Positions 1 to 64,000 of a stretch of DNA of 64,000 nucleotides are shown in pieces. The notes under the pieces are model-generated. The model was given only the letters and a program-made list of their open reading frames with translations, ran no database searches and was not told the origin of the DNA. Numbering within the stretch: the first letter of the stretch is position 1; the number at the start of each line of letters is the position of its first letter. The DNA comes from Exiguobacterium sp. s146 (GTDB taxonomy: Bacteria; Bacillota; Bacilli; Exiguobacteriales; Exiguobacteriaceae). The position numbers were made by a program, and so were the translations under genes. Location of the stretch: positions 186,001-250,000 of the forward strand of contig NZ_JACSMA010000003.1 in the NCBI RefSeq assembly GCF_018618415.1. The letters are read 5' to 3'.

Positions 1-2
1 CA

Positions 3-1082
3 GCTAAGTACGTGCAAGGCAAGAATACAATTGATCGCATCGGGGACCATGTCGGTCACTTCGGGTCACAGGCGCTGCTCATCGCTGATGACATCGTCTG
101 GCGCTTAATCGGCGAACGCGTCGAAACCTCGCTCGCGGCGAGCGGCGTGAAAGCTGAGAAGGCCGATTTCGTCGGGGAGGCTTCCCGTCACGAGATTGAA
201 CGAATCGCCAAAGCGGCAGCAGAGAGCCATACCGCCGTCGTCATCGGGATGGGTGGCGGGAAAACGCTCGATACGGCCAAAGCCGTCGCTGACGAACTGG
301 ACGCCCGCATCGTGATCGTGCCGACCATCGCTTCGACGGATGCGCCGACGAGTGCCCTCTCCGTCATCTATACGGATGAAGGAAACTTTGAGACGTATCG
401 ATTCTATAAAAAGAATCCAGATTTAGTTCTCGTCGATACGAAGCTGATTGCTGAAGCCCCCGCTCGTTTCCTCGCCTCAGGGATTGCCGACGCGCTCGCG
501 ACATGGGTCGAAGTGCGTAGTGTCCTCGCTTTCGGCGGAAAAACGATGGCGGGTGGCGTCCCGACCATAGCCGCAGAAGCAATCGCCAAACGCTGTGAAG
601 AAGTGCTGTTCGATTACGGCATTCCCGCGTATGAATCCGTAAAAGCCAAAGTCGTCACACCGGCACTCGAGTCAGTCGTCGAAGCGAACACTCTCTTGAG
701 CGGTCTCGGGTTCGAGAGCGGTGGATTAGCCGCCGCGCACGCCATCCATAACGGATTCACGGCCTTGCATGGCGACATTCATCATTTGACGCACGGCGAG
801 AAAGTCGCTTTCGGCACACTCGTCCAACTCGCCCTCGAAGGGCGGACGCAGGCAGAATTTGACCGCTACGTCGCCCTTTATATGGCGCTCGATTTGCCGG
901 TGACGCTCGAAGACGTGAAATTGAAAGATGCCTCCCGCGAGGACATCTTAAAAGTCGGCCAAGCCGCGACCGCAGAAGGCGAGACGATTCATAGCGGGTT
1001 CGATGTGACCCCGGAACAAGTCGCTGATGCCATCATCGCAGCCGACCGCTACGCCCGCCTCTATCAACGTAAACTTCATTGA
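3..1082 (+). CDS. gldA: Glycerol dehydrogenase, 5'-truncated by the window edge
   Basis: Iron/zinc-type NAD-dependent glycerol dehydrogenase, oxidising glycerol to dihydroxyacetone in the cytosol. The reading frame is open to the window edge and begins [14 protein letters not shown], which matches the region just after the usual N-terminal ISPGKYVQG of this family, so roughly ten N-terminal residues lie outside; the GTG at 12 is not the real start. The nucleotide-binding [16 protein letters not shown] stretch, [13 protein letters not shown], and the metal ligands (Asp in [10 protein letters not shown], His in [10 protein letters not shown], His in THGEKVAFG) are all present. It ends at TGA 1080-1082, right before a bidirectional terminator. 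Confidence 0.93.
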
Positions 1083-1089
1083 ACACAAA

Positions 1090-1121
1090 ACGAGGAACGG
1101 CTTAGTTGAGCCGTTCCTCGT
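1090..1121. terminator. Bidirectional terminator after gldA
   Basis: Perfect 12-bp inverted repeat (CGAGGAACGGCT and its complement) with a 6-nt loop, flanked by A- and T-rich tracts. It serves gldA and the convergent membrane protein gene, whose stop codon (1102-1104) lies inside the stem-loop. Confidence 0.8.
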
Positions 1122-1572
1122 TCGTTTGTTTGCGGAGGACAAAGGAGAGCGCCACACCGAGCGCCATACAACTGACCGTCAAGACGAAAAACGTCAATTG
1201 GTTCGCATAAATGATGTTCGTGAACTGATTCCATCCTGACGCATAGTCCGCGTTCTCCGAAGCACGAATGCCAGCACGGAGCGAAGCAGCCTGCCCGGCG
1301 TTAATATAGAGCCCGATTCCCGCCATGACGACACCACCTGCGACGAGACCGATCCTCCCCAACCGATTTACCGACGCGACGGTGCGCTGCGCGAGCCGAA
1401 TCGTGATCCAAATGAACAACAGGATGAACGGCCAACCGACCAGCAAGACGAGCACGTATGGATTCCCTTCACTCGCCGGTTCCGTATAGGCGGCCGTCAT
1501 CGTCTCACCGAGCTTAAAGAGTACAAACGTAATGAGCGTGATGATGAACCACGCTTTAATCAATTTATCCAT
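1102..1572 (-). CDS. Hypothetical four-helix membrane protein
   Basis: Predicted 156-aa integral membrane protein that I cannot assign to a named family. Hydrophobic segments lie near residues 7-24, 40-62, 75-95 and 125-147, with a positively charged C-terminus (RKQTNEERLN). The start ATG at 1572 is preceded by GAGGTG at good spacing. It is convergent with gldA and shares its terminator. The next minus-strand gene upstream (1634-1852) is also a small membrane protein and may be co-transcribed, as the gap is only about 60 bp. Confidence 0.7.
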   Translation of the reverse strand: MDKLIKAWFIITLITFVLFKLGETMTAAYTEPASEGNPYVLVLLVGWPFILLFIWITIRLAQRTVASVNRLGRIGLVAGGVVMAGIGLYINAGQAASLRAGIRASENADYASGWNQFTNIIYANQLTFFVLTVSCMALGVALSFVLRKQTNEERLN

Positions 1573-1633
1573 GACAACACCTCATTCTCAGTATAGCAAA
1601 AAAACACCATGCGCTTTCGCACACGGTGTCCGG

Positions 1634-1852
1634 TCAGGCTTTCGGACGAACGGCATAATAAATCAAGATGACGAGCCACGTCCAGACGCCAGTAAAAATC
1701 CCGATAATCCCGATGATGAAGAATCCGAGCGGAATCATCGACTTCGTCCGATTATAGTCTTTCCACATGTTCGACAACCCTTTGATGTTGAAGTATAAAA
1801 AGGCGAAGAACAAGATGAGCAACAATAACGGTAAACCAAAAATGAGTTCCAT
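1634..1852 (-). CDS. Small membrane protein (72 aa)
   Basis: Short membrane protein with two hydrophobic helices (about residues 3-24 and 44-66) separated by a charged loop (KGLSNMWKDYNRTK). The frame extends upstream, but the ATG at 1852 follows AAAGGAGTGAGCGT, a strong ribosome binding site, so the 72-aa start is preferred over a 105-aa form. No family recognised. Probably the first gene of a two-gene unit with the 156-aa membrane protein downstream. Confidence 0.65.
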   Translation of the reverse strand: MELIFGLPLLLLILFFAFLYFNIKGLSNMWKDYNRTKSMIPLGFFIIGIIGIFTGVWTWLVILIYYAVRPKA

Positions 1853-2051
1853 ACGCTCACTCCTTTCTAGTCTCAACCATTCTCTTATCTCTAGTGTACC
1901 CTTTCCCGTTGTACGACACATCGGGCTCGCGCCGTACCGGAGGCAGGTCATGAGGCGGAGACGGTCTCTCTCTTATTCCCTGATCCTTCATCTTTTCATC
2001 ATTTGAAAAAAAGGGAAAAGAAAACCACCTAGTCAAAAGGAGGCCATTCTC

Positions 2052-2891
2052 ATGAAACTCATCCGTGTGCTCCTCGCCCTGTTGCTCATCTTTCCCGTCA
2101 TGTCTACTTCGGCCGCAACCCCTTCTCCGCAACCAGGCTACACGATCAAAACGACGAAACTATACTGGCGGGCCATGCAATCGTCCCCGGTCGCCAAGAC
2201 GCTTCTGACGAATGTGCCGGTCCAATACACCACGTACAATCGCAGCTGGTCGAACGTTTACCTCAATGGCACGCGCTACTACACCCCATCGAGCAACTTG
2301 AGAGCCGGTATTCCGAAGATTGCGCCGGCCGAACGGATTCGACTCGTCAACAAACAACACGGACTCTCGAGCACGTATCGTTCCCGGCAACTCGTCCCAT
2401 TGACCATTCCGACCGTCTATGCGAAAGGAAGCGAACGGACACTGATGGCCGCTGAAGCCGCTCACGCTTTGGCCCGTCTCTACTACGCAGGCCGGAAAGA
2501 AGGGCACACGCTGTATGCCCTCAGCGCCTATCGCTCTTACGCTAGCCAAAAATCACTTTATACGTATTGGGTCAACGCGCGCTGCACGGCGTACGCCTCG
2601 AAATATGTCGCCCGTCCTGGATATAGCGAACATCAGACCGGACTCGCCGTCGATATGACGAGTGCACGGATGCAGATGGGACTCTACGCCTCGTTCGACC
2701 AAACCCCGGAGGGCAAATGGATGCTGCAACAGGCATACCGTTACGGGTTCATCGTCCGCTATCCGAAAGGCAAAGAAAAAATCACCGGCTACAACTACGA
2801 ACCATGGCATCTCCGGTACGTTGGCGTGAAAGAAGCGACGGCAATCAAACAACGAAATTGGGCGTTCGAGGAGTGGTGGGCCACACGTTGA
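2052..2891 (+). CDS. Secreted D-alanyl-D-alanine carboxypeptidase, M15B (VanY) family
   Basis: Zinc peptidase expected to trim D-Ala from cell-wall muropeptides outside the cell. A signal peptide covers about residues 1-22 (MKLIRVLLALLLIFPVMSTS then ATA). An SH3b-like beta region follows (about 30-90), then the catalytic domain. The M15 signature is complete: SEHQTGLAVDM supplies the first His and Asp ligands, and EPWHLRYVG supplies the distal His. 279 aa is normal for the family. AAAGGAG lies just upstream of ATG 2052. Single gene with no partner in the neighbourhood. Confidence 0.9.
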   Translation: MKLIRVLLALLLIFPVMSTSAATPSPQPGYTIKTTKLYWRAMQSSPVAKTLLTNVPVQYTTYNRSWSNVYLNGTRYYTPSSNLRAGIPKIAPAERIRLVNKQHGLSSTYRSRQLVPLTIPTVYAKGSERTLMAAEAAHALARLYYAGRKEGHTLYALSAYRSYASQKSLYTYWVNARCTAYASKYVARPGYSEHQTGLAVDMTSARMQMGLYASFDQTPEGKWMLQQAYRYGFIVRYPKGKEKITGYNYEPWHLRYVGVKEATAIKQRNWAFEEWWATR

Positions 2892-2969
2892 TGCGAGCAT
2901 CTCGAGCGAGGCGGCGATGACGTTCCATGTATAATGAACGCGTACGATATCGCAGAGGAGGACATGTGT

Positions 2970-3305
2970 ATGTGGATTGTCATGAACAAATTAGACGTTG
3001 AAAAAGGGAAAGTCGACGCGGTCACCGCTCGTTTCCAAACGACGAAAGGCATCGAGTCGATGGACGGATTCGTCCGGATGCAGGTGTTGACGGATACATC
3101 GGATGAGACGAAAGATCAAGTCGTCATCATGACGACATGGCGCGATGCGGCGAGCTTTGAGAATTGGCGCGATAGCGGTGCGTATAAGCATGCCCACAAA
3201 AAACGGGACGACGGTACTTCTGAAGTGAAGCCCATCGTCCTCGGAAACACGGTCACCCAATATGAGGTCGCCATCGAGCACGGCGCCTCAACCGATGGCG
3301 TATAA
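2970..3305 (+). CDS. Heme-degrading monooxygenase, IsdG/HmoA family (antibiotic biosynthesis monooxygenase fold)
   Basis: 111-aa ferredoxin-like protein resembling IsdG and HmoA, which cleave heme to release iron. The catalytic Asn-Trp-His set is visible: Asn7 in MWIVMNK, Trp in TTWRDAASF and His in YKHAHKK, spaced as in IsdG. The frame also has an ATG at 2964, but AGAGGAGGA (2954-2962) is 7 nt from ATG 2970 and too close to 2964, so 2970 is chosen. The gene overlaps the 3' end of the convergent CBS protein gene by 18 bp. No heme-uptake genes are nearby, so a role in intracellular heme turnover is inferred. Confidence 0.8.
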   Translation: MWIVMNKLDVEKGKVDAVTARFQTTKGIESMDGFVRMQVLTDTSDETKDQVVIMTTWRDAASFENWRDSGAYKHAHKKRDDGTSEVKPIVLGNTVTQYEVAIEHGASTDGV

Positions 3306-3989
3306 AATATCCTGCGGTCTGATAATCCCGAGCAACGGCTCATCTTCTTGTCCCGTCTCGGTAATCAGCAGGGCATCGAGACGAACGCCGTCTTTCATGC
3401 TGATGAAATGATGGTGCGCCTCGATGACCGACGTCGCTTGCGCGACAAACCGATACCGTCGCAGGTGCGGGTCGTGATGAAGCACGTCCTTGACACGAAC
3501 ACCTTCGAGTGACACATGCGGCCCGTCGACCGTTTCGGCGAGCCAACTGGTCACTCCTTTTTTCGTCAACAACCCACGCCACGACCCGTCTTGGTTATAG
3601 ACAGGGAATTGTGAGTAGTTCTTGTCCCGAATCTCGCCGAGCACGGTGACCAGCGAGTCGTCGGCACTGAACGTCGTCACGATTTTACGGAACAGCGGGA
3701 TGACTTGACGCGGATGGAGCAGTTCCTTCTCCACCTCGAGAATCAACTTGACAATCGATTCATGCGGTTCGGCGATGATAAAGTCCGGTTCCCGCCGCTC
3801 GTGGACGATCGCGTTCCGCAACTGACTCATTTGATGTAAATCTTCCTTGTACCGGTCGATGATCGGATTGTGTTTGGCGAGACGGTTGACCATGTTGCTG
3901 AAACTGAAATGTTGGCCGTCTCCCATCTCTCGGCTCAAATAATCTTCAATCCGGTGATACGATGCGATAAATTCTTCAGCTCGACTCAT
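3288..3989 (-). CDS. CBS-domain protein with N-terminal helical domain
   Basis: 233-aa cytosolic protein. The first ~100 residues are helical and charged (RAEEFIASYHRIEDYLSRE); the C-terminal ~130 hold a CBS pair (first near DDSLVTVLGEIRDKNYSQFPVYNQDG, split here as DDSLVTVLGEIRD / KNYSQFPVYNQDG, second near VIEAHHHFISMKDG to ALLITE). CBS pairs usually bind adenine nucleotides, and in Bacillota sometimes c-di-AMP; the ligand cannot be read here. The longer frame starts at 4070, but ATG 3989 follows ATAAGGAGCGTGA and is preferred. Its 3' end overlaps the heme monooxygenase gene. Confidence 0.75.
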   Translation of the reverse strand: MSRAEEFIASYHRIEDYLSREMGDGQHFSFSNMVNRLAKHNPIIDRYKEDLHQMSQLRNAIVHERREPDFIIAEPHESIVKLILEVEKELLHPRQVIPLFRKIVTTFSADDSLVTVLGEIRDKNYSQFPVYNQDGSWRGLLTKKGVTSWLAETVDGPHVSLEGVRVKDVLHHDPHLRRYRFVAQATSVIEAHHHFISMKDGVRLDALLITETGQEDEPLLGIIRPQDILYAIG

Positions 3990-4101
3990 ACATTCACGCT
4001 CCTTATCGCCTATATATACCCTATTTTTTCTGCGTCCGAGCAGGAAAGTGTGATTCAATCTCGAATCCACAATGAATCATCTATGAAATGGAGGAGGTCT
4101 C

Positions 4102-4830
4102 ATGGCAACCCCGGTCTCACAAATGACACCAATCCCGAATAAAGACGCCTTCCGTTCCGGCATGCGTGCCGGTATCCCCGTCGCCGTCGGCTATATCCCG
4201 ATCGCCATCGCCTTCGGTCTGCTTGCGAAATCATTCGATATGCCGAACATCATCACGCTCGCCATGTCCTTATTCATCTTTGCCGGCGCCAGTCAGTTCA
4301 TCGGTGTCCAGTTGATTATGGCCGGGTCGATGTATTGGGAAATCGTCTTGACGACGTTCATCCTGAACTTGCGGCACTTCCTGATGTCGGCGTCGTTGTC
4401 CCAGCGTCTCGAGACGACCTCGAATCGGTTTCTGGCTGCCATCGCATTCGGTGTGACCGACGAGACGTTCAGTGTCGCCTCGACACGCGATGAGTCGACG
4501 CGCGGCCACTTTGTGCTCGGGCTAAACTTGATCGCCTTCTTGGCTTGGAACGTCGGGACATGGATTGGCGTCTTTCTCGCCTTCGGACTGCCTACTTCGG
4601 TCCAAACGAGTATGGGCATTGCCTTGTACGCCATGTTCATCGGCCTGCTCGTCCCGTCACTCACCCGCAAACCGGTCATCGTCGTGGCTGCGATTGCCGT
4701 CCTGACACAAGCCGTGCTCTACTTCGGTGTCTCCCCATTCATGCCACTGTCGTCCGGCTTGAGCATCATCTTGGCCACGATTGTCGCAGCTGGGATCGGC
4801 GCATTGGTATACAAGGAGGATCAGGCATGA
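4102..4830 (+). CDS. azlC: AzlC-type branched-chain amino acid exporter, large subunit
   Basis: 242-aa polytopic membrane protein of the AzlC/YgaZ family, which with the small AzlD partner exports branched-chain amino acids or analogues. Family features are clear: FRSGMRAGIPVAVGYIPIAIAFG near the start (broken here: FRSGMRAGIP then VAVGYIPIAIAFG), FAGASQFIGV, NLRHFLMSASLS and the DETFSVAS motif. ATG 4102 follows GGAGGAG. Its TGA overlaps the azlD ATG (ATGA, 4827-4830), indicating translational coupling in one operon. Confidence 0.93.
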   Translation: MATPVSQMTPIPNKDAFRSGMRAGIPVAVGYIPIAIAFGLLAKSFDMPNIITLAMSLFIFAGASQFIGVQLIMAGSMYWEIVLTTFILNLRHFLMSASLSQRLETTSNRFLAAIAFGVTDETFSVASTRDESTRGHFVLGLNLIAFLAWNVGTWIGVFLAFGLPTSVQTSMGIALYAMFIGLLVPSLTRKPVIVVAAIAVLTQAVLYFGVSPFMPLSSGLSIILATIVAAGIGALVYKEDQA

Positions 4831-5129
4831 TCAGTCTGTTTTTGCTCGTCCTTGCCATGGCGATCGTCACATACATTCCGCGACTCGTTCCGCTGCTTTG
4901 GCTCCGAGACGTCAAGTTACCGCCGCTCTTGAAGCGCTTCTTGCTGTTCACGCCTTATGCGGTGCTTGCCAGCCTGATTTTCCCGGGCATATTAAGTGCG
5001 ACGAATAGTCTCACGTCCGCTTTAGCAGGTGGCGCGGTCGCCGCAGCGCTCGCATTACTCAGGGCCAACTTGATGCTCGTCGTCATCGGCGGCATCGCCG
5101 GGGTGTATCTCGTTGAGACGTTTCTCTAA
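4827..5129 (+). CDS. azlD: AzlD-type branched-chain amino acid exporter, small subunit
   Basis: 100-aa membrane protein with three to four hydrophobic helices, beginning MISLFLLVLAMAIVTYIPR. The TYIPRL.P motif near the start and the KRFLLFTPYAVLASL stretch are typical of AzlD. It is required together with AzlC for export in characterised pairs. The ATG overlaps the azlC stop codon; AAGGAGGA (4812-4819) within azlC is its ribosome binding site. A longer frame starting at 4545 lies inside azlC and is not real. Confidence 0.92.
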   Translation: MISLFLLVLAMAIVTYIPRLVPLLWLRDVKLPPLLKRFLLFTPYAVLASLIFPGILSATNSLTSALAGGAVAAALALLRANLMLVVIGGIAGVYLVETFL

Positions 5130-5166
5130 CAAACAAGTCCGCCCGAATCGGGCGGACTTGTTTGTT
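5128..5166. terminator. Bidirectional terminator after azlCD
   Basis: Long near-perfect hairpin, arms AACAAACAAGTCCGCCCG and complement around a minimal AAT loop. It sits between azlD and the convergent HD-GYP gene. Confidence 0.85.
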
Positions 5167-6644
5167 TAGGCAGGGATGGCCTGACGTTTTAATTGAACGA
5201 ACACGTCGACGAATGCGGCATCCCACTGGGTACCCCGTCCGCTCTCGAGAATCGACAGCGCCTTTTCGACCGGCATCCCTTGCCGATACGGACGGTCCGA
5301 CGTCATGGCGTCATAGGCGTCCGCAATCGCCATGATGCGACCGAAGAGCGGAATCCCTCCCCCGACCAATCCATCCGGATAACCGCGCCCATCAATCCTT
5401 TCGTGATGAGACCGAACCCCAGCCATAATCGGTTGCAGGGAGTCGGGCAAAGCAATTTGATTCAAAATATGAATTCCGATGGTCGGATGCTCTTGAATTT
5501 GGGCGAACTCGTGGTCCGTCAACTTCCCTTCCTTCAACAGCACATCATCCCGAATCCCGATTTTTCCGATATCATGCAGCAACGCCGATTTGCGGAGCAA
5601 CTCAATCTGTTCGTTCGGCAACTGGAGTGCCTGTGCCAATTCGACGGAATAGGCGGCCACCCGCTCAGAATGTCCGGCCGTATACGAATCGCGGGCATCG
5701 AGTGTCGCGGCGAACAACACAAACAAACTATTCAGTAGCTGCTCGTTTTCCTTGTCCCGATACGTGACATTCATCACCATCTGGTTGAAACCAGTGACAA
5801 GCTGGGCGAACTCATCGGAGTAAGGATTGTCGATGGCGTCAAACCGTCCGGCGTCTAGTGCAGCGACCCCCTCGGTCAATGCCCCGATTGGACGTTTGAT
5901 ATTGTCATACAGCAGAAAGCTACTGAACGTCGCCACGCCGATGATGACGACCAAAATCAAAGCCGCCCACTGCCAATACGCGTCGGCCTGTTCTACCGTC
6001 GACAGTTGAACCCCAGACGCCAGAATGAATAACGCGACCGGGAACACCCCGATGACGAGCATGCTAATCAACAACTTCGTTCGCACGCTGATGGACCGAT
6101 ACGTCGCTTGCAACGGACGTCGATGCAGACGTTGGCTCATCTCTTGCAACTGGAGCAAGAGCGGTTCCACCGATCGGTACGTCAAAAAGAATTCGATGAG
6201 CGCGTGCAAGATGGCAATCAAGATGGCGCCAAACGCCGCCAGACCAATCAATCGATACGGAAGATTGATCCAATCTTGTTGAATGGCGAACGCCGTCAAA
6301 CTCATCGCCGGCACAGATAACCCGAATAAATGCGGACCAAGAATCCGTTTGACCGTCAACGTCGGAAAATGACTCGTCTGATTGAACGCCTGTTGTAACG
6401 CCTCATAGGTCGGCGCGTCCGTGTGGAACACGTGATAGATGGGGCGAATATGACGCCGATAGAGAAGCAGCTCAAGTCCGATCATCGTCATACCCGACAC
6501 CCCCATGATGACGGCCAAGATGAGCATCTCGGCCGGGGACAGACTGAGCGTCTGAAAAATGAACAGTCCCCCGACCCCGAACACAGCGATGCCCGACCCC
6601 CATATGTAGTTCATGATGAGCGTATGTTGAAACTGTTTGAACAT
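5166..6644 (-). CDS. Membrane HD-GYP c-di-GMP phosphodiesterase with HAMP domain
   Basis: 492-aa protein predicted to hydrolyse cyclic di-GMP. The N-terminal half has about six hydrophobic helices (near 11-33, 40-61, 108-128, 138-160, 193-215, 222-245), then a HAMP linker (about 247-300). The HD-GYP domain fills the C-terminus: SGHSERVAAYS, the HD pair in LLHDIGKIGI, RSHHERIDGRGYPDGL as the GYP signature, and ADAYDAMTSDRPYR. All metal-binding residues appear intact. AGGAGTG precedes ATG 6644. Two GGDEF proteins elsewhere in the window (34088-36145 and 39414-42596) give the possible opposing activity. Confidence 0.9.
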   Translation of the reverse strand: MFKQFQHTLIMNYIWGSGIAVFGVGGLFIFQTLSLSPAEMLILAVIMGVSGMTMIGLELLLYRRHIRPIYHVFHTDAPTYEALQQAFNQTSHFPTLTVKRILGPHLFGLSVPAMSLTAFAIQQDWINLPYRLIGLAAFGAILIAILHALIEFFLTYRSVEPLLLQLQEMSQRLHRRPLQATYRSISVRTKLLISMLVIGVFPVALFILASGVQLSTVEQADAYWQWAALILVVIIGVATFSSFLLYDNIKRPIGALTEGVAALDAGRFDAIDNPYSDEFAQLVTGFNQMVMNVTYRDKENEQLLNSLFVLFAATLDARDSYTAGHSERVAAYSVELAQALQLPNEQIELLRKSALLHDIGKIGIRDDVLLKEGKLTDHEFAQIQEHPTIGIHILNQIALPDSLQPIMAGVRSHHERIDGRGYPDGLVGGGIPLFGRIMAIADAYDAMTSDRPYRQGMPVEKALSILESGRGTQWDAAFVDVFVQLKRQAIPA

Positions 6645-6723
6645 GTATATGTCACTCCTGCCTTCTTGCCAATCTATTTCTTATTATATCGACAAAAGTG
6701 ACACTATTTTACAGCAAAACAAA

Positions 6724-6748
6724 ACGGGCCCCTGATTGAGGGACCCGT
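6724..6748 (-). terminator. Terminator after the multi-helix membrane protein gene
   Basis: Ten-bp stem with one mismatch (ACGGGCCCCT against AGGGACCCGT), loop GATTG, followed on the minus strand by a T-rich tract. It lies 10 bp past the stop of the 595-aa gene. Confidence 0.7.
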
Positions 6749-6757
6749 CATTCATCG

Positions 6758-8545
6758 TTATGGGCGAAGTGGACCTTCGTTGTCATCCAATGAACGGTTA
6801 TCTTGATCTGGTGTGATGTTGTCGTGGAACGGGTTCGGTTCTGGACCGTCTACGTTCGTCACATCAGATTGTGGGGCTTGGGGACGATTCGTTTCGCGTT
6901 TCAAGTCTTGTTTCGTTTGATTCGCTTCACGTTTCGACTGCTCCACACCTTGTTTCGCTTGTTGTTTGGCTTGTTCAGCCTCTTGACTCATTTGGGCTTT
7001 TTCTTGCTCGAGCCCTTCTTTCGATACTTCTGTCTCATCGATTCGCTTCTCCGCTTTCTTCAAGTAGCGAGCCGCTGTCTCACGTCCACCGAGACCGAAG
7101 GCAAGGCCGAAGGCGAGCGCAAGCGCACCGAGGATGAGCAAGAATGCCGTATTGACGATCATCGGCGCGATGCCGAGTTGGCTGATTGCCATGAAGAAGG
7201 CGATTCCGAGAATCGCGTACTTCGCGACGTGGCGCAAGACGCTCGGTTGACCGGCTCCATCTACGAGCACACTGCCAACGAGACGCTCTGCCATGTTCGC
7301 GAGCCAGAAACCGACCGCCAAGATGACGATGGCTGCGATGACCATTGGCAAGTATGCGAAGATTGCTGTAGCGAGCGAAGCCATAAAGTCGAGGTTCGCG
7401 ACTTGAAGCGCTTCAGATACGAACAACAAGATGATGATGATTTGAACGATGGTTCCGATGACTTGTGCAATCGATGTCGATGACGCTGTGCGGCCACCGA
7501 GACCCATTTTGCCAGCGAGTGAGTTGACGCCCAAGTTCTCAAGAAGAGAAACGACGACACCTTTCAACCACTTGGCAATGAACACACCAGCGAGTATCAA
7601 GACGATGGCCACGATGATGTTCGGAATCATCGCCAAGACGTCATTGAGCATCGAGATGGCCGGATCCGAAATGCCGCGAATATCGAGTGCTTCAAGCGCT
7701 GAAATCGTGACCGGGATCATAATCAAGATGAAGACGATTGTGCCAACCGCTTTCGCAAGACTTGAACCTTTCACGTAATCAGCCAAGTGAAGTTTCTCGG
7801 CGAAGCGGTTCAAACCTGCTGCTTCCAAGAACTTCGTCAAGATGTCGCGGACGATTTTCGCAACGATATAACCAATCGCGAAGATGAGCGCCGCAGCGAC
7901 GAGTTTCGGAATGAAGGCAAGGAAACTGTTCAACAAGTCTTCAAACGGCCCGCTGATGCCTTGTAATCCAAGTGCATCCAGTACAGCCGGAAGAGCTAAC
8001 AATAGAACAAGGTAGAAGACGATATTGGCGACCGTGTCGACCCATTTCGTCTGATTGACGCTTGTCGACTCTTGACCTGCTTTCTCCATCAACTTGTTCA
8101 AGTTGAGGCGATGACCCGCCATTTGAATCCCTTTTTTCAAGAGCGTGGCGATAATCCATGCGACGAGCAGGATGAGACCCGCTTTGATGACGCCTGTGAT
8201 CAAGCCAGAGAAGCCGGCGTAGATTTGGCTGAACGGTTGAGCGACAGCCGGTACATTCAAGAATTCAAAGATAATTAAGAATGCGAGAAGCAGTACGCCG
8301 AAGAAGACGACTTTTGCGATGATACGTTCAGGTGTCCACCGCTTTTCCTCTCTTCCAGGTTTGCCAGGTTCACCTTCTTGTTTCACACCAACACGATCAT
8401 CAAGACGTGCTTTACGAAGCGCTTTGCGCGTCACGTTTTCCAGGACTTTCGCCAAAATGAATCCGACGATAAGAATGACCAATGCAAGTAAAAGCTCAGG
8501 CAGCCATGACATGAACGTGTTGAAGTTGTAAGTAGTATCGTTCAT
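6758..8545 (-). CDS. Mechanosensitive-channel-like protein with conserved TM-helix repeats
   Basis: 595-aa membrane protein built from about five copies of a motif in which a proline-led hydrophobic helix is followed by an amphipathic helix (for example LLLALVILIVGFILAKVL, PKLVAAALIFAIGYIVAKIV, PNIIVAIVLILAGVFIAKWL, PMVIAAIVILAVGFWLANMA). This is the 'conserved TM helix' family, annotated as mechanosensitive ion channel-related (CmpX-like). A separate cytosolic MscS beta domain is not evident. Residues after about 495 form a Gln/Lys/Glu-rich probable coiled coil and a disordered tail. ATG 8545 follows GGAGGA. A SigB-like promoter lies upstream (8605-8630), suggesting an osmotic or envelope stress role. 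Confidence 0.75.
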   Translation of the reverse strand: MNDTTYNFNTFMSWLPELLLALVILIVGFILAKVLENVTRKALRKARLDDRVGVKQEGEPGKPGREEKRWTPERIIAKVVFFGVLLLAFLIIFEFLNVPAVAQPFSQIYAGFSGLITGVIKAGLILLVAWIIATLLKKGIQMAGHRLNLNKLMEKAGQESTSVNQTKWVDTVANIVFYLVLLLALPAVLDALGLQGISGPFEDLLNSFLAFIPKLVAAALIFAIGYIVAKIVRDILTKFLEAAGLNRFAEKLHLADYVKGSSLAKAVGTIVFILIMIPVTISALEALDIRGISDPAISMLNDVLAMIPNIIVAIVLILAGVFIAKWLKGVVVSLLENLGVNSLAGKMGLGGRTASSTSIAQVIGTIVQIIIILLFVSEALQVANLDFMASLATAIFAYLPMVIAAIVILAVGFWLANMAERLVGSVLVDGAGQPSVLRHVAKYAILGIAFFMAISQLGIAPMIVNTAFLLILGALALAFGLAFGLGGRETAARYLKKAEKRIDETEVSKEGLEQEKAQMSQEAEQAKQQAKQGVEQSKREANQTKQDLKRETNRPQAPQSDVTNVDGPEPNPFHDNITPDQDNRSLDDNEGPLRP

Positions 8546-8604
8546 TTAACATCTTCCTCCAATCTCTTTTTGAAATGATTTCATTTTTTTGACTCTTAGT
8601 ATAA

Positions 8605-8630
8605 ATACCAACATTTGCATCTGCCTAAAC
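8605..8630 (-). promoter_or_regulatory. SigB-like promoter for the channel-like gene
   Basis: On the minus strand GTTTAG, 14 nt, TGGTAT: ten of twelve positions match the Bacillus SigB consensus GTTTAA-N14-GGGTAT with ideal spacing. It lies 60 bp upstream of ATG 8545. Confidence 0.55.
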
Positions 8631-8768
8631 CTTGCCACTTCCTATTGCTGTATAAATGATTCTCGTCAAAATGTTTTTTAGAAAGTGCTCCTATAAGAAA
8701 GAAGTCGTGTTTTTCTCAGGCAAATGTGATACGAATTAAAAGAAGAAGTCTTTTGAGGAGGAATCAAG

Positions 8769-9182
8769 ATGAACATCGCTCTGATTGCCCACGATAAGAA
8801 AAAAGATGATTTGATTGTACTTGTGAAAGCGTACGCCCAAGTCTTGAAACAGCATCAGTTGTTCGCGACCGGTACGACTGGAAAGCGTGTCGCCAAGGCG
8901 ACCGGCCTCCCGGTCCATTGTTTTCAGTCCGGTCCGCTAGGCGGGGATCAAGAGATCGGTGCCGCTGTCGCCCGAGGCGAGATGGACATGATTATTTTCT
9001 TCCGCGACCCGTTGACGGCCCAGCCGCACGAACCTGATGTGAGCGCCTTGATGCGTCTATGTGATGTGTATTCGATTCCGCTAGCGACGAATATGGGCGG
9101 CAGTGAGATTCTCATCCGTAGCATCGAACAAGGTGATTTTGAATCTTTGACGCTATCGCATAACGACCCGCCTCCGGAATAA
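8769..9182 (+). CDS. mgsA: Methylglyoxal synthase
   Basis: 137-aa cytosolic enzyme converting dihydroxyacetone phosphate to methylglyoxal and phosphate, a bypass of lower glycolysis. [12 protein letters not shown] at the start, ATGTTG (phosphate binding), [12 protein letters not shown] and [15 protein letters not shown] carry the family's active-site residues, including the catalytic Asp of GDQ. Length is standard. TGAGGAGGA precedes ATG 8769. The following membrane-protein gene starts within about 30 bp and is probably co-transcribed. Confidence 0.96.
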
Positions 9183-9209
9183 TCCAACTATGAGAAGAGA
9201 GGAATTTTT

Positions 9210-10082
9210 CTGAAACCACACGTCTCGAACGACCCGGTCGTTCAACAGTTTTACGATCAAGTCCGGACGCACTTGTATGACCTGCTCCATGACGAGGCAA
9301 AAGCCAATCAATTGCTCGACAGTTTAGCAGGCTATATTCGGCAAGCAGAAAAGAACGGACAGTCGCTCGACGGACTGACCAAACAAGACCCGAAAAACTA
9401 TGCCGTGTTCTTAATCGAACAACCGACGACGAATGAAGAGTATCGCCGCCGCTACCATACGATGATCGAGGCGACGGACGAGTTGAAGCCGCATGAAAAA
9501 GTACAGGCCAATCGCGAGTTCGATTGGGCCATCGATCGGCTCAACGACGTCCAGGTCAAGCTTCAAGATGTCGAGATGCGAGACGTCTCCTTTTTGGCCT
9601 ATACAAAAATCGAGGCAATCAAATCATCCCGTCGCGTCTGGAATCAATTCGGTTGGCTGCTCGGTATGATTTTAGCGTTCGCCTATGCGAATCTGTTGCT
9701 CGTCATGGATGACGTGTTCAGTTTGCGCTTGTTCACAGCTCCGGCCATATCTTATCCGCTTGACTATTTCGGGTTCGTGCTCCCCGTGTTGCTGACGGGA
9801 GCCGTGTTCGGACTTTTGACGCGTTTTCGTCATCACTTTCAGACGTTAGGACGGCGGATTCTATTTGCTTTGCTCATCATTGCCGTATACGTCGGGTTCG
9901 TTTTATTGACCCAACCTATCCTGTTCTCGCTCGGATGGTCGTTCTTGATTCAATTGACGCCTGTGTATGCACTCATTCTGCTAGCAATCAGTGGATTCAT
10001 GGCCATGTGGACGCTCGTCGAGTTCGTTTGGAAGAACACGCGATGCCATCTTGGAAACGAAACATTGATGATTTATTATTGA
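9210..10082 (+). CDS. Hypothetical membrane protein with cytosolic N-terminal helical domain
   Basis: 290-aa protein of unrecognised family if started at CTG 9210, 269 aa if started at TTG 9273. The frame is open back to the mgsA stop and has no upstream ATG; AGAGAGGA (9196-9203) is about 7 nt from the CTG, which favours a rare CTG start. The first ~140 residues are charged and helical; the rest has hydrophobic segments near FGWLLGMILAFAYANLLLVM, YFGFVLPVLLTGAVFGLL, RILFALLIIAVYVGFVLL and VYALILLAISGFMAMWTLV. Likely in one transcript with mgsA. The function is unknown. Confidence 0.6.
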   Translation: MKPHVSNDPVVQQFYDQVRTHLYDLLHDEAKANQLLDSLAGYIRQAEKNGQSLDGLTKQDPKNYAVFLIEQPTTNEEYRRRYHTMIEATDELKPHEKVQANREFDWAIDRLNDVQVKLQDVEMRDVSFLAYTKIEAIKSSRRVWNQFGWLLGMILAFAYANLLLVMDDVFSLRLFTAPAISYPLDYFGFVLPVLLTGAVFGLLTRFRHHFQTLGRRILFALLIIAVYVGFVLLTQPILFSLGWSFLIQLTPVYALILLAISGFMAMWTLVEFVWKNTRCHLGNETLMIYY

Positions 10083-10084
10083 TG

Positions 10085-10116
10085 ACGCCATTCTCATATT
10101 GAGAGGGCGTTTTTTG
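10085..10116 (+). terminator. Terminator after the mgsA operon
   Basis: Stem ACGCC..TCTCA / TGAGA..GGCGT with a small bulge, followed directly by six T residues. Confidence 0.8.
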
Positions 10117-10141
10117 TTTGAACCCTTGCTAGAACGGAAAT
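10116..10141 (+). promoter_or_regulatory. SigB-like promoter for the yflT-type pair
   Basis: GTTTGA, 14 nt, GGAAAT. The -35 element matches five of six and the -10 four of six SigB consensus bases with ideal spacing. The predicted start is about 48 nt before ATG 10196, and YflT/GSP17M is a known SigB regulon member in Bacillus subtilis. Confidence 0.5.
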
Positions 10142-10195
10142 TACTAATAGCGTGACGTCGATTTATAAAATAAACGATTATGAAGGAGGCACAAC

Positions 10196-10711
10196 ATGTC
10201 GGATCGCAAAATTATTGGATTATTCCATAACGAGCAAGAAGTCATGGAGAAGGTGAATGAACTCAAGCAAGCTGGGGAAGCTGAGAAAAACATGCACGTC
10301 GTAGCCAAGCGGGACGGGGAAATTTCTGCCTTGCGCTATCACACCGATGTGAACGCCGAATCGGGGATTCGTGATGTCAACTGGTTGGATCGTGTGAAAG
10401 CGTTCCTTCATGGAAGCGATCGCATTCGCGACGAGTTGCGAAACATGGGGCTTAGCGACGCAGAGGCGGAAGAATATTATTCGTCCATCGACGCCGGAAA
10501 ACTGTTGCTTTACATCGATAAGCATTCGTACGAACGCTACCCGAACATGTATAAAAAGGATAGTGAGCTCGACCATGAAAAAGGGGAAGAAGCGGACGGC
10601 ATAGCCTTCGATGCGAAACCGTTCAATGATCACGACGAAGAACCTCGCGGCACGAAAGAAGATCCAATCGTCCGCGGCCATTCTGGCTTAGAAGACCATC
10701 GTCGATTATAA
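10196..10711 (+). CDS. General stress protein 17M-like (YflT domain), copy 1
   Basis: 171-aa soluble protein of the YflT/GSP17M family, a ~100-residue alpha-beta domain whose biochemical function is unknown. Conserved features include the N-terminal KIIGLFHNEQEVMEKV, HVVAKRDGEIS, WLDRVKAFL and LRNMGLSDAEAEEYYSSIDAGKLLLYID. The tail (about 120-171) is acidic and probably disordered and contains DAKPFND. GAAGGAGG precedes ATG 10196. It is 13 bp upstream of a second, longer copy, so the two are one operon. Confidence 0.82.
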   Translation: MSDRKIIGLFHNEQEVMEKVNELKQAGEAEKNMHVVAKRDGEISALRYHTDVNAESGIRDVNWLDRVKAFLHGSDRIRDELRNMGLSDAEAEEYYSSIDAGKLLLYIDKHSYERYPNMYKKDSELDHEKGEEADGIAFDAKPFNDHDEEPRGTKEDPIVRGHSGLEDHRRL

Positions 10712-10724
10712 GGAGGAAAACGAG

Positions 10725-11336
10725 ATGAGTGAGAAACGATTCATCAGCATGTATGACACGCAAGACGCCGCCCTCGGCAAAGTCGAAGAGTTGCGGGCGA
10801 AAGGCTACAAAGACTCGGACATCTATGTCGTGGCCAAACACGAAGACAACATCTCGATTTTACGTCGTCAAACGGACGTTCATACTGAAGCGTCGCACCA
10901 TACAGGATTTTTCGATAAAGTCCGGGCGTTCTTAAGTGGACATGAGGATGTTCACGCCGGACTCCGAAACATGGGCTTGAGCGAAGACGAGGTCAACCGT
11001 CACTATAGCGACGTCGAGGCCGGAAAAATCTTGATTTATGTGGACGAAGATTTCGAACGTCGCCACAATGAAGGACTGACGGTCGATTCGAAGCCGTATA
11101 ACGACACAAGACACGATACGAGCCATCAAGGTCACCATACGGCTGACGGCTTAGAAATCGATTCCAAACCGTACAATGAATCGGTCGGCGATAACCCGAA
11201 CCGGGCCGTCGACCCTGAACAGGATCGCTTGGATAAAGAATCTCATATAAACGACCGCGAGAACAAATTGCGCGGACTCGATGATCGGGCACTCCGTAAC
11301 GACTACGAAGACCCAGACAATATCCGTCGTTTCTAA
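10725..11336 (+). CDS. General stress protein 17M-like (YflT domain), copy 2
   Basis: 203-aa paralogue of the preceding gene: the same order of motifs occurs (FISMYDTQDAALGKVEEL, YVVAKHEDNIS, FFDKVRAFLSG, LRNMGLSEDEVNRHYSDVEAGKILIYVDE split here as LRNMGLSEDEVNRHY and SDVEAGKILIYVDE). The C-terminal ~85 residues are hydrophilic and carry two DSKPYN(D/E) repeats about 45 residues apart, a motif shared with DAKPFND in copy 1. AAGGAGGA precedes ATG 10725. Expected to be induced with copy 1 under general stress. Confidence 0.8.
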   Translation: MSEKRFISMYDTQDAALGKVEELRAKGYKDSDIYVVAKHEDNISILRRQTDVHTEASHHTGFFDKVRAFLSGHEDVHAGLRNMGLSEDEVNRHYSDVEAGKILIYVDEDFERRHNEGLTVDSKPYNDTRHDTSHQGHHTADGLEIDSKPYNESVGDNPNRAVDPEQDRLDKESHINDRENKLRGLDDRALRNDYEDPDNIRRF

Positions 11337-11341
11337 TACGT

Positions 11342-11371
11342 AAAAAAACCTGACCGCGGTCAGGTTTTTTT
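11342..11371. terminator. Bidirectional terminator after the yflT-type pair
   Basis: AAAAACCTGACC-GC-GGTCAGGTTTTT, a symmetric hairpin with A and T tracts on both sides, shared with the convergent dehydrogenase gene. Confidence 0.85.
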
Positions 11372-11372
11372 G

Positions 11373-12335
11373 TTACGTCAATCGATTTTTCGGTTCGTCC
11401 CCTTTGAGCACGTGCATGATGGCTTCCCGATTGAGCGCCATCATGGCGAGCCGCGTCTTGATCGAGGCGCTGCCGATGTGCGGAAGCGTCGTCACGTTCG
11501 GGAGCGTCAAGAGGGGATGGTCCATCGCCACCGGTTCTTTGGCGAACACATCGAGACCGGCCGCCCAAATCCGCTGTTCGTTTAACGCCTCGTATAACGC
11601 CGCCTCATCGACGATTTCGCCGCGGGCGACGTTGATGAAGATGGCCGTCGATTTCATTTTAGCGAACTGTTCTGCCCCCAGCATCCCACGCGTTTCCTCC
11701 GTGAGGGGCGCGAGGACGACGACGAAATCGGATTGTTCGAGCAGTTCATCGAGTTCCGCATAGACGAACCCATACATCGATTCCGATTCATGACGTCGCG
11801 TTCGATTATGATACAACACGTCCATATCGAAGCCGCGGGCGCGTCGTGCGACCGCCTCGCCGATACGACCCATTCCGATAATCCCGAGCTTGGCCCGATA
11901 CAAGTCCATGCCGACATAGCCCATCGGCGTCCACGACTTCCACTCCCCGGCCCGCAAATCACGTTCGGCTTCCCCAAGCCGGCGTGCCGTCATCATCATC
12001 AGTCCGAAAGCGAGGTCGGCCGTCGTCTCGGTCAACACGTCCGGCGTGTTCGTCACGATGACCCCTCGGTCTTTGGCCGCCTCGATATCGATATTGTTAT
12101 AGCCGACCGCCAAGTTCGAGATGACCTCAAGATTTGGAGCCTGTTCCATCAACTCACGGTCAATCGAATCACTGAGCATCGTCCAAAGCGCATGCGCCGA
12201 TGCCGCTTCTTCCATCAATACGTCGCGCGGGACACTCTGCGCTTCTTCCTCCCACATCCGGACCTCGTATTTGTCTCGTAGCGGCGCCACCGCCTCGTCC
12301 GGTAATCGTCTCGTAATGTAGATGCGTTTCTTCAT
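11373..12335 (-). CDS. D-2-hydroxyacid dehydrogenase (glycerate/glyoxylate reductase type)
   Basis: 320-aa NAD(P)-dependent dehydrogenase of the D-isomer family, most like GyaR/glycerate dehydrogenases that reduce glyoxylate or hydroxypyruvate. Seen: SNLAVGYNNID, TNTPDVLTETTADLAFGLM, the Rossmann motif GIIGMGRIGEAVARRA, and the catalytic Arg (INVARGEIVDE), Glu (AKEPVAMDHPL) and His (PHIGSAS). AAGGGGGAACGG precedes ATG 12335. Single gene between a terminator and the GTPase operon. Substrate cannot be fixed from sequence alone. Confidence 0.88.
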   Translation of the reverse strand: MKKRIYITRRLPDEAVAPLRDKYEVRMWEEEAQSVPRDVLMEEAASAHALWTMLSDSIDRELMEQAPNLEVISNLAVGYNNIDIEAAKDRGVIVTNTPDVLTETTADLAFGLMMMTARRLGEAERDLRAGEWKSWTPMGYVGMDLYRAKLGIIGMGRIGEAVARRARGFDMDVLYHNRTRRHESESMYGFVYAELDELLEQSDFVVVLAPLTEETRGMLGAEQFAKMKSTAIFINVARGEIVDEAALYEALNEQRIWAAGLDVFAKEPVAMDHPLLTLPNVTTLPHIGSASIKTRLAMMALNREAIMHVLKGDEPKNRLT

Positions 12336-12385
12336 ATCCGTTCCCCCTTTTGTCTTGTCTCGACCAGTGTATCAAACCGGATCAA

Positions 12386-13528
12386 TCAAGACTTGTTTTT
12401 CGTCACTGGATTTTGTTCCATGAACTTTTCGAACAACGATCCAAAGTCGCTGTCGAGCAGTTGCTCAATCGTCTTCGATGAATCCATCGCGTTCCGGTAA
12501 GCGACTTCGTTGATGGCGAGCCCGATTGCCCATGTGATGCCTGATGCGACGGTCGCATTGATGACACTCGCCGCCGCGTTCGCTCCCGGGAAGAACTTCA
12601 TGACGTTCAGTAAAATCGTTTTCGAGAGCGCCCGGCCGATTTGCGGGATGATGGTGCTGCCGATTAGCGTCTTCAGCATATCGTCGTTCGCTTTCACGCC
12701 CCAGTAGCGGAACAAGTGAACGCTCATCGTCACTTGAATCGGTGTGAGCGCAATCGCATCGGCAAACGGCAGCGGTACGGCGGCTGCCGTTCCCGCACTG
12801 GCGACATACCCTGAGATGATTCGATTCGCCTTCTTGCGCTTCAATTTGAGCATCGCCTCGCTCTCGGCATGAATCTCCATGAGCAGCCCTTCTTGGAGCG
12901 AGTGGTCGAGCTGTTCGACCGACCACGTGACGAGACGCTCCCAATCGAGATGGGCCCGCAGTTCCGGGTCATGCAACAGCTCATCGGCGACGCTGACCTG
13001 GAATACGGCCTCTTTCGGGACCACATCCACGAGTTCCTGTCGCAGGGCCGCGAGCTCATCTACGTCGACTTGGTCGATTTGCGTCAACAGGACGGCGACC
13101 GATGTCGCTTCGTTTAGTTGTTTGATGAGCGCCCGGTCGAGCGGAGTGACCCGTTTCATCGAGGCGTTGATGACGTACCAGACGAGATGAATCTGTTCGG
13201 CCGCCCCTTTCGTCTGGGCCCGCTCGACGAACCCGATGACTTCATCGGCATACGCTTGTTGCCGGGCGCTCCCGATTTCATACCCTTCACTGTCATAAAG
13301 CACAATCGCAATCTCATCACTCATGAACTGATGAATCCCCCGCGTCACCGGCTCACCGGCGGCCACTTTCGTCAAGTCGCGACCGAACACGTGGTTGACG
13401 ACGGAACTCTTGCCCGACCCAGTCGCTCCGGCGATTAAAATATTCGGCTTTTTGACTTTACCACGCAAGCGGTCGAGCTCTTCTTTTAAATCGTACGTAT
13501 CAAAGTTGAATGGGGTCTGTTTATCCAT
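12386..13528 (-). CDS. Membrane-associated Era-like GTPase, second gene of GTPase pair
   Basis: 380-aa P-loop GTPase. G1 is GATGSGKSS (about residues 34-42), G3 is DSEG and G4 is TQID. After the G domain (to about 200) come helices and a C-terminal hydrophobic region (YVASAGTAAAVPLPFADA, then a glycine/alanine-rich segment near 290-345) resembling the YcjF/DUF697-type region that associates with membranes. It starts 12 bp after the stop of a second GTPase gene and is surely in its operon. GGAGGA precedes ATG 13528. Function is unknown; related proteins occur in stress or envelope remodelling loci. Confidence 0.75.
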   Translation of the reverse strand: MDKQTPFNFDTYDLKEELDRLRGKVKKPNILIAGATGSGKSSVVNHVFGRDLTKVAAGEPVTRGIHQFMSDEIAIVLYDSEGYEIGSARQQAYADEVIGFVERAQTKGAAEQIHLVWYVINASMKRVTPLDRALIKQLNEATSVAVLLTQIDQVDVDELAALRQELVDVVPKEAVFQVSVADELLHDPELRAHLDWERLVTWSVEQLDHSLQEGLLMEIHAESEAMLKLKRKKANRIISGYVASAGTAAAVPLPFADAIALTPIQVTMSVHLFRYWGVKANDDMLKTLIGSTIIPQIGRALSKTILLNVMKFFPGANAAASVINATVASGITWAIGLAINEVAYRNAMDSSKTIEQLLDSDFGSLFEKFMEQNPVTKNKS

Positions 13529-13540
13529 ATCCGTTCCTCC

Positions 13541-14659
13541 TCATTGATTGAGCGTCCGGCCAAGCCGCCGCATCTCTTCCTCGAATCCGCGGTGCACGTC
13601 CAACTCGATGGTCTGTTTGACCAGCTCATATTGCTGATTGATGGCTTTTTTGATGCCGCGCTCCGCCGTTCGCCGTTTGAACGCCCAGTAAATGAAATGG
13701 ACGCCCGGAATCATGCCAAGCACCATCTTGCGGACGGTCCGGTTGAACGAATAATCAAACCCGAGCTCGACCCGGCGCGTTTTAAAGACGAGATCGGACG
13801 GGGCGCCGACGAGCGGATAACGTTCCATCAATTGAATATAATGACGCACACCTTGGGCCATCGCCGCCTCTGTCGTCTCCGCGGCCGCTTCGAGCGTTCG
13901 TTCCAAGTCTTTTTCGATTTGGCGGGCTTTCCAGCTGATCATCACTTGCGGGGTGATCATGCGAATCGTTTCTGCCGAACGATAGCTCCGGGTACGCCAC
14001 GCCTCCAACTCGGTCAATAAATGACGCGTCAAATTGTGCGGCAATTTTCGTTCGACGTCTTTCCAAAGGTTGGTCCGATTGCGTTGCCACACCGCCTCAT
14101 AGCCGATATGCGGCACGACTTGTCCGCCGAGCATTTTCTTTTCGACACTGTTGACGCGAATCATCGCATCCCGTGAAATCCCGAGTTCGCGCATGAGCAC
14201 GTCCTCCATCGCTTCCGCCTTCTCGACGTTCATCGCACTGTCCGGATTATAGTTCGTCAAAATGATGGTGACGTTGCTTCGCTTCGCGTAGAGCGGCTTC
14301 AAAATCGATTCGAGCTCGTATGCCTCGACGCGCCCCGAGTTGATGGAGAGGAGATAATAGATGGTATGGAACCAGTCGGCGATATCGAGCGCGCCTTCTC
14401 GCTTGTTGACGATGGAGAGGACCGCTTCGTGCCATTCATCGGCCCGATCCGCTTCGAGTCCCCACGTATCGAAGAAGCGGAACAGAATCCCGCGTTCGAG
14501 GTCGTAATACTCGTATTCGTGCAACCCTTCGGCCGTCACCGGGCTACCGGCACGTGACTCGGCGACGTCACGGCCATAAATGTAATTTAAAAAAGCGCTC
14601 TTCCCGACCCCGGTCTTCCCCGCGATCAAGATGTTCGAGACAAGCCCCGTGTTGTCCAT
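13541..14659 (-). CDS. P-loop GTPase, first gene of GTPase pair
   Basis: 372-aa protein whose G domain begins within ten residues of the start: G1 GKTGVGKSAF, G3 DTWG, G4 TNYN (an atypical N[T/Y]KxD box). A long helical region follows (about 210-300) and a C-terminal basic stretch with one short hydrophobic segment (MVLGMIPGVHFIYWAFKRR). It is only partly similar to the downstream GTPase, so the pair looks like old duplication or a two-component NTPase system. GCAGGGGGA precedes ATG 14659. Confidence 0.72.
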   Translation of the reverse strand: MDNTGLVSNILIAGKTGVGKSAFLNYIYGRDVAESRAGSPVTAEGLHEYEYYDLERGILFRFFDTWGLEADRADEWHEAVLSIVNKREGALDIADWFHTIYYLLSINSGRVEAYELESILKPLYAKRSNVTIILTNYNPDSAMNVEKAEAMEDVLMRELGISRDAMIRVNSVEKKMLGGQVVPHIGYEAVWQRNRTNLWKDVERKLPHNLTRHLLTELEAWRTRSYRSAETIRMITPQVMISWKARQIEKDLERTLEAAAETTEAAMAQGVRHYIQLMERYPLVGAPSDLVFKTRRVELGFDYSFNRTVRKMVLGMIPGVHFIYWAFKRRTAERGIKKAINQQYELVKQTIELDVHRGFEEEMRRLGRTLNQ

Positions 14660-14740
14660 ATGGTTCCCCCTGCATTCGTTATATAATAACCATTATACTA
14701 AACGGACACATTTGAAACGTCCGACGGAAGGATGAGACCG

Positions 14741-15127
14741 ATGCTACACCATGTCGAACTGTACGTTTCCGATTTAACGAAGAGCCTGAATGCGTGGGAC
14801 TGGCTTCTCACCGAGCTCGGTTATACCGTCTACCACCAATGGGAAGCCGGGCGCAGTTACCGCTTTGCCGACACGTATCTCGTCTTCGTTCAAACCGAGA
14901 CCGACTATCTCGAACCTCCCTATCACCGTAAACGGACCGGATTGAACCATCTCGCCTTTCATGCCGATTCGCTCGACCAACTCGAACGGCTGCGTCCAGA
15001 ACTTACACGCCACGGCTTCAAGGAGCTCTATGCCGACCGCTTCCCTTACGCGGGTGGTCCAAATTATATCGCTTTGTATTTCGAAGACCCAGACCGGATG
15101 AAAGTCGAACTCGTGGCAACGATGTGA
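14741..15127 (+). CDS. VOC-superfamily protein (glyoxalase/dioxygenase fold), copy 1
   Basis: 128-aa single-domain vicinal oxygen chelate protein. It opens MLHHVELYVSDLTKSLNAWD and ends with YIALYFEDPDRMKVELV, giving the usual His and Glu metal ligands; GLNHLAFHADS in the middle supplies another His. Such proteins include glyoxalase I-like and small-molecule resistance enzymes; the substrate is not readable. GGAAGGATG favours ATG 14741 over the ATG at 14732. A second VOC gene lies at 53394-53774. Confidence 0.8.
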   Translation: MLHHVELYVSDLTKSLNAWDWLLTELGYTVYHQWEAGRSYRFADTYLVFVQTETDYLEPPYHRKRTGLNHLAFHADSLDQLERLRPELTRHGFKELYADRFPYAGGPNYIALYFEDPDRMKVELVATM

Positions 15128-15148
15128 ACGATTACATCGCCACCCCTT

Positions 15149-15178
15149 AAAAGTTTGTGAAAACAATTGCAAACTTTT
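15149..15178 (+). promoter_or_regulatory. Inverted repeat ahead of the FNT gene, possible Rex/Fnr-type operator
   Basis: Arms AAAAGTTTG and CAAACTTTT (perfect, 9 bp) around a 12-nt centre. The overlapping TTGTGAA is a full half-site of the Rex consensus, while the other half (ATTGCAA) is poor. Formate/nitrite channels are often redox-regulated, so an operator is possible. It could also act as a weak terminator for the VOC gene. Confidence 0.3.
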
Positions 15179-15182
15179 GTTA

Positions 15183-15215
15183 GACCTCCTAGACTTAAGT
15201 TGTCTAAAGGAGGTC
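15183..15215 (+). promoter_or_regulatory. Inverted repeat that encloses the FNT ribosome binding site
   Basis: GACCTCCTAGAC (15183-15194) pairs with GTCTA-AA-GGAGGTC (15202-15215): 12 base pairs, a 2-nt bulge and a 7-nt loop. The right arm contains the whole Shine-Dalgarno sequence of the gene starting at 15224. If transcribed it would block ribosome binding. A possible -10 (TAGACT 15190) with -35 (TTGCAA 15167) would start transcription inside the loop and make it a DNA operator instead. Confidence 0.55.
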
Positions 15216-15223
15216 GTGCTCAA

Positions 15224-16024
15224 ATGGAAAAACAAGCTGTCGACTATATGGAAGAAGCCGCCTATAAAAAAGCGACGCTGTTGCGTCATGCGTTCGGTCA
15301 CTACGCACTCCGCTCCATCGTCGCCGGGTTTTTAATCGGGATTGGCGTCGTCTTCGCCTTCTCGGTCGGGAATATGTTCATCGATGTACCGGGGACGATG
15401 CTGTTTGCCGGAATGAGTTTCTCGGTCGCGCTCGTCTTCATCGTCTGGATGGGTGGCGAGCTGTTCACGAGCAACACGATGTATTTGTATACGGGCGCGA
15501 AACGTGGACGTGTCGACTGGCGTGATTTAGCAGCCGTCTGGGGCATCAGCTGGCTCGGTAACCTCGTCGGTGCGCTCATCCTCGTTGCACTCGTCATCGG
15601 GGCCCACAGCATGGGTGAGGTCGATGCGGACCATCTTTTGTCGATCGTCGCTGCGAAAAAGATGGGCGGCGAGGCGTTCGCGATTTTCTTAAAAGGAATT
15701 TTGTGTAATATTCTCGTCTGTATCGCCATCTTCATGCCGCTGAAAACGAAGAACGATGTCGCCAAAATCATGCTGACGATGCTCCCGGTCGTCGTTTTTT
15801 TTGCCGCCGGTTTCGAGCACTCGATTGCCAATATGGGCATCTTCGGGTTCGCTCTCTATTATGTCCCGTCCGAGACGATCAACGTTGGGCTTGCGCTGCA
15901 TAACCTCTTGTATGCCACACTCGGCAATATCGTGGGCGGCGCCTTATTCGTCGCCGGGACGTACGTCCATTTGAACGCCAAGCCAGCCGAAACGAAAGTC
16001 GAATCAATCCGTCAGAACGCATGA
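15224..16024 (+). CDS. Formate/nitrite transporter family channel
   Basis: 266-aa FNT-family channel (FocA/NirC relatives) moving formate, nitrite or similar small anions across the membrane. Six helices are expected; FNT landmarks include GIGVVFAFSVG, WMGGELFTSNTMYL, WLGNLVGA, KGILCNILVCIAIF and a final LGNIVGGALFVAG. The frame extends back to 15167, but AAAGGAGGT is 10 nt before ATG 15224. The upstream region carries two inverted repeats (see separate entries). It is followed by a hairpin terminator. Which anion is carried is not determined. Confidence 0.88.
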   Translation: MEKQAVDYMEEAAYKKATLLRHAFGHYALRSIVAGFLIGIGVVFAFSVGNMFIDVPGTMLFAGMSFSVALVFIVWMGGELFTSNTMYLYTGAKRGRVDWRDLAAVWGISWLGNLVGALILVALVIGAHSMGEVDADHLLSIVAAKKMGGEAFAIFLKGILCNILVCIAIFMPLKTKNDVAKIMLTMLPVVVFFAAGFEHSIANMGIFGFALYYVPSETINVGLALHNLLYATLGNIVGGALFVAGTYVHLNAKPAETKVESIRQNA

Positions 16025-16030
16025 AAAAGA

Positions 16031-16057
16031 CAGGGGCCCCGATGCGCAGGGCCCCTG
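16031..16057. terminator. Terminator between the FNT gene and the amino-acid symporter gene
   Basis: GC-rich stem CAGGGGCCC / GGGCCCCTG, with A-rich flank on the left and TTGTT on the right; serves two convergent genes. Confidence 0.75.
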
Positions 16058-16077
16058 TTGTTGCGTATTGAATGAGA

Positions 16078-17541
16078 TTAACCTTTTGTCGTATCGGCAG
16101 CGGCCGCTTGAACTGAAGCTTGTGCAACTTCTTCTTCTTCGACGTCCCAGCACTCTGTGTTCTCGATCCCGAGTTTACGTGCCGAGAAGCGTGGGTTGAG
16201 ACCTTGGGCGCGCTGTTCTTCGTAGTCACGAAGGACTTTGAAGGCGACACCGCCGAGAAGTGCGATGGCTGAGATGTTGATTAACGTCATACCGGCCATG
16301 AATAAGTCAGCCAAGCTCCATACGAAGCCGAGACTCGCGACTGCCCCAATGAAGACGAACGCCATTGTCGCAAGGCGGAAACCAAGAACTGCGTTTTTGC
16401 TCTTCTTGATGAACTCGATGTTTGTTTCACCGTAGTAGTAGCTACCTGCGATTGAACTGAAGGCGAACAAGAAGACACTGACAGCGACGAACGCTGGCGC
16501 CCATGATCCAATCTGTTCGCTCAATGCGTTTTGAAGCATGACGATTCCTTCTCCGTTACCGGCAGCATAGCTGTCTGAGAGGAGGATGATGGCTGCTGTT
16601 GCCGTACAGACGATCAACGTGTCCAAGAAGACGCCGAGCGCTTGAAGGAAACCTTGTTTCGCCGGATGTGAAACTTCAGCGGCTGCTGCCGCGTTTGGTG
16701 CCGAACCCATACCTGCTTCGTTCGAGAAGAGACCGCGACGTACACCCATCGAGATGGCTGCTCCGACCGACCCACCGAACGCTTGCTCAAGGCCGAATGC
16801 GCTCTGGAAGATCATCGCGAGCACGCCTGGGATTTCTGTGATGTTGACGACGACGACATAAGCGGCGATGGCCAAGTACAATCCAGCCATAATCGGTACA
16901 ACGATTGCCGAGAAGTTCGCGACACGGTGTACACCACCGAAGATGACCAATCCAGTCAAGACGACGAGGATGGCTCCACCGACGACGGCATCGATGCCGA
17001 ACGCGTTATCAAACGCGGCCGCGATCGTGTTCGATTGCACCGAGTTGAAGATGAGACCGAACGTCACCGCGATCAAGACGGCGAAGACGATACCAAGGGC
17101 CCGGTTGTTGAGTCCTTTTTCAATGTAGTATGCTGGACCGCCACGGTACGCGACGTCATCTTTTACTTTATAGACTTGTGCGAGCGTGCTCTCAATCATC
17201 GCTGTCGCTCCACCGAGAAGCGCGACAATCCACATCCAGAAGACCGCTCCTGGTCCACCGACCGTCACGGCGACGGTGACACCTGCCAAGTTACCCGTCC
17301 CGATTCGTGTGGCTGCTCCGATGAAGAACGATTTCATTGAACTGATGCTCTTGCTGTCTGTGACCTCCGGTTTTTCAGCGACGACCCGGAACATCTCTTT
17401 TAAGTAACGGAACTGCATAAAGCGTGTCCTCACTGTAAAGTAAATCCCGGCTCCGACGAGCGCGACGATGAGAACATACGTCCATAAGATGTTGTTCATG
17501 TAATCGACGCTTCCTTGTAACATGCTTTGCACGGCTTCCAT
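16078..17541 (-). CDS. alsT: Sodium:alanine/glycine symporter (AGCS family)
   Basis: 487-aa polytopic transporter of the alanine or glycine:cation symporter family. Diagnostic stretches include GIYFTVRTRFMQFRYL, GTGNLAGVTVAVTVGGPGA, MWIVALLGGATAMIESTLAQ (20 residues), RRGLFSNEAGMGSAPNAAAA and the substrate-region PAKQGFLQALGVFLDTL. ATG 17541 follows GGGAGGA. A good SigA promoter is seen upstream at 17608-17635. B. subtilis AlsT has been linked to glutamine uptake, so the substrate is uncertain. Confidence 0.9.
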   Translation of the reverse strand: MEAVQSMLQGSVDYMNNILWTYVLIVALVGAGIYFTVRTRFMQFRYLKEMFRVVAEKPEVTDSKSISSMKSFFIGAATRIGTGNLAGVTVAVTVGGPGAVFWMWIVALLGGATAMIESTLAQVYKVKDDVAYRGGPAYYIEKGLNNRALGIVFAVLIAVTFGLIFNSVQSNTIAAAFDNAFGIDAVVGGAILVVLTGLVIFGGVHRVANFSAIVVPIMAGLYLAIAAYVVVVNITEIPGVLAMIFQSAFGLEQAFGGSVGAAISMGVRRGLFSNEAGMGSAPNAAAAAEVSHPAKQGFLQALGVFLDTLIVCTATAAIILLSDSYAAGNGEGIVMLQNALSEQIGSWAPAFVAVSVFLFAFSSIAGSYYYGETNIEFIKKSKNAVLGFRLATMAFVFIGAVASLGFVWSLADLFMAGMTLINISAIALLGGVAFKVLRDYEEQRAQGLNPRFSARKLGIENTECWDVEEEEVAQASVQAAAADTTKG

Positions 17542-17607
17542 AAATAAGTTCCTCCCTGTTGTGTGAATCTAAAGTTGTTTAAAAATTTTATGATGTCTTA
17601 GTTCTGA

Positions 17608-17635
17608 ATTATACAAAGATTCTGATAATTGGCAA
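17608..17635 (-). promoter_or_regulatory. SigA-type promoter of the alsT-like gene
   Basis: On the minus strand TTGCCA, 16 nt, TATAAT (perfect -10). The expected start is near 17601, giving a ~60-nt leader. Confidence 0.65.
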
Positions 17636-17704
17636 TAATTTTTTTATAGGTCAGTTCACGCAAATTTCATATGTTATATAACAAAAAATGAGTGATAGCT
17701 TTAT

Positions 17705-17718
17705 TTAAAGCGCTTACA
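17705..17718. promoter_or_regulatory. CcpA cre-type site
   Basis: TTAAAGCGCTTACA differs from the strong cre form TGAAAGCGCTTACA by one base. It lies ~100 bp upstream of the alsT start site and 245 bp before the secreted-protein gene, so either could be the target. Confidence 0.5.
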
Positions 17719-17962
17719 AAGTTATTCAAAAGAAATAATAAATCTTTATTTCCCTGCTATTTTTTGATGTCCTCATTCAAATTGTTTCAAACTATTCGCT
17801 TTGTGAATAGGTTTTAATGTGAATATTGTCTGTATCTCTCATCTTAATTGAATTATTTCCCTGATTTTCGACTGAACGCTAGTCGACCGGGTAATAAATA
17901 CATATAGGTGCGCGCCTTCTATAACACCACGTACAGTCATCACGAGGAAAGAAGGGAATGAG

Positions 17963-18943
17963 ATGAAGAAGCATCGAAAATGGTGGTCACTGCTGTTCGT
18001 GCTCATGTTCGTGCTGTCGTTGTTGCCAATGAAAGGAGTCGTAGCGGAAGAAAGTAGTCAACAATGGTGTGTGTCGACGACGTCGAGTACAACGATTTAT
18101 GCGGGACAAAATATTCCAATCGGTACGGTCGATTTTGAGTTTGTCGCCGATGGGTTGAAAATTGTGATTGATTTGAATGATGGGGTCGTGCTGAAAGATG
18201 CAGCTGAAAACATTAAAATCGACTTCCGACAACTTCCACCAGCAGGTTCGTTAATACGTGATAATCCAGGCGGATATGATTACAAAACGTATTCGAACGT
18301 TGATCCGACACAGTTGCTCATTTCGTATGCAGACCTCGCGTTCTACCTTGGGGTGCCTGTGTCGACCCTTCTATCAGATGGTTTCCAATTCAACGTCTTC
18401 CTTCACTTGGATACTATCGTCAATGGTGAAGAAGAGACGGCTTATCCAGGCGACGATCCAGGGCTTAACCCTTGGGTCCGCTATGTCACCTTGACCGTCG
18501 AGGAATGTACGCCACCGCCACCACCAATGGACGACTATGATGTGTATACGATCGGCTTTTGGAAAAACACCTTCAACTTCGACAAAGTGACGTTCTCCTA
18601 TGGCACAACCGTTACCATCAACGGACAAACCTATAGCGTGATTGACGACCGTGAAGCACTCGCCCTGCTCATGGATCCTGCGAAAAAAGGAATGACCGAA
18701 GAGAAACGGTTGATCATGCAACTGACGGCCGCAAAAATCAACGTCCTCTTGAATGACGCTGATTTTCTTGACTTCGAACTCGTCTACGCCGTGGACAACA
18801 GCGAAGTCGGGTTGACCGTCGGTGAATTGCTCGCCGGCGCGGATGCGGCACTCGCCAGCAAGAACGTTGAACAAATGAAGTATTACCAACAGCTGCTCGA
18901 CCACTTCAACAATGGCTATTTCATCGGTACGTCACATGACTGA
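17963..18943 (+). CDS. Secreted protein with GFWKN-type C-terminal domain
   Basis: 326 aa with a clear signal peptide (KKHRKWW, then a hydrophobic core to about residue 28, likely cleavage near VVAEES). The first half (about 30-180) is a predicted beta-sandwich starting WCVSTTSSTTIYAGQ; a PPPPP linker follows; the second half begins YTIGFWKN and continues to LIMQLTAAKINVLL. GFWKN/GYWKNH followed by an AA+LN helix is a recurrent, uncharacterised extracellular domain in bacteria. No sortase motif or membrane anchor is visible. GAAGGGAATGAG precedes ATG 17963. Function unknown. Confidence 0.7.
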   Translation: MKKHRKWWSLLFVLMFVLSLLPMKGVVAEESSQQWCVSTTSSTTIYAGQNIPIGTVDFEFVADGLKIVIDLNDGVVLKDAAENIKIDFRQLPPAGSLIRDNPGGYDYKTYSNVDPTQLLISYADLAFYLGVPVSTLLSDGFQFNVFLHLDTIVNGEEETAYPGDDPGLNPWVRYVTLTVEECTPPPPPMDDYDVYTIGFWKNTFNFDKVTFSYGTTVTINGQTYSVIDDREALALLMDPAKKGMTEEKRLIMQLTAAKINVLLNDADFLDFELVYAVDNSEVGLTVGELLAGADAALASKNVEQMKYYQQLLDHFNNGYFIGTSHD

Positions 18944-18960
18944 ATAAACGTGGAAAAACA

Positions 18961-18997
18961 AAAAAGGCAGTCGCTCATGTGTGAGCGGCTGCTTTTT
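18961..18997. terminator. Bidirectional terminator
   Basis: AAAAAGGCAGTCGCTCA / TGAGCGGCTGCTTTTT, 4-nt loop, one G-U-type position. It serves the secreted-protein gene and the convergent 55-aa gene. Confidence 0.85.
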
Positions 18998-19163
18998 AAA
19001 CGCCTGTCCGTTTCTTCTGGTTGTTCGGCTTCTTCGTCAACTGGTTCGTCAACGGTTTCTGCTTCGTCCCACGAAGTCCTGTCGGCACTTTCGTCTCGTT
19101 CTGTTTCTTTTCAGCGAGCTTTTGTTTCATCGCCTCTTGAAAACTTAATTTCTTTTCAGTCAT
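18996..19163 (-). CDS. Small basic hypothetical protein (55 aa)
   Basis: A very lysine-rich, soluble small protein: MTEKKLSFQEAMKQKLAEKK, ending NQKKRTGV. It is convincing because a GGAGGTG ribosome binding site lies 7 nt before ATG 19163 and the ATG is 1 nt past the ywbE stop codon, so the two are translationally coupled. Its high charge suggests nucleic-acid or ribosome association, but that is only inference. No family recognised. Confidence 0.7.
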   Translation of the reverse strand: MTEKKLSFQEAMKQKLAEKKQNETKVPTGLRGTKQKPLTNQLTKKPNNQKKRTGV

Positions 19164-19164
19164 A

Positions 19165-19368
19165 TTATTCACCTCCAGCTTCGATCACTTTCACCCGACC
19201 GACCTGTCCATCGCTTAAGCGTACTTTAATGCCGTGCGGGTGACGCGGCGAGTTCGTCAAAATGTCTTTGACGACGCCTGACGTCAACTTCCCACTCCGC
19301 TGATCTTGTTTTAGGACAATCTGGACGTGGAGCCCTGGGCGAATGTCCGCGCGTTTCGTGCCATCCAT
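19165..19368 (-). CDS. ywbE: YwbE family protein
   Basis: 67-aa protein of the YwbE (DUF2196) family, function unknown: MDGTKRADIRPGLHVQIVLK (first 20 residues), then QDQRSGKLTSGVVKDILT and SPRHPHGIKVRL, ending GQVGRVKVIE. The composition resembles a small SH3/KOW-like beta barrel. The frame extends to 19395, but AAAGGGGTG before ATG 19368 supports the shorter form. Its last codons contain the ribosome binding site of the downstream 55-aa gene. Confidence 0.85.
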   Translation of the reverse strand: MDGTKRADIRPGLHVQIVLKQDQRSGKLTSGVVKDILTNSPRHPHGIKVRLSDGQVGRVKVIEAGGE

Positions 19369-19432
19369 ACCCGACACCCCTTTCCGTATAGTCAACCTCT
19401 ATCATATGCTCTTTTCCCGCGTTTGTCACAAT

Positions 19433-19765
19433 CTATTCCACGATTCCGATTTGTCCGACTGTCTTCGTCAAATAACTTTGGTCGGTCCCGAATCGGTTCG
19501 TCACCTGCGCCCAAGCCGTCTCGACATCGACGCGGCCGCGTTCGAACGCAATTGACAAAATCACTCGTCCTGCCTCATTTTGTAATCGAGCCACTCCTTG
19601 CAACGCATGAAAGGCACGGGTCAAATCTTGTGCGAATTGGACGTACGCTCCCGTCTGGACCGTCTCACTGACTGGACCATGGGCTAACCGTAAGGTGTCG
19701 CGCGACGCTTCCACGATGACGAACACGAACGTCCCCTTATCGTTTCCAATCTCGATGTGATGCAT
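19433..19765 (-). CDS. Hypothetical protein, possibly WapI-like domain
   Basis: 110-aa soluble protein starting MHHIEIGNDKGTFVFVIVEA. Pattern: beta strands, one helix (YVQFAQDLTRAFHAL), two strands (GRVILSIAFERGRVDV) and a final FGTDQSYL helix. This resembles the beta-beta-alpha-beta-beta plan and F.TDQ.YL ending of WapI/YxxG-type proteins, and is shared loosely with the gene at 48113-48526; I regard the assignment as tentative. ATG 19765 follows AGGAGGTAGGAAC. The longer frame to 19813 overlaps the malL terminator. Confidence 0.5.
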   Translation of the reverse strand: MHHIEIGNDKGTFVFVIVEASRDTLRLAHGPVSETVQTGAYVQFAQDLTRAFHALQGVARLQNEAGRVILSIAFERGRVDVETAWAQVTNRFGTDQSYLTKTVGQIGIVE

Positions 19766-19778
19766 GTTCCTACCTCCT

Positions 19779-19808
19779 AAAAAGACACCCTCGTCATGAA
19801 GGTGTCTT
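19779..19808 (-). terminator. Terminator after the glucosidase gene
   Basis: AAGACACC / GGTGTCTT stem, followed on the minus strand by TTTTT. The T run abuts the ribosome binding site of the next gene. Confidence 0.7.
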
Positions 19809-19812
19809 CTCA

Positions 19813-21510
19813 TTATAAACGGTACAATCTTGCTTCGAACGGTCGTAACATAAACGTGTCCGTCTCAATCGTCTCAGGGTCCATCTCGTTCGTCAATACG
19901 AGCGTCGCCTTGTCGAGACCAGGCAGCGTCGTCTCGGCAGGGTTCGCCGTCAAGTTGACGATGACATAAAACGTCTGTTGTTCGAACGTGCGCTCATAGG
20001 CGAAAACTTGCAGATGATCCGGCAACAAATCGCGGTAACTGCCGTACGTGAACGTGTCTTCCGTCCGTCGGAGACGAATCATTGCCTTATAGAACGACAG
20101 AATCGAATGGGCGTCTTTCGATTGAGCATCGACGTTGAGCGTCTCGTACTCCTCATGAATCGGCATCCAAGGCGTCGCCGTCGAGAAACCAGCGTTCGGG
20201 GACGCATCCCACTGAATCGGGGTGCGGACGTTGTCACGTGACGTGCCCCACACTTGCTGCATCGAATCGATTTCACTCATTCCGTTGGCGATCCGTTCGA
20301 AGTATTCATTTTTCGTCGCTACGTCGTCATAGTCATGGATGGAAGGAAGCGGCACGTTCTTCATGCCGATTTCCTGCCCTTGATAGATGAACGGTGTCCC
20401 GTGCATGAAGAAATACATCATGCCGAGGGCGGTCGCGCTCTCACGCCAATAGTGGTTCTCGTCCCCGACGAGCGAGACGGCACGGACCATGTCATGGTTC
20501 TCGATATAGAGGGCGTTCCATCCTGTCTCGAGCAGGCCTTGTTGCCACTTGTCAAAGATACGCTTCAACTTGACGACGTCGAGCGGCGCCAGACGGGATT
20601 GACGCATGATGTCGACGTGGTCGAAATGGAACGCCATGTTCATCGCCCCGCTTTCCGGTCCCATCCACAAATCGGCCGCTTGTGGCTCAATTCCGTTCGT
20701 CTCACCCACCGTCATGATGTCGTACTTGGCGAATGTCGCTTGTTTCATCTCTTGCAGATAGTCGTGGATACCCTCGATGTTCGAATACATCGAGAACGCC
20801 GTGACGTACGGTTTCCCGTCTGGAGACGGCAACATCGTCTCAGTTGGCATCTTCTTGATGTGACTGATCGCGTCGACTCGGAAACCATCGATCCCTTTGT
20901 CGAGCCACCAGTTGATCATATCGTAGACGGCATCACGTACGTCTTTGTTTTCCCAGTTCAAATCTGGCTGTTTTTTAGAGAAGACGTGCAAATAATATTG
21001 CTCGGTCGTCTCATCGTATTCCCACGCCGAGCCCCCAAAGATACTCGCCCAGTTGTTCGGAGGTGCCTCATCCGTTCCGTTACGCCAGATGTACCAGTCC
21101 CGCTTCGGGTCGTGTCTCGAACTTTTTGATTCGACGAACCATGGATGCTCGTCAGAGGTATGGTTGACGACGAGGTCCAAGAGCAGCTTCATCCCGCGGG
21201 CATGAACGGCCTTGAGCAAGGCGTCAAAGTCTTCCATCGTTCCGAACTCTTCCATAATGTCTTCATAGTCCGAGATATCATAGCCGTTGTCATCGTTCGG
21301 CGACTTGTACATCGGACATAGCCAAATCACATCGATGCCAAGGTCCTCTAAGTAATCGAGCTTTTCGATGACGCCGCGGAGATCCCCAATTCCGTCTCCG
21401 TTCGAATCTTTGAAGCTACGCGGATAAATCTGATACGCGATCGCTTCTTTCCACCACGTGCGGGTGACCGTTTTCTTCTCCACTTGCTGTCTGCTGACCA
21501 TCGACTCCAT
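19813..21510 (-). CDS. malL: GH13 alpha-glucosidase (MalL-like)
   Basis: 565-aa intracellular glycoside hydrolase releasing glucose from short malto- or isomalto-oligosaccharides. GH13 motifs: DLVVNHTSDEHPWF, the nucleophile region GFRVDAISHIKK, acid/base Glu in MTVGETNG, and ENHDMVRAVS as the last conserved Asp region (Gln of the usual NHDQ is Met here). The residue after the nucleophile Asp is Ala; in this group Val favours alpha-1,6 and Ala or Thr alpha-1,4 bonds, so a maltase-type preference is possible. TAGGAGGC precedes ATG 21510. A perfect cre site lies ~95 bp upstream. Confidence 0.9.
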   Translation of the reverse strand: MESMVSRQQVEKKTVTRTWWKEAIAYQIYPRSFKDSNGDGIGDLRGVIEKLDYLEDLGIDVIWLCPMYKSPNDDNGYDISDYEDIMEEFGTMEDFDALLKAVHARGMKLLLDLVVNHTSDEHPWFVESKSSRHDPKRDWYIWRNGTDEAPPNNWASIFGGSAWEYDETTEQYYLHVFSKKQPDLNWENKDVRDAVYDMINWWLDKGIDGFRVDAISHIKKMPTETMLPSPDGKPYVTAFSMYSNIEGIHDYLQEMKQATFAKYDIMTVGETNGIEPQAADLWMGPESGAMNMAFHFDHVDIMRQSRLAPLDVVKLKRIFDKWQQGLLETGWNALYIENHDMVRAVSLVGDENHYWRESATALGMMYFFMHGTPFIYQGQEIGMKNVPLPSIHDYDDVATKNEYFERIANGMSEIDSMQQVWGTSRDNVRTPIQWDASPNAGFSTATPWMPIHEEYETLNVDAQSKDAHSILSFYKAMIRLRRTEDTFTYGSYRDLLPDHLQVFAYERTFEQQTFYVIVNLTANPAETTLPGLDKATLVLTNEMDPETIETDTFMLRPFEARLYRL

Positions 21511-21603
21511 ACGACACTTGCCTCCTACGTCTCATCATTTAGATTTATATACTTGAACAGCAATACCTGTTTTGGGTTGAATCTAATCCTACAATAGCAC
21601 TTG

Positions 21604-21617
21604 TGCAAGCGTTTGCA
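21604..21617. promoter_or_regulatory. CcpA cre site upstream of the glucosidase gene
   Basis: TGCAAGCGTTTGCA fits the cre consensus TGNAANCGNWNNCA at every fixed position. Located 94 bp before the malL start, consistent with carbon catabolite repression. Confidence 0.7.
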
Positions 21618-21633
21618 AATAATGAGACATAAA

Positions 21634-21659
21634 AAAATGCAGTCCGGAGACTACATTTT
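21634..21659 (-). terminator. Terminator at the end of the esterase gene
   Basis: AAAATGCAGTC / GACTACATTTT, one mismatch, 4-nt loop CGGA, then T-rich sequence on the minus strand. It overlaps the esterase stop codon (21651-21653). Confidence 0.65.
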
Positions 21660-22406
21660 CGGGGCCGTCGCCACTTGTTCACAAAATGCGCCGATGAGGT
21701 CGGCCAACCGTTCCCGGTCATGGTCCATCGTCGCCACATGATACGACTGTTCGAGTACTTCCCGTTGTTTCGGGGCTTGAACCATGTCGTACAACCACAT
21801 CGAATCTTCGGGCGGCACGACGTTGTCGATGGCCGAGTGGATGACGCACGTCGGCACGGTCACTTCGGCCGCCATCGGTCGCACTTCCTCGATGAGCGCG
21901 AGCAGTTCACGAATGGCTGACGTCGGCACTTTGTCGTAGACGATCTCAAACACACCCGGTGCACAGATGTCCGGTTCGTCTTCATCGATGAAATGACAGA
22001 CATCGTCCGTGGCGTGACAGGCATAGCCTGGAACCGACAGCGCCGCATTGATGGTGACGATCGCATCGGCCTGCCCCGCCAAGGCGGCCTTCATCGCCAA
22101 CGTTCCACCCATCGACTGCCCGACGACGATGACGTGTCGACATCGCTCGCGCAAGAGACGGATGCCGGCTTCCATCGACTCATACCAACAGTGACGCGTC
22201 GAACGCCGGAACTCTTCCGGGTCCGTCCCATGTCCTTTGAGCCGAGGCGCGAATACGGTAAACCCTTTCTCCATCAAGGCAATCCCGACATCACGCACAC
22301 TTTGAGGCGTCCCGTTGAAGCCGTGGCATAACAAGATGCCGATATCATTTCCTTCATAATAAAATGCGCCCGCTCCCGGGATGACCGGATAAGTAATTGT
22401 CGTCAT
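21651..22406 (-). CDS. Alpha/beta-hydrolase, carboxylesterase Est30 type
   Basis: 251-aa serine hydrolase similar to small Bacillus carboxylesterases and monoacylglycerol lipases. The oxyanion region is LLCHGFNGTP, the nucleophile elbow VVGQSMGGT, acid Asp in HSAIDNVVPPE and the final His in SYHVATMDHDRE, so the catalytic triad is complete. GHGTDPEEF between them is typical. No signal peptide, so cytosolic. GGGAGGAAACGA precedes ATG 22406. Single-gene unit next to malL. Confidence 0.88.
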   Translation of the reverse strand: MTTITYPVIPGAGAFYYEGNDIGILLCHGFNGTPQSVRDVGIALMEKGFTVFAPRLKGHGTDPEEFRRSTRHCWYESMEAGIRLLRERCRHVIVVGQSMGGTLAMKAALAGQADAIVTINAALSVPGYACHATDDVCHFIDEDEPDICAPGVFEIVYDKVPTSAIRELLALIEEVRPMAAEVTVPTCVIHSAIDNVVPPEDSMWLYDMVQAPKQREVLEQSYHVATMDHDRERLADLIGAFCEQVATAPKM

Positions 22407-22654
22407 TCGTTTCCTCCCTATTCAATCCACAGTTAACCGATACACTTAATTGTATTAATGAATTGTAAGAGTTGAAGGACGTCCCGTCAACCCGATTGCC
22501 CTTATGCTCAGTTTTCTTCAAGCCTGTAATCAAACTGTAATATGAACTTCGCAATAAGTGGATTGAGTTCTGACGTCTGCTTGGTTATGTTTAACATGTA
22601 GTTGAAAAGTTGGTAAATGATAGTGAAATCCGTCAAACGATGGAGGGAGCACGA

Positions 22655-22708
22655 ATGCGTCTTCCTTACGTCAAGTTGAGTAATGTAAGCGCTATCATTT
22701 TGTTTTGA
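22655..22708 (+). CDS. Possible 17-residue leader peptide
   Basis: ATG 22655 is preceded by GGAGGGAGC at ideal spacing and opens a 17-codon frame, MRLPYVKLSNVSAIILF, ending at TGA 22706-22708, 88 bp before the nuclease start. It overlaps the cre site. It may be a leader peptide or chance; no homology can be claimed. Confidence 0.3.
   Translation: MRLPYVKLSNVSAIILF
22684..22697. promoter_or_regulatory. CcpA cre site upstream of the secreted nuclease gene
   Basis: TGTAAGCGCTATCA matches the cre consensus at every fixed position. It lies 100 bp before ATG 22797. Confidence 0.65.
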
Positions 22709-22796
22709 CTAAAAGGGGGGGCATCCGCTCAAGCAAGTGACCACACGAACTGGGACATCGTATCGGCCATCTACATAATCAAAGGGAGACTAACAC

Positions 22797-25700
22797 ATGG
22801 GGAAACCACAAGCACGTTCATTCAAACAAATGACCGGCCTCGCCTTATCAGCCGGACTCATCGTCAGCAGCATGACGCCGATCGCGGCAAACGTACACGC
22901 AGAGACGTTGAACGCTTCAGACCTATTCATCTCGGAATACGTGGAAGGATCAAGTAACAACAAAGCGATTGAATTGTTCAATGGAACGAACGCGGCCATC
23001 GACCTCTCGGCTTATAAGCTTGAACTGTATGCGAACGGCGGGACGGCTCCAGGCACGACGCTTAACTTGACGGGGACGCTCGAGCCAGGTGGCACGTACG
23101 TCATCGTCAACGGCAGCGCGAACGATGCGTTGAAAGCGAAAGCCAACACGACGAGCGGTGTGACGAACTTTAACGGCGACGATACGCTCGTCTTGAAAAA
23201 AGGCGACACGGTACTCGACGTCTTCGGTCAAGTCGGATTCGATCCGGGGACAAAATGGGGAACGACGGTCGCTACGGTGGACCAATCGTTAGTTCGGAAA
23301 GATACGGTCACGACTGGCGATGCGAACGGCGCGGATGCGTTCGACCCGGCCACTGAATGGAACTCACAACCAATCGATACGTTCACGAACCTCGGCTCGC
23401 ACACGTTCCAAGGCGTCGTCTACGGCGATGGCGGCACGGTCGAACCACCGGCCCCAGTCACACCGATTTCAATCAGTGACGCCCGTACGAAAACTGAAGG
23501 CGAAACGGTCACGATTAAAGGTGTCGTCACGGCGAAACTGGCCAACACAATCTCGATTCAAGATGCGACAGGCGGCCTCTCGGTCCGTCCGACGTCCCTT
23601 GCCGTCAACGTCGGTGATGAAGTCGTCGTCACAGGCGCAATCGGTTCATACCGTGAACTCCTTCAATTGAACAACGCCGTCGTCGTCTCGAAACAAGCGG
23701 CGAGCGTCCCGGCTGCACAAGTCCTTACCGGCGAACAAATCAATGAGGACGTCGAGTCGGAACTCGTCACCGTGAAGAACGTCAAACTCTCGGGCAGCGG
23801 GCAAAACTTGACGGCCACAGATGGTACGAAAGAGTTCGTCGTCCGCGACGAACGCGGCATTCTCGATTTACAGACAGACGTCAACTACTCGTCCATCACA
23901 GGGATCGTGCAACAGTTCGATAACACGTATCAAATCATCCCGCGCGACGTCTCGGACACGGTCATCGACGCGTCAGTACTCCGTCCGGCAACAGCGAAGC
24001 CGGGTGCGGGCACGTTCGTTGGCCCACAAGACGTGACACTCTCGACGACGACAGCCGGCGCTCAGATTTACTACACGCTCGACGGGTCGGACCCGAAAGT
24101 GAACGGGACGCTCTATACGTCACCCGTCCGCATCGAGGATACGAAGACGCTCAAAGTCGCCGTCAAATCAGGGGATGCGTTCAGCGCCGTGACGACGTTC
24201 GAATATAAGATCACGGACAAAATCCGCATCCATGATATCCAAGGCGCGAGCCACACATCACCGATGAACGGACAGACCGTCGAAGGCGTCGAAGGCGTCG
24301 TCACGTACTCGTTCGTCTCGATGGGTACGACGTATTACTACATCCAAACGCCTGACATGGAAGCCGACCAAGATGCACGCACGTCAGAAGGAATCATCTT
24401 GTATGGCGGCCGTTCGATCGCGGGCATCCAGGTTGGTGACCTCGTCAACGTGAATGGTCTCGTCAGCGAGTACGCCATCGAAGGCTACAGCGACCGTCAA
24501 CAGACGGATATGAAGATGACGCAAATCGATACGCGTAACGGCAGTGTCAGTGTCGTCAAGAGCGGTGTCGCCCTCCCGACGCCGGTGAAGATTGACGCGT
24601 CGAACTTGCCGACCGAGTTCATCGACAGCGATGCCCTTGCTGTCTTCAACCCGGACAAAGACGCCATCGACTTCTGGGAGAGCCTTGAAGGGATGCGCGT
24701 CGAGACGGGCAACCTCAAATCGGTCTCACCGCAACAGAACGGCGACCTCGTGACCGTACTCGAATCGTCACCGACCGAGACGTTCAACGGCGGCATTCTG
24801 TTGAAAAAAGATGATGCCAACCCAGAACGGATTCAATTCCGTCTCGAGCCGAACGCTGCCGCCCGTGATTTCGATGTCGCGACCGGTGACCGCTTCAACG
24901 GCCCAATCGTCGGTGTCGTCGGATACTCGTACGGAAACTATAAGATTCAAGCAGGTCTTAATGAGATGAAGGCTGCCTTCGTCAAAGGCGATGCCAAGCG
25001 TGAGACGACGTTCATCGAGGCAGAAGAAGATAAATTGACGATCGCCTCTTACAACCTCGAGAACTTCTCGAACAACGTCAAAGAGACGTCGGACGAGAAA
25101 GCCCTCAAGCTCGCGAAAGCGTTCGTCGAGGAATTGAATAGCCCGGACATCATCGGCGTGACCGAAGTCCAAGATAACAACGGAGAAGGCACAGGCGATT
25201 CTGCGGCCGATCAAAGCTACCAACGCTTGATTGACAACATCGTTTCGATCGGCGGCAAATCATACAAGTACGTCAACATCGACCCTGAGTACAACAAAGA
25301 CGGCGGCGCACCGAACGCTAACATCCGTGTCGGCTTCTTGTATGACCCGGAACGTGTCTCACTCACAGAAGGCATCCCTGCTGGTGACGCGACGACAGCT
25401 GTCGGTTATGAAAATGGCAAGTTGACGCACAACCCGGGCCGGATCGACCCGCTCAACCCGGCGTTCAACAGCTCACGCAAGCCGCTCGCGGCCCAGTTCG
25501 ACTTCCAAGGTGAGAACGTCGTCGTTATCGCCAACCACTGGAATTCGAAAGGTGGCGACACTGGTTTCTTCGGCTCGAAACAGCCGGTCGTGCTCGGCAG
25601 TGAAGTCCAACGGAAACAAATCGCTCAAATCGTCCATGACTTCGTCGCGGACGTGAAGACGGACAATCCGGACGCGAACGTCGTCGCCCTCGGTGACTTC

Positions 25701-26303
25701 AATGACTTCGAATTCTCGGATGCGATGCAAATCTTCAAAGGCGACTTGATGACGAACATGGTCGAGAAAGTCCCGGCTGTCGACCGTTACTCGTACGTCT
25801 ATCAAGGAAACTCGCAAGTGCTCGACCACATCCTCGTGTCGAACCGTCTAGCGGCGACGACCGAGATTGATATGATTCACGTCAACGCTGACTTCACGGA
25901 AATGTCGGGCCGCGCCAGTGACCACGATCCGGTCCTTGCGCAAATCGACCTCACACCGGAGCCAGAAGTGGAATTGACGCGTTACACGGTCGAGAACAAC
26001 CCGGCGGCACGTCTCGTGCTCCAAGATGACTTCATTGGCGTGACGATCGGCAAAGGCACGAACTTCAAGAACGGCATCTTCGTACGCGGCGCCTACACGG
26101 AATTGACAGGCGATGCGCTTAAAAACATCGTCGTTCAAGTGAAACCGAAAGAAGCCGGTGCCATCATCGACTTCGACGGCGCAACGGTCAAAGAAGTGAT
26201 CGTCGACGGAACGAACCTTGCGGAAATTCGCGGAGCCGAGAATGTGAAACGAATCAGCTACACGAAAGGCGCATCGGCGAAGACCGTTGTCGTCAAGAAG
26301 TAA
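22797..26303 (+). CDS. Large secreted nuclease with lamin-tail, OB-fold and endonuclease/exonuclease/phosphatase domains
   Basis: 1168-aa exported enzyme probably degrading extracellular DNA or RNA. A signal peptide (about 1-38, ending NVHAE) is followed by a lamin-tail domain (LFISEYVEGSSNNKAIELFN), two OB-fold segments as in YhcR (about 225-395), a chitobiase-like beta domain (TLDGSDPKVNGTLY), another OB-like region (about 475-620) and the EEP nuclease from about 745: SYNLENFS, ITEV-like GVTEVQD, LGDFNDFE (near 965) and SDHDPVLA (near 1040), with the catalytic residues present. A ~90-residue C-terminal domain follows; no sortase motif. AAAGGGAG precedes the ATG. Roles in nucleic-acid or phosphate scavenging are inferred. 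Confidence 0.85.
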   Translation: MGKPQARSFKQMTGLALSAGLIVSSMTPIAANVHAETLNASDLFISEYVEGSSNNKAIELFNGTNAAIDLSAYKLELYANGGTAPGTTLNLTGTLEPGGTYVIVNGSANDALKAKANTTSGVTNFNGDDTLVLKKGDTVLDVFGQVGFDPGTKWGTTVATVDQSLVRKDTVTTGDANGADAFDPATEWNSQPIDTFTNLGSHTFQGVVYGDGGTVEPPAPVTPISISDARTKTEGETVTIKGVVTAKLANTISIQDATGGLSVRPTSLAVNVGDEVVVTGAIGSYRELLQLNNAVVVSKQAASVPAAQVLTGEQINEDVESELVTVKNVKLSGSGQNLTATDGTKEFVVRDERGILDLQTDVNYSSITGIVQQFDNTYQIIPRDVSDTVIDASVLRPATAKPGAGTFVGPQDVTLSTTTAGAQIYYTLDGSDPKVNGTLYTSPVRIEDTKTLKVAVKSGDAFSAVTTFEYKITDKIRIHDIQGASHTSPMNGQTVEGVEGVVTYSFVSMGTTYYYIQTPDMEADQDARTSEGIILYGGRSIAGIQVGDLVNVNGLVSEYAIEGYSDRQQTDMKMTQIDTRNGSVSVVKSGVALPTPVKIDASNLPTEFIDSDALAVFNPDKDAIDFWESLEGMRVETGNLKSVSPQQNGDLVTVLESSPTETFNGGILLKKDDANPERIQFRLEPNAAARDFDVATGDRFNGPIVGVVGYSYGNYKIQAGLNEMKAAFVKGDAKRETTFIEAEEDKLTIASYNLENFSNNVKETSDEKALKLAKAFVEELNSPDIIGVTEVQDNNGEGTGDSAADQSYQRLIDNIVSIGGKSYKYVNIDPEYNKDGGAPNANIRVGFLYDPERVSLTEGIPAGDATTAVGYENGKLTHNPGRIDPLNPAFNSSRKPLAAQFDFQGENVVVIANHWNSKGGDTGFFGSKQPVVLGSEVQRKQIAQIVHDFVADVKTDNPDANVVALGDFNDFEFSDAMQIFKGDLMTNMVEKVPAVDRYSYVYQGNSQVLDHILVSNRLAATTEIDMIHVNADFTEMSGRASDHDPVLAQIDLTPEPEVELTRYTVENNPAARLVLQDDFIGVTIGKGTNFKNGIFVRGAYTELTGDALKNIVVQVKPKEAGAIIDFDGATVKEVIVDGTNLAEIRGAENVKRISYTKGASAKTVVVKK

Positions 26304-26323
26304 CGTACACCAATCAGGCATGG

Positions 26324-26350
26324 GCCGCAGACACAACGTCTGCGGCTTTT
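26324..26350 (+). terminator. Terminator after the nuclease gene
   Basis: GCCGCAGAC-ACAAC-GTCTGCGGC followed by TTTTT. Confidence 0.85.
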
Positions 26351-26413
26351 TGCGTTTTCATTCGTGAAATTCGGGGATTAAGTAGAAGATGCTGATTATC
26401 GGAGGATGACGTC

Positions 26414-27619
26414 ATGGAGATGCATAATGGGAATTTATATTGGCCGACCACAGAATCGGAACAGATTGTCTTACAAAAACCGATCAAGAAAGAACGCTAC
26501 GACGTCCTCGTCATCGGCGCGGGCATGTCCGGGACACTGACAGCCTATACGCTTCACAAGGACGGTGTCGATTTCGCCGTCATCGACCAAGGAAAGGTCG
26601 GGGCCGGTAGTACGGCCGCGAATACGGGACTCATCCAATACTCGAACGACATCATGTTGCACGAACTGGCCGACCAAATCGGCGAAGCGGATGCCGTCCG
26701 CTTCTATAAACTGTGTGCCGAGGCGGTCGATGCGCTCGATGAGGTCGCCGAGAAGGTCGACGCCAAAGACGTCTATATCCGGCGCGACAGTCTTTGCTTC
26801 GCCAGCAGCGAAGCAGATGTCTCCAAATTGAAACGGGAGTATGAGATGCTGACAAAACATGGACTTGCGGCCGAATGGCTCGACCGAGAGGCGTTACAGG
26901 AACGCTATCCGTTCGATAAACCGGCCGGCTTGATCACGAACGGCGATGCCGAGGTCAATCCGCTCACGCTCAGCCGTCAGGTCGTCCGCTACTTATCGAC
27001 CCAAAACGTCCCAATCTTTGAAGAGACGGACGTCACCGAAGTCGTCGCCGACAGAGACGACTGGCTCGTCTTGACGCCGGTGGGAACGTTCAAAGCGGGT
27101 CACGTCATCTTCGCGACCGGTTATCGTCCGGCCCCGCTCCTCGACACCCATCGGATCGAGCTCAACCGTTCTTATGCGATTGCGACGAATCCGATTCCTG
27201 ACTTCGATGAGTGGGCAGGTCAGTCGCTCATTTGGGAGACGAAACGGCCGTACCTTTATTTACGGACGACCGTGGACGGTCGCATCATCGCCGGCGGACT
27301 CGATGAAGAAAAAGCTGAGACCCCGCATAGCGAGGCGCTCATTCAAAAACGGGCCGAGCGGTTGCGCCAAGAAGTCGAGGCGTTGTTCCCGATGTATGAT
27401 TTGACAGTTGAATACGCCTGGGTGGCCCTGTTCGGTGAATCCATCGACCAGCTGCCCTTTATCGGGGAACATCCGGACCGTCCGCACCTCTACTATTTAC
27501 TCGGATATGGCGGAAACGGCACGGTCTACAGCATGTTAGGTTCTAAAATCTTGAGCGAGTTGGTCCGCGGCATCGAAAATTCAGATGCTCGGATCGTACG
27601 ATTAAATCGGACACGTTAA
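26414..27619 (+). CDS. FAD-dependent oxidoreductase, DAO/glycine-oxidase-like family
   Basis: 401-aa flavoenzyme of the D-amino-acid-oxidase-fold group. The ADP-binding motif is YDVLVIGAGMSGTLTAYTL (near residues 27-45), followed by STAANTGLIQYSND. A second dinucleotide-binding region occurs at HVIFATGYRP, and the C-terminal part contains GGLDEEKAETP and LLGYGGNGTVYSMLG, typical of the amino-acid oxidase/sarcosine oxidase type. The substrate is unknown. GGAGGATGACGTC precedes ATG 26414. It has its own terminator 3'. Confidence 0.82.
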   Translation: MEMHNGNLYWPTTESEQIVLQKPIKKERYDVLVIGAGMSGTLTAYTLHKDGVDFAVIDQGKVGAGSTAANTGLIQYSNDIMLHELADQIGEADAVRFYKLCAEAVDALDEVAEKVDAKDVYIRRDSLCFASSEADVSKLKREYEMLTKHGLAAEWLDREALQERYPFDKPAGLITNGDAEVNPLTLSRQVVRYLSTQNVPIFEETDVTEVVADRDDWLVLTPVGTFKAGHVIFATGYRPAPLLDTHRIELNRSYAIATNPIPDFDEWAGQSLIWETKRPYLYLRTTVDGRIIAGGLDEEKAETPHSEALIQKRAERLRQEVEALFPMYDLTVEYAWVALFGESIDQLPFIGEHPDRPHLYYLLGYGGNGTVYSMLGSKILSELVRGIENSDARIVRLNRTR

Positions 27620-27644
27620 TCCCCTGACCTCAGGGGATTTTTTC
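27618..27644 (+). terminator. Terminator after the FAD oxidoreductase gene
   Basis: CCCCTGA / TCAGGGG with a 2-nt centre plus flanking AT pairs, followed by TTTTTT. Confidence 0.8.
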
Positions 27645-27669
27645 ATACATACGCATTGGAGTGAGTAAA

Positions 27670-28332
27670 ATGACAACAAAACAAAAACCAAAATGGGTGT
27701 ACCGTCTGAGGCGCGGTCTTCTCTTCATCCCTGCCATCGCCTTGACCGCCTACGTCTGGCCGCATGAACCGGCTAAAGAAACGACAGATGACACCGTCAC
27801 GCAAGCAGAGGCGACCGAAGACGAGCAACGCTATACGATTGAAGCGAGACAGGCCGTGCAAGAAGACGAGGCCGTCCGCTATACGTATGACGTCGTTGTC
27901 CACGGACAACCGGATGTCGAGACGCTCCAGTCAATCAGTCAGGATGTGATGGATGAGGTGACGACGCGCGATACGTTCCAAGCCGCCCTGCTCCGCTTCT
28001 ATGACCACGAAGCCTATATCGGTACCGAATCGCCGCTCGGCGAAGCCGTATTTGCGCCCGAGGGCGATTGGAGCCTGGCAGATACGGTCCAGCCTGGTGC
28101 TTATGACGAGATGTCGTTCGGCTGGCAGTTGAAAGAGAAGGAATGGGACGCGCAACTGTCAGACGAGGAAGCACGCATCTGGCAAGTCTGGAATCGCGTC
28201 TATGAGGCCGAGCAGTCGGACGATCCTGACTTGAAAGCGAAAGTGACGCGTACCGTCTCAACGAAATATGACCTCAATCCTGAAACAGTCCAACGTATCG
28301 TCTTGAAACAAAGTGTCTGGGCCGCATTATAA
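27670..28332 (+). CDS. Hypothetical single-pass membrane-anchored protein
   Basis: 220-aa protein with one N-terminal hydrophobic segment (LLFIPAIALTAYVWP, about 15-30) after a basic start, then a hydrophilic acidic domain predicted outside the membrane. The middle part (YTYDVVVHGQPDVETLQSIS) looks alpha-beta, but I recognise no family. GGAGTGAG immediately before ATG 27670 favours it over GTG 27661. It lies between a terminator and the heparinase-like gene and is probably monocistronic. Confidence 0.65.
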   Translation: MTTKQKPKWVYRLRRGLLFIPAIALTAYVWPHEPAKETTDDTVTQAEATEDEQRYTIEARQAVQEDEAVRYTYDVVVHGQPDVETLQSISQDVMDEVTTRDTFQAALLRFYDHEAYIGTESPLGEAVFAPEGDWSLADTVQPGAYDEMSFGWQLKEKEWDAQLSDEEARIWQVWNRVYEAEQSDDPDLKAKVTRTVSTKYDLNPETVQRIVLKQSVWAAL

Positions 28333-28385
28333 CCTGATTCATCCAGAAAAATAGTGCGAATTTTCCTTTCTTTGGCTAAATATAT

Positions 28386-28406
28386 AATTGTATACTAATT
28401 GTATAC
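28386..28406 (+). repeat. Tandem GTATAC-containing direct repeat, probable GntR-type operator
   Basis: AATTGTATAC occurs twice with one base between (28386-28395 and 28397-28406). Each copy includes the palindrome GTATAC typical of FadR-type GntR operators such as uronate regulators. It lies 37 bp before the heparinase-like start and probably overlaps its promoter. Confidence 0.45.
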
Positions 28407-28442
28407 ATGTAACCGTTGAACGGTCGAAGAAAGGAAGACGTT

Positions 28443-30527
28443 ATGAAACGATGGATGCTTTTATGTCTACTGCTGGTGATGATCAGCGCCACTTTGACGC
28501 CGCGACAGGCCGACGCCGCATCAAGTTCACCTTATGAGGTGAGTGCGCCTACTGGCACGACGCTCTATCAATTTGTCGGAAAGACGCTCAAGCCGAAAGC
28601 AACGTTGCGCGCTGCGAAGCGGTTCAAGGCGCTCAGCACGTCCGGTCATTACTATAAGGTTCAAGACGGCCGAACCATCTATTACGTAAAAAAGCAAGCC
28701 GTCACACTAGTGGCGACGAACTTGTCACTGACGACGTTTTCCGGTTCAACCTACTCACGGCTGACGCACGAGTATATGCGCTCGCTCACCCGGGGACAGA
28801 CGCCTTACTATTACGATGAGTTGACCGCCAAAACGGCCATCGCCCGGGCCGACGCCGCCATGAAAGGGAACTGGTACATCCCGTCCCCGCCCTATCAGTT
28901 GCGTGTCCCAAACATCGATACATACCGGTTTGATGTCAGCGTCCCTGCGGTCGATTCGACGTCGTTCAAGTTTCAAATCCATTACTTCACGACGTTGAAC
29001 CAGTTGACGCAAGCGTACGCCGCCACCGGACGAGACGATTATCTCCGCTACGGCAAACGGATCGTGACGAGTTGGACCAAGCAATACCCGGCCGCGAACT
29101 ATACGCGCTATCGCTGGCCGTATCACGACCATGGTACCGCCATCCGGACGTTCCACCTGCTCAACTTTTGGAATGAATTCCGCTCGTCCGCAGTGAACAC
29201 CGACCCAGCGTTCTCGCAGCTGTTCGCCAAAACATTGTATGAACATGCGACACTGCTGGCGACACCGAGCTTTTATAAGCCGAACAACAATCACGGCATG
29301 TTCCAAGATATGGCCTTGACCGCCGTCGCGGAGACGCATCGGAGCTTCTATCGTTCCTCAGCCTGGCGCTCTCTCGCGACGAACCGCCTCACGCAACAGT
29401 TGAACCATAGCTTGAGCACGGACGGGGTCCATCTCGAGCACTCGCCGTTCTATCAAATCTATCTGTACGACACGCTCGCCCGGTTCAACGACTGGGCGGC
29501 TGCCAACCGCTTCGCCCTATCGAGCCGGATGCGTGACGTCAAAGATATGCCGAGCGTGCTGACGTATATGTTGAAACCGAACGGGACGTTGCCGATGTTC
29601 GGTGACACCCCGTCCATCACGCACCGCACTGACGCGATTCCGTATATCGAGCGCTATCCGCATTTGACTTACGCGATGACACAAGGGCAATCGGGAAGCC
29701 AACCGTCGACACGAGTCGGCAAGCTATCGAACCAGTACGCTTTCTTCCGCCAACATTGGGGCGGCACGGCCGGTCCATTCCGAGATGCCGTCCACGTGAT
29801 GATGACGGCCGGCTATCACAGCAACATCCATAAGCACGCCGATGATTTGTCAATCGACCTGTACGGCTACGGGCGCGACTTTATCGTCGAGAGCGGACGT
29901 TACGCCTATACAAACCGTCCCGAACGCAGCGCCGTCATGAAGGCCGCGGCGCATAACACCGTCCATGTGGCGGGCAAGAGTTTCAACTTGACGCCGAGCA
30001 ACTTGCGACGAAGCCAAATCACATCGGTCGGGGCCGCGTCGACGCAATGGACGGCCGCAGGCACGAGCGGACTACTCGGAACCGGGATGACCCACACGCG
30101 TCGTCTCGCCTACGACCGCGACGGGACGGTACTCGTCTATGATGACATCACCAGCCCGACCACGACCTCGTTCGTCCAGCGGTTCCACCTCGGCACCGGC
30201 TTGAATCGCGTCTCGAGCGGCAGCCGGCACGCCATGTATAAAGACAACGAGAACCGATCGATCCATCTGTTGCAACTTAGCGTCGGATCGACGCCGAAAG
30301 TCGCCGTCGGTGCGAGTTACGTGTCGTACCGAGACTACGACTGGCAACGCCGCAATCAAGTCGTGACAACGAAGCGTGGCAAACAAGTCGAGTATTTGAC
30401 ACTGATCCATATCGGTGAAAAGACGACGAAAATCACGTCCGCCACGGTTCAGAAGACGTCGCGCCACTATATCGTGCGCTACAAACTGTCGGACGGCAAG
30501 ACGAAAACCTTATCGATGCTACGTTAA
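28443..30527 (+). CDS. Secreted heparinase II/III family polysaccharide lyase
   Basis: 694-aa exported protein: signal peptide about 1-25 (MKRWMLLCLLLVMISATL, cleavage after ADA). An SH3-like N-terminal region (about 30-95) is followed by an alpha/alpha toroid with an alginate-lyase/heparinase signature (FKFQIHYFTTLNQLTQAYA, WPYHDHGTAIRTFHLLNFW broken by other residues, NNNHGMFQDMALTAVAE, EHSPFYQIYLYDTLARF) and a C-terminal beta sandwich (HKHADDLSIDLYGYGRDFIV). The conserved His/Tyr catalytic area looks intact. It should cleave uronic-acid-containing polysaccharides by beta-elimination. AAAGGAAGACGTT precedes ATG 28443. Confidence 0.82.
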   Translation: MKRWMLLCLLLVMISATLTPRQADAASSSPYEVSAPTGTTLYQFVGKTLKPKATLRAAKRFKALSTSGHYYKVQDGRTIYYVKKQAVTLVATNLSLTTFSGSTYSRLTHEYMRSLTRGQTPYYYDELTAKTAIARADAAMKGNWYIPSPPYQLRVPNIDTYRFDVSVPAVDSTSFKFQIHYFTTLNQLTQAYAATGRDDYLRYGKRIVTSWTKQYPAANYTRYRWPYHDHGTAIRTFHLLNFWNEFRSSAVNTDPAFSQLFAKTLYEHATLLATPSFYKPNNNHGMFQDMALTAVAETHRSFYRSSAWRSLATNRLTQQLNHSLSTDGVHLEHSPFYQIYLYDTLARFNDWAAANRFALSSRMRDVKDMPSVLTYMLKPNGTLPMFGDTPSITHRTDAIPYIERYPHLTYAMTQGQSGSQPSTRVGKLSNQYAFFRQHWGGTAGPFRDAVHVMMTAGYHSNIHKHADDLSIDLYGYGRDFIVESGRYAYTNRPERSAVMKAAAHNTVHVAGKSFNLTPSNLRRSQITSVGAASTQWTAAGTSGLLGTGMTHTRRLAYDRDGTVLVYDDITSPTTTSFVQRFHLGTGLNRVSSGSRHAMYKDNENRSIHLLQLSVGSTPKVAVGASYVSYRDYDWQRRNQVVTTKRGKQVEYLTLIHIGEKTTKITSATVQKTSRHYIVRYKLSDGKTKTLSMLR

Positions 30528-30555
30528 CCTCCATTTGAAAAATGGGGGTTTTTTC
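30526..30555 (+). terminator. Terminator after the lyase gene
   Basis: AACCTCCATTT / AAATGGGGGTT stem with a short A-rich loop, then TTTT. Confidence 0.8.
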
Positions 30556-30636
30556 TCGGTCGGTTAGGGAAAACTCGTACAGTAGGCCAAATTGTGGCTT
30601 ACAGCGTGTGCACATACTTAAAGGGGAGGCACTAAC

Positions 30637-32646
30637 ATGGGGAACAAGAAAGAAGAGCAGTTAAAACAACATACAATTGACAATGAGCAGCAAGCCGGGC
30701 TCACAACGAATCAAGGGCTGAAGATGGCAGAGGACGAGTTCTCGCTCAAAGCCGGACGTCGGGGACCGACATTGATCGAGGATTTCCATTTCCGCGAGAA
30801 GATGACGCACTTCGACCACGAGCGGATTCCTGAGCGCATCGTGCACGCTCGTGGCGTCGGAGCTCACGGGGAGTTTCAAGTGTATGAGTCGCTCGCCGAC
30901 TATACAAAAGCCGACTTCTTGAACGACCCGTCGAAAGTGACGCCGGTGTTCGTTCGCTTCTCGACGGTGCAAGGTTCGCGTGGGTCTGGGGATACCGTGC
31001 GCGACGTCCGCGGGTTCGCGACCAAGTTCTATACCGACGAAGGCAACTATGACCTTGTCGGGAACAACATGCCGGTCTTCTTCATTCAAGACGCCATCAA
31101 GTTCCCCGACCTCGTCCACGCCGTGAAACCGGAACCGCACACGGAAGTACCTCAAGGCGGCAGCGCCCACGACACGTTCTGGGACTTCGTCGGACAGAAC
31201 CATGAGACGGCCCATATGATCATGTGGGCGATGAGCGACCGGGGTATCCCGCGCAGCCTTCGCATGATGGAAGGGTTCGGTGTACACACGTTCCGCCTCG
31301 TCAACAAGGAAGGTAAGGCGCATTTCGTCAAGTTCCATTGGAAACCAAAACTCGGCGTCCATTCGCAAGTTTGGGACGAGGCGCAGAAAGCGCTCGGTAA
31401 GAACGCTGACTTCCACCGCGTCGACTTGTACGAGGCGATTGATAAAGGCGATTATCCAGAATGGGAGCTCGGGCTTCAAATCATCGCGGAAGAAGACGAG
31501 TTCAAGTTTGACTTCGACATTCTCGATCCGACGAAACTTTGGCCGGAAGAAGACGTGCCCGTCAAACTTGTCGGGAAGATGATGCTCAATCGCAACGTCG
31601 ACAACTTCTTCGCCGAGACCGAGCAAGTCGCGTTCCACCCGGGCCACCTCGTGCCGGGCATCGACTTCTCGAACGACCCCCTCCTTCAAGGGCGCCTATT
31701 CTCGTACACGGATACACAACTGTCACGTCTCGGGGGACCGAACTTCCATCAACTCCCGATCAACAAGCCGGTCTGTCCGTTCCATAACAACCAACGCGAC
31801 GGCATGCACCAGATGGCCGTCCACAAAGGGCAGACGAGCTACCATAAAAACGCGCTCAACAACAATCAACCCGAGCCGGTCCCGGCCGATCAAGGCGGGT
31901 TCGAGCACTATCAAGAAAAAGTCGACGGCCATAAGATTCGGGGGCGGAGCGACAGCTTCCTCGACTTCTACTCGCAAGCGAAGATGTTTTATAACAGCAT
32001 GACCGACGTTGAAAAAGAGCACATCCAAGACGCCTGCAGCTTCGAGCTCGGTAAATGTGAATCGGACATGGTCAAAGCGAACGCCGTCGACTTGTTGAAT
32101 CGCATCGACCGTCACCTCGCCACGGTCGTCGCCGACAACCTAGGTGTCGACCTCCCGGCCGAGAACAATGAAGTCGTCTCGGACAAAGCCTCACCGGCGC
32201 TCAGCATGGCCAACACGATTGCGAAACCGGACACGAAGAGTGTCGCTGTCCTCTTGGCCGGAGACGTCGATGCCGCGCAAGTGAAGGCGTGGGTCCAAGT
32301 GCTCGCCGATCATAAAGTCAACTACAGCCTCGTCGGGAAAAAATCGTATACGCTCGGCGATTTGAAAGTGAAGGAAACGTACGACACGGTCGACTCGAGC
32401 CTGTTCGATGCGGCTTTCCTCGTCAGCGCCGCGTCCGCGGTCGAAGACGACGTGCTCGAGTTCATCGAGAACACGTACAAACACTTCAAGCCGCTCGCGT
32501 TGCATCTGCATCACGATGAGGTGCTCGACCGTTGCCGCGTGAAGACGAACCAACCTGGCGTCTACACGTTCAAACAACATAGTCTCGACGGTTTCGATAC
32601 GTTTATCGACGGGATTGCCAAAGGACGGTTCTGGGACCGTAAATAA
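30637..32646 (+). CDS. katE: Large-subunit catalase (clade II, KatE/HPII type)
   Basis: 669-aa monofunctional heme catalase degrading hydrogen peroxide. The core contains [18 protein letters not shown] (active-site His), [35 protein letters not shown] (catalytic Asn), and the proximal heme Tyr in [13 protein letters not shown]. The C-terminal ~135 residues (from about 535, [19 protein letters not shown]) form the flavodoxin-like/DJ-1 domain found only in large catalases. AAAGGGGAGG precedes the ATG. In Bacillus katE is SigB-controlled, but I found no convincing SigB promoter here. Confidence 0.93.
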
Positions 32647-32657
32647 CTGCTCGATGT

Positions 32658-32688
32658 AACCGATTCGCTGATGCGAGTCGGTTTTTTT
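32658..32688 (+). terminator. Terminator after katE
   Basis: AACCGATTCGC / GCGAGTCGGTT (one G-T pair), 4-nt loop, then seven T. Confidence 0.85.
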
Positions 32689-32792
32689 GATGGAAATGCG
32701 TCTGTTCGGACAAACCCGACTCCTTTTGTTATACTGCTTTAGTTATGTTTATTAACTATTTAGAATCAAACGGATAAGGAGGCGGGCTGCAG

Positions 32793-33977
32793 ATGCAACT
32801 GACCGCACAAAAATTATGGACGAAAGACTTCCTCATCATCTCTCTCGTCAACTTCTTCTTAACACTCATCTTCTTTTTACTCATGGTGACCATCGGCGTC
32901 CACGCCGTCTCGGCATATGGGGCTTCGACGAGCGAGGCTGGCCTAGTCACCGGCATCTTCATTATCGGGACCCTCGTCGGGCGACTCTTTATCGGGCGCT
33001 TAATTGACTCGATTGGACGTCGCAAGACGCTTCTCATTGGCCTGACGTTCTTCACGGCCACGATTTCGCTCTATTTCCTCGACTTTGGCATCGGCTTCTT
33101 GTTGTTCACACGCTTCGTCCATGGACTCGGGATGGGACTGTCGAGCACGGCGACCGGAACGATCGTCGCCCAAGTCATTCCCGGTTCTCGAAAAGGGGAA
33201 GGCATCGGCTACTACAGCATGAGTTCGACGCTCGCCACCGCCATCGGACCGTTCGTCGGCTTGATCATGAGCCAGTACACAAGCTTCTCCGTCATCTTTC
33301 TTGCCTGTTTCGTCATCGGTCTCATCAGTCTCGGGAGCGCCTTATTTGTGAAAGTACCTGAAGCTGACAATCCGCAAGTCGTCCGAGGGTTTTCGCTCGG
33401 GGCATTCGTCGAGCCGAAGGCGTTACCGATCGCGCTCATCATCGGCGTCGCCGCCCTCAGCTACTCGAGCGTTTTGTCTTACATCAACTTTTATGCGAGC
33501 GAGCTCGATCTTGTCGAAGCGGCGAGCATCTTCTTCCTCGTCTACTCCATCGCCGTCCTCATTTCTCGACCGATTACAGGTCGCCTGATGGACGCACGCG
33601 GCGCCAACATCGTCATGTACCCGGCCATCGTCCTCTTCGCCGTCGGGATGCTCGTGTTGAGCCAGGCGAACAACGCCGTCATGCTGTTACTTGCCGGGGC
33701 GTTGATTGGACTTGGCTTCGGGAATATCCAGTCCGGGACACAGGCGATTGCCGTCAAAGCGGCGGATCCCCATCGGATGGGTATGGCCACGTCGACGTTC
33801 TTTATCGCCCTCGACGCAGGACTCGGATTCGGCCCTTACTTTATCGGCATGCTCATTCCGTTGACCGGTTTCTCGACGCTGTATCTGTTGCTGGCCGGTG
33901 TCGTCTTCTTCACCGTGTTCCTCTATTACTTGATGAACGGCCGCCGCGAGCGGGCCGCCATCAAACAAGCTGCCTGA
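32793..33977 (+). CDS. MFS transporter
   Basis: 394-aa major facilitator with about 12 hydrophobic helices. The motif-A-like loop is visible as GRLFIGRLIDSIGRRKTLLIG (GRLFIGRLIDSIGRR then KTLLIG), and GLGMGLSSTATGTIVAQVIP is the family's conserved central helix. The second half repeats as ISRPITGRLMDARGAN. It resembles drug or sugar-efflux-type permeases with no identifiable substrate. AAGGAGGC lies 13 nt upstream of ATG 32793. It is flanked by terminators and is a single gene. Confidence 0.85.
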   Translation: MQLTAQKLWTKDFLIISLVNFFLTLIFFLLMVTIGVHAVSAYGASTSEAGLVTGIFIIGTLVGRLFIGRLIDSIGRRKTLLIGLTFFTATISLYFLDFGIGFLLFTRFVHGLGMGLSSTATGTIVAQVIPGSRKGEGIGYYSMSSTLATAIGPFVGLIMSQYTSFSVIFLACFVIGLISLGSALFVKVPEADNPQVVRGFSLGAFVEPKALPIALIIGVAALSYSSVLSYINFYASELDLVEAASIFFLVYSIAVLISRPITGRLMDARGANIVMYPAIVLFAVGMLVLSQANNAVMLLLAGALIGLGFGNIQSGTQAIAVKAADPHRMGMATSTFFIALDAGLGFGPYFIGMLIPLTGFSTLYLLLAGVVFFTVFLYYLMNGRRERAAIKQAA

Positions 33978-34006
33978 CAGGACGTCTCATCGTCCTGTCT
34001 TTTTTG
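33976..34006 (+). terminator. Terminator after the MFS gene
   Basis: GACAGGACG-TCTCAT-CGTCCTGTC followed by TTTTTT, starting at the stop codon. Confidence 0.85.
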
Positions 34007-34087
34007 GAATGTTCACACATTTTGTCACGACTTACGGTAATATGAGAATGACGCGCCGAAAAGTTTTTGATTGAAATGAGGGACATG

Positions 34088-36145
34088 ATGCACGCCGACC
34101 AGACCATCCAACACTATTCCTCCGTCCTGCTCCGTACGTTCGACAAAATCTCTGATTTTGTCTTCTTCATGGAAGTGGACGGTTCAACTTATCGCTACGT
34201 ATTTGTAAACGAACCGGGAAGACAGGCGATTGGCTGGACCGAGGCCGATATTGGGAAACGTGTCGAGGACATGGTGCCCCCCGAGACGGCCGCTCTCGTC
34301 ACGCGTCATTATGACGAGGCGGTGCGAGAACGAAAGAGCCTCATCTTCGAGGACTATCGCCTAGTCGAACCGTCTTATACGACAGCCCCCGTCTCGCATG
34401 AGATCCGTTTGCCCGTTCATTACTATGAGTCCGAGGTGACGCCGGTCTTCGATGATGCGGGTGCTTGCACTCACGTCATCTCGGTCGTCCGGGAAGTAAC
34501 GGAACGGAAACGTCGTGAACTCGAGCTGTCCATCTTGAAAGATCAACACGAATCGCTCCAACGGTATTCACCGCACGGCATCTTCGTCCTCGACGAAGCG
34601 TTTCGCGTCCAATCGGTCAATCCTGCCGTCACGCAGATTACCGGTTATGAGGAAGCCGATTTGTTGGGACAGTCCTTTTTGTCATGGTTGCCGGAGTCAG
34701 AACGGCCCCTTGTCGATAAAGGTCTCCGCTTTGCCTTGTCCGGCACGCCGCACAAATACGGGATCACCGCTCCCCAAAAGACTGGAAGCTGGCTCGATTT
34801 GGCCATCTTGAACATCCCGATTGAAGTCGATGGGCACATTACGGGACTGTTCGCCATCATTATCGATCACACTCCGGAGAAGAACGCCGAACGGGCGACC
34901 CAGGAGAGCGAGCGCCGTTATCGTCAACTGATCGAGACGATTCCTGAAGGCATCATCGTGCATAAAGACGGGATGATTCTGTATGCCAACGCCCTGGCGC
35001 TAGAAACGATTGGCGAGACATATATCGAGAGCGAATCGATTTTCGCTTTCGTCGCCGCGGAATATCATGAGACGACCAAGGCGCGCCTTCACGCGTTGCG
35101 CCAGGGCAATCCGGTCCAAGATACCGAAATCGTGCTCGTCACCCCGGCCGGACGAAAACTGCATATGGATATCGGCAGCCTGTTAATCGATTACGAAGGA
35201 ACGACCGCCGTCATGACCTTGTTGCGTGACGTGACCGAGAAGCGCGAGATGGAGCGGGCGCTTCACCAGAGCGAGACGCAATATCGTCTCATCACGGAGA
35301 ATATGAGCGACCTCGTCTGTATCCTCGAGCGTGACGGTCAAGTCCGCTACGCTTCGCCGTCCCATCAAACCGTGCTCGGATACACCCCGTCGTTTTACGA
35401 GGGCAAAAATATCCTCGATTTCATCCATCCGAATGATGCCGAACCGGCGAGACAACAACTTCGGACGATGACAGCGACGAGCGAGCCGCTCACCCTCGAA
35501 TTCCGTCATCTGCACCACGATGGGCGTTGGATTTGGCTCGAGACGAAGATTCAAGCGATTTATGACGATACCGGGCAACTGCTTCACTATTTGACCGTCA
35601 CGCGTGAAATCATGAAGCGGAAAGTGCTTGAAAAGCAGCTCAAGCATCTGGCCTATCATGATACGTTGACCGACCTCCCGAATCGGCGCTATTTCCTTGC
35701 CTACTTGGAAGAGACGGTGGCCCGATTCGCCGAAGAAGACGAGTCACTCGCCGTCCTGTCGCTCGATATCGATTGTTTCAAACAAATCAACGATACGCTC
35801 GGTCATGACGTCGGCGACGAACTGTTGCGCCAATTCTCTACGCGTTTGACCGATGTGTTGCGAAACCAAGACGTGATCGCCCGCTTCGGCGGGGATGAAT
35901 TCTCGGTGCTCATCCGCTACACGGAAGCTGAGGCGCCGAAACGAGTGGCTGAGAAACTCGTGACCGCCCTTCAACGCCCGTGGCAGATAGAAGAGCATTC
36001 ATTCGTCACAACATCGAGCGTCGGCGTGGCCCCTTACCGACCGGGCATGTCGACGAAACTGTTGCTCAAACAGGCCGACTTGGCCTTATATCAGGCGAAA
36101 GCCAACGGCCGCAATCAATACGTCGTGTTTGAAGACCGCTCCTAA
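34088..36145 (+). CDS. Multi-PAS diguanylate cyclase (GGDEF)
   Basis: 685-aa cytosolic signalling protein with about four tandem PAS domains (roughly 10-130, 155-275, 285-395, 400-515) and a C-terminal GGDEF domain. The active site RFGGDEFSVL lies near residue 600, and the product-inhibition I-site is RNQD five residues before GGDEF, so the enzyme should make c-di-GMP and be feedback inhibited. No membrane segment. The frame opens at a TTG (34067), but GAGGG and ATG 34088 are better placed. No EAL domain here; EAL and HD-GYP enzymes are encoded elsewhere in the window. Confidence 0.88.
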   Translation: MHADQTIQHYSSVLLRTFDKISDFVFFMEVDGSTYRYVFVNEPGRQAIGWTEADIGKRVEDMVPPETAALVTRHYDEAVRERKSLIFEDYRLVEPSYTTAPVSHEIRLPVHYYESEVTPVFDDAGACTHVISVVREVTERKRRELELSILKDQHESLQRYSPHGIFVLDEAFRVQSVNPAVTQITGYEEADLLGQSFLSWLPESERPLVDKGLRFALSGTPHKYGITAPQKTGSWLDLAILNIPIEVDGHITGLFAIIIDHTPEKNAERATQESERRYRQLIETIPEGIIVHKDGMILYANALALETIGETYIESESIFAFVAAEYHETTKARLHALRQGNPVQDTEIVLVTPAGRKLHMDIGSLLIDYEGTTAVMTLLRDVTEKREMERALHQSETQYRLITENMSDLVCILERDGQVRYASPSHQTVLGYTPSFYEGKNILDFIHPNDAEPARQQLRTMTATSEPLTLEFRHLHHDGRWIWLETKIQAIYDDTGQLLHYLTVTREIMKRKVLEKQLKHLAYHDTLTDLPNRRYFLAYLEETVARFAEEDESLAVLSLDIDCFKQINDTLGHDVGDELLRQFSTRLTDVLRNQDVIARFGGDEFSVLIRYTEAEAPKRVAEKLVTALQRPWQIEEHSFVTTSSVGVAPYRPGMSTKLLLKQADLALYQAKANGRNQYVVFEDRS

Positions 36146-36159
36146 GCGGTCTTTTTTTC
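36133..36159 (+). terminator. Terminator after the diguanylate cyclase gene
   Basis: AGACCGCT / AGCGGTCT with a 4-nt loop and seven T; overlaps the end of the coding sequence. Confidence 0.85.
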
Positions 36160-36185
36160 ACGTGAAACAACTCGAGTCCAGCCCT

Positions 36186-36198
36186 AAATCCGAACATT
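36186..36198. promoter_or_regulatory. PurBox (PurR operator half) upstream of guaC
   Basis: AAATCCGAACATT fits the PurBox consensus AWWWCCGAACWWT exactly. guaC is a known PurR target in B. subtilis. A second box in opposite orientation is not clear; the best candidate (ATTTTCGTATTTT, 36227-36239) is imperfect and more distant than usual. Confidence 0.5.
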
Positions 36199-36253
36199 AA
36201 TCTGTTTAAAATGTTAAATATCAATTATTTTCGTATTTTTTCATCATATTCCT

Positions 36254-36282
36254 TTGACATCTATCGTGATTTACGTTACATT
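36254..36282 (+). promoter_or_regulatory. SigA promoter of guaC
   Basis: TTGACA (perfect -35), 17 nt, TACATT. The start near 36289 gives a ~58-nt leader. Confidence 0.6.
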
Positions 36283-36346
36283 ACCGAATGGGCGAAGTAT
36301 TTACCATTCAACAAATCAAATTGTTCGTAAATAGGGGTGTGACAAC

Positions 36347-37330
36347 ATGGATAAAGTATTTGATTATGAAGATATTCAATTGATTCCCGCAAAATGTGTC
36401 GTGGACAGCAGATCCGAATGTGATGCGAGCGTGACGCTCGGTGGCTTCACGTTCCGATTGCCGGTCGTTCCAGCCAATATGCAGACCATCATCGATGAGA
36501 ACGTCGCTCGGTCGCTTGCCGAGAAGGGCTATTTCTATATCATGCATCGCTTCAACCCAGAGACGCGACTTCGGTTCATCGAGGACATGCACGGGCGTGG
36601 CTTGTATGCATCGATCAGTGTCGGTGTGAAAAAGGACGAATATCGCTTTGTCGAGATGCTTGCGGAAGCCGGACATACGCCGGAATTCATCACAATCGAC
36701 ATCGCGCACGGTCACTCGAACGCGGTCATCCGGATGATTCAACATATCAAACACCATCTTCCAGGTTCGTTCGTGATTGCCGGAAATGTCGGGACGCCGG
36801 AAGCCGTCCGCGAACTCGAACACGCCGGGGCGGATGCGACAAAGGTCGGCATCGGTCCAGGTAAAGTCTGTATCACGAAAATCAAGACGGGCTTCGGCAC
36901 GGGCGGATGGCAACTTGCCGCGCTTCGTTGGTGTGCCAAGGCAGCGACGAAACCGATTATCGCGGATGGGGGCATCCGGACACACGGCGACATCGCCAAA
37001 TCGATTCGATTCGGGGCATCGATGGTCATGATCGGTTCGCTGTTCGCGGGCCACGACGAGTCTCCGGGTGAGACGTTCGAACAGGATGGGAAGTTGCTCA
37101 AAGAATACTTTGGGTCGGCGTCTGAATTCCAAAAAGGGGAACGGAAAAACGTCGAAGGCAAGAAAATGTTCGTCGAGCATAAAGGGGCGCTCCAAGACAC
37201 GTTGACCGAGATGGAGCAAGACCTCCAATCGGCCATCTCTTACTCGGGTGGGGACAATCTCGATGCGTTACGCACCGTTGATTACGTCATGGTGAAAAAC
37301 TCGATCTTTAACGGGGATAAAGTATATTAA
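36347..37330 (+). CDS. guaC: GMP reductase
   Basis: 327-aa NADPH-dependent enzyme converting GMP to IMP, part of purine interconversion. Start [20 protein letters not shown] (first 20), then PANMQTIID and the [11 protein letters not shown] loop with the catalytic Cys, followed by [20 protein letters not shown] and [15 protein letters not shown]. The absence of a CBS pair and the 327-aa length separate it from IMP dehydrogenase. AGGGGTGTGACAAC precedes ATG 36347. A PurBox upstream suggests purine control. Confidence 0.95.
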
Positions 37331-37362
37331 AAGAAGGCGACTCGCGTGAGTCGCCTTTTTTT
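37331..37362. terminator. Bidirectional terminator after guaC
   Basis: AAGGCGACTC-GCGT-GAGTCGCCTT with A and T tracts on either side; shared with the convergent acetyltransferase gene. Confidence 0.85.
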
Positions 37363-37801
37363 AGTCAGCCGTCAGCTGCTTCGTCATCATATAATAGTCC
37401 GATTCCGGCGGATAATCATGGAGCACGCCGGTGACCTCGTAGCCAAACCGCTCATAAAACGTCTTCGCTTGAAACGAGAACGTCGTCAACTTGACGCGTG
37501 TCGCCCCGAGTTCACGGGCCAACCGCTCCCCTTCCTCAAGTAGACGGCTCCCTAGGCCGGTTCCCGCATGCTCTGACGCGACCCATAGCCGGTCCAAGTC
37601 GAACCAGCCCCAATAGACGCTCCCGAATAACCCGGCAATCACTTCCCCGTCCTGCTCCACTTTCAGCTGCACGACCGGGACGTCCGCGTTACGGATCTCG
37701 CGATGATACACCGAGTGAGCGTCATTGAACGTCCGCAATCGACTCGTCAAAAATTGTTGGAACGCTTCGTCCTCTTCGTGAATTCGTGTGATATCCATCA
37801 T
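37361..37801 (-). CDS. GNAT family N-acetyltransferase
   Basis: 146-aa acetyl-CoA-dependent acetyltransferase. The core is VIAGLFGSVYWGWFDLDRLW, then the acetyl-CoA-binding loop GTGLGSRLLEEGERLARELG, and the terminal QAKTFYERFGYEVTGVL. Length is typical for a stand-alone GNAT. The ATG at 37801 (ATGATG) overlaps the stop of the upstream MBL-hydrolase gene by 4 bp, indicating coupled translation in one operon. GAGGAAAC precedes it. The substrate is unknown. Confidence 0.85.
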   Translation of the reverse strand: MMDITRIHEEDEAFQQFLTSRLRTFNDAHSVYHREIRNADVPVVQLKVEQDGEVIAGLFGSVYWGWFDLDRLWVASEHAGTGLGSRLLEEGERLARELGATRVKLTTFSFQAKTFYERFGYEVTGVLHDYPPESDYYMMTKQLTAD

Positions 37802-38658
37802 GTTTCCTCACCCGAACCGTTCACGAAAAACGAAATCAATTCTTGGACTTCCTCGTCGGCGTCCCGACCTGTCAAACGTTCGTATTGAGCGGTGATCGCC
37901 TCTTTATTTCCTGGGAAATCGAGAGTGAATCGCGCCAAGTCACGCAAAATATCTCGGTCTTTCTCGTAATCAAGACGCGTGACGACACTTCCATGCGACC
38001 AGACGTACGCCTCGGCCTCGAACTGATCGAGCACGTCCAATAATCGGAGTGTCTCCCCTACGGTCATCCGCCAAGACGGCGCATACAAGTTCGCATAGAG
38101 CGCATCTCCTAAAAACAGGATCTTCTCTTCCGGGACATACATGACGACCGCGTCGGCAGCATGGTCGCCCCCGACATGTGTCAAGACGACATGCACGCCA
38201 CCGAGGTCGAGCGTGAGCGTCTCGTCGAACGTGATGGTCGGCAAGACGACCCGAATCGATTGATCGGTCCCGTACTCGATCTGAATCGCATCTGCGCAAA
38301 ACGCGATCTCGCGTCCGTCTTCAACACGTTCGGCTAAGGAAGCATCATCCCACGCGTAGGGCAACAATCGTTCTATCCCGGCCTTTGTCGCCGTGCTCGC
38401 GATGGAGACGGTGTCGGTCAGCGCCGACAATCCAAAGATATGATCCCAATGCCAATGCGTCAACGCGACGAGTGACGGTCGCTTGATGCCCCGTTCAGCC
38501 AAGACGTCTAGAAATAAAGTCGCGTGTGCTTCAGAATTCCCTGCATCAATCATGAGCGTATGGGTATCGCCGACGACAGCCCCTAAAATGGGACGGTCGG
38601 TCTCCGCGACCGGGTCCATATACCAAAATCGGTCCGAATGTTGTTTAAGTGTCTGCAT
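37798..38658 (-). CDS. Metallo-beta-lactamase-fold hydrolase
   Basis: 286-aa MBL-fold enzyme starting MQTLKQHSDRFWYMD. The metal motif is THWHWDHIFG (HxHxDH), with further ligands in THVGGDHAAD, LFLGDALY and WSHGSV. The start is placed at ATG 38658 because a very strong GAGAGGAGGAG lies just before it. In this sequence the same frame runs on without a stop into the upstream kinase gene (to 39462), giving an apparent 554-aa fusion; I think this is the result of one missing base in the kinase (see that entry). Next gene 3' is the overlapping GNAT. Substrate unknown. Confidence 0.8.
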   Translation of the reverse strand: MQTLKQHSDRFWYMDPVAETDRPILGAVVGDTHTLMIDAGNSEAHATLFLDVLAERGIKRPSLVALTHWHWDHIFGLSALTDTVSIASTATKAGIERLLPYAWDDASLAERVEDGREIAFCADAIQIEYGTDQSIRVVLPTITFDETLTLDLGGVHVVLTHVGGDHAADAVVMYVPEEKILFLGDALYANLYAPSWRMTVGETLRLLDVLDQFEAEAYVWSHGSVVTRLDYEKDRDILRDLARFTLDFPGNKEAITAQYERLTGRDADEEVQELISFFVNGSGEET

Positions 38659-39399
38659 GACGCTCCTCCTCTCTCTTCGGTAATGCAGCGAACGCTTCGA
38701 ACGCCCCTCATCATTGACGAGTCGAATCGTCCGGAGCGGCAAACGTGCTAACAAGTTCAATTCACGCCGTTGCCGCTCTGTTAACAGTCGAATCGTACCA
38801 TCGATCCCGCTCAAGCCGTTCGCCTGAGCATAGGCGCGAGCCGTATAGTACTTGACGAACCCCCGTTGCCAGTCGATAGGCCGTTCCCCATAAACTTCGC
38901 GAAACACGGTCGGCACGTCGGCCGTCTCCAAATAGACGACGGTCGGTTCGAGCGGGGCCAGTAAGCCCGCCACCGTCTCGACATAAGCCTCGATTTGTTC
39001 GTTCGGGACATCTTGGGCCACCATGCCGATCGTGAATGGGTTTTGTAGGAGCGCACATTCGAATACGTATACGTGATCCGCCTCCTTGACCCGTTCCACG
39101 AAACGATGCCAGCGCCCGACCATCAAGTCGACATGTATGTCGAACGGCAATTCATAGACGTCCATCCCAGCACAATGTTCGTTTGGACCATATCGCACGA
39201 ATCGACCGGCTCCGTCTTGATCGATGATGTCGCCTTCCGTCTCGACGCCTGCCTCGACCCAATACACGTCGTGGACATCGACCGGATGTGCCGCATCGAT
39301 TTCCGAATAGAACGTATAGCCCGTTGTCGCAACGAGTGATTCCGCGAACGTCGTCTTCCCACTCCCCGGTAATCCTTCAATCAGCCATAGTTTGCTCAT
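38645..39399 (-). CDS. P-loop nucleotide kinase-like protein, apparently frameshifted near its 3' end
   Basis: Walker A is LWLIEGLPGSGKTTFAES at the N-terminus; the rest resembles stand-alone P-loop kinases/ATPases of unknown substrate. ATG 39399 follows CGGAGGC; the frame starts 21 codons earlier but without a good start. After residue ~231 (RLVNDEG) the frame would run straight into the MBL gene. Adding one G to the GGGG run (CCCC on the + strand, 38704-38707) instead gives AFEAFAALPKREEERHADT and a TAA at 38645-38647, overlapping the MBL start by 14 bp as in a normal operon. A true indel, a sequencing error or -1 frameshifting could explain this. Confidence 0.65.
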
Positions 39400-39413
39400 A
39401 GGGTGCCTCCGAA

Positions 39414-42400
39414 TCAAGTCTCTTGATGCGAGTCGTACACATAATACCCATTCCCGCCACAATTTTTAGCGACGTACATCGCCGCATCCGAATGATGAAT
39501 CATCGCATCGAGCGAAGCGTGGTCTTCTGAGCACGCGACCCCGATACTGGCCGACAACCTCAAGGACAAGCCATCCCCGACATTCATTTCCTGGGAAATA
39601 AGACGATTTAACTCGTCAAACCGCTCTGTCCCGAGCACGTCCTGCCCGGCCTCGATGACGATTAAAAATTCGTCGCCTGCGAAGCGATACGCCTTCCCGT
39701 CATACGTGTGACTGAACGAGCGAATGCGTCGTGCCGTCTCGATGAGCACTTCGTCCCCAATCAGGTGACCATAGGAATCGTTCACTTGTTTGAAGTCATC
39801 CAAATCGATGAACAACAGCACGACCGATTGCTTCCGATTCATCTTTTGTCGCATGTCGGTCATGAACGAGTGACGGTTCGCCAGTTTCGTCAGACTGTCT
39901 TGCGTGATGAGTTCGATGACTTCCTGATGCTTCCGTTCACGCCGAATCTCATTCTCCATCCACCGGGTCACGAGCAAAATCGTATCTGTCATCTCGTTGA
40001 TGGTCGAGGCGTCGACGACGTCATTCAAGTTACCTTGTTCGGCCAAGAAAACGACCCAAGCGAACGTCTTGCCATCATTGGCCAAAGGCAGGCTGATCAT
40101 CGAGGCAAACTCGAGTCCATCGATCACGAGTTCGTCTCGACCCAGTTTTTGATGTCCGATCGTCATCAACGTATGAAGGTGTTGCAGCGCATCGCTCGTC
40201 CAGTCGAGTTTACCTTCCCCGTCCTCGGACAAGACACGATATGTCGATTCCGTCGAGAAGATGACGGCATGCGAATAACCGATCCAGCTACGGAGCACGG
40301 TCTGAATCCGCTTCAGTTTATCACCGAACGGTTCATGGAGCGCCGTCACTTCATATAGTGACTCAAGCGTCTGTTGCCGCTGTGCCTGCGCCCGTGCTTG
40401 TTCCGTCAACTCGATTTCCGCCATGACCCACCGCGCGAAATCTTCAAGCGACTGCAACGCTGCCTCGTCAAAAGAACGGGCCTGTTCGTCCGTCACGCAA
40501 AGCGTGCCGATGACATGTCCGCTTCGTGTCGTGAGCGGTACACCGGCGTAGAAGCCGAGGTTTTCCAGCAACGGATTGTTCGTCCCGGCCTCAGACGTTC
40601 GCACGTCCTCGATGACGACCGACGATTGACCCGTCACGACCCGATCGCATAGTGTCCATTCCCGGTCCACGTGTGGGCTCTCAAGCGTCGGACCCGCACA
40701 CGACTTGAACCACTGTTGGTCCGTCGTCAAAATCGAGATCAGTGCGACCGGCATGTTCAGCGTACGAGCGACAAGTCGCGTAATTCGATCATAGCGTTCT
40801 TCCCTCGGGGTGTTCAAAATCTCAAGGCGCAGAATCGTCTTCAATCGCTCGGCTTCTTGGTCATCGAGCACCATCGACGGCGAAGTCGTGGCCAACTCGA
40901 GCTGACGTAACGCCGCATGTTGATAGACGAGCGCATCGAGCGCCTGTTGGAGATCCGTCAACGGAAGCGGACGACTGAAGAAGTACCCTTGAATCACATC
41001 ACAACCGAGCTGTTCCATCACCCGGTACTGTGCCTCCGTCTCGACTCCCTCGGCCGTGACCTCTAGGTTCAATTTTTTAGCGAGCGAGACAATCAGTTTG
41101 ACGATCTCATACTCTTTCAAGCCGTTGTCTTTATCCAATTGACTGATGAACGAGCGGTCGATTTTAATGCCGTCAATCTCAAACATCTTCAAGTAATTGA
41201 GCGACGAGTAGCTGACCCCGAAATCGTCAATCAGCACACGAAATCCTTTCGTCTTCAAATAGTCGACCGTCTGAATGCCGAGGAGCGGTTCTTGCATGAG
41301 CGTATGTTCCGTGATTTCAAATTCGAACTGTTCGGGTCTTAAGCCGTATGTCGCGAGCACCTGCAATAACTGCTGGATGTAGTCTTGCCGGAACAATACC
41401 GGTGACACGTTGACCGCGACCCGTCGTCCTTCGAACAAGTCCGGCTGTTCCATCATGTCACGACAGACATGATCGAAGACGAAGCCAGTGATGTCTTCAA
41501 TCAACAGCGACGTTTCGGCGATCTTAATGAACGTCTCCGGTGAAACGTTACCGAGCGCCGCACTATGCCAGCGAACGAGCGCCTCGAAATGAACCATCCC
41601 GTCCTGACACCCGATTTTCGGTTGATACACGACGCTCAGTTCGCCTGTTTTCAAGCCTTTGATGAGCTCCATCTCAATCGTCATCTCATCGATGTAATGT
41701 TGGACGTAATCATCCTTCTCGTACACTTTAATCATCTGCTTGCCCGCTTGCCTCGCTTCAAGGAGCGCCGTCGATGCGTTCATGATGACCCGGTCGGCGT
41801 CCTCGCTCCCTGCGCTGATTCCGAGACAACCGGATAAGGCGAACTCCGTCTCGGCCACTTGATACGTGTACGCCGCGATGGCCGCAAGCAATCGTTCCCC
41901 ATGCATCGTCGCCGTCTCAATTGAAGTGTACGGCAGCACGGCGATGAAGTCTTCCCCGTCCACGCGCCCGATAATCGAGCCTTTCGGCAACAGGTCCGAC
42001 AAGTGCCGCGTCATCTCTTTAATCAGGCGATGGGACTGCTCCACCCCTTGCAGCGACAAGATGATTTTAAAGCGGTTGATGTGCAGCCGCATGACGCTCG
42101 TCGCTTCCGCGCCTCCCCGTTGCGAGAACAGTTTCTCAAGCTCGAGCTTCACTTTCATCAAGTTCGGCATCCCGGTCAAATAATCGATGTTCTCGATGCT
42201 ACTTAATAGTTTCATTTCTGCTTCTTCTGATAAATCAGTCGTCAGTCCCAACACATAGCGCACGTTACCGGCCTCATCTTCGAGCGGCATGAGCACAGAA
42301 GAGGCAAATCGGGCCGTATTGGCCTCGATGTTCATCTGCGACATGAAATAGACCGGCGCGTGCGTCGAGACGACTTCGTCATAATGCCCAATCAACTCGT

Positions 42401-42596
42401 TGGCGACATCGACCGCATACATATCGTGTAAATACAGACCACTCACATCGTCCGGGAGTGAGGACGCCAGTTTCCCCTGTTCACTGACGCGTGCATATCG
42501 ATATCCCTCAGGCGTCACTTCCATCAAAAACACCATCCGGTATAACTGAACGAATACATCAAACAAATAGTGCGGATCGATTTTCATCTGTTGCAT
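39414..42596 (-). CDS. Cyclic di-GMP hybrid protein: PAS, degenerate GGDEF, EAL, two GAF, second GGDEF
   Basis: 1060-aa soluble signalling protein. Order: PAS-like (about 1-130), a GGDEF domain with the degenerate site VDGEDF (near 214), an EAL domain with EALVRW (near 340), NVSPVLF, EITEH, DDFGVSYSSLNYL, IKIDRSF and AEGVETE, all catalytic residues present, then two GAF domains (about 590-745 and 765-905), and a second GGDEF with AGDEF (near 974), a variant often active; no RxxD I-site is seen before it. It could be a bifunctional cyclase/phosphodiesterase. GGAGGTAC precedes ATG 42596. The kinase gene starts 14 bp downstream of its stop. Confidence 0.87.
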   Translation of the reverse strand: MQQMKIDPHYLFDVFVQLYRMVFLMEVTPEGYRYARVSEQGKLASSLPDDVSGLYLHDMYAVDVANELIGHYDEVVSTHAPVYFMSQMNIEANTARFASSVLMPLEDEAGNVRYVLGLTTDLSEEAEMKLLSSIENIDYLTGMPNLMKVKLELEKLFSQRGGAEATSVMRLHINRFKIILSLQGVEQSHRLIKEMTRHLSDLLPKGSIIGRVDGEDFIAVLPYTSIETATMHGERLLAAIAAYTYQVAETEFALSGCLGISAGSEDADRVIMNASTALLEARQAGKQMIKVYEKDDYVQHYIDEMTIEMELIKGLKTGELSVVYQPKIGCQDGMVHFEALVRWHSAALGNVSPETFIKIAETSLLIEDITGFVFDHVCRDMMEQPDLFEGRRVAVNVSPVLFRQDYIQQLLQVLATYGLRPEQFEFEITEHTLMQEPLLGIQTVDYLKTKGFRVLIDDFGVSYSSLNYLKMFEIDGIKIDRSFISQLDKDNGLKEYEIVKLIVSLAKKLNLEVTAEGVETEAQYRVMEQLGCDVIQGYFFSRPLPLTDLQQALDALVYQHAALRQLELATTSPSMVLDDQEAERLKTILRLEILNTPREERYDRITRLVARTLNMPVALISILTTDQQWFKSCAGPTLESPHVDREWTLCDRVVTGQSSVVIEDVRTSEAGTNNPLLENLGFYAGVPLTTRSGHVIGTLCVTDEQARSFDEAALQSLEDFARWVMAEIELTEQARAQAQRQQTLESLYEVTALHEPFGDKLKRIQTVLRSWIGYSHAVIFSTESTYRVLSEDGEGKLDWTSDALQHLHTLMTIGHQKLGRDELVIDGLEFASMISLPLANDGKTFAWVVFLAEQGNLNDVVDASTINEMTDTILLVTRWMENEIRRERKHQEVIELITQDSLTKLANRHSFMTDMRQKMNRKQSVVLLFIDLDDFKQVNDSYGHLIGDEVLIETARRIRSFSHTYDGKAYRFAGDEFLIVIEAGQDVLGTERFDELNRLISQEMNVGDGLSLRLSASIGVACSEDHASLDAMIHHSDAAMYVAKNCGGNGYYVYDSHQET

Positions 42597-42750
42597 ACTG
42601 TACCTCCAGGCAATCTCCGTTTCTTCTAGTTTAGTGGTTTTAGCCGGTCATGTTCACGAAACCGTTTAAAAAAAGGGGAAGACGTTTTTACTGAGCGGTC
42701 AATAATCGGGTATAGATAAGTAACAGTCGCAAAAAGCGAGGTGAACCATC

Positions 42751-43062
42751 ATGCTCAGTCGAAACGTCTATCCACAGACACGACCTGGAAAATGGTCGGT
42801 CCTCTTGTTTCTTGCGGTGTTCTTGCTCTTACTCGTGTCTGCCCTCATCGTCCAATCCGCTCAACCGTTAAACGTCGACACGATCTTCGACAACACGTGG
42901 GCGGCTATCGTCTCGATGTTGGCCATCGCCGCCGCACTCGGTGCGTTCGTCGTCGGGATATATACCATCCTGCGCAATCACGAACGCTCGGTCGCCGTCT
43001 TCGTTACCGTCTCGCTCGGTGGACTTGTCGCGTTGTTCGTGCTCATGCAACTGTTCCTGTAA
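42751..43062 (+). CDS. Small membrane protein, paralogue of the 48647 gene
   Basis: 103-aa protein with three hydrophobic helices (about 18-38, 50-72, 80-102). The motifs GKWSVLLFLAVFLLL at the start and ALGAFVVGIYTILRNHERSV in the centre correspond to GKWSILLIGLFLAM and GLGAFVTGWWAILKQKEYAV in the protein at 48647-48973, so the two form a small local family. GCGAGGTG precedes ATG 42751. A perfect SigB -10 (GGGTAT, about 42707-42712) lies upstream but its -35 is poor. Function unknown. Confidence 0.68.
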   Translation: MLSRNVYPQTRPGKWSVLLFLAVFLLLLVSALIVQSAQPLNVDTIFDNTWAAIVSMLAIAAALGAFVVGIYTILRNHERSVAVFVTVSLGGLVALFVLMQLFL

Positions 43063-43067
43063 CCGAC

Positions 43068-43102
43068 AAACGCACCTTTCCGTTAGGAATAGGTGCGTTT
43101 TC
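43068..43102. terminator. Terminator between small membrane protein and LLM oxidoreductase genes
   Basis: AAACGCACCT / AGGTGCGTTT, 13-nt loop; shared by two convergent genes. Confidence 0.7.
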
Positions 43103-43103
43103 G

Positions 43104-44096
43104 TCATAGAAGTTCTTTCGCGAGCAACCGATAGACGTTCAAGCGGTTCTCTTGTGTATGCTGGATGCTGCAGATCATCGCCTCATCAAATCCATAATGG
43201 GCCGATTCTTCCTGCAGTTGCGTCGCAATCTGCTTCGGTGTCCCGACGAGATGGATTTTTCGGTTGTTGGCGATTTGAATCTTGTCGATCTCGGTGAGCG
43301 GATAGTCGTGTGCCGCCTCCGGGCTCATTAATTGGCGGAGCTGGCCTTTCATCAAAAACAGGCGCGATAAATCTGACGGACGAGCCAAATACTCGGCCTC
43401 TTCTTCCGTCTCAGCCGTCGTCACGAGATACGTGACGCTGATGTCCGGCTTCTCCATGAAAGCGGATGGGGTGAAGTGCTGACGATACGCGTCGAGCGCC
43501 GCGACACTCAATTCCCCATTGAAGAATTGGGCGAATGAGTAGCCGAGCCCCATCCGTCCTGCTTGGATGGCGCTATTCCCGCTCGACCCGAGGAGCCATG
43601 CCTCAGGGAGCGTGACGCCGGTCGGAGCGGCCGGTGTATTCTTGTACCACCGTTCCTCCGGCGTCTCATCGTTGATGAGTTGAAGCGTCGTCCCGAGCTT
43701 TTCATACAATCCGTCCATCATCGGCTTTTGTCCTTGCGACATCGCGTAGATGGCATTGGCATCCCCACCCGGTGCCCGTCCGACCCCGAAATCGATACGT
43801 CCCGGTGCGAGCGCACTGAGCGTCTTGAACACTTCGGCCATTTTAAGCGGGGAATAGTGCATCATCATGATGCCGCCCGAGCCGAGACGAATCCGTTCTG
43901 TTTTCGCCGCAATATAAGCCGCAACGACTTCCGGAGCCGAGCTGGCAAACGACATGCCACCGTGGTGTTCAGCCATCCACATCCGGTAATAGCCGAGTTC
44001 TTCTGCCAATTGGGCCAGTTCGACCGCGCTTTGTAACGCATGTTCTGATGTATGTCCGGATGTTACCGGCGCTTGATCCAATACACTTAATCTCAT
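43104..44096 (-). CDS. LLM class flavin-dependent oxidoreductase (luciferase-like)
   Basis: 330-aa bacterial-luciferase-like monooxygenase or F420/FMN oxidoreductase. Visible family features: LSVLDQAPVTSG at the start, YRMWMAEHHGGMSFASSAPE, GSGGIMMMHYSPLKMAEVF, RIDFGVGRAPGGD and LVGTPKQIATQLQ near the end. This subgroup is common in Bacillota and usually has no known substrate. GGAACGGAG precedes ATG 44096. It is a single gene between a terminator and a divergent transporter gene. Confidence 0.88.
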   Translation of the reverse strand: MRLSVLDQAPVTSGHTSEHALQSAVELAQLAEELGYYRMWMAEHHGGMSFASSAPEVVAAYIAAKTERIRLGSGGIMMMHYSPLKMAEVFKTLSALAPGRIDFGVGRAPGGDANAIYAMSQGQKPMMDGLYEKLGTTLQLINDETPEERWYKNTPAAPTGVTLPEAWLLGSSGNSAIQAGRMGLGYSFAQFFNGELSVAALDAYRQHFTPSAFMEKPDISVTYLVTTAETEEEAEYLARPSDLSRLFLMKGQLRQLMSPEAAHDYPLTEIDKIQIANNRKIHLVGTPKQIATQLQEESAHYGFDEAMICSIQHTQENRLNVYRLLAKELL

Positions 44097-44198
44097 CTGT
44101 ATCGCTCCGTTCCTAAAGTATATATGGTGAATATCTCGATTTTGTAAGACTCGCCGTCATCATACTAAAGTGAGCCGGAGAATACGAATAGTTCGCTC

Positions 44199-44213
44199 TT
44201 GAGAACGCTTTCT
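44199..44213. promoter_or_regulatory. Possible CcpA cre site upstream of the YjiH-type gene
   Basis: TTGAGAACGCTTTCT matches the cre consensus except for one fixed base. It lies upstream of the -35 element of the 44370 gene, a position compatible with activation or weak repression. Confidence 0.4.
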
Positions 44214-44238
44214 TTTTTCAGAAAATTACAACGAGTTG

Positions 44239-44268
44239 TTGCCTGCTCAATGTTCTCTTCTCTATAAT
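44239..44268 (+). promoter_or_regulatory. SigA promoter of the YjiH-type gene
   Basis: TTGCCT, 18 nt, TATAAT (perfect -10). The leader of about 95 nt contains a GCACG-N7-CGTGC hairpin and a GCTA-N8-TAGC hairpin. Confidence 0.6.
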
Positions 44269-44369
44269 GAACGAGAAGAAGCTATTCCTTCATAGCAATT
44301 CACGCAAAGCACGATGGGGACGTGCCAGTGAAGCGCACACTATATTTTCGGGGAAAAGGGGTAAATTGA

Positions 44370-45746
44370 ATGAATCACACACCAAACCGGTCCGGTCATG
44401 ACGGGCCCAGATTCACATCAGCAGATTACATGAAATTCATCATTCCATCGTTAATCGGGATTCTATTCTTCATCGTTCCAATCCCGTCTGGTGACGGGTT
44501 CACCATTCCGGTCGCCTTTTTATCGAACTGGTTGATTGACTTGATCGGCGACATCGTGCCGACACTCGCCGTCATCATGATGGGGATTTCGGTCGTCGGT
44601 TCACTCATCACGTACGCGGTCAAACCGGCGTTCATTTTAGAGCGTCCACACATGAGCACGCTGTTCAACGTCACACCGTTCTGGTTCGTGATGCGCGTCA
44701 TCGGGTTCATCGCCGGTGTCATGACGCTACTCGTCATCGGTCCCGAAGCGATCACATCCGAGTTCACGGGTGGCTTGTTGTTATATGACTTAATCCCGAT
44801 TTTGTTCGCGACGTTCTTGTTCGCCGGGATTTTATTGCCGCTCCTGTTGAACTTCGGATTGCTCGAATTCGTCGGCACGATGCTCATCAAAGTGATGCGC
44901 CCGCTGTTCCGTCTCCCGGGTCGGGCCTCGCTCGATGCGCTCGCATCTTGGGTCGGGGACGCCACGATCGGAATTTTGTTGACAACAAGACAATATGAAG
45001 AAGGCTACTATACGAAACGAGAAGCCTCGATCATCGCCACGACGTTCTCGGTCGTCTCGATCACGTTCACGATCGTCATCCTGTCGTACATGGAGCTCGA
45101 TGCCTACTTCCCGCACTATTACGGGACCATTATCCTGTCTGGGATCGTCGCCGCGCTCATCATGCCGCGCATCTATCCGTTGTCACGTAAGCCTGACACG
45201 GCGTATGAAAAGACCGAATTGAAACCGGAAGAACCGGTGCCGGCGAACGTCCCGATGCGCGTCTGGGCACTTCGTCAAGCGTTGCTCAAATCAAAATCGA
45301 GTAAAGGTGCCGGCGCCACGTTCAAGGACGGGTTCCAAAACGTGATCGATATGTGGCTCGGCATTTTACCGGTCGTCATGGCCGTCGGAACGATTGCGCT
45401 CGTCATCGCTGAACATACATCGCTGTTCACGATTCTCGGCAAGCCGTTCGAACCGATTCTCATGTTGTTGCAAGTACCGGAAGCAGATGCTGCGGCCCAG
45501 ACGATGGTCGTCGGGTTCGCCGACATGTTCTTGCCGGCCGTACTCGGCAGCGGCATCGAGAGCGAATTGACACGGTTCGTCATCGCCTGTGTGTCCGTCA
45601 CCCAGCTCATCTTCATGTCGGAAGTCGGCGGATTGTTGCTCGGCTCAAAATTACCGATCTCGTTCTTCGATCTCGTCCTTATCTTCTTGTTGCGGACAAT
45701 CATCACGTTACCGATTATCGTCGGAATCGCCCATCTCATCTTTTAA
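44370..45746 (+). CDS. YjiH family membrane protein with nucleoside-recognition (GATE) domains
   Basis: 458-aa polytopic protein of the YjiH/SpoIIM-related 'nucleoside recognition' GATE-domain group, thought to be transporters of unknown substrate. Conserved stretches include the start IPSLIGILFFIVPIPSG, VVGSLITYAV, LPLLLNFGLLEFVGTMLIKV and the two half-repeats WVGDATIGILLTTRQYEEGYY (WVGDATIGILLTT / RQYEEGYYTKREAS) and MFLPAVLGSGIESELTRFV. AAAAGGGGTAAATTGA precedes ATG 44370. It has its own promoter and 3' hairpin. Confidence 0.82.
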   Translation: MNHTPNRSGHDGPRFTSADYMKFIIPSLIGILFFIVPIPSGDGFTIPVAFLSNWLIDLIGDIVPTLAVIMMGISVVGSLITYAVKPAFILERPHMSTLFNVTPFWFVMRVIGFIAGVMTLLVIGPEAITSEFTGGLLLYDLIPILFATFLFAGILLPLLLNFGLLEFVGTMLIKVMRPLFRLPGRASLDALASWVGDATIGILLTTRQYEEGYYTKREASIIATTFSVVSITFTIVILSYMELDAYFPHYYGTIILSGIVAALIMPRIYPLSRKPDTAYEKTELKPEEPVPANVPMRVWALRQALLKSKSSKGAGATFKDGFQNVIDMWLGILPVVMAVGTIALVIAEHTSLFTILGKPFEPILMLLQVPEADAAAQTMVVGFADMFLPAVLGSGIESELTRFVIACVSVTQLIFMSEVGGLLLGSKLPISFFDLVLIFLLRTIITLPIIVGIAHLIF

Positions 45747-45753
45747 CGACGCC

Positions 45754-45790
45754 ACGCCCGTTCTCTCATTCCAGAGGACGGGCGTTGTTT
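45754..45790 (+). terminator. Terminator after the YjiH-type gene
   Basis: ACGCCCGTTCTCT / AGAGGACGGGCGT hairpin followed by TGTTTGT. Confidence 0.7.
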
Positions 45791-45818
45791 GTATAATAAA
45801 GAAAAAGGGAGGTGTGTC

Positions 45819-46478
45819 ATGAACGAACATTATGCCGGACAGCTCGAAGTGGCAAAGAAAGGCTACGCTGGAATCATCGATCCGGAGGCATACGTGAACG
45901 ACCGCTATCACGGCCATTGGACGGTCAAGAACGAGAAGCGCATCAGCGGGGTTCCGGTGCTGCTTCAAAAAGCATTCAATGGCGGCAAGAACAACTGCAC
46001 GCTCACCTCGATGACGGCCATTTTCCGCTATTATCGGGACCACGGCTATGAGCGCATCCCTGAGGACGTGATCGAGATTCAACGTGACGCGCGCGAGATT
46101 GCGCTCGCCCATCAATTCAAGGACGAGAAAGGCACGCCACCGACGCGGATTGCCGCAATCGTCACGAAGCTGTGGGCCCATTACGGTTACGACGGCCACG
46201 GCAGTTCGCGTTATCTATGGAAATGGTCGACGTTCGAGCGTGAGCTCGCGGCCGACCGTCCGTTCATCTTGAATATGGCGAACGGCTTTTATAAAAACCA
46301 CTCCGTCACCGGAATCGGGTATATTATCTTCCAGAAACCCGGCTTTCCCGACGTCATCTTGCTCGAGGTGCTCGACAACCGGTCCCGCGATATTCGCTAC
46401 ATCGATTTCAACGAGTTCAACTTTTGGGGCAGCATCACGCGCGTCCATCCACCTAAGCTAGACGTTCAGACAAAATAA
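45819..46478 (+). CDS. Hypothetical protein with possible C39-like cysteine-peptidase fold
   Basis: 219-aa soluble protein with no signal peptide. NNCTLTSMTAIFRYYRDHG resembles the nucleophile helix of C39-type papain-like peptidases, KNHSVTGIGYIIF supplies a His in the expected strand context, and LLEVLDNRSRDIRYIDF contains an Asp following it. The order Cys-His-Asp fits the fold, but catalytic activity is an inference. GGGAGGTGTGTC precedes ATG 45819; the frame back to 45789 lacks a ribosome binding site. It overlaps the convergent gene by 13 bp. Confidence 0.6.
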   Translation: MNEHYAGQLEVAKKGYAGIIDPEAYVNDRYHGHWTVKNEKRISGVPVLLQKAFNGGKNNCTLTSMTAIFRYYRDHGYERIPEDVIEIQRDAREIALAHQFKDEKGTPPTRIAAIVTKLWAHYGYDGHGSSRYLWKWSTFERELAADRPFILNMANGFYKNHSVTGIGYIIFQKPGFPDVILLEVLDNRSRDIRYIDFNEFNFWGSITRVHPPKLDVQTK

Positions 46479-47275
46479 CGACGAGCGCTCGTCTCGATGG
46501 CTTCCCCGATTCGGATTAGATGCTCGCGTTTCGCGTACGAACCATGATGGAGCCCGAACACGTCTTGACCGTTCCCGAGACCGACGAACACTTCGGACGG
46601 TTTGAAATGTAAGCCGATCATCGGGATACCGAGCGTCATGTGATGGCCGAGCTCGAACCGGGCGCTCGGATACGCCTCGATGATCTCACGATGCGTAAAA
46701 CCGTCAAACGCTTCGCAGTTGTCCCGTCCGATGATGATCAGACGGGACGGTGCCACATGACGAATCGTCCGTTCCAACAAGTCGAGCGAGGTCGGATGCT
46801 CCATCCACTGGCGTCCTGTCCGCAATTGGCCCATCTGACGCCACGTCGCATATTTGAAGAAATCGACATGGAGCGCGGACCCGTCGTAGAACGAGCGTCC
46901 CATCCCTTCTAGCAGGGCCTCGAGCTTCGCCCCTCCCGGTTTGCCGAACCAGCTCGTCGTCGCCCGTCCGGCCTCGAAGTAAGCCCCAGCATAGGCAAGC
47001 GTCGCGTCGAGCGCCCGTTCGTCTTCGACATAGGCATCGAGCGTTTGGTCACGCCAATAGAATTTTTGCGTTGCTCCGCTTCGAACGGCACCGTCTCGTT
47101 CGTAAAACTCGCCGCGCGACGGGTTCGTCCCGACGGTGAGCCATTGTTGCTGCGTCGGTCGCCCATACCATAGGACCGGGGACGCCCCGTCGATCAGTTC
47201 CGCCTGAAACGACGACGCCATGAGCGCTTGTTGAAATCGAATCGCGTCTTGCAATAGCACACGTGCCTGATCCAT
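46466..47275 (-). CDS. Hypothetical protein, possibly uracil-DNA-glycosylase-like fold
   Basis: 269-aa soluble protein of unrecognised family. The motif [16 protein letters not shown] recalls motif A (GxNP) of the uracil-DNA glycosylase superfamily, and [17 protein letters not shown] and [13 protein letters not shown] could be the later strand and His motif, but the match is weak. AGAGGATGTG precedes ATG 47275. Its 3' end overlaps the 45819 gene. It is divergent from rluF. Confidence 0.55.
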
Positions 47276-47371
47276 CGTGCCACATCCTCTCTACTCGGTC
47301 GTTTCCCGCTTTCAGGCACATGTAAAATACGTTATAGTGAGAGGACGAAGCCAAAAAAAGGACGTGGATCT

Positions 47372-48082
47372 ATGCGTATCAACAAATTCATCAGTGAATC
47401 CGGTAAGGCGTCACGCCGCCAAGCCGACCGTCTCGTCGAAGAAGGACGGGTCACCATCAACGGCAAGAAAGCGAAAATCGGCGACCAAGTGAATCCCGGA
47501 GACGAAGTACTCGTCAACGGTTCGGCCGCCCGCGTCGCACGAAACAACGTTTATATCGCCGTCCATAAACCGGTCGGCATCACGAGCACGACCGAGAAGA
47601 AGGTCAAAGGCAACTTGGTCGACCTCGTCAATCACCCGCTCCGCATCTTCAATATCGGTCGCCTCGATAAAGATTCGGAAGGGCTCATCTTGATGACGAA
47701 CGACGGCGATATCGTCAACGAGATTCTTCGCGCCGAGGGCGAGCACGAGAAAGAATACATCGTCTCGGTCGATAAGCCAATCACCCCGGAGTTCGTCGAA
47801 CAGATGGAAGCCGGCGTCAAAATCCTCGGTCAGAAGACGTTGCCGTGTAAAGTCCACCAACTGTCGAAGTTCGATTTCAACATCACGCTGACGCAAGGGC
47901 TCAACCGCCAAATCCGTCGGATGTGTGAAGCGCTCGGTTATGAGGTGTACCGCCTTCAGCGCGTACGTGTCATGAACATCACGCTCGGCAAGCTCCCGCC
48001 CGGACAATGGCGCGACCTGTCGAAAAAAGAGCGCGAGCAATTGTTCCGCGAATTGAATTACGAACCGAAAGAATGGTATTAA
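47372..48082 (+). CDS. rluF: 23S rRNA pseudouridine synthase RluF-type
   Basis: 236-aa RNA-modifying enzyme of the RsuA/RluF branch. An N-terminal S4 domain ([20 protein letters not shown], then [14 protein letters not shown]) is followed by the synthase domain with the catalytic Asp in [18 protein letters not shown] and [20 protein letters not shown] near the end. Length and motif set point to RluF, which modifies U2604 of 23S rRNA. AAAGGACGTGG precedes ATG 47372. Confidence 0.92.
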
Positions 48083-48116
48083 AACAAGCCCAGACGCTTT
48101 TGTCTGGGCTTGTTAT
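48081..48116. terminator. Bidirectional terminator after rluF
   Basis: AACAAGCCCAGAC / GTCTGGGCTTGTT with a 6-nt loop; convergent with the next minus-strand gene. Confidence 0.85.
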
Positions 48117-48526
48117 CGTTCATAGAGCGATGCGACATGATCGGTCTCGCGTCGGATAAAGCGTTTGAGTTGGGCGCATAAGTCATCGAGTTGCCCCATC
48201 GTCGTCTCGAACGAGAACGTCGCCTTCATATCTCCGCCATCGCCTCTCATTTGTTCAGATTCGACATCGACCCGAACGGTCCCTCTCGCATTCGCCAGTG
48301 CGAACTTCAACGAGACGTGAACGAGCGGAACATCGAGCGCCCACGTCTCGGGTGACCTCCCGTTTCGTGCATTGAACGCCCGTAACGTGGAGACGAGGGA
48401 TTCGATGTCGGTGTCTGTGACATATTCGTCCACCGTGACCTCGCACCACTTCGCTTTCAGCGTCAATACGACTTCCATTTCTAAACCGTCTTCCCAAATC
48501 CGTCTCAGTTTGAACTGTTCGACCAT
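48113..48526 (-). CDS. Hypothetical protein, possibly WapI-like domain
   Basis: 137-aa soluble protein starting MVEQFKLRRIWEDGLEME. It has N-terminal strands, a helix, paired strands (LVHVSLKFALANARGTVRVD) and a last strand-helix unit FSFETTMGQLDDLCAQLKRF, the same plan as in the 19433-19765 protein and in WapI-like proteins. No clear named homologue. GTGGGGAT before ATG 48526 supports this start; a GTG at 48538 is an alternative. Function unknown. Confidence 0.5.
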   Translation of the reverse strand: MVEQFKLRRIWEDGLEMEVVLTLKAKWCEVTVDEYVTDTDIESLVSTLRAFNARNGRSPETWALDVPLVHVSLKFALANARGTVRVDVESEQMRGDGGDMKATFSFETTMGQLDDLCAQLKRFIRRETDHVASLYER

Positions 48527-48646
48527 TGCTATCCCCACTCTCTCATTTCGACTATATCATGTCGTTTCCACGAAACTCGTCAACTTTTCATTAAAACGGG
48601 AATAGACCTATACAGATGATTTCGTAACGAAAAGAGGTGAATCGTC

Positions 48647-48973
48647 ATGAATGGCGCCTTGTTCCCTCGCACCTCGGTCGGTAAGTGGTCCATCCTCCTC
48701 ATCGGCTTGTTCCTGGCCATGTACGTGCCGTTCCTCCTGCTCGATAACTTCGATACGACCTTCCACTCGACGCTTTGGAGCGACAACGCCGCGAACATGC
48801 TTCGGCTCAGCTATATGACCACGTTCTCCGTCCTCGGGCTCGGAGCGTTCGTGACCGGCTGGTGGGCCATCTTGAAACAAAAAGAATACGCTGTGCTCGT
48901 CTTCTTCGCGGCCGTCCTCGGCTCCGGACTGTTCGTCCTCTTGGTCATGGAGCTCCTCGGCATCCTCGAGTAG
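48647..48973 (+). CDS. Small membrane protein, paralogue of the 42751 gene
   Basis: 108-aa protein with three helices (about 14-33, 52-73, 83-106), related to the 103-aa protein at 42751-43062 by the motifs GKWSILLIG and LGAFVTGWWAILKQKE. AAGAGGTGAATCGTC precedes ATG 48647. A SigB-like promoter (GTCAAC, 13 nt, GGGAAT, about 48578-48602) lies 45 bp upstream. Function unknown; a stress-linked envelope protein is a guess. Confidence 0.66.
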   Translation: MNGALFPRTSVGKWSILLIGLFLAMYVPFLLLDNFDTTFHSTLWSDNAANMLRLSYMTTFSVLGLGAFVTGWWAILKQKEYAVLVFFAAVLGSGLFVLLVMELLGILE

Positions 48974-48979
48974 AAGACA

Positions 48980-49014
48980 AAACAAGGAGTTCGCCGCGGC
49001 GAACTCCTTGTTGC
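48980..49014. terminator. Bidirectional terminator
   Basis: CAAGGAGTTCGCC-GC-GGCGAACTCCTTG, 13-bp perfect stem with A-rich left and T-rich right flanks, between convergent genes. Confidence 0.88.
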
Positions 49015-49022
49015 TTGCGCAC

Positions 49023-51644
49023 TTATTTGACGATGACTTGCTTCATCTGGCTGGCGCGGCCTTTCGCGTCTTCGATATGGACCGAGAGACGCTCTCCTTT
49101 TTTGAGCGTGCGTGTCTTCGTGACGAACGATCCTGTAAGTCCCGTCGTCCCTTTTCCGATGACGCGGCGCTTCGCATCGCGCACGATGACCGTCATCCCA
49201 GCGTCGGCGCGACCTGTCACTTGCTTCGCGTTCGCACGCGGCGTCGTGACGACCGGCTGTTTCGGACGGGCTCCTGTTGTGACAAGGAGACGTTCGCTCG
49301 AAACGAGCTTGCCGTTGCTGTAGACGACACGAAGCGTCGTGCCTGCTTTTTGTGCTCCGATGTTCAAGGCGACACGAGCCTGTTTCGATGTTCCTGTCGC
49401 AAGACGTTTCTCACCGTTATACACCGTCACGTTCGTCCCGCTCTGCACGCTAGCGGCAAATACGGTCGAATTGTCACGGACGATTCCTGGCTTGGCATAG
49501 AGACGTAGCATCGAAGCCGCATAATGCACGTTCACTTTGCCGTAGCCACTGATGTAATCATAGTTGAACGGAAGCTCTTCCTCAGACTCATCCATGAAGT
49601 AGCTGAGTCCATCTTCATAGCTCATTCCGCCAATCGAATCGCCACCTGAGAAGGCGACTGGTTGCGCTGTACGATGGAGCAACTGACGTACTTCTTCCAC
49701 TTTGAGTGTCGGACGTGTCGATAACAACAAGCCAACGACGGCCGAGACGTGCGGTGTCGCCATGCTCGTTCCGTCCATATAGACGACGTTACCGTTTGGC
49801 ACGAGACTCGCGACTTTCGTTCCCGGTGCCACGACGTCGACGCCGTATCCGTAGTTCGAGTAATCCGAGACGATGCCGAACGTGTTCGTCGCACCGACCG
49901 AGATCGTGTACTTCGATGAAGCTGGGTATGACAGGCTTGAATCGCCGTCGTTCCCAGTTGCCGCCACGACGACGACACCACGGTCATACGCGTACTTCAA
50001 CATGTAACCGATTGTCCGACTTTCGCTACCGCCGAGGCTCATGTTGATGACTTTGGCACCCGCATCGACCGCATACTTGATGCCGAGCGCGATTTGTTCC
50101 GTGTCTCCCGAACCGCTCGCGTCGAGCACTTTGACCGGGAGAATTGATACGGCCGGCATCATGCCGCGCATCGATGTCCCGTTGTTTTGAATCGCACCGA
50201 TGACACCGGCGACATGTGTTCCGTGACCGTGGTCATCGATAGCACTGCCTTCCCCGTTCGGATCGACAAAGTTCTTCTCGTTCGCGATATCGACGCGTCC
50301 TTTGAAGTCAAGGAGGCGATAATCGACACCCGTATCGAGCACGGCTACTTTGATCGACCGAGCCGGCAAGTTGAGTGCCTCGTAAGCGTCAATGCCGATT
50401 CCAGCATCTTGGAATGGCGCCAATACTGATTTCGAGTTGAGTGACCATTGATAATCGTAGCTCGTGTCGGCCATGAACGCTTGATACGTCTGGACCGGCT
50501 CAATGAACTCGACGTTCGCATCACGCTCGAGCGTCGACTTGGCTGTCGCTTGTGTTTTCGTGCTCGCCGCTTCAACGTCGACGACCGCGAAGTGGTCACC
50601 TGGGCGACCGAGATCGACTTTCTCCGCTGAGACGTTCGACAATGCGTTCATCTTGCCGAGCGATTTGCTCGGTGACGACTTGTATTTGACGATATAACGC
50701 GGCGCATCATCAACTTCGATCGATACGCCGAATTTACCCATCACATCTTGGAGCGGGGTTCCCGCAAGCGTACCCGTTCCAAGCTTAGCTGCTACCTTGT
50801 CGACTTCTGCTTGCAACGCTGTCGGCACGCTCGACGTCACGAGCGTCTGCAACCGTTCGATTGCGGCTTCATCTGCTTGCGTGAGCGTGTATGACTTGCG
50901 ATCAACGAGCGCGTTCATGAGCGGTTGTAACGCCTTCAAATCTTTGTACGCTTGTTGGCGTTTCGCACCGTCTTTCACCATCGCTTTGATCAAGTATGGC
51001 GACGTCCGGTAGTACAAGGCGGCCAAATCATTGCCTGACTCCGATTGCGCCAACACTTCCGTCTGAATGCGACGGATGAGTTTCAACATCGAGTCGCGCT
51101 CCGGTACCGGATTCAAAATTGATTCGACGGCACACATGCCCGCCTCCGTCTCGATGTTTTCATACTTGACCGGCAATTTGACCGGGTTGTAGACGAGCTT
51201 GATGTCTGAAGGTGACACCGTCTCTTCTTCCATCATCGGGAGATACTCCACTTTGATGTAGTACGGGCCTTCCCATGCATACGGGAAACGAATCGTCGCC
51301 GTTTGCTGTCCCTCTTCTTGTGTCGCGCTCGAACGATACTGCTCGAACGTTTCATCTTTCGCGGCCAAATCGGCACTTGGATAGACCGAGATGTTCGCGA
51401 GCTTCGTCGAATCGAACTGAACTTCCATATGCGTCATCGCCGATGGAGTCCCCCGTTCCATTTTGAACCAGTATGTATTCGTGGCGTCTGTCCCGGTTTC
51501 AAACGTGACCTCTACCCCTGGGCTGAGCGTCTTCGCCTCTTGCATCCCCGCTCCAGCGTCCGCACTTGCTTGTGGCGGAATCAATGCCAGTACGAGCATG
51601 AGCACCGTGACGAATGATAAAATTTGTTTCCATGTTGCTTTCAT
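49023..51644 (-). CDS. Secreted subtilisin-family serine protease (S8) with C-terminal Ig-like domains
   Basis: 873-aa exported protease. A signal peptide (about 1-28, ending ASA) is followed by a ~370-residue N-terminal region with a pre-peptidase-like beta domain and an inhibitor-I9-type segment (PRYIVKYKSSPSK). The catalytic triad is Asp in VAVLDTGVDY (near 440), His in DHGHGTHVAGVIGA (near 476) and Ser in GTSMATPHVS (near 628). The last ~170 residues form two Ig-like repeats (VTGRADAGMTVIVRDAKRRV). No sortase signal. It starts with ATG 51644 after TGAGGAGAACAG. It probably acts as an extracellular scavenging protease. Confidence 0.9.
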   Translation of the reverse strand: MKATWKQILSFVTVLMLVLALIPPQASADAGAGMQEAKTLSPGVEVTFETGTDATNTYWFKMERGTPSAMTHMEVQFDSTKLANISVYPSADLAAKDETFEQYRSSATQEEGQQTATIRFPYAWEGPYYIKVEYLPMMEEETVSPSDIKLVYNPVKLPVKYENIETEAGMCAVESILNPVPERDSMLKLIRRIQTEVLAQSESGNDLAALYYRTSPYLIKAMVKDGAKRQQAYKDLKALQPLMNALVDRKSYTLTQADEAAIERLQTLVTSSVPTALQAEVDKVAAKLGTGTLAGTPLQDVMGKFGVSIEVDDAPRYIVKYKSSPSKSLGKMNALSNVSAEKVDLGRPGDHFAVVDVEAASTKTQATAKSTLERDANVEFIEPVQTYQAFMADTSYDYQWSLNSKSVLAPFQDAGIGIDAYEALNLPARSIKVAVLDTGVDYRLLDFKGRVDIANEKNFVDPNGEGSAIDDHGHGTHVAGVIGAIQNNGTSMRGMMPAVSILPVKVLDASGSGDTEQIALGIKYAVDAGAKVINMSLGGSESRTIGYMLKYAYDRGVVVVAATGNDGDSSLSYPASSKYTISVGATNTFGIVSDYSNYGYGVDVVAPGTKVASLVPNGNVVYMDGTSMATPHVSAVVGLLLSTRPTLKVEEVRQLLHRTAQPVAFSGGDSIGGMSYEDGLSYFMDESEEELPFNYDYISGYGKVNVHYAASMLRLYAKPGIVRDNSTVFAASVQSGTNVTVYNGEKRLATGTSKQARVALNIGAQKAGTTLRVVYSNGKLVSSERLLVTTGARPKQPVVTTPRANAKQVTGRADAGMTVIVRDAKRRVIGKGTTGLTGSFVTKTRTLKKGERLSVHIEDAKGRASQMKQVIVK

Positions 51645-51823
51645 CTGTTCTCCTCATTTCTATATGTCCAAAGCTTCAACCGACGGATCCGTCAATTCAT
51701 ATATACGTGACAACGGCTTGAAGGTTCCAACAATTAACTACAAAAAATCACTTAATTTCATTATTTTAGGAAACTCTCGATTTGTCTATCTCTAATATGG
51801 TTTTTTCGAAAAATAATTTAAAA

Positions 51824-51856
51824 AACAGGTTAGAGGAAAATTCCTCCGACCTGCAT
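51824..51856 (-). terminator. Terminator after the SDR gene
   Basis: CAGGT..GAGGAA / TTCCTC..ACCTG, followed on the minus strand by TTTTTTAAA. Confidence 0.65.
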
Positions 51857-51868
51857 GTATTGTATTGA

Positions 51869-52618
51869 TTATTTTGCTGTGACGCCCCCATCGACCGGAA
51901 GCTCGATTCCCGTGATGTGGTTTGCCTCATCCGACGCGAGGAAGAGGACGGCCGTCGCCACTTCTTCAGCCCGACCGAGATTCGGCAACGCGATTTGATT
52001 CAAGAAATGTTGTTTATAGTCCGGATGCTCCATATGCGGCGCACTCATCGGTGTCACGATATAACCCGGATGGACCGAGTTGACCCGGATGTTGTGCTTG
52101 CCGTAATCGACGGCCGCCGCTTTCGTGAGCGACCGGACAGCTCCTTTCGAGGCTGTATAAGCACCAGCACCAGCCATGCCTGTGAGCGCCGAGATGGATG
52201 AGATGTTGACAATCGAACCGCCGCCGTTTTGCTCCATGAGCGGGATCGCATATTGCGTCCCGAGCATGACGCCATCGATATTGATGCGGTATGTTCGCGC
52301 CCAGTCTTCCTCCGTCTGGTCTAAGAATGGCTTCGCGAGCGCGATGCCCGCATTGTTGACGAGCACGTCGAGCTTGCCGCATACGGACTGGACTTCATTA
52401 TAAATGTTTTCCCAATCGTTGCGTGACGTGACGTCGTGTTGAAGCGCGATCGCTTCTCCTCCGTTTGACCGGATCGTTTCTACGACGCGTGTCACCGCTT
52501 CAAGATTGATGTCTGTCGCGACGACGGTCGCCCCTTCTCGAGCGAACAGCTTGGCCGTCTCTTCACCCATGCCACTGCCTGCCCCCGTAATGACCGCTAC
52601 TTTCCCCGTTAACCGCAT
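51869..52618 (-). CDS. Short-chain dehydrogenase/reductase
   Basis: 249-aa classical SDR: MRLTGKVAVITGAGSGMGEE (first 20) holds the TGxxxGxG cofactor motif; NNAGIAL, the catalytic Ser in ISSISALTG and YTASKGAV (YxxxK) follow, and the end NHITGIELPVDGGVTAK is typical. NAD(P)-dependent; the substrate is not known. ATGGAGCTGGGATT precedes ATG 52618. It is divergent from a TetR gene, with a clear operator overlapping its -10 (TATAAT, 52660-52665), so it is likely the TetR-regulated target. Confidence 0.9.
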   Translation of the reverse strand: MRLTGKVAVITGAGSGMGEETAKLFAREGATVVATDINLEAVTRVVETIRSNGGEAIALQHDVTSRNDWENIYNEVQSVCGKLDVLVNNAGIALAKPFLDQTEEDWARTYRINIDGVMLGTQYAIPLMEQNGGGSIVNISSISALTGMAGAGAYTASKGAVRSLTKAAAVDYGKHNIRVNSVHPGYIVTPMSAPHMEHPDYKQHFLNQIALPNLGRAEEVATAVLFLASDEANHITGIELPVDGGVTAK

Positions 52619-52642
52619 AATCCCAGCTCCATTTCTTTAAAT

Positions 52643-52661
52643 ATGATAGTCTAACTATCAT
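52643..52661. promoter_or_regulatory. TetR-type operator between the SDR and regulator genes
   Basis: Perfect inverted repeat ATGATAGT-CTA-ACTATCAT. On the minus strand it abuts a TATAAT -10 for the SDR gene, as expected for repression by the divergent TetR protein. Confidence 0.65.
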
Positions 52662-52740
52662 TATAGTAGTCGATGCACATTCGATTCTCAACGAAACTGC
52701 CTCGACACGGTATAATAACGAGATACAAAGAGGTGATTTC

Positions 52741-53367
52741 ATGAGTAAACGACAACAAAATAGAGAAGAACGTTTGAATCGCATCATCGAGCAAGCCGAG
52801 GTCCTCTTCTTGCAAGACGGATTTGAACGGGTGCAGATGCAGGATATCGCGGACGCGTCCGAGCTCGGGGTCGCGACGCTATTCCGTTACTTTCCGAAAA
52901 AAGACCAATTGATCGTCGCTGCGGCCGTTCGCAATTTGGCACCGACGCTCGATGCGTTCAAAGAACTGACGAACCGACCGGGAGATGCCTACTCGCGACT
53001 CGAGGCGATTCTCGACTATCTGCTCGACCAACAAGTGAAACGGACGAGCCACTCTCGTTTCCGCGAAGCGTTCGAAAGCTACGCCTCGTTCGTCGCAAGC
53101 CCCCTCCCTGGGATTGACGACTATATCGAGTTGCAGCGCGAGATCATGAAGACGCTCGAACCGCTCATCGAGGACGGGAAGACGGACGGCTCGCTGCGGA
53201 GCGACCTTGACGTGAAAGCGACCGTCGTCACCATCATCAACGCGTTCGGGACGTTTGGTAACAATATCATTTTGAAGTCTCACATTAGTTATTTAGAGGA
53301 CGACATCGAGCCCCTCATCCAACAGCGGGTGTTGCGTGAGATGCTCTTGTCGTATGTACGCCCATAA
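52741..53367 (+). CDS. TetR/AcrR family transcriptional regulator
   Basis: 208-aa regulator with the N-terminal helix-turn-helix (NRIIEQAEVLFLQDGFERVQ, then MQDIADASELGVATLFRYFP), including the TLFRYFPKK recognition-helix end typical of TetR. The rest is a ligand-binding helical domain. AAAGAGGTGATTTC precedes ATG 52741. Divergent from the SDR gene and probably its repressor via the 52643-52661 operator. The effector is unknown. Confidence 0.9.
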   Translation: MSKRQQNREERLNRIIEQAEVLFLQDGFERVQMQDIADASELGVATLFRYFPKKDQLIVAAAVRNLAPTLDAFKELTNRPGDAYSRLEAILDYLLDQQVKRTSHSRFREAFESYASFVASPLPGIDDYIELQREIMKTLEPLIEDGKTDGSLRSDLDVKATVVTIINAFGTFGNNIILKSHISYLEDDIEPLIQQRVLREMLLSYVRP

Positions 53368-53368
53368 T

Positions 53369-53396
53369 AAAAGCCCCTTCGCGTGAAGGGGCTTTA
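53369..53396. terminator. Bidirectional terminator after the TetR gene
   Basis: AAAGCCCCTTC-GCGT-GAAGGGGCTTT, perfect stem; convergent with the VOC gene. Confidence 0.85.
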
Positions 53397-53774
53397 TTCG
53401 TGCAGCTCGAGCGGCAGACCGTCCGGGTCGAAGAAGAACGTCATCTTCTCACCCGTGAACGTATCATACCGGATCGGTTCCGATTTTATACCGTGCGTAT
53501 TCAGTTCGGCGACGACCGCTTCGATGTCGTCGACTTTGAAGGCGAGATGGCGGAGCCCGCACGCTTCCGGGAAGCTCAGCCGTTTCGGACTGTCCGGTTT
53601 GATGAACAGCTCGAGCTCGTACGCACCGAGCCGCAGGTCGATCTTGTGGTCGCCTTTGTCCGGACGATGATGCTCGCGGATGACATCGAACCCGAGAATG
53701 TCGATGTAGAACCGCTTCGCCTCGTCATAGTTCGAGGCGATAATCGCCACGTGATGGATGGTATGTAATTGCAT
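53394..53774 (-). CDS. VOC-superfamily protein (glyoxalase I-like), copy 2
   Basis: 126-aa protein similar to the YaeR/GloA2-type VOC proteins: MQLHTIHHVAIIASNYDEAK at the start (first His ligand), FYIDILGFDVIREHHRPDKG, GLRHLAFKVDDIEAVV and FFFDPDGLPLELHE (Glu ligand) at the end. GGGGGATT and the spacing favour the second ATG (53774) of an ATGATG pair. Its mRNA appears to carry a ~110-nt structured leader ending in an intrinsic terminator (53792-53909), so expression may be controlled by attenuation. Confidence 0.82.
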   Translation of the reverse strand: MQLHTIHHVAIIASNYDEAKRFYIDILGFDVIREHHRPDKGDHKIDLRLGAYELELFIKPDSPKRLSFPEACGLRHLAFKVDDIEAVVAELNTHGIKSEPIRYDTFTGEKMTFFFDPDGLPLELHE

Positions 53775-53791
53775 CATAATCCCCCATATAC

Positions 53792-53909
53792 AAAAAAATG
53801 AGCACCTCTCACTAGAGGTGCTCTCGAAAAGTCTACCGCGTCGAACCACGCTCCACAACGTGCTCCCGAAGGAATGTCCGCCGTCTTACATAGACCAGCT
53901 CATCGCATG
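53792..53909 (-). ncRNA. Candidate structured leader RNA or small RNA with intrinsic terminator
   Basis: On the minus strand a SigA promoter (TTGACG at 53939-53944, 17 nt, TATAGT at 53916-53921) faces left. The predicted RNA starts near 53909, contains GGTCTA pairing with TAGACT, a CC(UUCG)GG-type hairpin and a CACG-N8-CGTG hairpin, and ends with GAGCACCTC-N6-GAGGTGCTC and seven T (53792-53823). The VOC ribosome binding site follows within ~15 nt. It matches no riboswitch or small-RNA consensus I know (ykkC, ZTP, THF, fluoride and SRP were considered). Confidence 0.5.
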
Positions 53910-53915
53910 TACTCA

Positions 53916-53944
53916 ACTATAGGCGAATCTTGGCCGTGCGTCAA
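53916..53944 (-). promoter_or_regulatory. SigA promoter driving the leader RNA
   Basis: TTGACG, 17 nt, TATAGT on the minus strand, divergent from the htpG promoter about 20 bp away. Confidence 0.6.
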
Positions 53945-53962
53945 TCTTTTGTTTGAATCGGG

Positions 53963-53990
53963 TTGACATCTTCCTAAAAATTAGGATAAT
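53963..53990 (+). promoter_or_regulatory. SigA promoter of htpG
   Basis: TTGACA (perfect), 16 nt, GATAAT. It ends 8 bp before the CIRCE element, so the operator covers the transcription start. Confidence 0.7.
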
Positions 53991-53998
53991 CAATAGTG

Positions 53999-54025
53999 TT
54001 AGCACTCTTGATATTAGAGTGCCAA
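53999..54025. promoter_or_regulatory. CIRCE element (HrcA operator) of htpG
   Basis: TTAGCACTC-N9-GAGTGCCAA: the left arm is perfect, the right arm differs by one base from GAGTGCTAA, and the spacer is the canonical 9. In B. subtilis CIRCE controls groE and dnaK while htpG is in another class, so the site here is noteworthy. Confidence 0.85.
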
Positions 54026-54052
54026 AATAGAACAAATTAAAGGAGAACGATC

Positions 54053-55921
54053 ATGACAAAGAAACAGTTTCAAGCCGAATCGAAACGAATTTTAGAGTTG
54101 ATGGTCCACTCAATCTATACGCATAAGGACATCTTCCTCCGCGAGCTCATCTCGAATGCGAGTGACGCCATCGACAAGATGTATTACCGGGCCCTGTCGG
54201 ATGAAGCAATCGACTTCAACAAGGACGACTACTTCATTAAAGTCGAGCTCGACAAAGACGCCCGCACGATCACCATCCGCGACACCGGAATCGGGATGAC
54301 GGCCGACGAGCTCGAATCGAACCTCGGGATTATCGCCAAGAGCGGCTCGCTCGCGATGAAGCAGGCGACGAAGATGGAAGAAGACCATAGCCTTATCGGC
54401 CAGTTCGGTGTCGGGTTCTACTCGGCGTTCATGGTCGCTGACCGCGTGACGGTGCGCACCCGCTCAGTCGACAGTGAGCAAGGTTACTTGTGGGAATCGG
54501 AAGGTACGGATGGCTATACGATTGAGCCGACAGACAAGGCCGATATCGGGACCGAGATCACGTTACATCTAAAAGATGACACAGACGACGAGACGTACTC
54601 GACGTTCCTTGAAGAGTACGAGATTCGTTCGCTCATCAAGAAGCATTCGGACTTCATCCGTTACCCGATCAAACTCGACGTGACGAAGCACCGCCAAAAA
54701 GAGGATTCAGACGAGTATGAGGACTATGTCGAAGAAGAGACCGTCAACAGCATGGTACCGATTTGGCGCAAGCGGAAGAGCGAGCTCTCGGACGAGGACT
54801 ATAAGGCGTTCTATCATGAGAAGCGCTACGGCTATGACGAACCGCTCAAGCACCTTCACTTGAACGTCGACGGTTCGATCCGGTATCAGTCGATTCTCTA
54901 CATCCCATCGACGGTCCCGTTCGACTATTACACGAAAGAGTTCGAGAAAGGGCTTGAGCTGTACTCGAACGGCGTTTTGATTATGGAAAAATCACCTGAC
55001 CTGCTCCCGGACTACTTCGGTTTCGTCAAAGGGATGGTCGACTCGGAAGACCTGTCGCTCAACATTTCCCGGGAGATGTTGCAGCAGGACCGTCAGTTGC
55101 GTGTCATCGCCAAGAACGTGAAATCAAAAATCAAAGGCATGCTCGAGAAGATGCTCCAAAACGAGCGCCAAGACTACGAGACATTTTATGAAGCGTTCGG
55201 CCGCCAACTCAAGTTCGGCGTCTACGACCAGTTCGGCGCCGCCAAGGACGAGTTGAAAGACTTGCTCCTGTTCCACTCGTCGAACGAGAAGAAGCTCGTC
55301 ACGCTCAAAGAGTATGTCGCGCGCATGAAAGACGACCAGAAGTACATCTATTATGCGACGGGTGAATCGATTCATCGCATCGACCTCTTGCCACAGGCGG
55401 AACGCTTGAAAGAAGAAGGGTTCGAGATCCTCTACTTCACGGAAGAAATCGACGAGTTCGCCATCAAGATGCTCCAGTCATATGACGACAAGGAGTTCAA
55501 GTCGATCGCGAGCGGTGACCTCGGTCTCGATGATGAGGCGGCCAACTCGCTCAACGAGGACAACAAGGACTTGTTCGCCTTCATGAAACAAGAACTCGGG
55601 GATCGCGTCAAAGAAGTGCGCGCGTCGACACGCCTCAAGTCACATCCGGTCTGCTTGACGGTCGCAGGTGACGTCTCGATCGAGATGGAGAAGATTATGA
55701 ACGCGATGCCGAACGGCGGCGGCATGAAAGCCGAGAAAGTGCTCGAAGTGAACGCCGACCATGCCATCTTCCAGACGCTCCAGCGTGTTTACAAGGAAGA
55801 CGAGGCGAAAGCAAAACAATATACCGATTTGCTCTATCAGCAAGCGCTCCTCATCGAAGGGTTACCGATTGAAGATCCGGTCGCCTATTCGAACGCGGTG
55901 TGTGCGTTGATGGCAGAATGA
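54053..55921 (+). CDS. htpG: Chaperone HtpG (Hsp90)
   Basis: 622-aa ATP-dependent chaperone. The N-terminal ATPase carries [26 protein letters not shown] and [15 protein letters not shown]; the middle domain shows [15 protein letters not shown] and the C-terminal dimerisation domain ends [20 protein letters not shown]. Length is as usual for bacterial HtpG. AAAGGAGAACGATC precedes ATG 54053. Regulated by a SigA promoter and CIRCE. Confidence 0.96.
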
Positions 55922-55958
55922 GTGAAAGGCAGAGGGCGACCTCTGTCTTTCACTCATT
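55919..55958 (+). terminator. Terminator after htpG
   Basis: AGTGAAAGGCAGAG / CTCTGTCTTTCACT stem (one wobble), loop GGCGAC, then CATTAAAG. Confidence 0.75.
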
Positions 55959-55970
55959 AAAGTTGATATG

Positions 55971-56018
55971 AAAAAATCTCTAGTCACGATTTTTCCCGTC
56001 GCGACTAGAGATTTTTTA
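55971..56018 (-). terminator. Terminator after the methyltransferase gene
   Basis: AAAAAATCTCTAGTC / GACTAGAGATTTTTT, 15-bp perfect stem with a 17-nt loop; a T-rich tract lies on the minus-strand 3' side. Confidence 0.75.
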
Positions 56019-57350
56019 TTTGAAGTTATTATACGTACCTAACAGCTGCATCTGAATCGCTTCCTGCAAAATACCTTTATCATCCTCTTGCTCATGAACC
56101 TCTGCGATTCGATGGCTCATCCGCTCAATCAATCCGACGACGAGGGCATTCCCCATCGTGAAGTAACGTTTGCGGTCCGTCATCGTACCCGTCCATCCGT
56201 AAGGGAATCCGTTTAGTCCCTCGCACTCTTCGGGACGAAGATAACGGAGTCGTTTCGTCTGTGGATCTTCGATGACATGGCTCGAGCGGTTGCACGTGCC
56301 TTCGCTCGTCAACATCGTACGGCCTGGAAGGTCAAGCGAGTCCGGATACGACATACCACCCTCTGCGTACACATACACGTGACCACTTGCCGAGGTCCGC
56401 TCGATTTTCTTCGGCCCTTTCAAGTAAGCCAACTCTTCCTGCTCGTTTCGACCTGACTTTTTAATCGTCTCGGTGTCCAAATAATACTGCTCTGGTGCAG
56501 GGCCGAACTGCTCATAGACTTCTTGGACCACTTCACCGAGCGTCTTCGGCACTTCTCGTTTCGGTAATGTTTCAATCGTTGTCACCTTGTCGCCCGACAT
56601 GATTCCCGCATTGCGGTATGTGGCTGAGAACGTATCGGAAATCTCAACGATGTCTTTCGGCAGTTCGAACTGTGAGCCTGGATGTTTCTCGCTCGTTAGT
56701 TCATGGACAGGGAATGCCGGTGCGAAGAATCCTGACTCGAGCAACCACTCCTCAGGGTTTGCCTGTTGAGCACGTGCCGAATGATTCAGGTCGGTGCGGG
56801 TCGCGAAGATGAAGATGCGACGACGGCGTTGCGCGAACCCATAGTCAGCCGCATTGATGACACGCCATTCGACCGTATAGCCTTGGTCGGCGAACGCACG
56901 TAACATGACACTGAAGTCACGTCCCCGTTGTTTGGCAGGCGATTTCATGAGTCGATCAACGTTCTCAAGCAACACGTAAGGCGGTTTCTCCTGCTCGATG
57001 ATGTTCATGATTTCCCAGAACAAGACGCCCTTCTTCCCTTGGATCCCTTGCTCGTTTTTGAGGCTGCGTGAGACGCTATAGTCCTGGCAAGGGAAACCAC
57101 CGACCAACAAGTGGTGCGGGCCCGCCTCCATCCACGAGAGGGCGATGTCTTCATTCGAATGTATCCCGCGGTCTTTGAACCGTTCGGCGTAGCAATCGAA
57201 GGCCGGTTGACTCTTCGTCGCCGGTTCCCATTGATTGCCCCAAACTACATCGAATTTGTCCGATGTAGGCTCGGCATTCACGTCTTTAATTCCTTCAAGT
57301 GCGATGCGGAAACCTCCTACACCAGCAAATAACTCAACTACTTTAATCAA
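56016..57350 (-). CDS. DNA (cytosine-5) methyltransferase
   Basis: 444-aa C5 methyltransferase, modification enzyme of the neighbouring restriction system. Motif I is VELFAGVGGFR, motif IV VGGFPCQDYSVS with the catalytic Cys, motif VI PPYVLLENVDRLM, motif VIII AQRRRRIFIFATR; the C-terminal GYFTMGNALVV-like RYFTMGNALVVGL holds motif X. Target recognition cannot be read, but pairing with a Sau3AI-type nuclease predicts GATC. The TTG at 57350 fits AAAGGGTG better than the GTG at 57359 and starts MIKVVELFAG. Its base composition is like the host, unlike the adjacent nuclease. Confidence 0.88.
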   Translation of the reverse strand: MIKVVELFAGVGGFRIALEGIKDVNAEPTSDKFDVVWGNQWEPATKSQPAFDCYAERFKDRGIHSNEDIALSWMEAGPHHLLVGGFPCQDYSVSRSLKNEQGIQGKKGVLFWEIMNIIEQEKPPYVLLENVDRLMKSPAKQRGRDFSVMLRAFADQGYTVEWRVINAADYGFAQRRRRIFIFATRTDLNHSARAQQANPEEWLLESGFFAPAFPVHELTSEKHPGSQFELPKDIVEISDTFSATYRNAGIMSGDKVTTIETLPKREVPKTLGEVVQEVYEQFGPAPEQYYLDTETIKKSGRNEQEELAYLKGPKKIERTSASGHVYVYAEGGMSYPDSLDLPGRTMLTSEGTCNRSSHVIEDPQTKRLRYLRPEECEGLNGFPYGWTGTMTDRKRYFTMGNALVVGLIERMSHRIAEVHEQEDDKGILQEAIQMQLLGTYNNFK

Positions 57351-57413
57351 TGGGAACACCCTTTCGCATTTTCTATCTTAAATTTAATTCATTTACAGTA
57401 TTTTCTCAATGAA

Positions 57414-57496
57414 AACAGTTTACCACCTATATAAAAAAGGATCAAGCCCTGGTTAATTAATTCTCGAAAATCACTTTTGATCTATAGTAAACTGTT
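57414..57496. repeat. Inverted repeat pair in the methyltransferase-nuclease intergenic region
   Basis: AACAGTTTAC (57414-57423) and its exact complement GTAAACTGTT (57487-57496), 63 bp apart, lie between the divergent starts (57350 and 57526). They are placed like two copies of an operator for the divergent promoters. No controller-protein gene is seen nearby. Confidence 0.4.
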
Positions 57497-57525
57497 AATC
57501 ATAACCATTAAATGGAGGGATATTG

Positions 57526-58857
57526 TTGTTAAAATTTAATTCAATCGACGAACTTTTAAATAAGACAAGTGAAATTGTAGGTAAGACCTTCAAAGAACTC
57601 GATTCAAATAATTATTTTGATAAATCTTCCAATGATAAGGGGATTCTCGGCAAAATTGTAGAGACCGGATTCTATGGATATCCAAACAACAATAGGGCAG
57701 AAGCAGATTTCGATGAATTAGGGGTCGAATTAAAAGTTTCTGGGTTTACTGTGACTAAAAAGGGACTTTGGTCAGCCAAAGAACGGATTTCACTTTCCCA
57801 AATCAATTTCAACAAAATCGTAGACCAAGAATTTCAATATAGCTCTTTGATTTCAAAGAACCGAAAAATTTTGTTCATCTGGTATGAGTTTGTGAAGGGC
57901 GGAGACCCTAAAGATTTCGTAATCCGTGATTACCAATTATACGATATGACGGCAATTGAACCTGTAATTGAAAAGGACTACCTCATCATCCAAGATTTCG
58001 TACGGAAAGGACTCGCCCATAATCTATCCGAGGGAAATAGTGTTATTTTGGGGGCGGCGACTAAAGGGGCTTCTGGACAAACACAAATTCAGCCTTATTC
58101 GCCCATCAAGGCCAAAACGAGAGCCTTTTCCATTAAAAACTCATTTATAAAAGGTGTGTTGAAAGAACATCGCGCCAACTATGAGTTGATTCTTCCAAAA
58201 GAACTTACACCAGAAGAGTGGCTATGGAATCGACTCAAAAAGTTTAAAGGGATGACTCAAATCAATATCCTTAAAACTGTTGATGCTCATTCCGTAAAAG
58301 ATACTATCCCAAAAGGTATAGGTGGAATGATACAAAAACGTACAATTGGTGATGAAGAGGATCTCGAAAAAGTAGAACTCTTTAACAAATTGACATATAG
58401 AATCAAAAGCATTCCAATCAATCCAAATTACTACCCCCTGGAAAAGGCAACTTTTAAAACACTTCATAAAGAGGAGTTTCAAGATGAGTGGGATTCTTCT
58501 GACTGGAAATTATTTTTTGAAGAGAGTACCTTTTTTTACGTTGGTTATCTAGGAGAAGATAAATCAATAAAAAACGGACACAGAAAATTAGAATGCCTAT
58601 TCAAAGTCACATTTACTCCTGAGGAGATTGAAAGTTTCGAAAAAACATATAAACAAATTCAATTTGCAATTGCCACAAATGATATCTCGTCCTTACCTAC
58701 CGCAACCAGATGTCCTAACTCTCCCCTTGTTATTTCTACAAAGGGTGGAAAAGGCGATTCTTGTTATGAAACATTTATGAGCGGTGGTAGAAAAACCTGC
58801 TTTATGTTCAATAAAGATTTCTTATTCAAAAAGTTTCAGCAATCGATGATGAACTAG
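57526..58857 (+). CDS. Type II restriction endonuclease, Sau3AI/MutH family
   Basis: 443-aa endonuclease expected to cut at GATC. Counting from the first TTG (57523), the MutH/Sau3AI active site is complete: Glu47 in GILGKIVETG, then Asp62, Glu69 and Lys71 in ADFDELGVELKV, giving the exact D-x6-E-x-K spacing. The C-terminal half probably is the second, inactive MutH-like domain of Sau3AI. GGAGGGA spacing favours TTG 57526 over 57523. The gene is visibly AT-rich with AT-ending codons, unlike its neighbours, pointing to recent transfer. It is divergent from the methyltransferase gene and upstream of vsr. Confidence 0.85.
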   Translation: MLKFNSIDELLNKTSEIVGKTFKELDSNNYFDKSSNDKGILGKIVETGFYGYPNNNRAEADFDELGVELKVSGFTVTKKGLWSAKERISLSQINFNKIVDQEFQYSSLISKNRKILFIWYEFVKGGDPKDFVIRDYQLYDMTAIEPVIEKDYLIIQDFVRKGLAHNLSEGNSVILGAATKGASGQTQIQPYSPIKAKTRAFSIKNSFIKGVLKEHRANYELILPKELTPEEWLWNRLKKFKGMTQINILKTVDAHSVKDTIPKGIGGMIQKRTIGDEEDLEKVELFNKLTYRIKSIPINPNYYPLEKATFKTLHKEEFQDEWDSSDWKLFFEESTFFYVGYLGEDKSIKNGHRKLECLFKVTFTPEEIESFEKTYKQIQFAIATNDISSLPTATRCPNSPLVISTKGGKGDSCYETFMSGGRKTCFMFNKDFLFKKFQQSMMN

Positions 58858-58932
58858 TCTCGAACACGTTAAATTGATGATTTATTAAAGTTATCGGGAA
58901 TACTCTCTTTAATGGATTAAGGAGGAGAGGGT

Positions 58933-59379
58933 ATGGCCAAAAATGTACCGAAAGCATCGAGTCCAGCCGTCTTCAAGACGATGAGCGGCAATCGCGGCAA
59001 GGACACGAGGATGGAAGTAAAGGTCCGAAAAGCACTTTGGGCTGCCGGATATCGATATCGGAAGAACAATCGGAAGCTGTATGGAACACCGGACATCTCG
59101 TTTCCGAGACTCCGTGTCGTCGTTTTCTTGGACTCTTGCTATTGGCATGGCTGCCCCCTTCACTTCAAACTTCCGAAGACGAATGCCGAGTTCTGGCGTC
59201 AGAAAATCGGTCGCAACATCGAGCGGGACGCCGACGTCACACGACACTATGTCGAAGAAGGATGGGTCATCCTCCGGTTCTGGGAGCATCAGGTCAATGA
59301 AGATTTCGATCACGTGATTTATACCATCACCCATTTCGTAGACATGGCCAAAAACAACCGTCACGTCCGGAGCGGTTGA
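58933..59379 (+). CDS. vsr: Very short patch repair endonuclease Vsr
   Basis: 148-aa mismatch endonuclease nicking next to T:G mismatches that arise when 5-methylcytosine deaminates. MSGNRGKDTRMEVKVRKALW, YGTPDISFPRLRVVVFLDSC (catalytic Asp in TPD), YWHGCPLHFKLPKTN (zinc Cys/His) and WVILRFWEHQV are family hallmarks. AAGGAGGAGAGGGT precedes ATG 58933. It is 75 bp downstream of the Sau3AI-type gene and may be co-transcribed. It supports the C5 methyltransferase of the system. Confidence 0.93.
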   Translation: MAKNVPKASSPAVFKTMSGNRGKDTRMEVKVRKALWAAGYRYRKNNRKLYGTPDISFPRLRVVVFLDSCYWHGCPLHFKLPKTNAEFWRQKIGRNIERDADVTRHYVEEGWVILRFWEHQVNEDFDHVIYTITHFVDMAKNNRHVRSG

Positions 59380-59393
59380 TCAGCTGTCACCTT

Positions 59394-60260
59394 TCAATCC
59401 AAGTCTTCATCAAACAATGGCTCATCATAAGTTTCTGTTGCATCATCGACAATCTGGTTCGTGTAGAATCCTTCTACACGGCCTCTTTTTTTGCCCTTTT
59501 CATTAAAATGCTCGACAATCCTGAACGTGTCGGGTGCTTCAAGCCCGATGATGACGATTGGTACGGTCAACTGAGTGTTCAACGGCTTCAAATGGTGGAC
59601 ATATTTCTCATATGTACCGATGGCGTTATCGAAATTTCCGGCCCGCTGAAGTCTTTGGGTCGCACAAATAATCACACCAATCCGTGTTTGGATGGCCTTC
59701 TCGACATGATTCAATTCGCTCGCAATGACCGGTTTCAACAGATTCCACGCAATCGTTCCCGAATGGTTGAAACCTACTTCCAGCGAGATATTCTCTTTTG
59801 CAAAATCGAGACGCCACACATTCTCTGAATAGTCACGGTCTTGGAAGATTGGACTTTCGCTGGCCCATCCTCTCTTTGAAAACTCTGATTTGAATAAATC
59901 ATTCAAGGTCGAGGACAGACTTTTATTCTTGTCCGCATACTTCTCTTCGAATTTTTGAATGATGTCATCATCACTTATAGAATGTATGATGTCATGAATT
60001 TCTCTCCAAATCTCTGTGAACTCCTCATCATTTTTAAGTATTGTCTCCCCGAAGCGATGTGAATGGATTCGATAGTTCAACTGTCTCACCCTTTCATATG
60101 TAATTGATAATGATGTACTTCGTGACGAGAATAATCGACTTTCCTTCACTCGATTCAAACTCTCGCCACTCCTAATCACTTTATCAGGATACAGGATTGA
60201 AAACAAAAACACATTTATTTTGTAATCGCTTTCTTTCCTTTCATCAAGCGTTTTATCCAT
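59394..60260 (-). CDS. BglII/BstYI-type restriction endonuclease homologue
   Basis: 288-aa protein resembling the BglII/BstYI endonuclease family. Asp152 and Glu161 in RLDFAKENISLEVGF keep the D-x8-E spacing of the BglII active site; the usual Gln two residues on is Gly163. FKSEFSKRGW, the NHSGTIAWNLLKPVIA helix and the late strand VPIVIIGLEAP match the family order. BglII (AGATCT) and BstYI (RGATCY) sites contain GATC. It is convergent with vsr (14-bp gap) and AT-rich like the Sau3AI-type gene. No methyltransferase gene of its own adjoins it. The ribosome binding site is weak; a palindrome lies just upstream. Confidence 0.68.
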   Translation of the reverse strand: MDKTLDERKESDYKINVFLFSILYPDKVIRSGESLNRVKESRLFSSRSTSLSITYERVRQLNYRIHSHRFGETILKNDEEFTEIWREIHDIIHSISDDDIIQKFEEKYADKNKSLSSTLNDLFKSEFSKRGWASESPIFQDRDYSENVWRLDFAKENISLEVGFNHSGTIAWNLLKPVIASELNHVEKAIQTRIGVIICATQRLQRAGNFDNAIGTYEKYVHHLKPLNTQLTVPIVIIGLEAPDTFRIVEHFNEKGKKRGRVEGFYTNQIVDDATETYDEPLFDEDLD

Positions 60261-60265
60261 TTAAC

Positions 60266-60279
60266 GTTGATATATCAAC
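60266..60279. promoter_or_regulatory. Palindrome ahead of the BglII-like gene
   Basis: GTTGATATATCAAC, a perfect 14-bp palindrome ending 5 bp before the start codon (60260). It may be an operator, or could hinder ribosome binding. Confidence 0.4.
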
Positions 60280-60340
60280 ATTTTACCAGACATGCAAACG
60301 CCTTGACATTTTTAGCAGGTTATATGAAGTTAGTATTACA

Positions 60341-60355
60341 TTATAATTATTCTAG
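60341..60355. promoter_or_regulatory. PerR-box-like site upstream of ahpCF
   Basis: TTATAATTATTCTAG agrees with the PerR box TTATAATNATTATAA at 12 of 14 fixed positions and includes a TATAAT -10. ahpCF is a classic PerR target. Confidence 0.6.
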
Positions 60356-60402
60356 TAGAGACAAAAGTCCACTAGAGTAAAAAACCAAGGAGGACATATC
60401 CC

Positions 60403-60966
60403 ATGTCATTAATCGGCAAAGAAATCTTACCTTTCAAAGCACAAGCATTCCAAACAGGTGAATTCCTCGAAGTATCGGACAACGACTTCAAAGGTCAATG
60501 GAGCGTCGTTTGCTTCTACCCAGCTGACTTCACATTCGTTTGCCCAACTGAACTTGAAGATCTTCAAAACGAATACGCAACACTCAAAAACCTCGGTGTC
60601 GAAGTGTACTCAGTATCGACTGACACACACTTCACGCACAAAGCATGGCACGAAACATCAGAGAAAATCGGCAAAATCGAGTACATCATGATTGGTGACC
60701 CATCACACACAATCTCACGTAACTTCGACGTCTTGAACGAAGAAGATGGCCTTGCTGACCGCGGTACGTTCATCATCGACCCAGACGGCGTCATCCAAAC
60801 TGTTGAAATCAACGCAGGCGGCATCGGCCGTGACGCGAGCACGCTCGTCAACAAAGTCAAAGCGGCACAATACGTCCGCAACAACCCAGGCGAAGTTTGC
60901 CCGGCGAAATGGGAAGAAGGTTCTGCAACACTTCGCCCGAGCCTCGACCTCGTCGGCAAGTTGTGA
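60403..60966 (+). CDS. ahpC: Alkyl hydroperoxide reductase subunit C (peroxiredoxin)
   Basis: 187-aa 2-Cys peroxiredoxin reducing hydrogen peroxide and organic peroxides. The peroxidatic Cys is in [18 protein letters not shown] and the resolving Cys in [11 protein letters not shown]; the GGIGRD segment precedes it as in bacterial AhpC. AAGGAGGACATATCCC precedes ATG 60403. Followed 12 bp later by ahpF in the same operon, under a PerR-like site. Confidence 0.97.
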
Positions 60967-60978
60967 GGAGCGGATTAC

Positions 60979-62502
60979 ATGTTAGAAGCAGATATTAAAC
61001 AACAGTTGGACCAATATCTCCAGCTCATGGAGGGCGACGTCGTCCTCCGTGTCAGCGCTGGAGACGACGCGATCTCTAAAGAGATGCTCGACCTCGTGAA
61101 CGAACTCGCGAGCATGTCGTCACGCATCTCGGTCGAGAACGTCACGCTCGAACGCACACCGAGCTTCAGCGTTAACCGTCCGTCTGAAGAGACAGGAATC
61201 GTCTTCGCAGGAATCCCGCTCGGTCACGAGTTCACGTCACTCGTCCTCGCGTTGCTCCAAGTGAGCGGCCGGGCGCCGAAAGTGGACGCGGATGCGATTA
61301 AACAGATTCAAAACATTCAAGGTACGTACCACTTTGAATCGTATATCAGCCTCAGTTGCCACAACTGCCCGGACGTCGTCCAAGCACTTAACGTCATGAG
61401 CGTGCTCAACCCGAACATCTCACATACGATGATTGATGGTGGTGCGTTCAAGGCAGAAGTGGAAGCGAAAGAGATTATGGCTGTCCCGACTGTCTTCTTG
61501 AACGGTGAGGCGTTCGGCAACGGACGCATGTCACTTGAAGAGATTTTGGCGAAACTCGGCACTGGCCCTGACGCTTCGGCATTTGACAACAAAGACCCGT
61601 ATGACGTCCTCGTCATCGGTGGCGGCCCAGCTGGTGCGAGCGCAGCGGTTTACGCAGCTCGTAAAGGCATCCGGACCGGCATCGTCGCAGAACGCTTCGG
61701 TGGTCAAGTGATGGACACGATGGGGATCGAAAACTTCATCGGCACGTCTTACACAGAAGGCCCGAAACTCGTCGCGAGCTTGGAAGAGCATGTGAAAGAG
61801 TACGGCATCGACGTCATGAACCTCCAGCGCGCGAAGCGTCTTGAGAAAACTGACCTCGTCGAAGTCGAACTTGAGAACGGTGCTGTCTTGAAGAGTAAGA
61901 GTGTCATCCTGTCGACTGGTGCACGCTGGCGCAACGTCAACGTCCCAGGTGAAGCCGAGTTCAAAAACAAAGGTGTCGCCTACTGCCCGCACTGTGATGG
62001 CCCTCTCTTCGAAGGCAAGCGCGTCGCGGTCATCGGTGGCGGTAACTCCGGGATTGAAGCAGCGATCGACCTCGCTGGAATCGTCAAACACGTGACGGTG
62101 CTCGAGTTCGCTGCCGAACTCAAGGCCGACCAAGTGCTTCAAGACCGTCTACACAGCCTCCCGAACGTGACCGTCGTCACGAACGCGCAGACGACAGAAA
62201 TCACGGGTACGGACAAAGTGAACGGCATCTCGTACTTGTCACGTGAGACGAACGAGACGCATCACGTCGAACTCGAAGGCGTCTTCGTCCAAATCGGCCT
62301 CGTCCCGAACACGGACTGGCTCGACTCGGTCGAACGCAACAACTTCGGTGAGATCGTCGTCGACCGTCACGGCGCGACGAACGTTCCAGGTGTGTTCGCA
62401 GCAGGCGACTGCACGAACAGCGCCTACAAACAAATCATCATCTCGATGGGTTCTGGTGCGACTGCCGCACTCGGTGCTTTCGATTATATGATTCGCAACT
62501 AA
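60979..62502 (+). CDS. ahpF: Alkyl hydroperoxide reductase subunit F
   Basis: 507-aa FAD-dependent disulfide reductase that recharges AhpC with NAD(P)H. Two N-terminal thioredoxin-like folds (to about 195, with redox pair CHNC) are followed by FAD-binding [20 protein letters not shown], the active CPHC pair in [12 protein letters not shown], and NAD-binding [16 protein letters not shown]. The terminal [20 protein letters not shown] is typical. GAGGAGCGGATTAC precedes ATG 60979. Confidence 0.97.
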
Positions 62503-62506
62503 ACAG

Positions 62507-62541
62507 GAAACGCGTCCTCACATTGGAGGACGCGTTTTTAT
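62507..62541. terminator. Bidirectional terminator after ahpF
   Basis: AAACGCGTCCTC / GAGGACGCGTTT with a 6-nt loop and TT tail; shared with the convergent gene, whose stop lies within it. Confidence 0.85.
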
Positions 62542-62931
62542 GATTTCTCCGGAATCTGGTAGAAACAAGACGCGGTCCCCAGAATCGATTTCAAATAAAT
62601 AGACACGGTTCGGCTGGAACGGATTCCAGCCCTCGTTCACTACCCCGACAGCTTCCACATAGTTCACGTTCTCATGTACTTGTTGTAGGCGATGCTCCGC
62701 TTCATCGACCGAATAATTCGGCAACCCCAAATAGATGGCTCCCGCAATCAACAGTGAGATAAAGCCCCCTCGTCGAATCCGATGATGTTGCTCCACCTGT
62801 TTCATGCCAATCAATGTCACGACAATCATGCTGATCGCCATTCCGAACGCCGCCGAATTCCCATACCAAGCTTCATTGACGAACATCATTCCTCCAATCG
62901 TCAAGATCCCGAGCATCCACCACCACTTCAT
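62518..62931 (-). CDS. Hypothetical membrane protein (137 aa)
   Basis: Three hydrophobic helices (about 3-20, 27-46, 56-74) then a ~65-residue hydrophilic C-terminal domain (VEAVGVVNEGWNPFQPNRVY, LFEIDSGDRVLFLPDSGE) that looks like a small beta-rich, PepSY-like unit outside the membrane. I cannot assign a family. AGAGAGGTG suits ATG 62931 better than the ATG at 62937 or GTG at 62940. Convergent with ahpF. Confidence 0.6.
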   Translation of the reverse strand: MKWWWMLGILTIGGMMFVNEAWYGNSAAFGMAISMIVVTLIGMKQVEQHHRIRRGGFISLLIAGAIYLGLPNYSVDEAEHRLQQVHENVNYVEAVGVVNEGWNPFQPNRVYLFEIDSGDRVLFLPDSGEIIKTRPPM

Positions 62932-63002
62932 CCCCATCACCTCTCTCCAATTATCCCAAAAACAGGAAACGATTCAACATCTTTATCATATGATTAACTA
63001 CA

Positions 63003-63031
63003 TTGATGTATGATAACTTATAGTGTATTAT
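63003..63031 (+). promoter_or_regulatory. Promoter of the padR operon
   Basis: TTGATG, 17 nt, TATTAT, ending 39 bp before the padR ATG. Confidence 0.45.
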
Positions 63032-63036
63032 ATACA
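63024..63036. promoter_or_regulatory. Probable PadR operator
   Basis: TGTAT-TAT-ATACA inverted repeat covering the -10 region of the padR promoter, compatible with autorepression. Confidence 0.45.
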
Positions 63037-63069
63037 GTATAAAAATGAACGAATGAAGGAGGCGAAAAA

Positions 63070-63417
63070 ATGTCTGATGTAAAAGCCTCGTTGGTGACGG
63101 AGTTGCGGCGCGGTACATTGACAATTGCGGTGCTCAGTCAGTTAAAAACGCCACAGTATGGTTACTCTCTCGTCCAGGCGTTGCTTAATGCCGATATCAA
63201 CATTGATCAAAGTACGCTCTACCCGCTCTTGCGCCGACTTGAGAAACAAGGACTCGTCACAAGCTCCTGGGACACAACGGAAAGCCGACCTCGCAAGTAC
63301 TATGTGCTCAGTTCGGATGGAATGGATCTTTTAAATGAGTTGTACGTGGAATGGATGAATATGTCAAAGACATTAACCCGTTTAATCGAAGGAGGAAATA
63401 ATCATGAATCTTCGTGA
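63070..63417 (+). CDS. PadR family transcriptional regulator
   Basis: 115-aa winged-helix regulator: LRRGTLTIAVLSQLKTPQYG, YSLVQALLNA, DQSTLYPLLRRLEKQGLV (recognition helix) and ESRPRKYYVLSSDG with the wing. Length and motif set are those of short PadR proteins that repress an adjacent membrane protein operon. GAAGGAGGCGAAAAA precedes ATG 63070. Its stop codon overlaps the next gene by 14 bp, so translation is coupled; the ligand is unknown. Confidence 0.92.
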   Translation: MSDVKASLVTELRRGTLTIAVLSQLKTPQYGYSLVQALLNADINIDQSTLYPLLRRLEKQGLVTSSWDTTESRPRKYYVLSSDGMDLLNELYVEWMNMSKTLTRLIEGGNNHESS

Positions 63418-64000
63418 TGTGTATATCGATGAAGTCACTTCTCGAATCCCTGAGTCAATGCGGCAAGATGTCGCACTGGAATTGGAGTCGACCATCGATG
63501 ACATGACTGGGAGTGACCCGTCTGAAACTACTTTGTTTGAAGCGTTGCGCCAACTCGGAGATCCCCATGTTCTCGCCGCTCGTTATGCGAATCGACCACT
63601 CTATCTCATCGGACCAGCTCTCTTCACACAGTACGTAAACATCATCAAAACCGTCTTACCGATTGCCGTCACAGTCGCCACGATTCTCTCAATCATCGGT
63701 TATTTGACCACCCCGATTGACGACACGTCTTGGAGTCAATTCTTGATTCAAGCATTCCTTCAAACCGGGGCTGCCATCTTCAACGTCGTCGTCCAAACGC
63801 TATTCTGGATCACCCTCACATTTTTCGTCATCGAACGTGCTGTACCTGAAGGCGAAATTCCCTTCTCTAATTGGAAGCCTGAACAACTAAAAAAAGTGAA
63901 GCCTCGTTCGACCACGATTTCTCTTGGTTCTATCTTATTTGACGTTGTCGTCACGGTGCTAATGGTCGTATTGTACGTGAACGCCGAACAATTGATTCGC
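63404..64000 (+). CDS. HAAS-domain membrane protein, cut by the window edge
   Basis: Start ATG 63404 follows AAGGAGGAAATAATC and lies 14 bp inside the padR frame; the frame is open to the window end (199 codons). The N-terminal ~65 residues (MNLRDVYIDEVTSRIPESMR, LFEALRQLGDPHVLAARYAN) form a HAAS-like helical domain commonly paired with PadR regulators. Hydrophobic helices follow near PIAVTVATILSIIGYL, FLQTGAAIFNVVVQTLFWIT and the end. Probably the PadR-controlled partner; the C-terminus is not in the window. Confidence 0.8.
   Translation, partial: MNLRDVYIDEVTSRIPESMRQDVALELESTIDDMTGSDPSETTLFEALRQLGDPHVLAARYANRPLYLIGPALFTQYVNIIKTVLPIAVTVATILSIIGYLTTPIDDTSWSQFLIQAFLQTGAAIFNVVVQTLFWITLTFFVIERAVPEGEIPFSNWKPEQLKKVKPRSTTISLGSILFDVVVTVLMVVLYVNAEQLIR

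Follow-up and report, generated by a model that had tools for sequence, protein, structure and literature searches.

A candidate type II restriction island of Exiguobacterium in which one C5 methyltransferase may protect against a Sau3AI/MutH-like and a BglII-fold nuclease

Introduction

Several described restriction systems resemble parts of a gene island that we analysed in Exiguobacterium sp. s146. Systems of the Sau3AI / Sau3AI-DCM2 type share with it a C5 methyltransferase whose relatives adjoin Sau3AI-family genes and a MutH/Sau3AI-like nuclease with E and D-x6-E-x-K, whose likely target is GATC; the island differs in adding a BglII-fold nuclease and Vsr, and in a Sau3AI-like protein that falls under the curated Sau3AI cut-off. 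BglII recognises AGATCT and BstYI RGATCY, and their partners M.BglII and M.BstYI are N4 methyltransferases. The BglII-fold protein of the island, here called BglG, belongs with them in PF09195 but has Gly or Ala where they have Gln at the third catalytic position, has N-H in place of S-N (BglII) or G-K (BstYI), and has as its partner a Sau3AI-group C5 methyltransferase. The LlaJI type (two nucleases, two methyltransferases) also has two nuclease genes in one system; its two proteins make one heterodimeric enzyme, whereas the nucleases of the island each also occur singly beside related methyltransferases. Vsr-bearing C5 systems likewise have vsr beside a C5 methyltransferase gene.

M. hominis DCM2, the partner of a Sau3AI homologue, is reported to make GAT5mC (PMC10305163). 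A katablepharid methyltransferase, predicted to read GATC and paired with a MutH-like gene, is reported to have given no methylation on testing (PMC8099122), and for LlaJI promoter control through recognition sites is described (PMC11779793). Our literature search, which worked by titles and the starts of abstracts and had REBASE and most subscription papers outside its reach, found no one-methyltransferase system with Sau3AI-like and BglII-like nucleases; this is no proof of novelty.

From sequence comparison we consider it likely that the island is a type II system in which one C5 methyltransferase (M) makes GAT5mC and protects the host from both the Sau3AI/MutH-like nuclease and BglG.

Results and Discussion

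The window, that is, the whole stretch of 64,000 nucleotides analysed, holds the island between htpG and ahpC. Blastn matches to genomes without M stop at 55950 on the left in all five, and resume on the right at 60189-60196 in four and at 60092 in the fifth. The features are as follows.

55951..60091, no strand: island between htpG and ahpC, ends approximate (blastn against five genomes without M)
56016..57359, minus: M, C5 DNA methyltransferase, 447 aa, GTG start (PF00145, TIGR00675, PADLOC MTase_II)
57360..57522, no strand: divergent upstream region common to M and the Sau3AI-like gene, with two GATC (enrichment tests)
57523..58857, plus: Sau3AI/MutH-like nuclease "Sau1", 444 aa, TTG start (PF02976, 4pxg; NF040973 below cut-off)
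58933..59379, plus: Vsr very-short-patch endonuclease, 148 aa (PF03852 and TIGR00632, both over cut-off)
59394..60080, minus: BglG, predicted BglII-fold nuclease, 228 aa, TTG start (PF09195)
59763..59807, minus: BglG active-site stretch D92-x8-E101-V-[G/A]103-F-N105-H106 (alignment A2, 57 rows)
60081..60260, minus: 60 codons outside the BglG gene, open by chance, mostly ahpC-upstream DNA (stops in relatives, homologous DNA)

The profile scores of all four proteins are far above chance. The C5 methyltransferase and the vsr gene named by the first-pass annotation are both present: M scored 201.6 bits with PF00145, 211.6 with TIGR00675 and 522 with PADLOC MTase_II, passing the family cut-off (PF00145/TIGR00675), and PCQ, ENV and QxRxR, which we take to be C5 methyltransferase motifs, are visible by eye; Vsr scored 130.5 bits with TIGR00632 (cut-off 97.85). 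The same annotation's Sau3AI/MutH-type nuclease is borne out at the level of the family and of the residues. The protein passed PF02976 (MutH) with 78.2 bits against a cut-off of 23, matched the Sau3AI structure 4pxg with an E value of 2.2e-33, and carries E47 and D62-x6-E69-x-K71, all four invariant in alignment A3 (6 rows); the 4pxg chain has Ala in the column of E69. With the curated Sau3AI equivalog NF040973, however, it reached 277.4 bits, under the cut-off of 300, and for this reason we regard it as a divergent branch, Sau1. The same model gave 290.1 bits in the genus relative G013 and 518.1 for the other Sau lineage, in G017.

BglG passed the BglII-family model PF09195 with 46.3 bits (cut-off 26), and its predicted structure is an intact BglII/BstYI/BamHI fold, the outcome expected if the last protein is the BglII/BstYI-type homologue first proposed. 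The D-x8-E and the Gly at the third position also stand, but the start at 60260 was rejected. The frame upstream is interrupted by stops in seven genus relatives; the TTG at 60080, preceded by a ribosome-site-like stretch AAAGGGTG, corresponds to ATG in most relatives and is TTG in two (G002 and G013); and window positions 60092-60401 match the DNA upstream of ahpC in a genome that lacks the island. On these three grounds we place the gene at 59394-60080. The description of the two nucleases as having unrelated folds was too strong, as MutH, Vsr and BglII are all grouped in the PD-(D/E)XK superfamily (PMC4081073).

A survey of genomes showed that M is combined with different nucleases. Relatives of M are paired with a Sau3AI-like nuclease, with BglG or with both, and the combination of M with both recurs in E. 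flavidum, Sporosarcina, Kurthia, Eubacteriaceae (where the Sau gene is truncated by the contig end), Rothia and genome G318. Within Exiguobacterium, M is nearly constant (91-99%), as is Vsr (93-97%), and three nuclease sets occur beside them: Sau1+BglG, Sau2+BglG and Sau2+BglQ. Vsr lies within 8 kb of M in only 27 of 87 M loci, so vsr is optional in these systems, which sets them apart from the Vsr-bearing C5 systems above. Among the kinds of nuclease sought (Sau3AI-like, BglII-like), BglG is the only one near M in 47 of the 87 loci, although in 26 of the 87 one flank of M is shorter than 4 kb and "alone" may be wrong for some.

On a tree of the 87 M sequences, built by a quick method with SH-aLRT support only, presence of Sau needs 10 changes and presence of Bgl 11. 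By state, Sau-only needs 13 changes (12 forced by well supported branches), Sau+BglG 8 (7 forced) and BglG-only 6 (5 forced); BglG+BglQ, BglG-only and Sau-only rows share one clade with support 97. The tree left out duplicates (L101, L107, L174, L175, and L046-L049, equal to L024, L027, L022 and L026), a fragment (L103) and BglG loci whose M is partial or missing (L004, L005, L058, L068, L078, L086, L090). We assigned three labels manually: L091, which has no more than a Sau fragment, as BglG-only; L070, whose Sau gene is truncated at the contig end, as both; and L188 (BglG about 10 kb away) as Sau with distant BglG, grouped with the Sau rows in the residue comparison and promoter enrichment tests below. 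The outcome is a natural series in which related methyltransferases accompany nuclease A, nuclease B, both, or a replacement for B. It lets one ask why a cell maintains two nucleases with a single mark, be it because of phage escape, differing modes of cutting or addiction.

It is very improbable that protection of BglG comes from another methyltransferase, or that BglG is a relic of an older system that lies beside M by chance or hitch-hiking. Of 57 BglG loci from named genomes, spread over several phyla, 54 have an M homologue. In its own genome M is the only match to PF00145, and PF01555 and PF02086 gave no match, so that these three families offer no other candidate; what such a reading could draw on is three PF02384 matches away from the island, one strong (213 bits, contig C17) and two weak (contig C1).

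The region between M and the Sau3AI-like gene contains GATC at 57440-57443 and 57479-57482, and GATC is present upstream of M in all nine Exiguobacterium regions. Across 65 upstream regions GATC ranked first of 136 tetramers (40 regions against 14.7 expected, p 1.8e-11), and it was also top in both the Sau-containing set (16/20) and the BglG-only set (22/42), leaving 4 and 20 regions, respectively, without it. The sites cluster at about -100 to -30, where GTAC, CATG, AGCT and TCGA show no peak. The controls were 723 upstream regions from the same loci, taken from mechanical ORFs of at least 150 codons, with the M start set by rule and not by annotation. An ordinary regulator site, independent of the specificity of M, is an unlikely explanation: other, mostly A/T-rich tetramers are enriched too, as promoters would show, but the GATC excess over the controls is far larger than that of any other tetramer, and comes first with both pairings; the four palindromes above do not peak at its position. 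Only 7 of the 61 GATC sites over all 65 regions are RGATCY; since most are not, GATC is probably the sequence that M itself reads, and the nuclease that fits this most simply would have a 4-bp site. Self-control of M through these sites is directly testable.

Likeness was also compared over M residues 200-360. Bacillota BglG-only rows (three, L002, L003 and L052, with L091 left out) and Sau-only rows had a likeness of 0.53, against 0.51 within the Sau-only rows. Over all phyla the BglG-only group was less like the Sau-only group (0.35), and four positions were differently conserved, so by this measure distant BglG-only systems may have a different target.

That M is the sole PF00145/PF01555/PF02086 match, that its partners are swapped and that its promoters are enriched in GATC together support the first-pass proposal that one methyltransferase licenses two nucleases through GATC; the support comes from comparison, not from experiment. 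M would methylate GATC to GAT5mC and shield the host from both nucleases, with BglG most likely cutting at GATC, either at every site or at a subset. GAT5mC would then be a common licence under which nucleases could be swapped or added while M is retained. The GATC in M's own promoter probably serves as a methylation sensor that adjusts expression of M and nuclease, and Vsr, judged by its family, probably mends T:G mismatches arising from deaminated GAT5mC.

In alignment A2, D92, E101, N105 and H106 are present in 57 of 57 rows, and K116 and K128 are also invariant. Position 103 is Ala in 43 and Gly in 14 (Gly in the window), which departs from the E-x-Q of BglII and BstYI proper. These counts are biased, as the genome scan patterns contained [GA]FNH or IAWNL; the 14 rows with IAWNL divide evenly, with 7 Gly and 7 Ala, but leave that bias in place. 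Gly or Ala throughout gives no support to the earlier alternative of a decayed BglII homologue, though its specificity may be altered. BglG stands as a widespread, predicted BglII-fold subfamily, uncharacterised as far as our literature search shows, and offers a test of the role of the third PD-(D/E)XK residue and possibly a compact GATC cutter.

Could BglG be inactive, binding GATC without cutting as a regulator or competitor? The uniform Gly or Ala in place of Gln would fit, and the replacements of the Lys named in the accessible part of PMC4081073 are E, Q or N only. We think this improbable: D92 and E101 never vary, and the structure prediction gives an intact fold. At the loci where BglG is the sole nuclease of the kinds sought, restriction would be missing if the protein were dead, and N105, H106, K116 and K128 could participate in catalysis.

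A BglG target containing GATC but longer than 4 bp (RGATCY, AGATCT or other), for which only part of the M sites would matter, is a real though lesser possibility. The fold relatives BglII and BstYI read such sites, and N105/H106 of BglG align with BglII S97/N98, presumably the outer-base positions; their invariance makes a fixed specificity likely. The scarcity of RGATCY in the promoters speaks against it, but is not decisive for the nuclease. Returning to the shared licence, we advance its fullest form tentatively, as somewhat short of probable: BglG reads 4-bp GATC, one invariant neighbour (N105, H106, K116 or K128) takes the part of the third residue, and promoter GATC couples expression of M and nuclease to methylation.

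Genome site statistics were dropped as evidence. In samples of 40-80 kb per genome, GATC observed/expected was 0.50-0.76 in the four that carry M and 0.45-0.63 in the four that lack it, and GATT was 1.12-1.31 and 1.18-1.36, respectively; as GATC is deficient and GATT in excess in this genus either way, the figures show no footprint left by methylation or Vsr. The suggested repair of GATC-to-GATT mutations by Vsr is therefore plausible from the family alone, with no backing from these statistics. AGATCT counts in 19 genomes showed no clear difference or avoidance (own genome 123, reversed control 129).

A search of 50,697 phage records (E up to 1e-3) found no BglG relative. Viral contigs held four, each with an M homologue.

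Gene content and limits of the island

The host assembly is a draft of 22 contigs and 2.85 Mb, estimated to be 100% complete, and the window lies on contig C13. The interval between htpG and ahpC contains four genes.

56016..57359, minus strand, C5 DNA methyltransferase (M)
57523..58857, plus strand, Sau3AI/MutH-like nuclease
58933..59379, plus strand, Vsr
59394..60080, minus strand, BglII-family nuclease, 228 aa (BglG)

The divergent M and Sau3AI-like genes share 163 bp of upstream DNA, and the G+C content is 0.42 at 58-60 kb versus mostly 0.49-0.56 elsewhere in the window. In five genomes without M, the match to the window on the htpG side stops at 55950, just past htpG, and the DNA upstream of ahpC matches from 60189-60196 (four genomes) or 60092 (one). 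These match ends place the island at about 55951-60091. The named genomes with the same locus are Exiguobacterium species.

The first-pass annotation had given BglG a reading frame of 288 aa (59394-60260), which is too long. The upstream frame is interrupted by stops in seven relatives within the genus (G001-G004, G010, G011 and G013), and the window TTG at 60080 aligns with ATG in most relatives and with TTG in G002 and G013. Taken with the matches of the M-less genomes, these starts and stops show that the first 60 codons of that frame are not part of the gene.

In five genomes (G012, with L033:3085-3900, and G005, G007, G009 and G018) a 271-aa HNH protein lies between htpG and ahpC and M is absent; its HNH part resembles the PADLOC mREase_IV model (45.5 bits). 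Among 19 genomes of the genus, the HNH protein occurs in nine, M in nine, both in none and neither in one (Fisher p 1.2e-4), the location of the HNH protein having been inspected in five of its nine carriers. In these five, the HNH protein takes the place that the M island has elsewhere, and the two would also be incompatible should the HNH enzyme cleave 5mC DNA. The htpG side of the island is itself variable, with an extra HNH protein in G013 (L028:3417-4112, Pfam) and G004 (L025, by eye), a UvrD helicase that scores against GajB models in G002 (L023:1516-4545), and in G017 (L045:1145-5768) a second C5 methyltransferase followed by two ORFs that by eye are ATPase- and response-regulator-like.

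M probably reads GATC

GATC lies within 150 bp upstream of the M start in 40 of 65 M genes (<80% mutual identity), against 14.7 expected, with 723 regions upstream of other ORFs from these loci as control. It ranks first of 136 tetramers (binomial p 1.8e-11), and again first in the Sau-containing set (16 of 20, 5.4 expected, p 1e-6) and the BglG-only set (22 of 42, 8.7 expected, p 6e-6), these p values assuming independence of regions that are not fully independent. The sites peak at -60 to -46, and only 7 of 61 promoter sites are RGATCY. Occurrence is 37/66 at -100..-30, a stretch where four control palindromes show no peak, 17/65 at -310..-160, and 23/67 and 9/67 in two stretches inside the M gene. 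The pattern persists among 28 M genes of <60% identity (18/28 vs 8/28 further upstream), and all nine Exiguobacterium genomes have GATC in the M-Sau intergenic region. We regard the promoter GATC as the best evidence that M would read GATC in both Sau and BglG systems. It also suggests that M binding or methylation may adjust expression; LlaJI is described as controlled via recognition sites in its promoter (PMC11779793).

A profile search of the host genome found no second PF00145 match, none to PF01555 or PF02086, and one strong PF02384 match on contig C17. A C5 methyltransferase of Metamycoplasma hominis, paired with a Sau3AI homologue, is described as producing GAT5mC, as seen by nanopore and digestion (PMC10305163), and GAT5mC is reported to block Sau3AI (PMC5608340). 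In Mesomycoplasma hyorhinis, an M encoded next to a MutH/Sau3AI gene shares 45% identity with the window M.

Predicted fold and active site of BglG

The BglII/BstYI-like fold proposed in the first pass was borne out by structure prediction. An AlphaFold2 model of BglG with 56 relatives added (pLDDT 89.7, pTM 0.84) had BglII 1d2i as its top Foldseek match (E 1e-9), and VIA-align gave BstYI 19.2, BglII 19.1, BamHI 16.6-16.9 and OkrAI 15.1, the next being at most 4.8. Profile alignment sets BglII D-F-G-K...E-V-Q-F-S-N against BglG D92...E101-V-G-F-N-H, so that the Gln of BglII at the third catalytic position is replaced, by Ala in 43 of the 57 aligned sequences and by Gly in the other 14. Invariant columns of this alignment include D92, E101, N105, H106, N113, K116, P117, N124 and K128, the scan patterns used to find BglG themselves containing the active-site motif. 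Six other PF09195 members inspected have Gln or Glu at the third position: EVQ (G024), EIE (G335, G312), EVE (G271, G054) and EIQ (G017).

M and BglG as a pair

The scan of named genomes found 58 BglG loci, of which one is a fragment. They come from Bacteroidota, Bacillota, Actinomycetota, Campylobacterota, Pseudomonadota, Patescibacteria and Planctomycetota, and from an uncultured marine group III euryarchaeote. An M homologue (at least 36% identity) was present in 54 of 57 usable loci, two being partial at contig ends (L058, L078); the three loci without one are L068, where contig ends are close, L086 and L090. A near-full Sau3AI-like gene occurred in 8 of the 57 and vsr in 14. Where both genes were present (63 tree loci) the median M-BglG gap was 113 bp (≤300 bp in 40) and all four gene arrangements were found. 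The pair is also on four viral contigs and on small plasmids of Psychrobacillus, Macrococcus and Staphylococcus simulans, three plasmids in which no Sau3AI-like gene was found. Since M accompanies BglG in these loci, viral contigs and plasmids, the two very likely form a restriction system in their own right.

In six Flavobacteriaceae loci (L069, L072, L074, L079, L087 and L095) BglG and M are convergent and about 640-680 bp apart, leaving space for an extra small gene. Between M and BglG on the Psychrobacillus plasmid lies a phospholipase-D-type protein (L002:1489-2490; NgoFVII PF09565, 41.3 bits), which may represent an additional nuclease family that relies on this M.

Exchange of nucleases

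Eight of the nine M-bearing Exiguobacterium genomes have window-type BglG, and identity to the window within the genus is 91-99% for M and 93-97% for Vsr. The window-type Sau3AI-like gene recurs in G013 (70%); seven genus genomes have a divergent lineage that shares only about 30% identity with that gene and, in G017, reaches 518 bits with the Sau3AI model. G017 also encodes a different BglII-family protein, BglQ.

L045:9169-9975 (G017), on the other strand, between vsr and ahpC, BglQ with E-I-Q (PF09195, 29.4 bits)

The survey for the same gene set proposed in the first pass covered 87 M genes. Within 8 kb of M, partners were BglG only (47), Sau only (17), Sau and BglG (14), Sau and BglQ (2), BglG and BglQ (1) or neither (4), with one further case of Sau with BglG 10 kb away and one of a distant BglII-like gene; the genes came from searches for BglG, Sau3AI and M, so these counts are not natural frequencies, and 26 of the 87 lie close to contig ends. 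On a quick IQ-TREE tree of M (SH-aLRT, 23 of 84 inner branches <80), the presence of Sau takes 10 changes to explain and that of Bgl takes 11. The number of changes needed is 13 for the label Sau-only, 8 for Sau+BglG and 6 for BglG-only, of which 12, 7 and 5 are forced by well-supported branches, although labels remain clustered. Mixed partners sit in well-supported small clades within a Bacillota-rich branch. Of the 43 M genes on the other main branch, 42 are BglG-only and one, from Rothia, has both.

Proposed mechanism

In the model we propose, M would methylate GATC, and incoming unmethylated DNA would be cut by the Sau3AI-like enzyme and BglG. Either nuclease could be gained or lost because both would respect the same mark. 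We would guess that two nucleases are kept either because they cut in different ways or as a safeguard against inhibitors. Vsr, near 27 of the 87 M genes, would repair deaminated GAT5mC; its effect was not visible in base statistics of genus genomes with and without M. GATC occurs at about one half to three quarters of its expected frequency, with a GATT excess, in both groups.

Two further kinds of locus were observed. On an E. acetylicum plasmid an AspBHI-N plus HNH protein (L192:2910-4022) is encoded on the opposite strand, two genes away from an M-Vsr pair that has no Sau3AI-like or BglG gene near it. Other ORFs, about 500 aa long, resemble Sau3AI in its C-terminal half only and lack the catalytic half; they occur in the host genome (L170:7653-9197, contig C17) and in other genomes, and in two Planococcus-group loci (L050, L052) such ORFs lie 5-8 kb from BglG.
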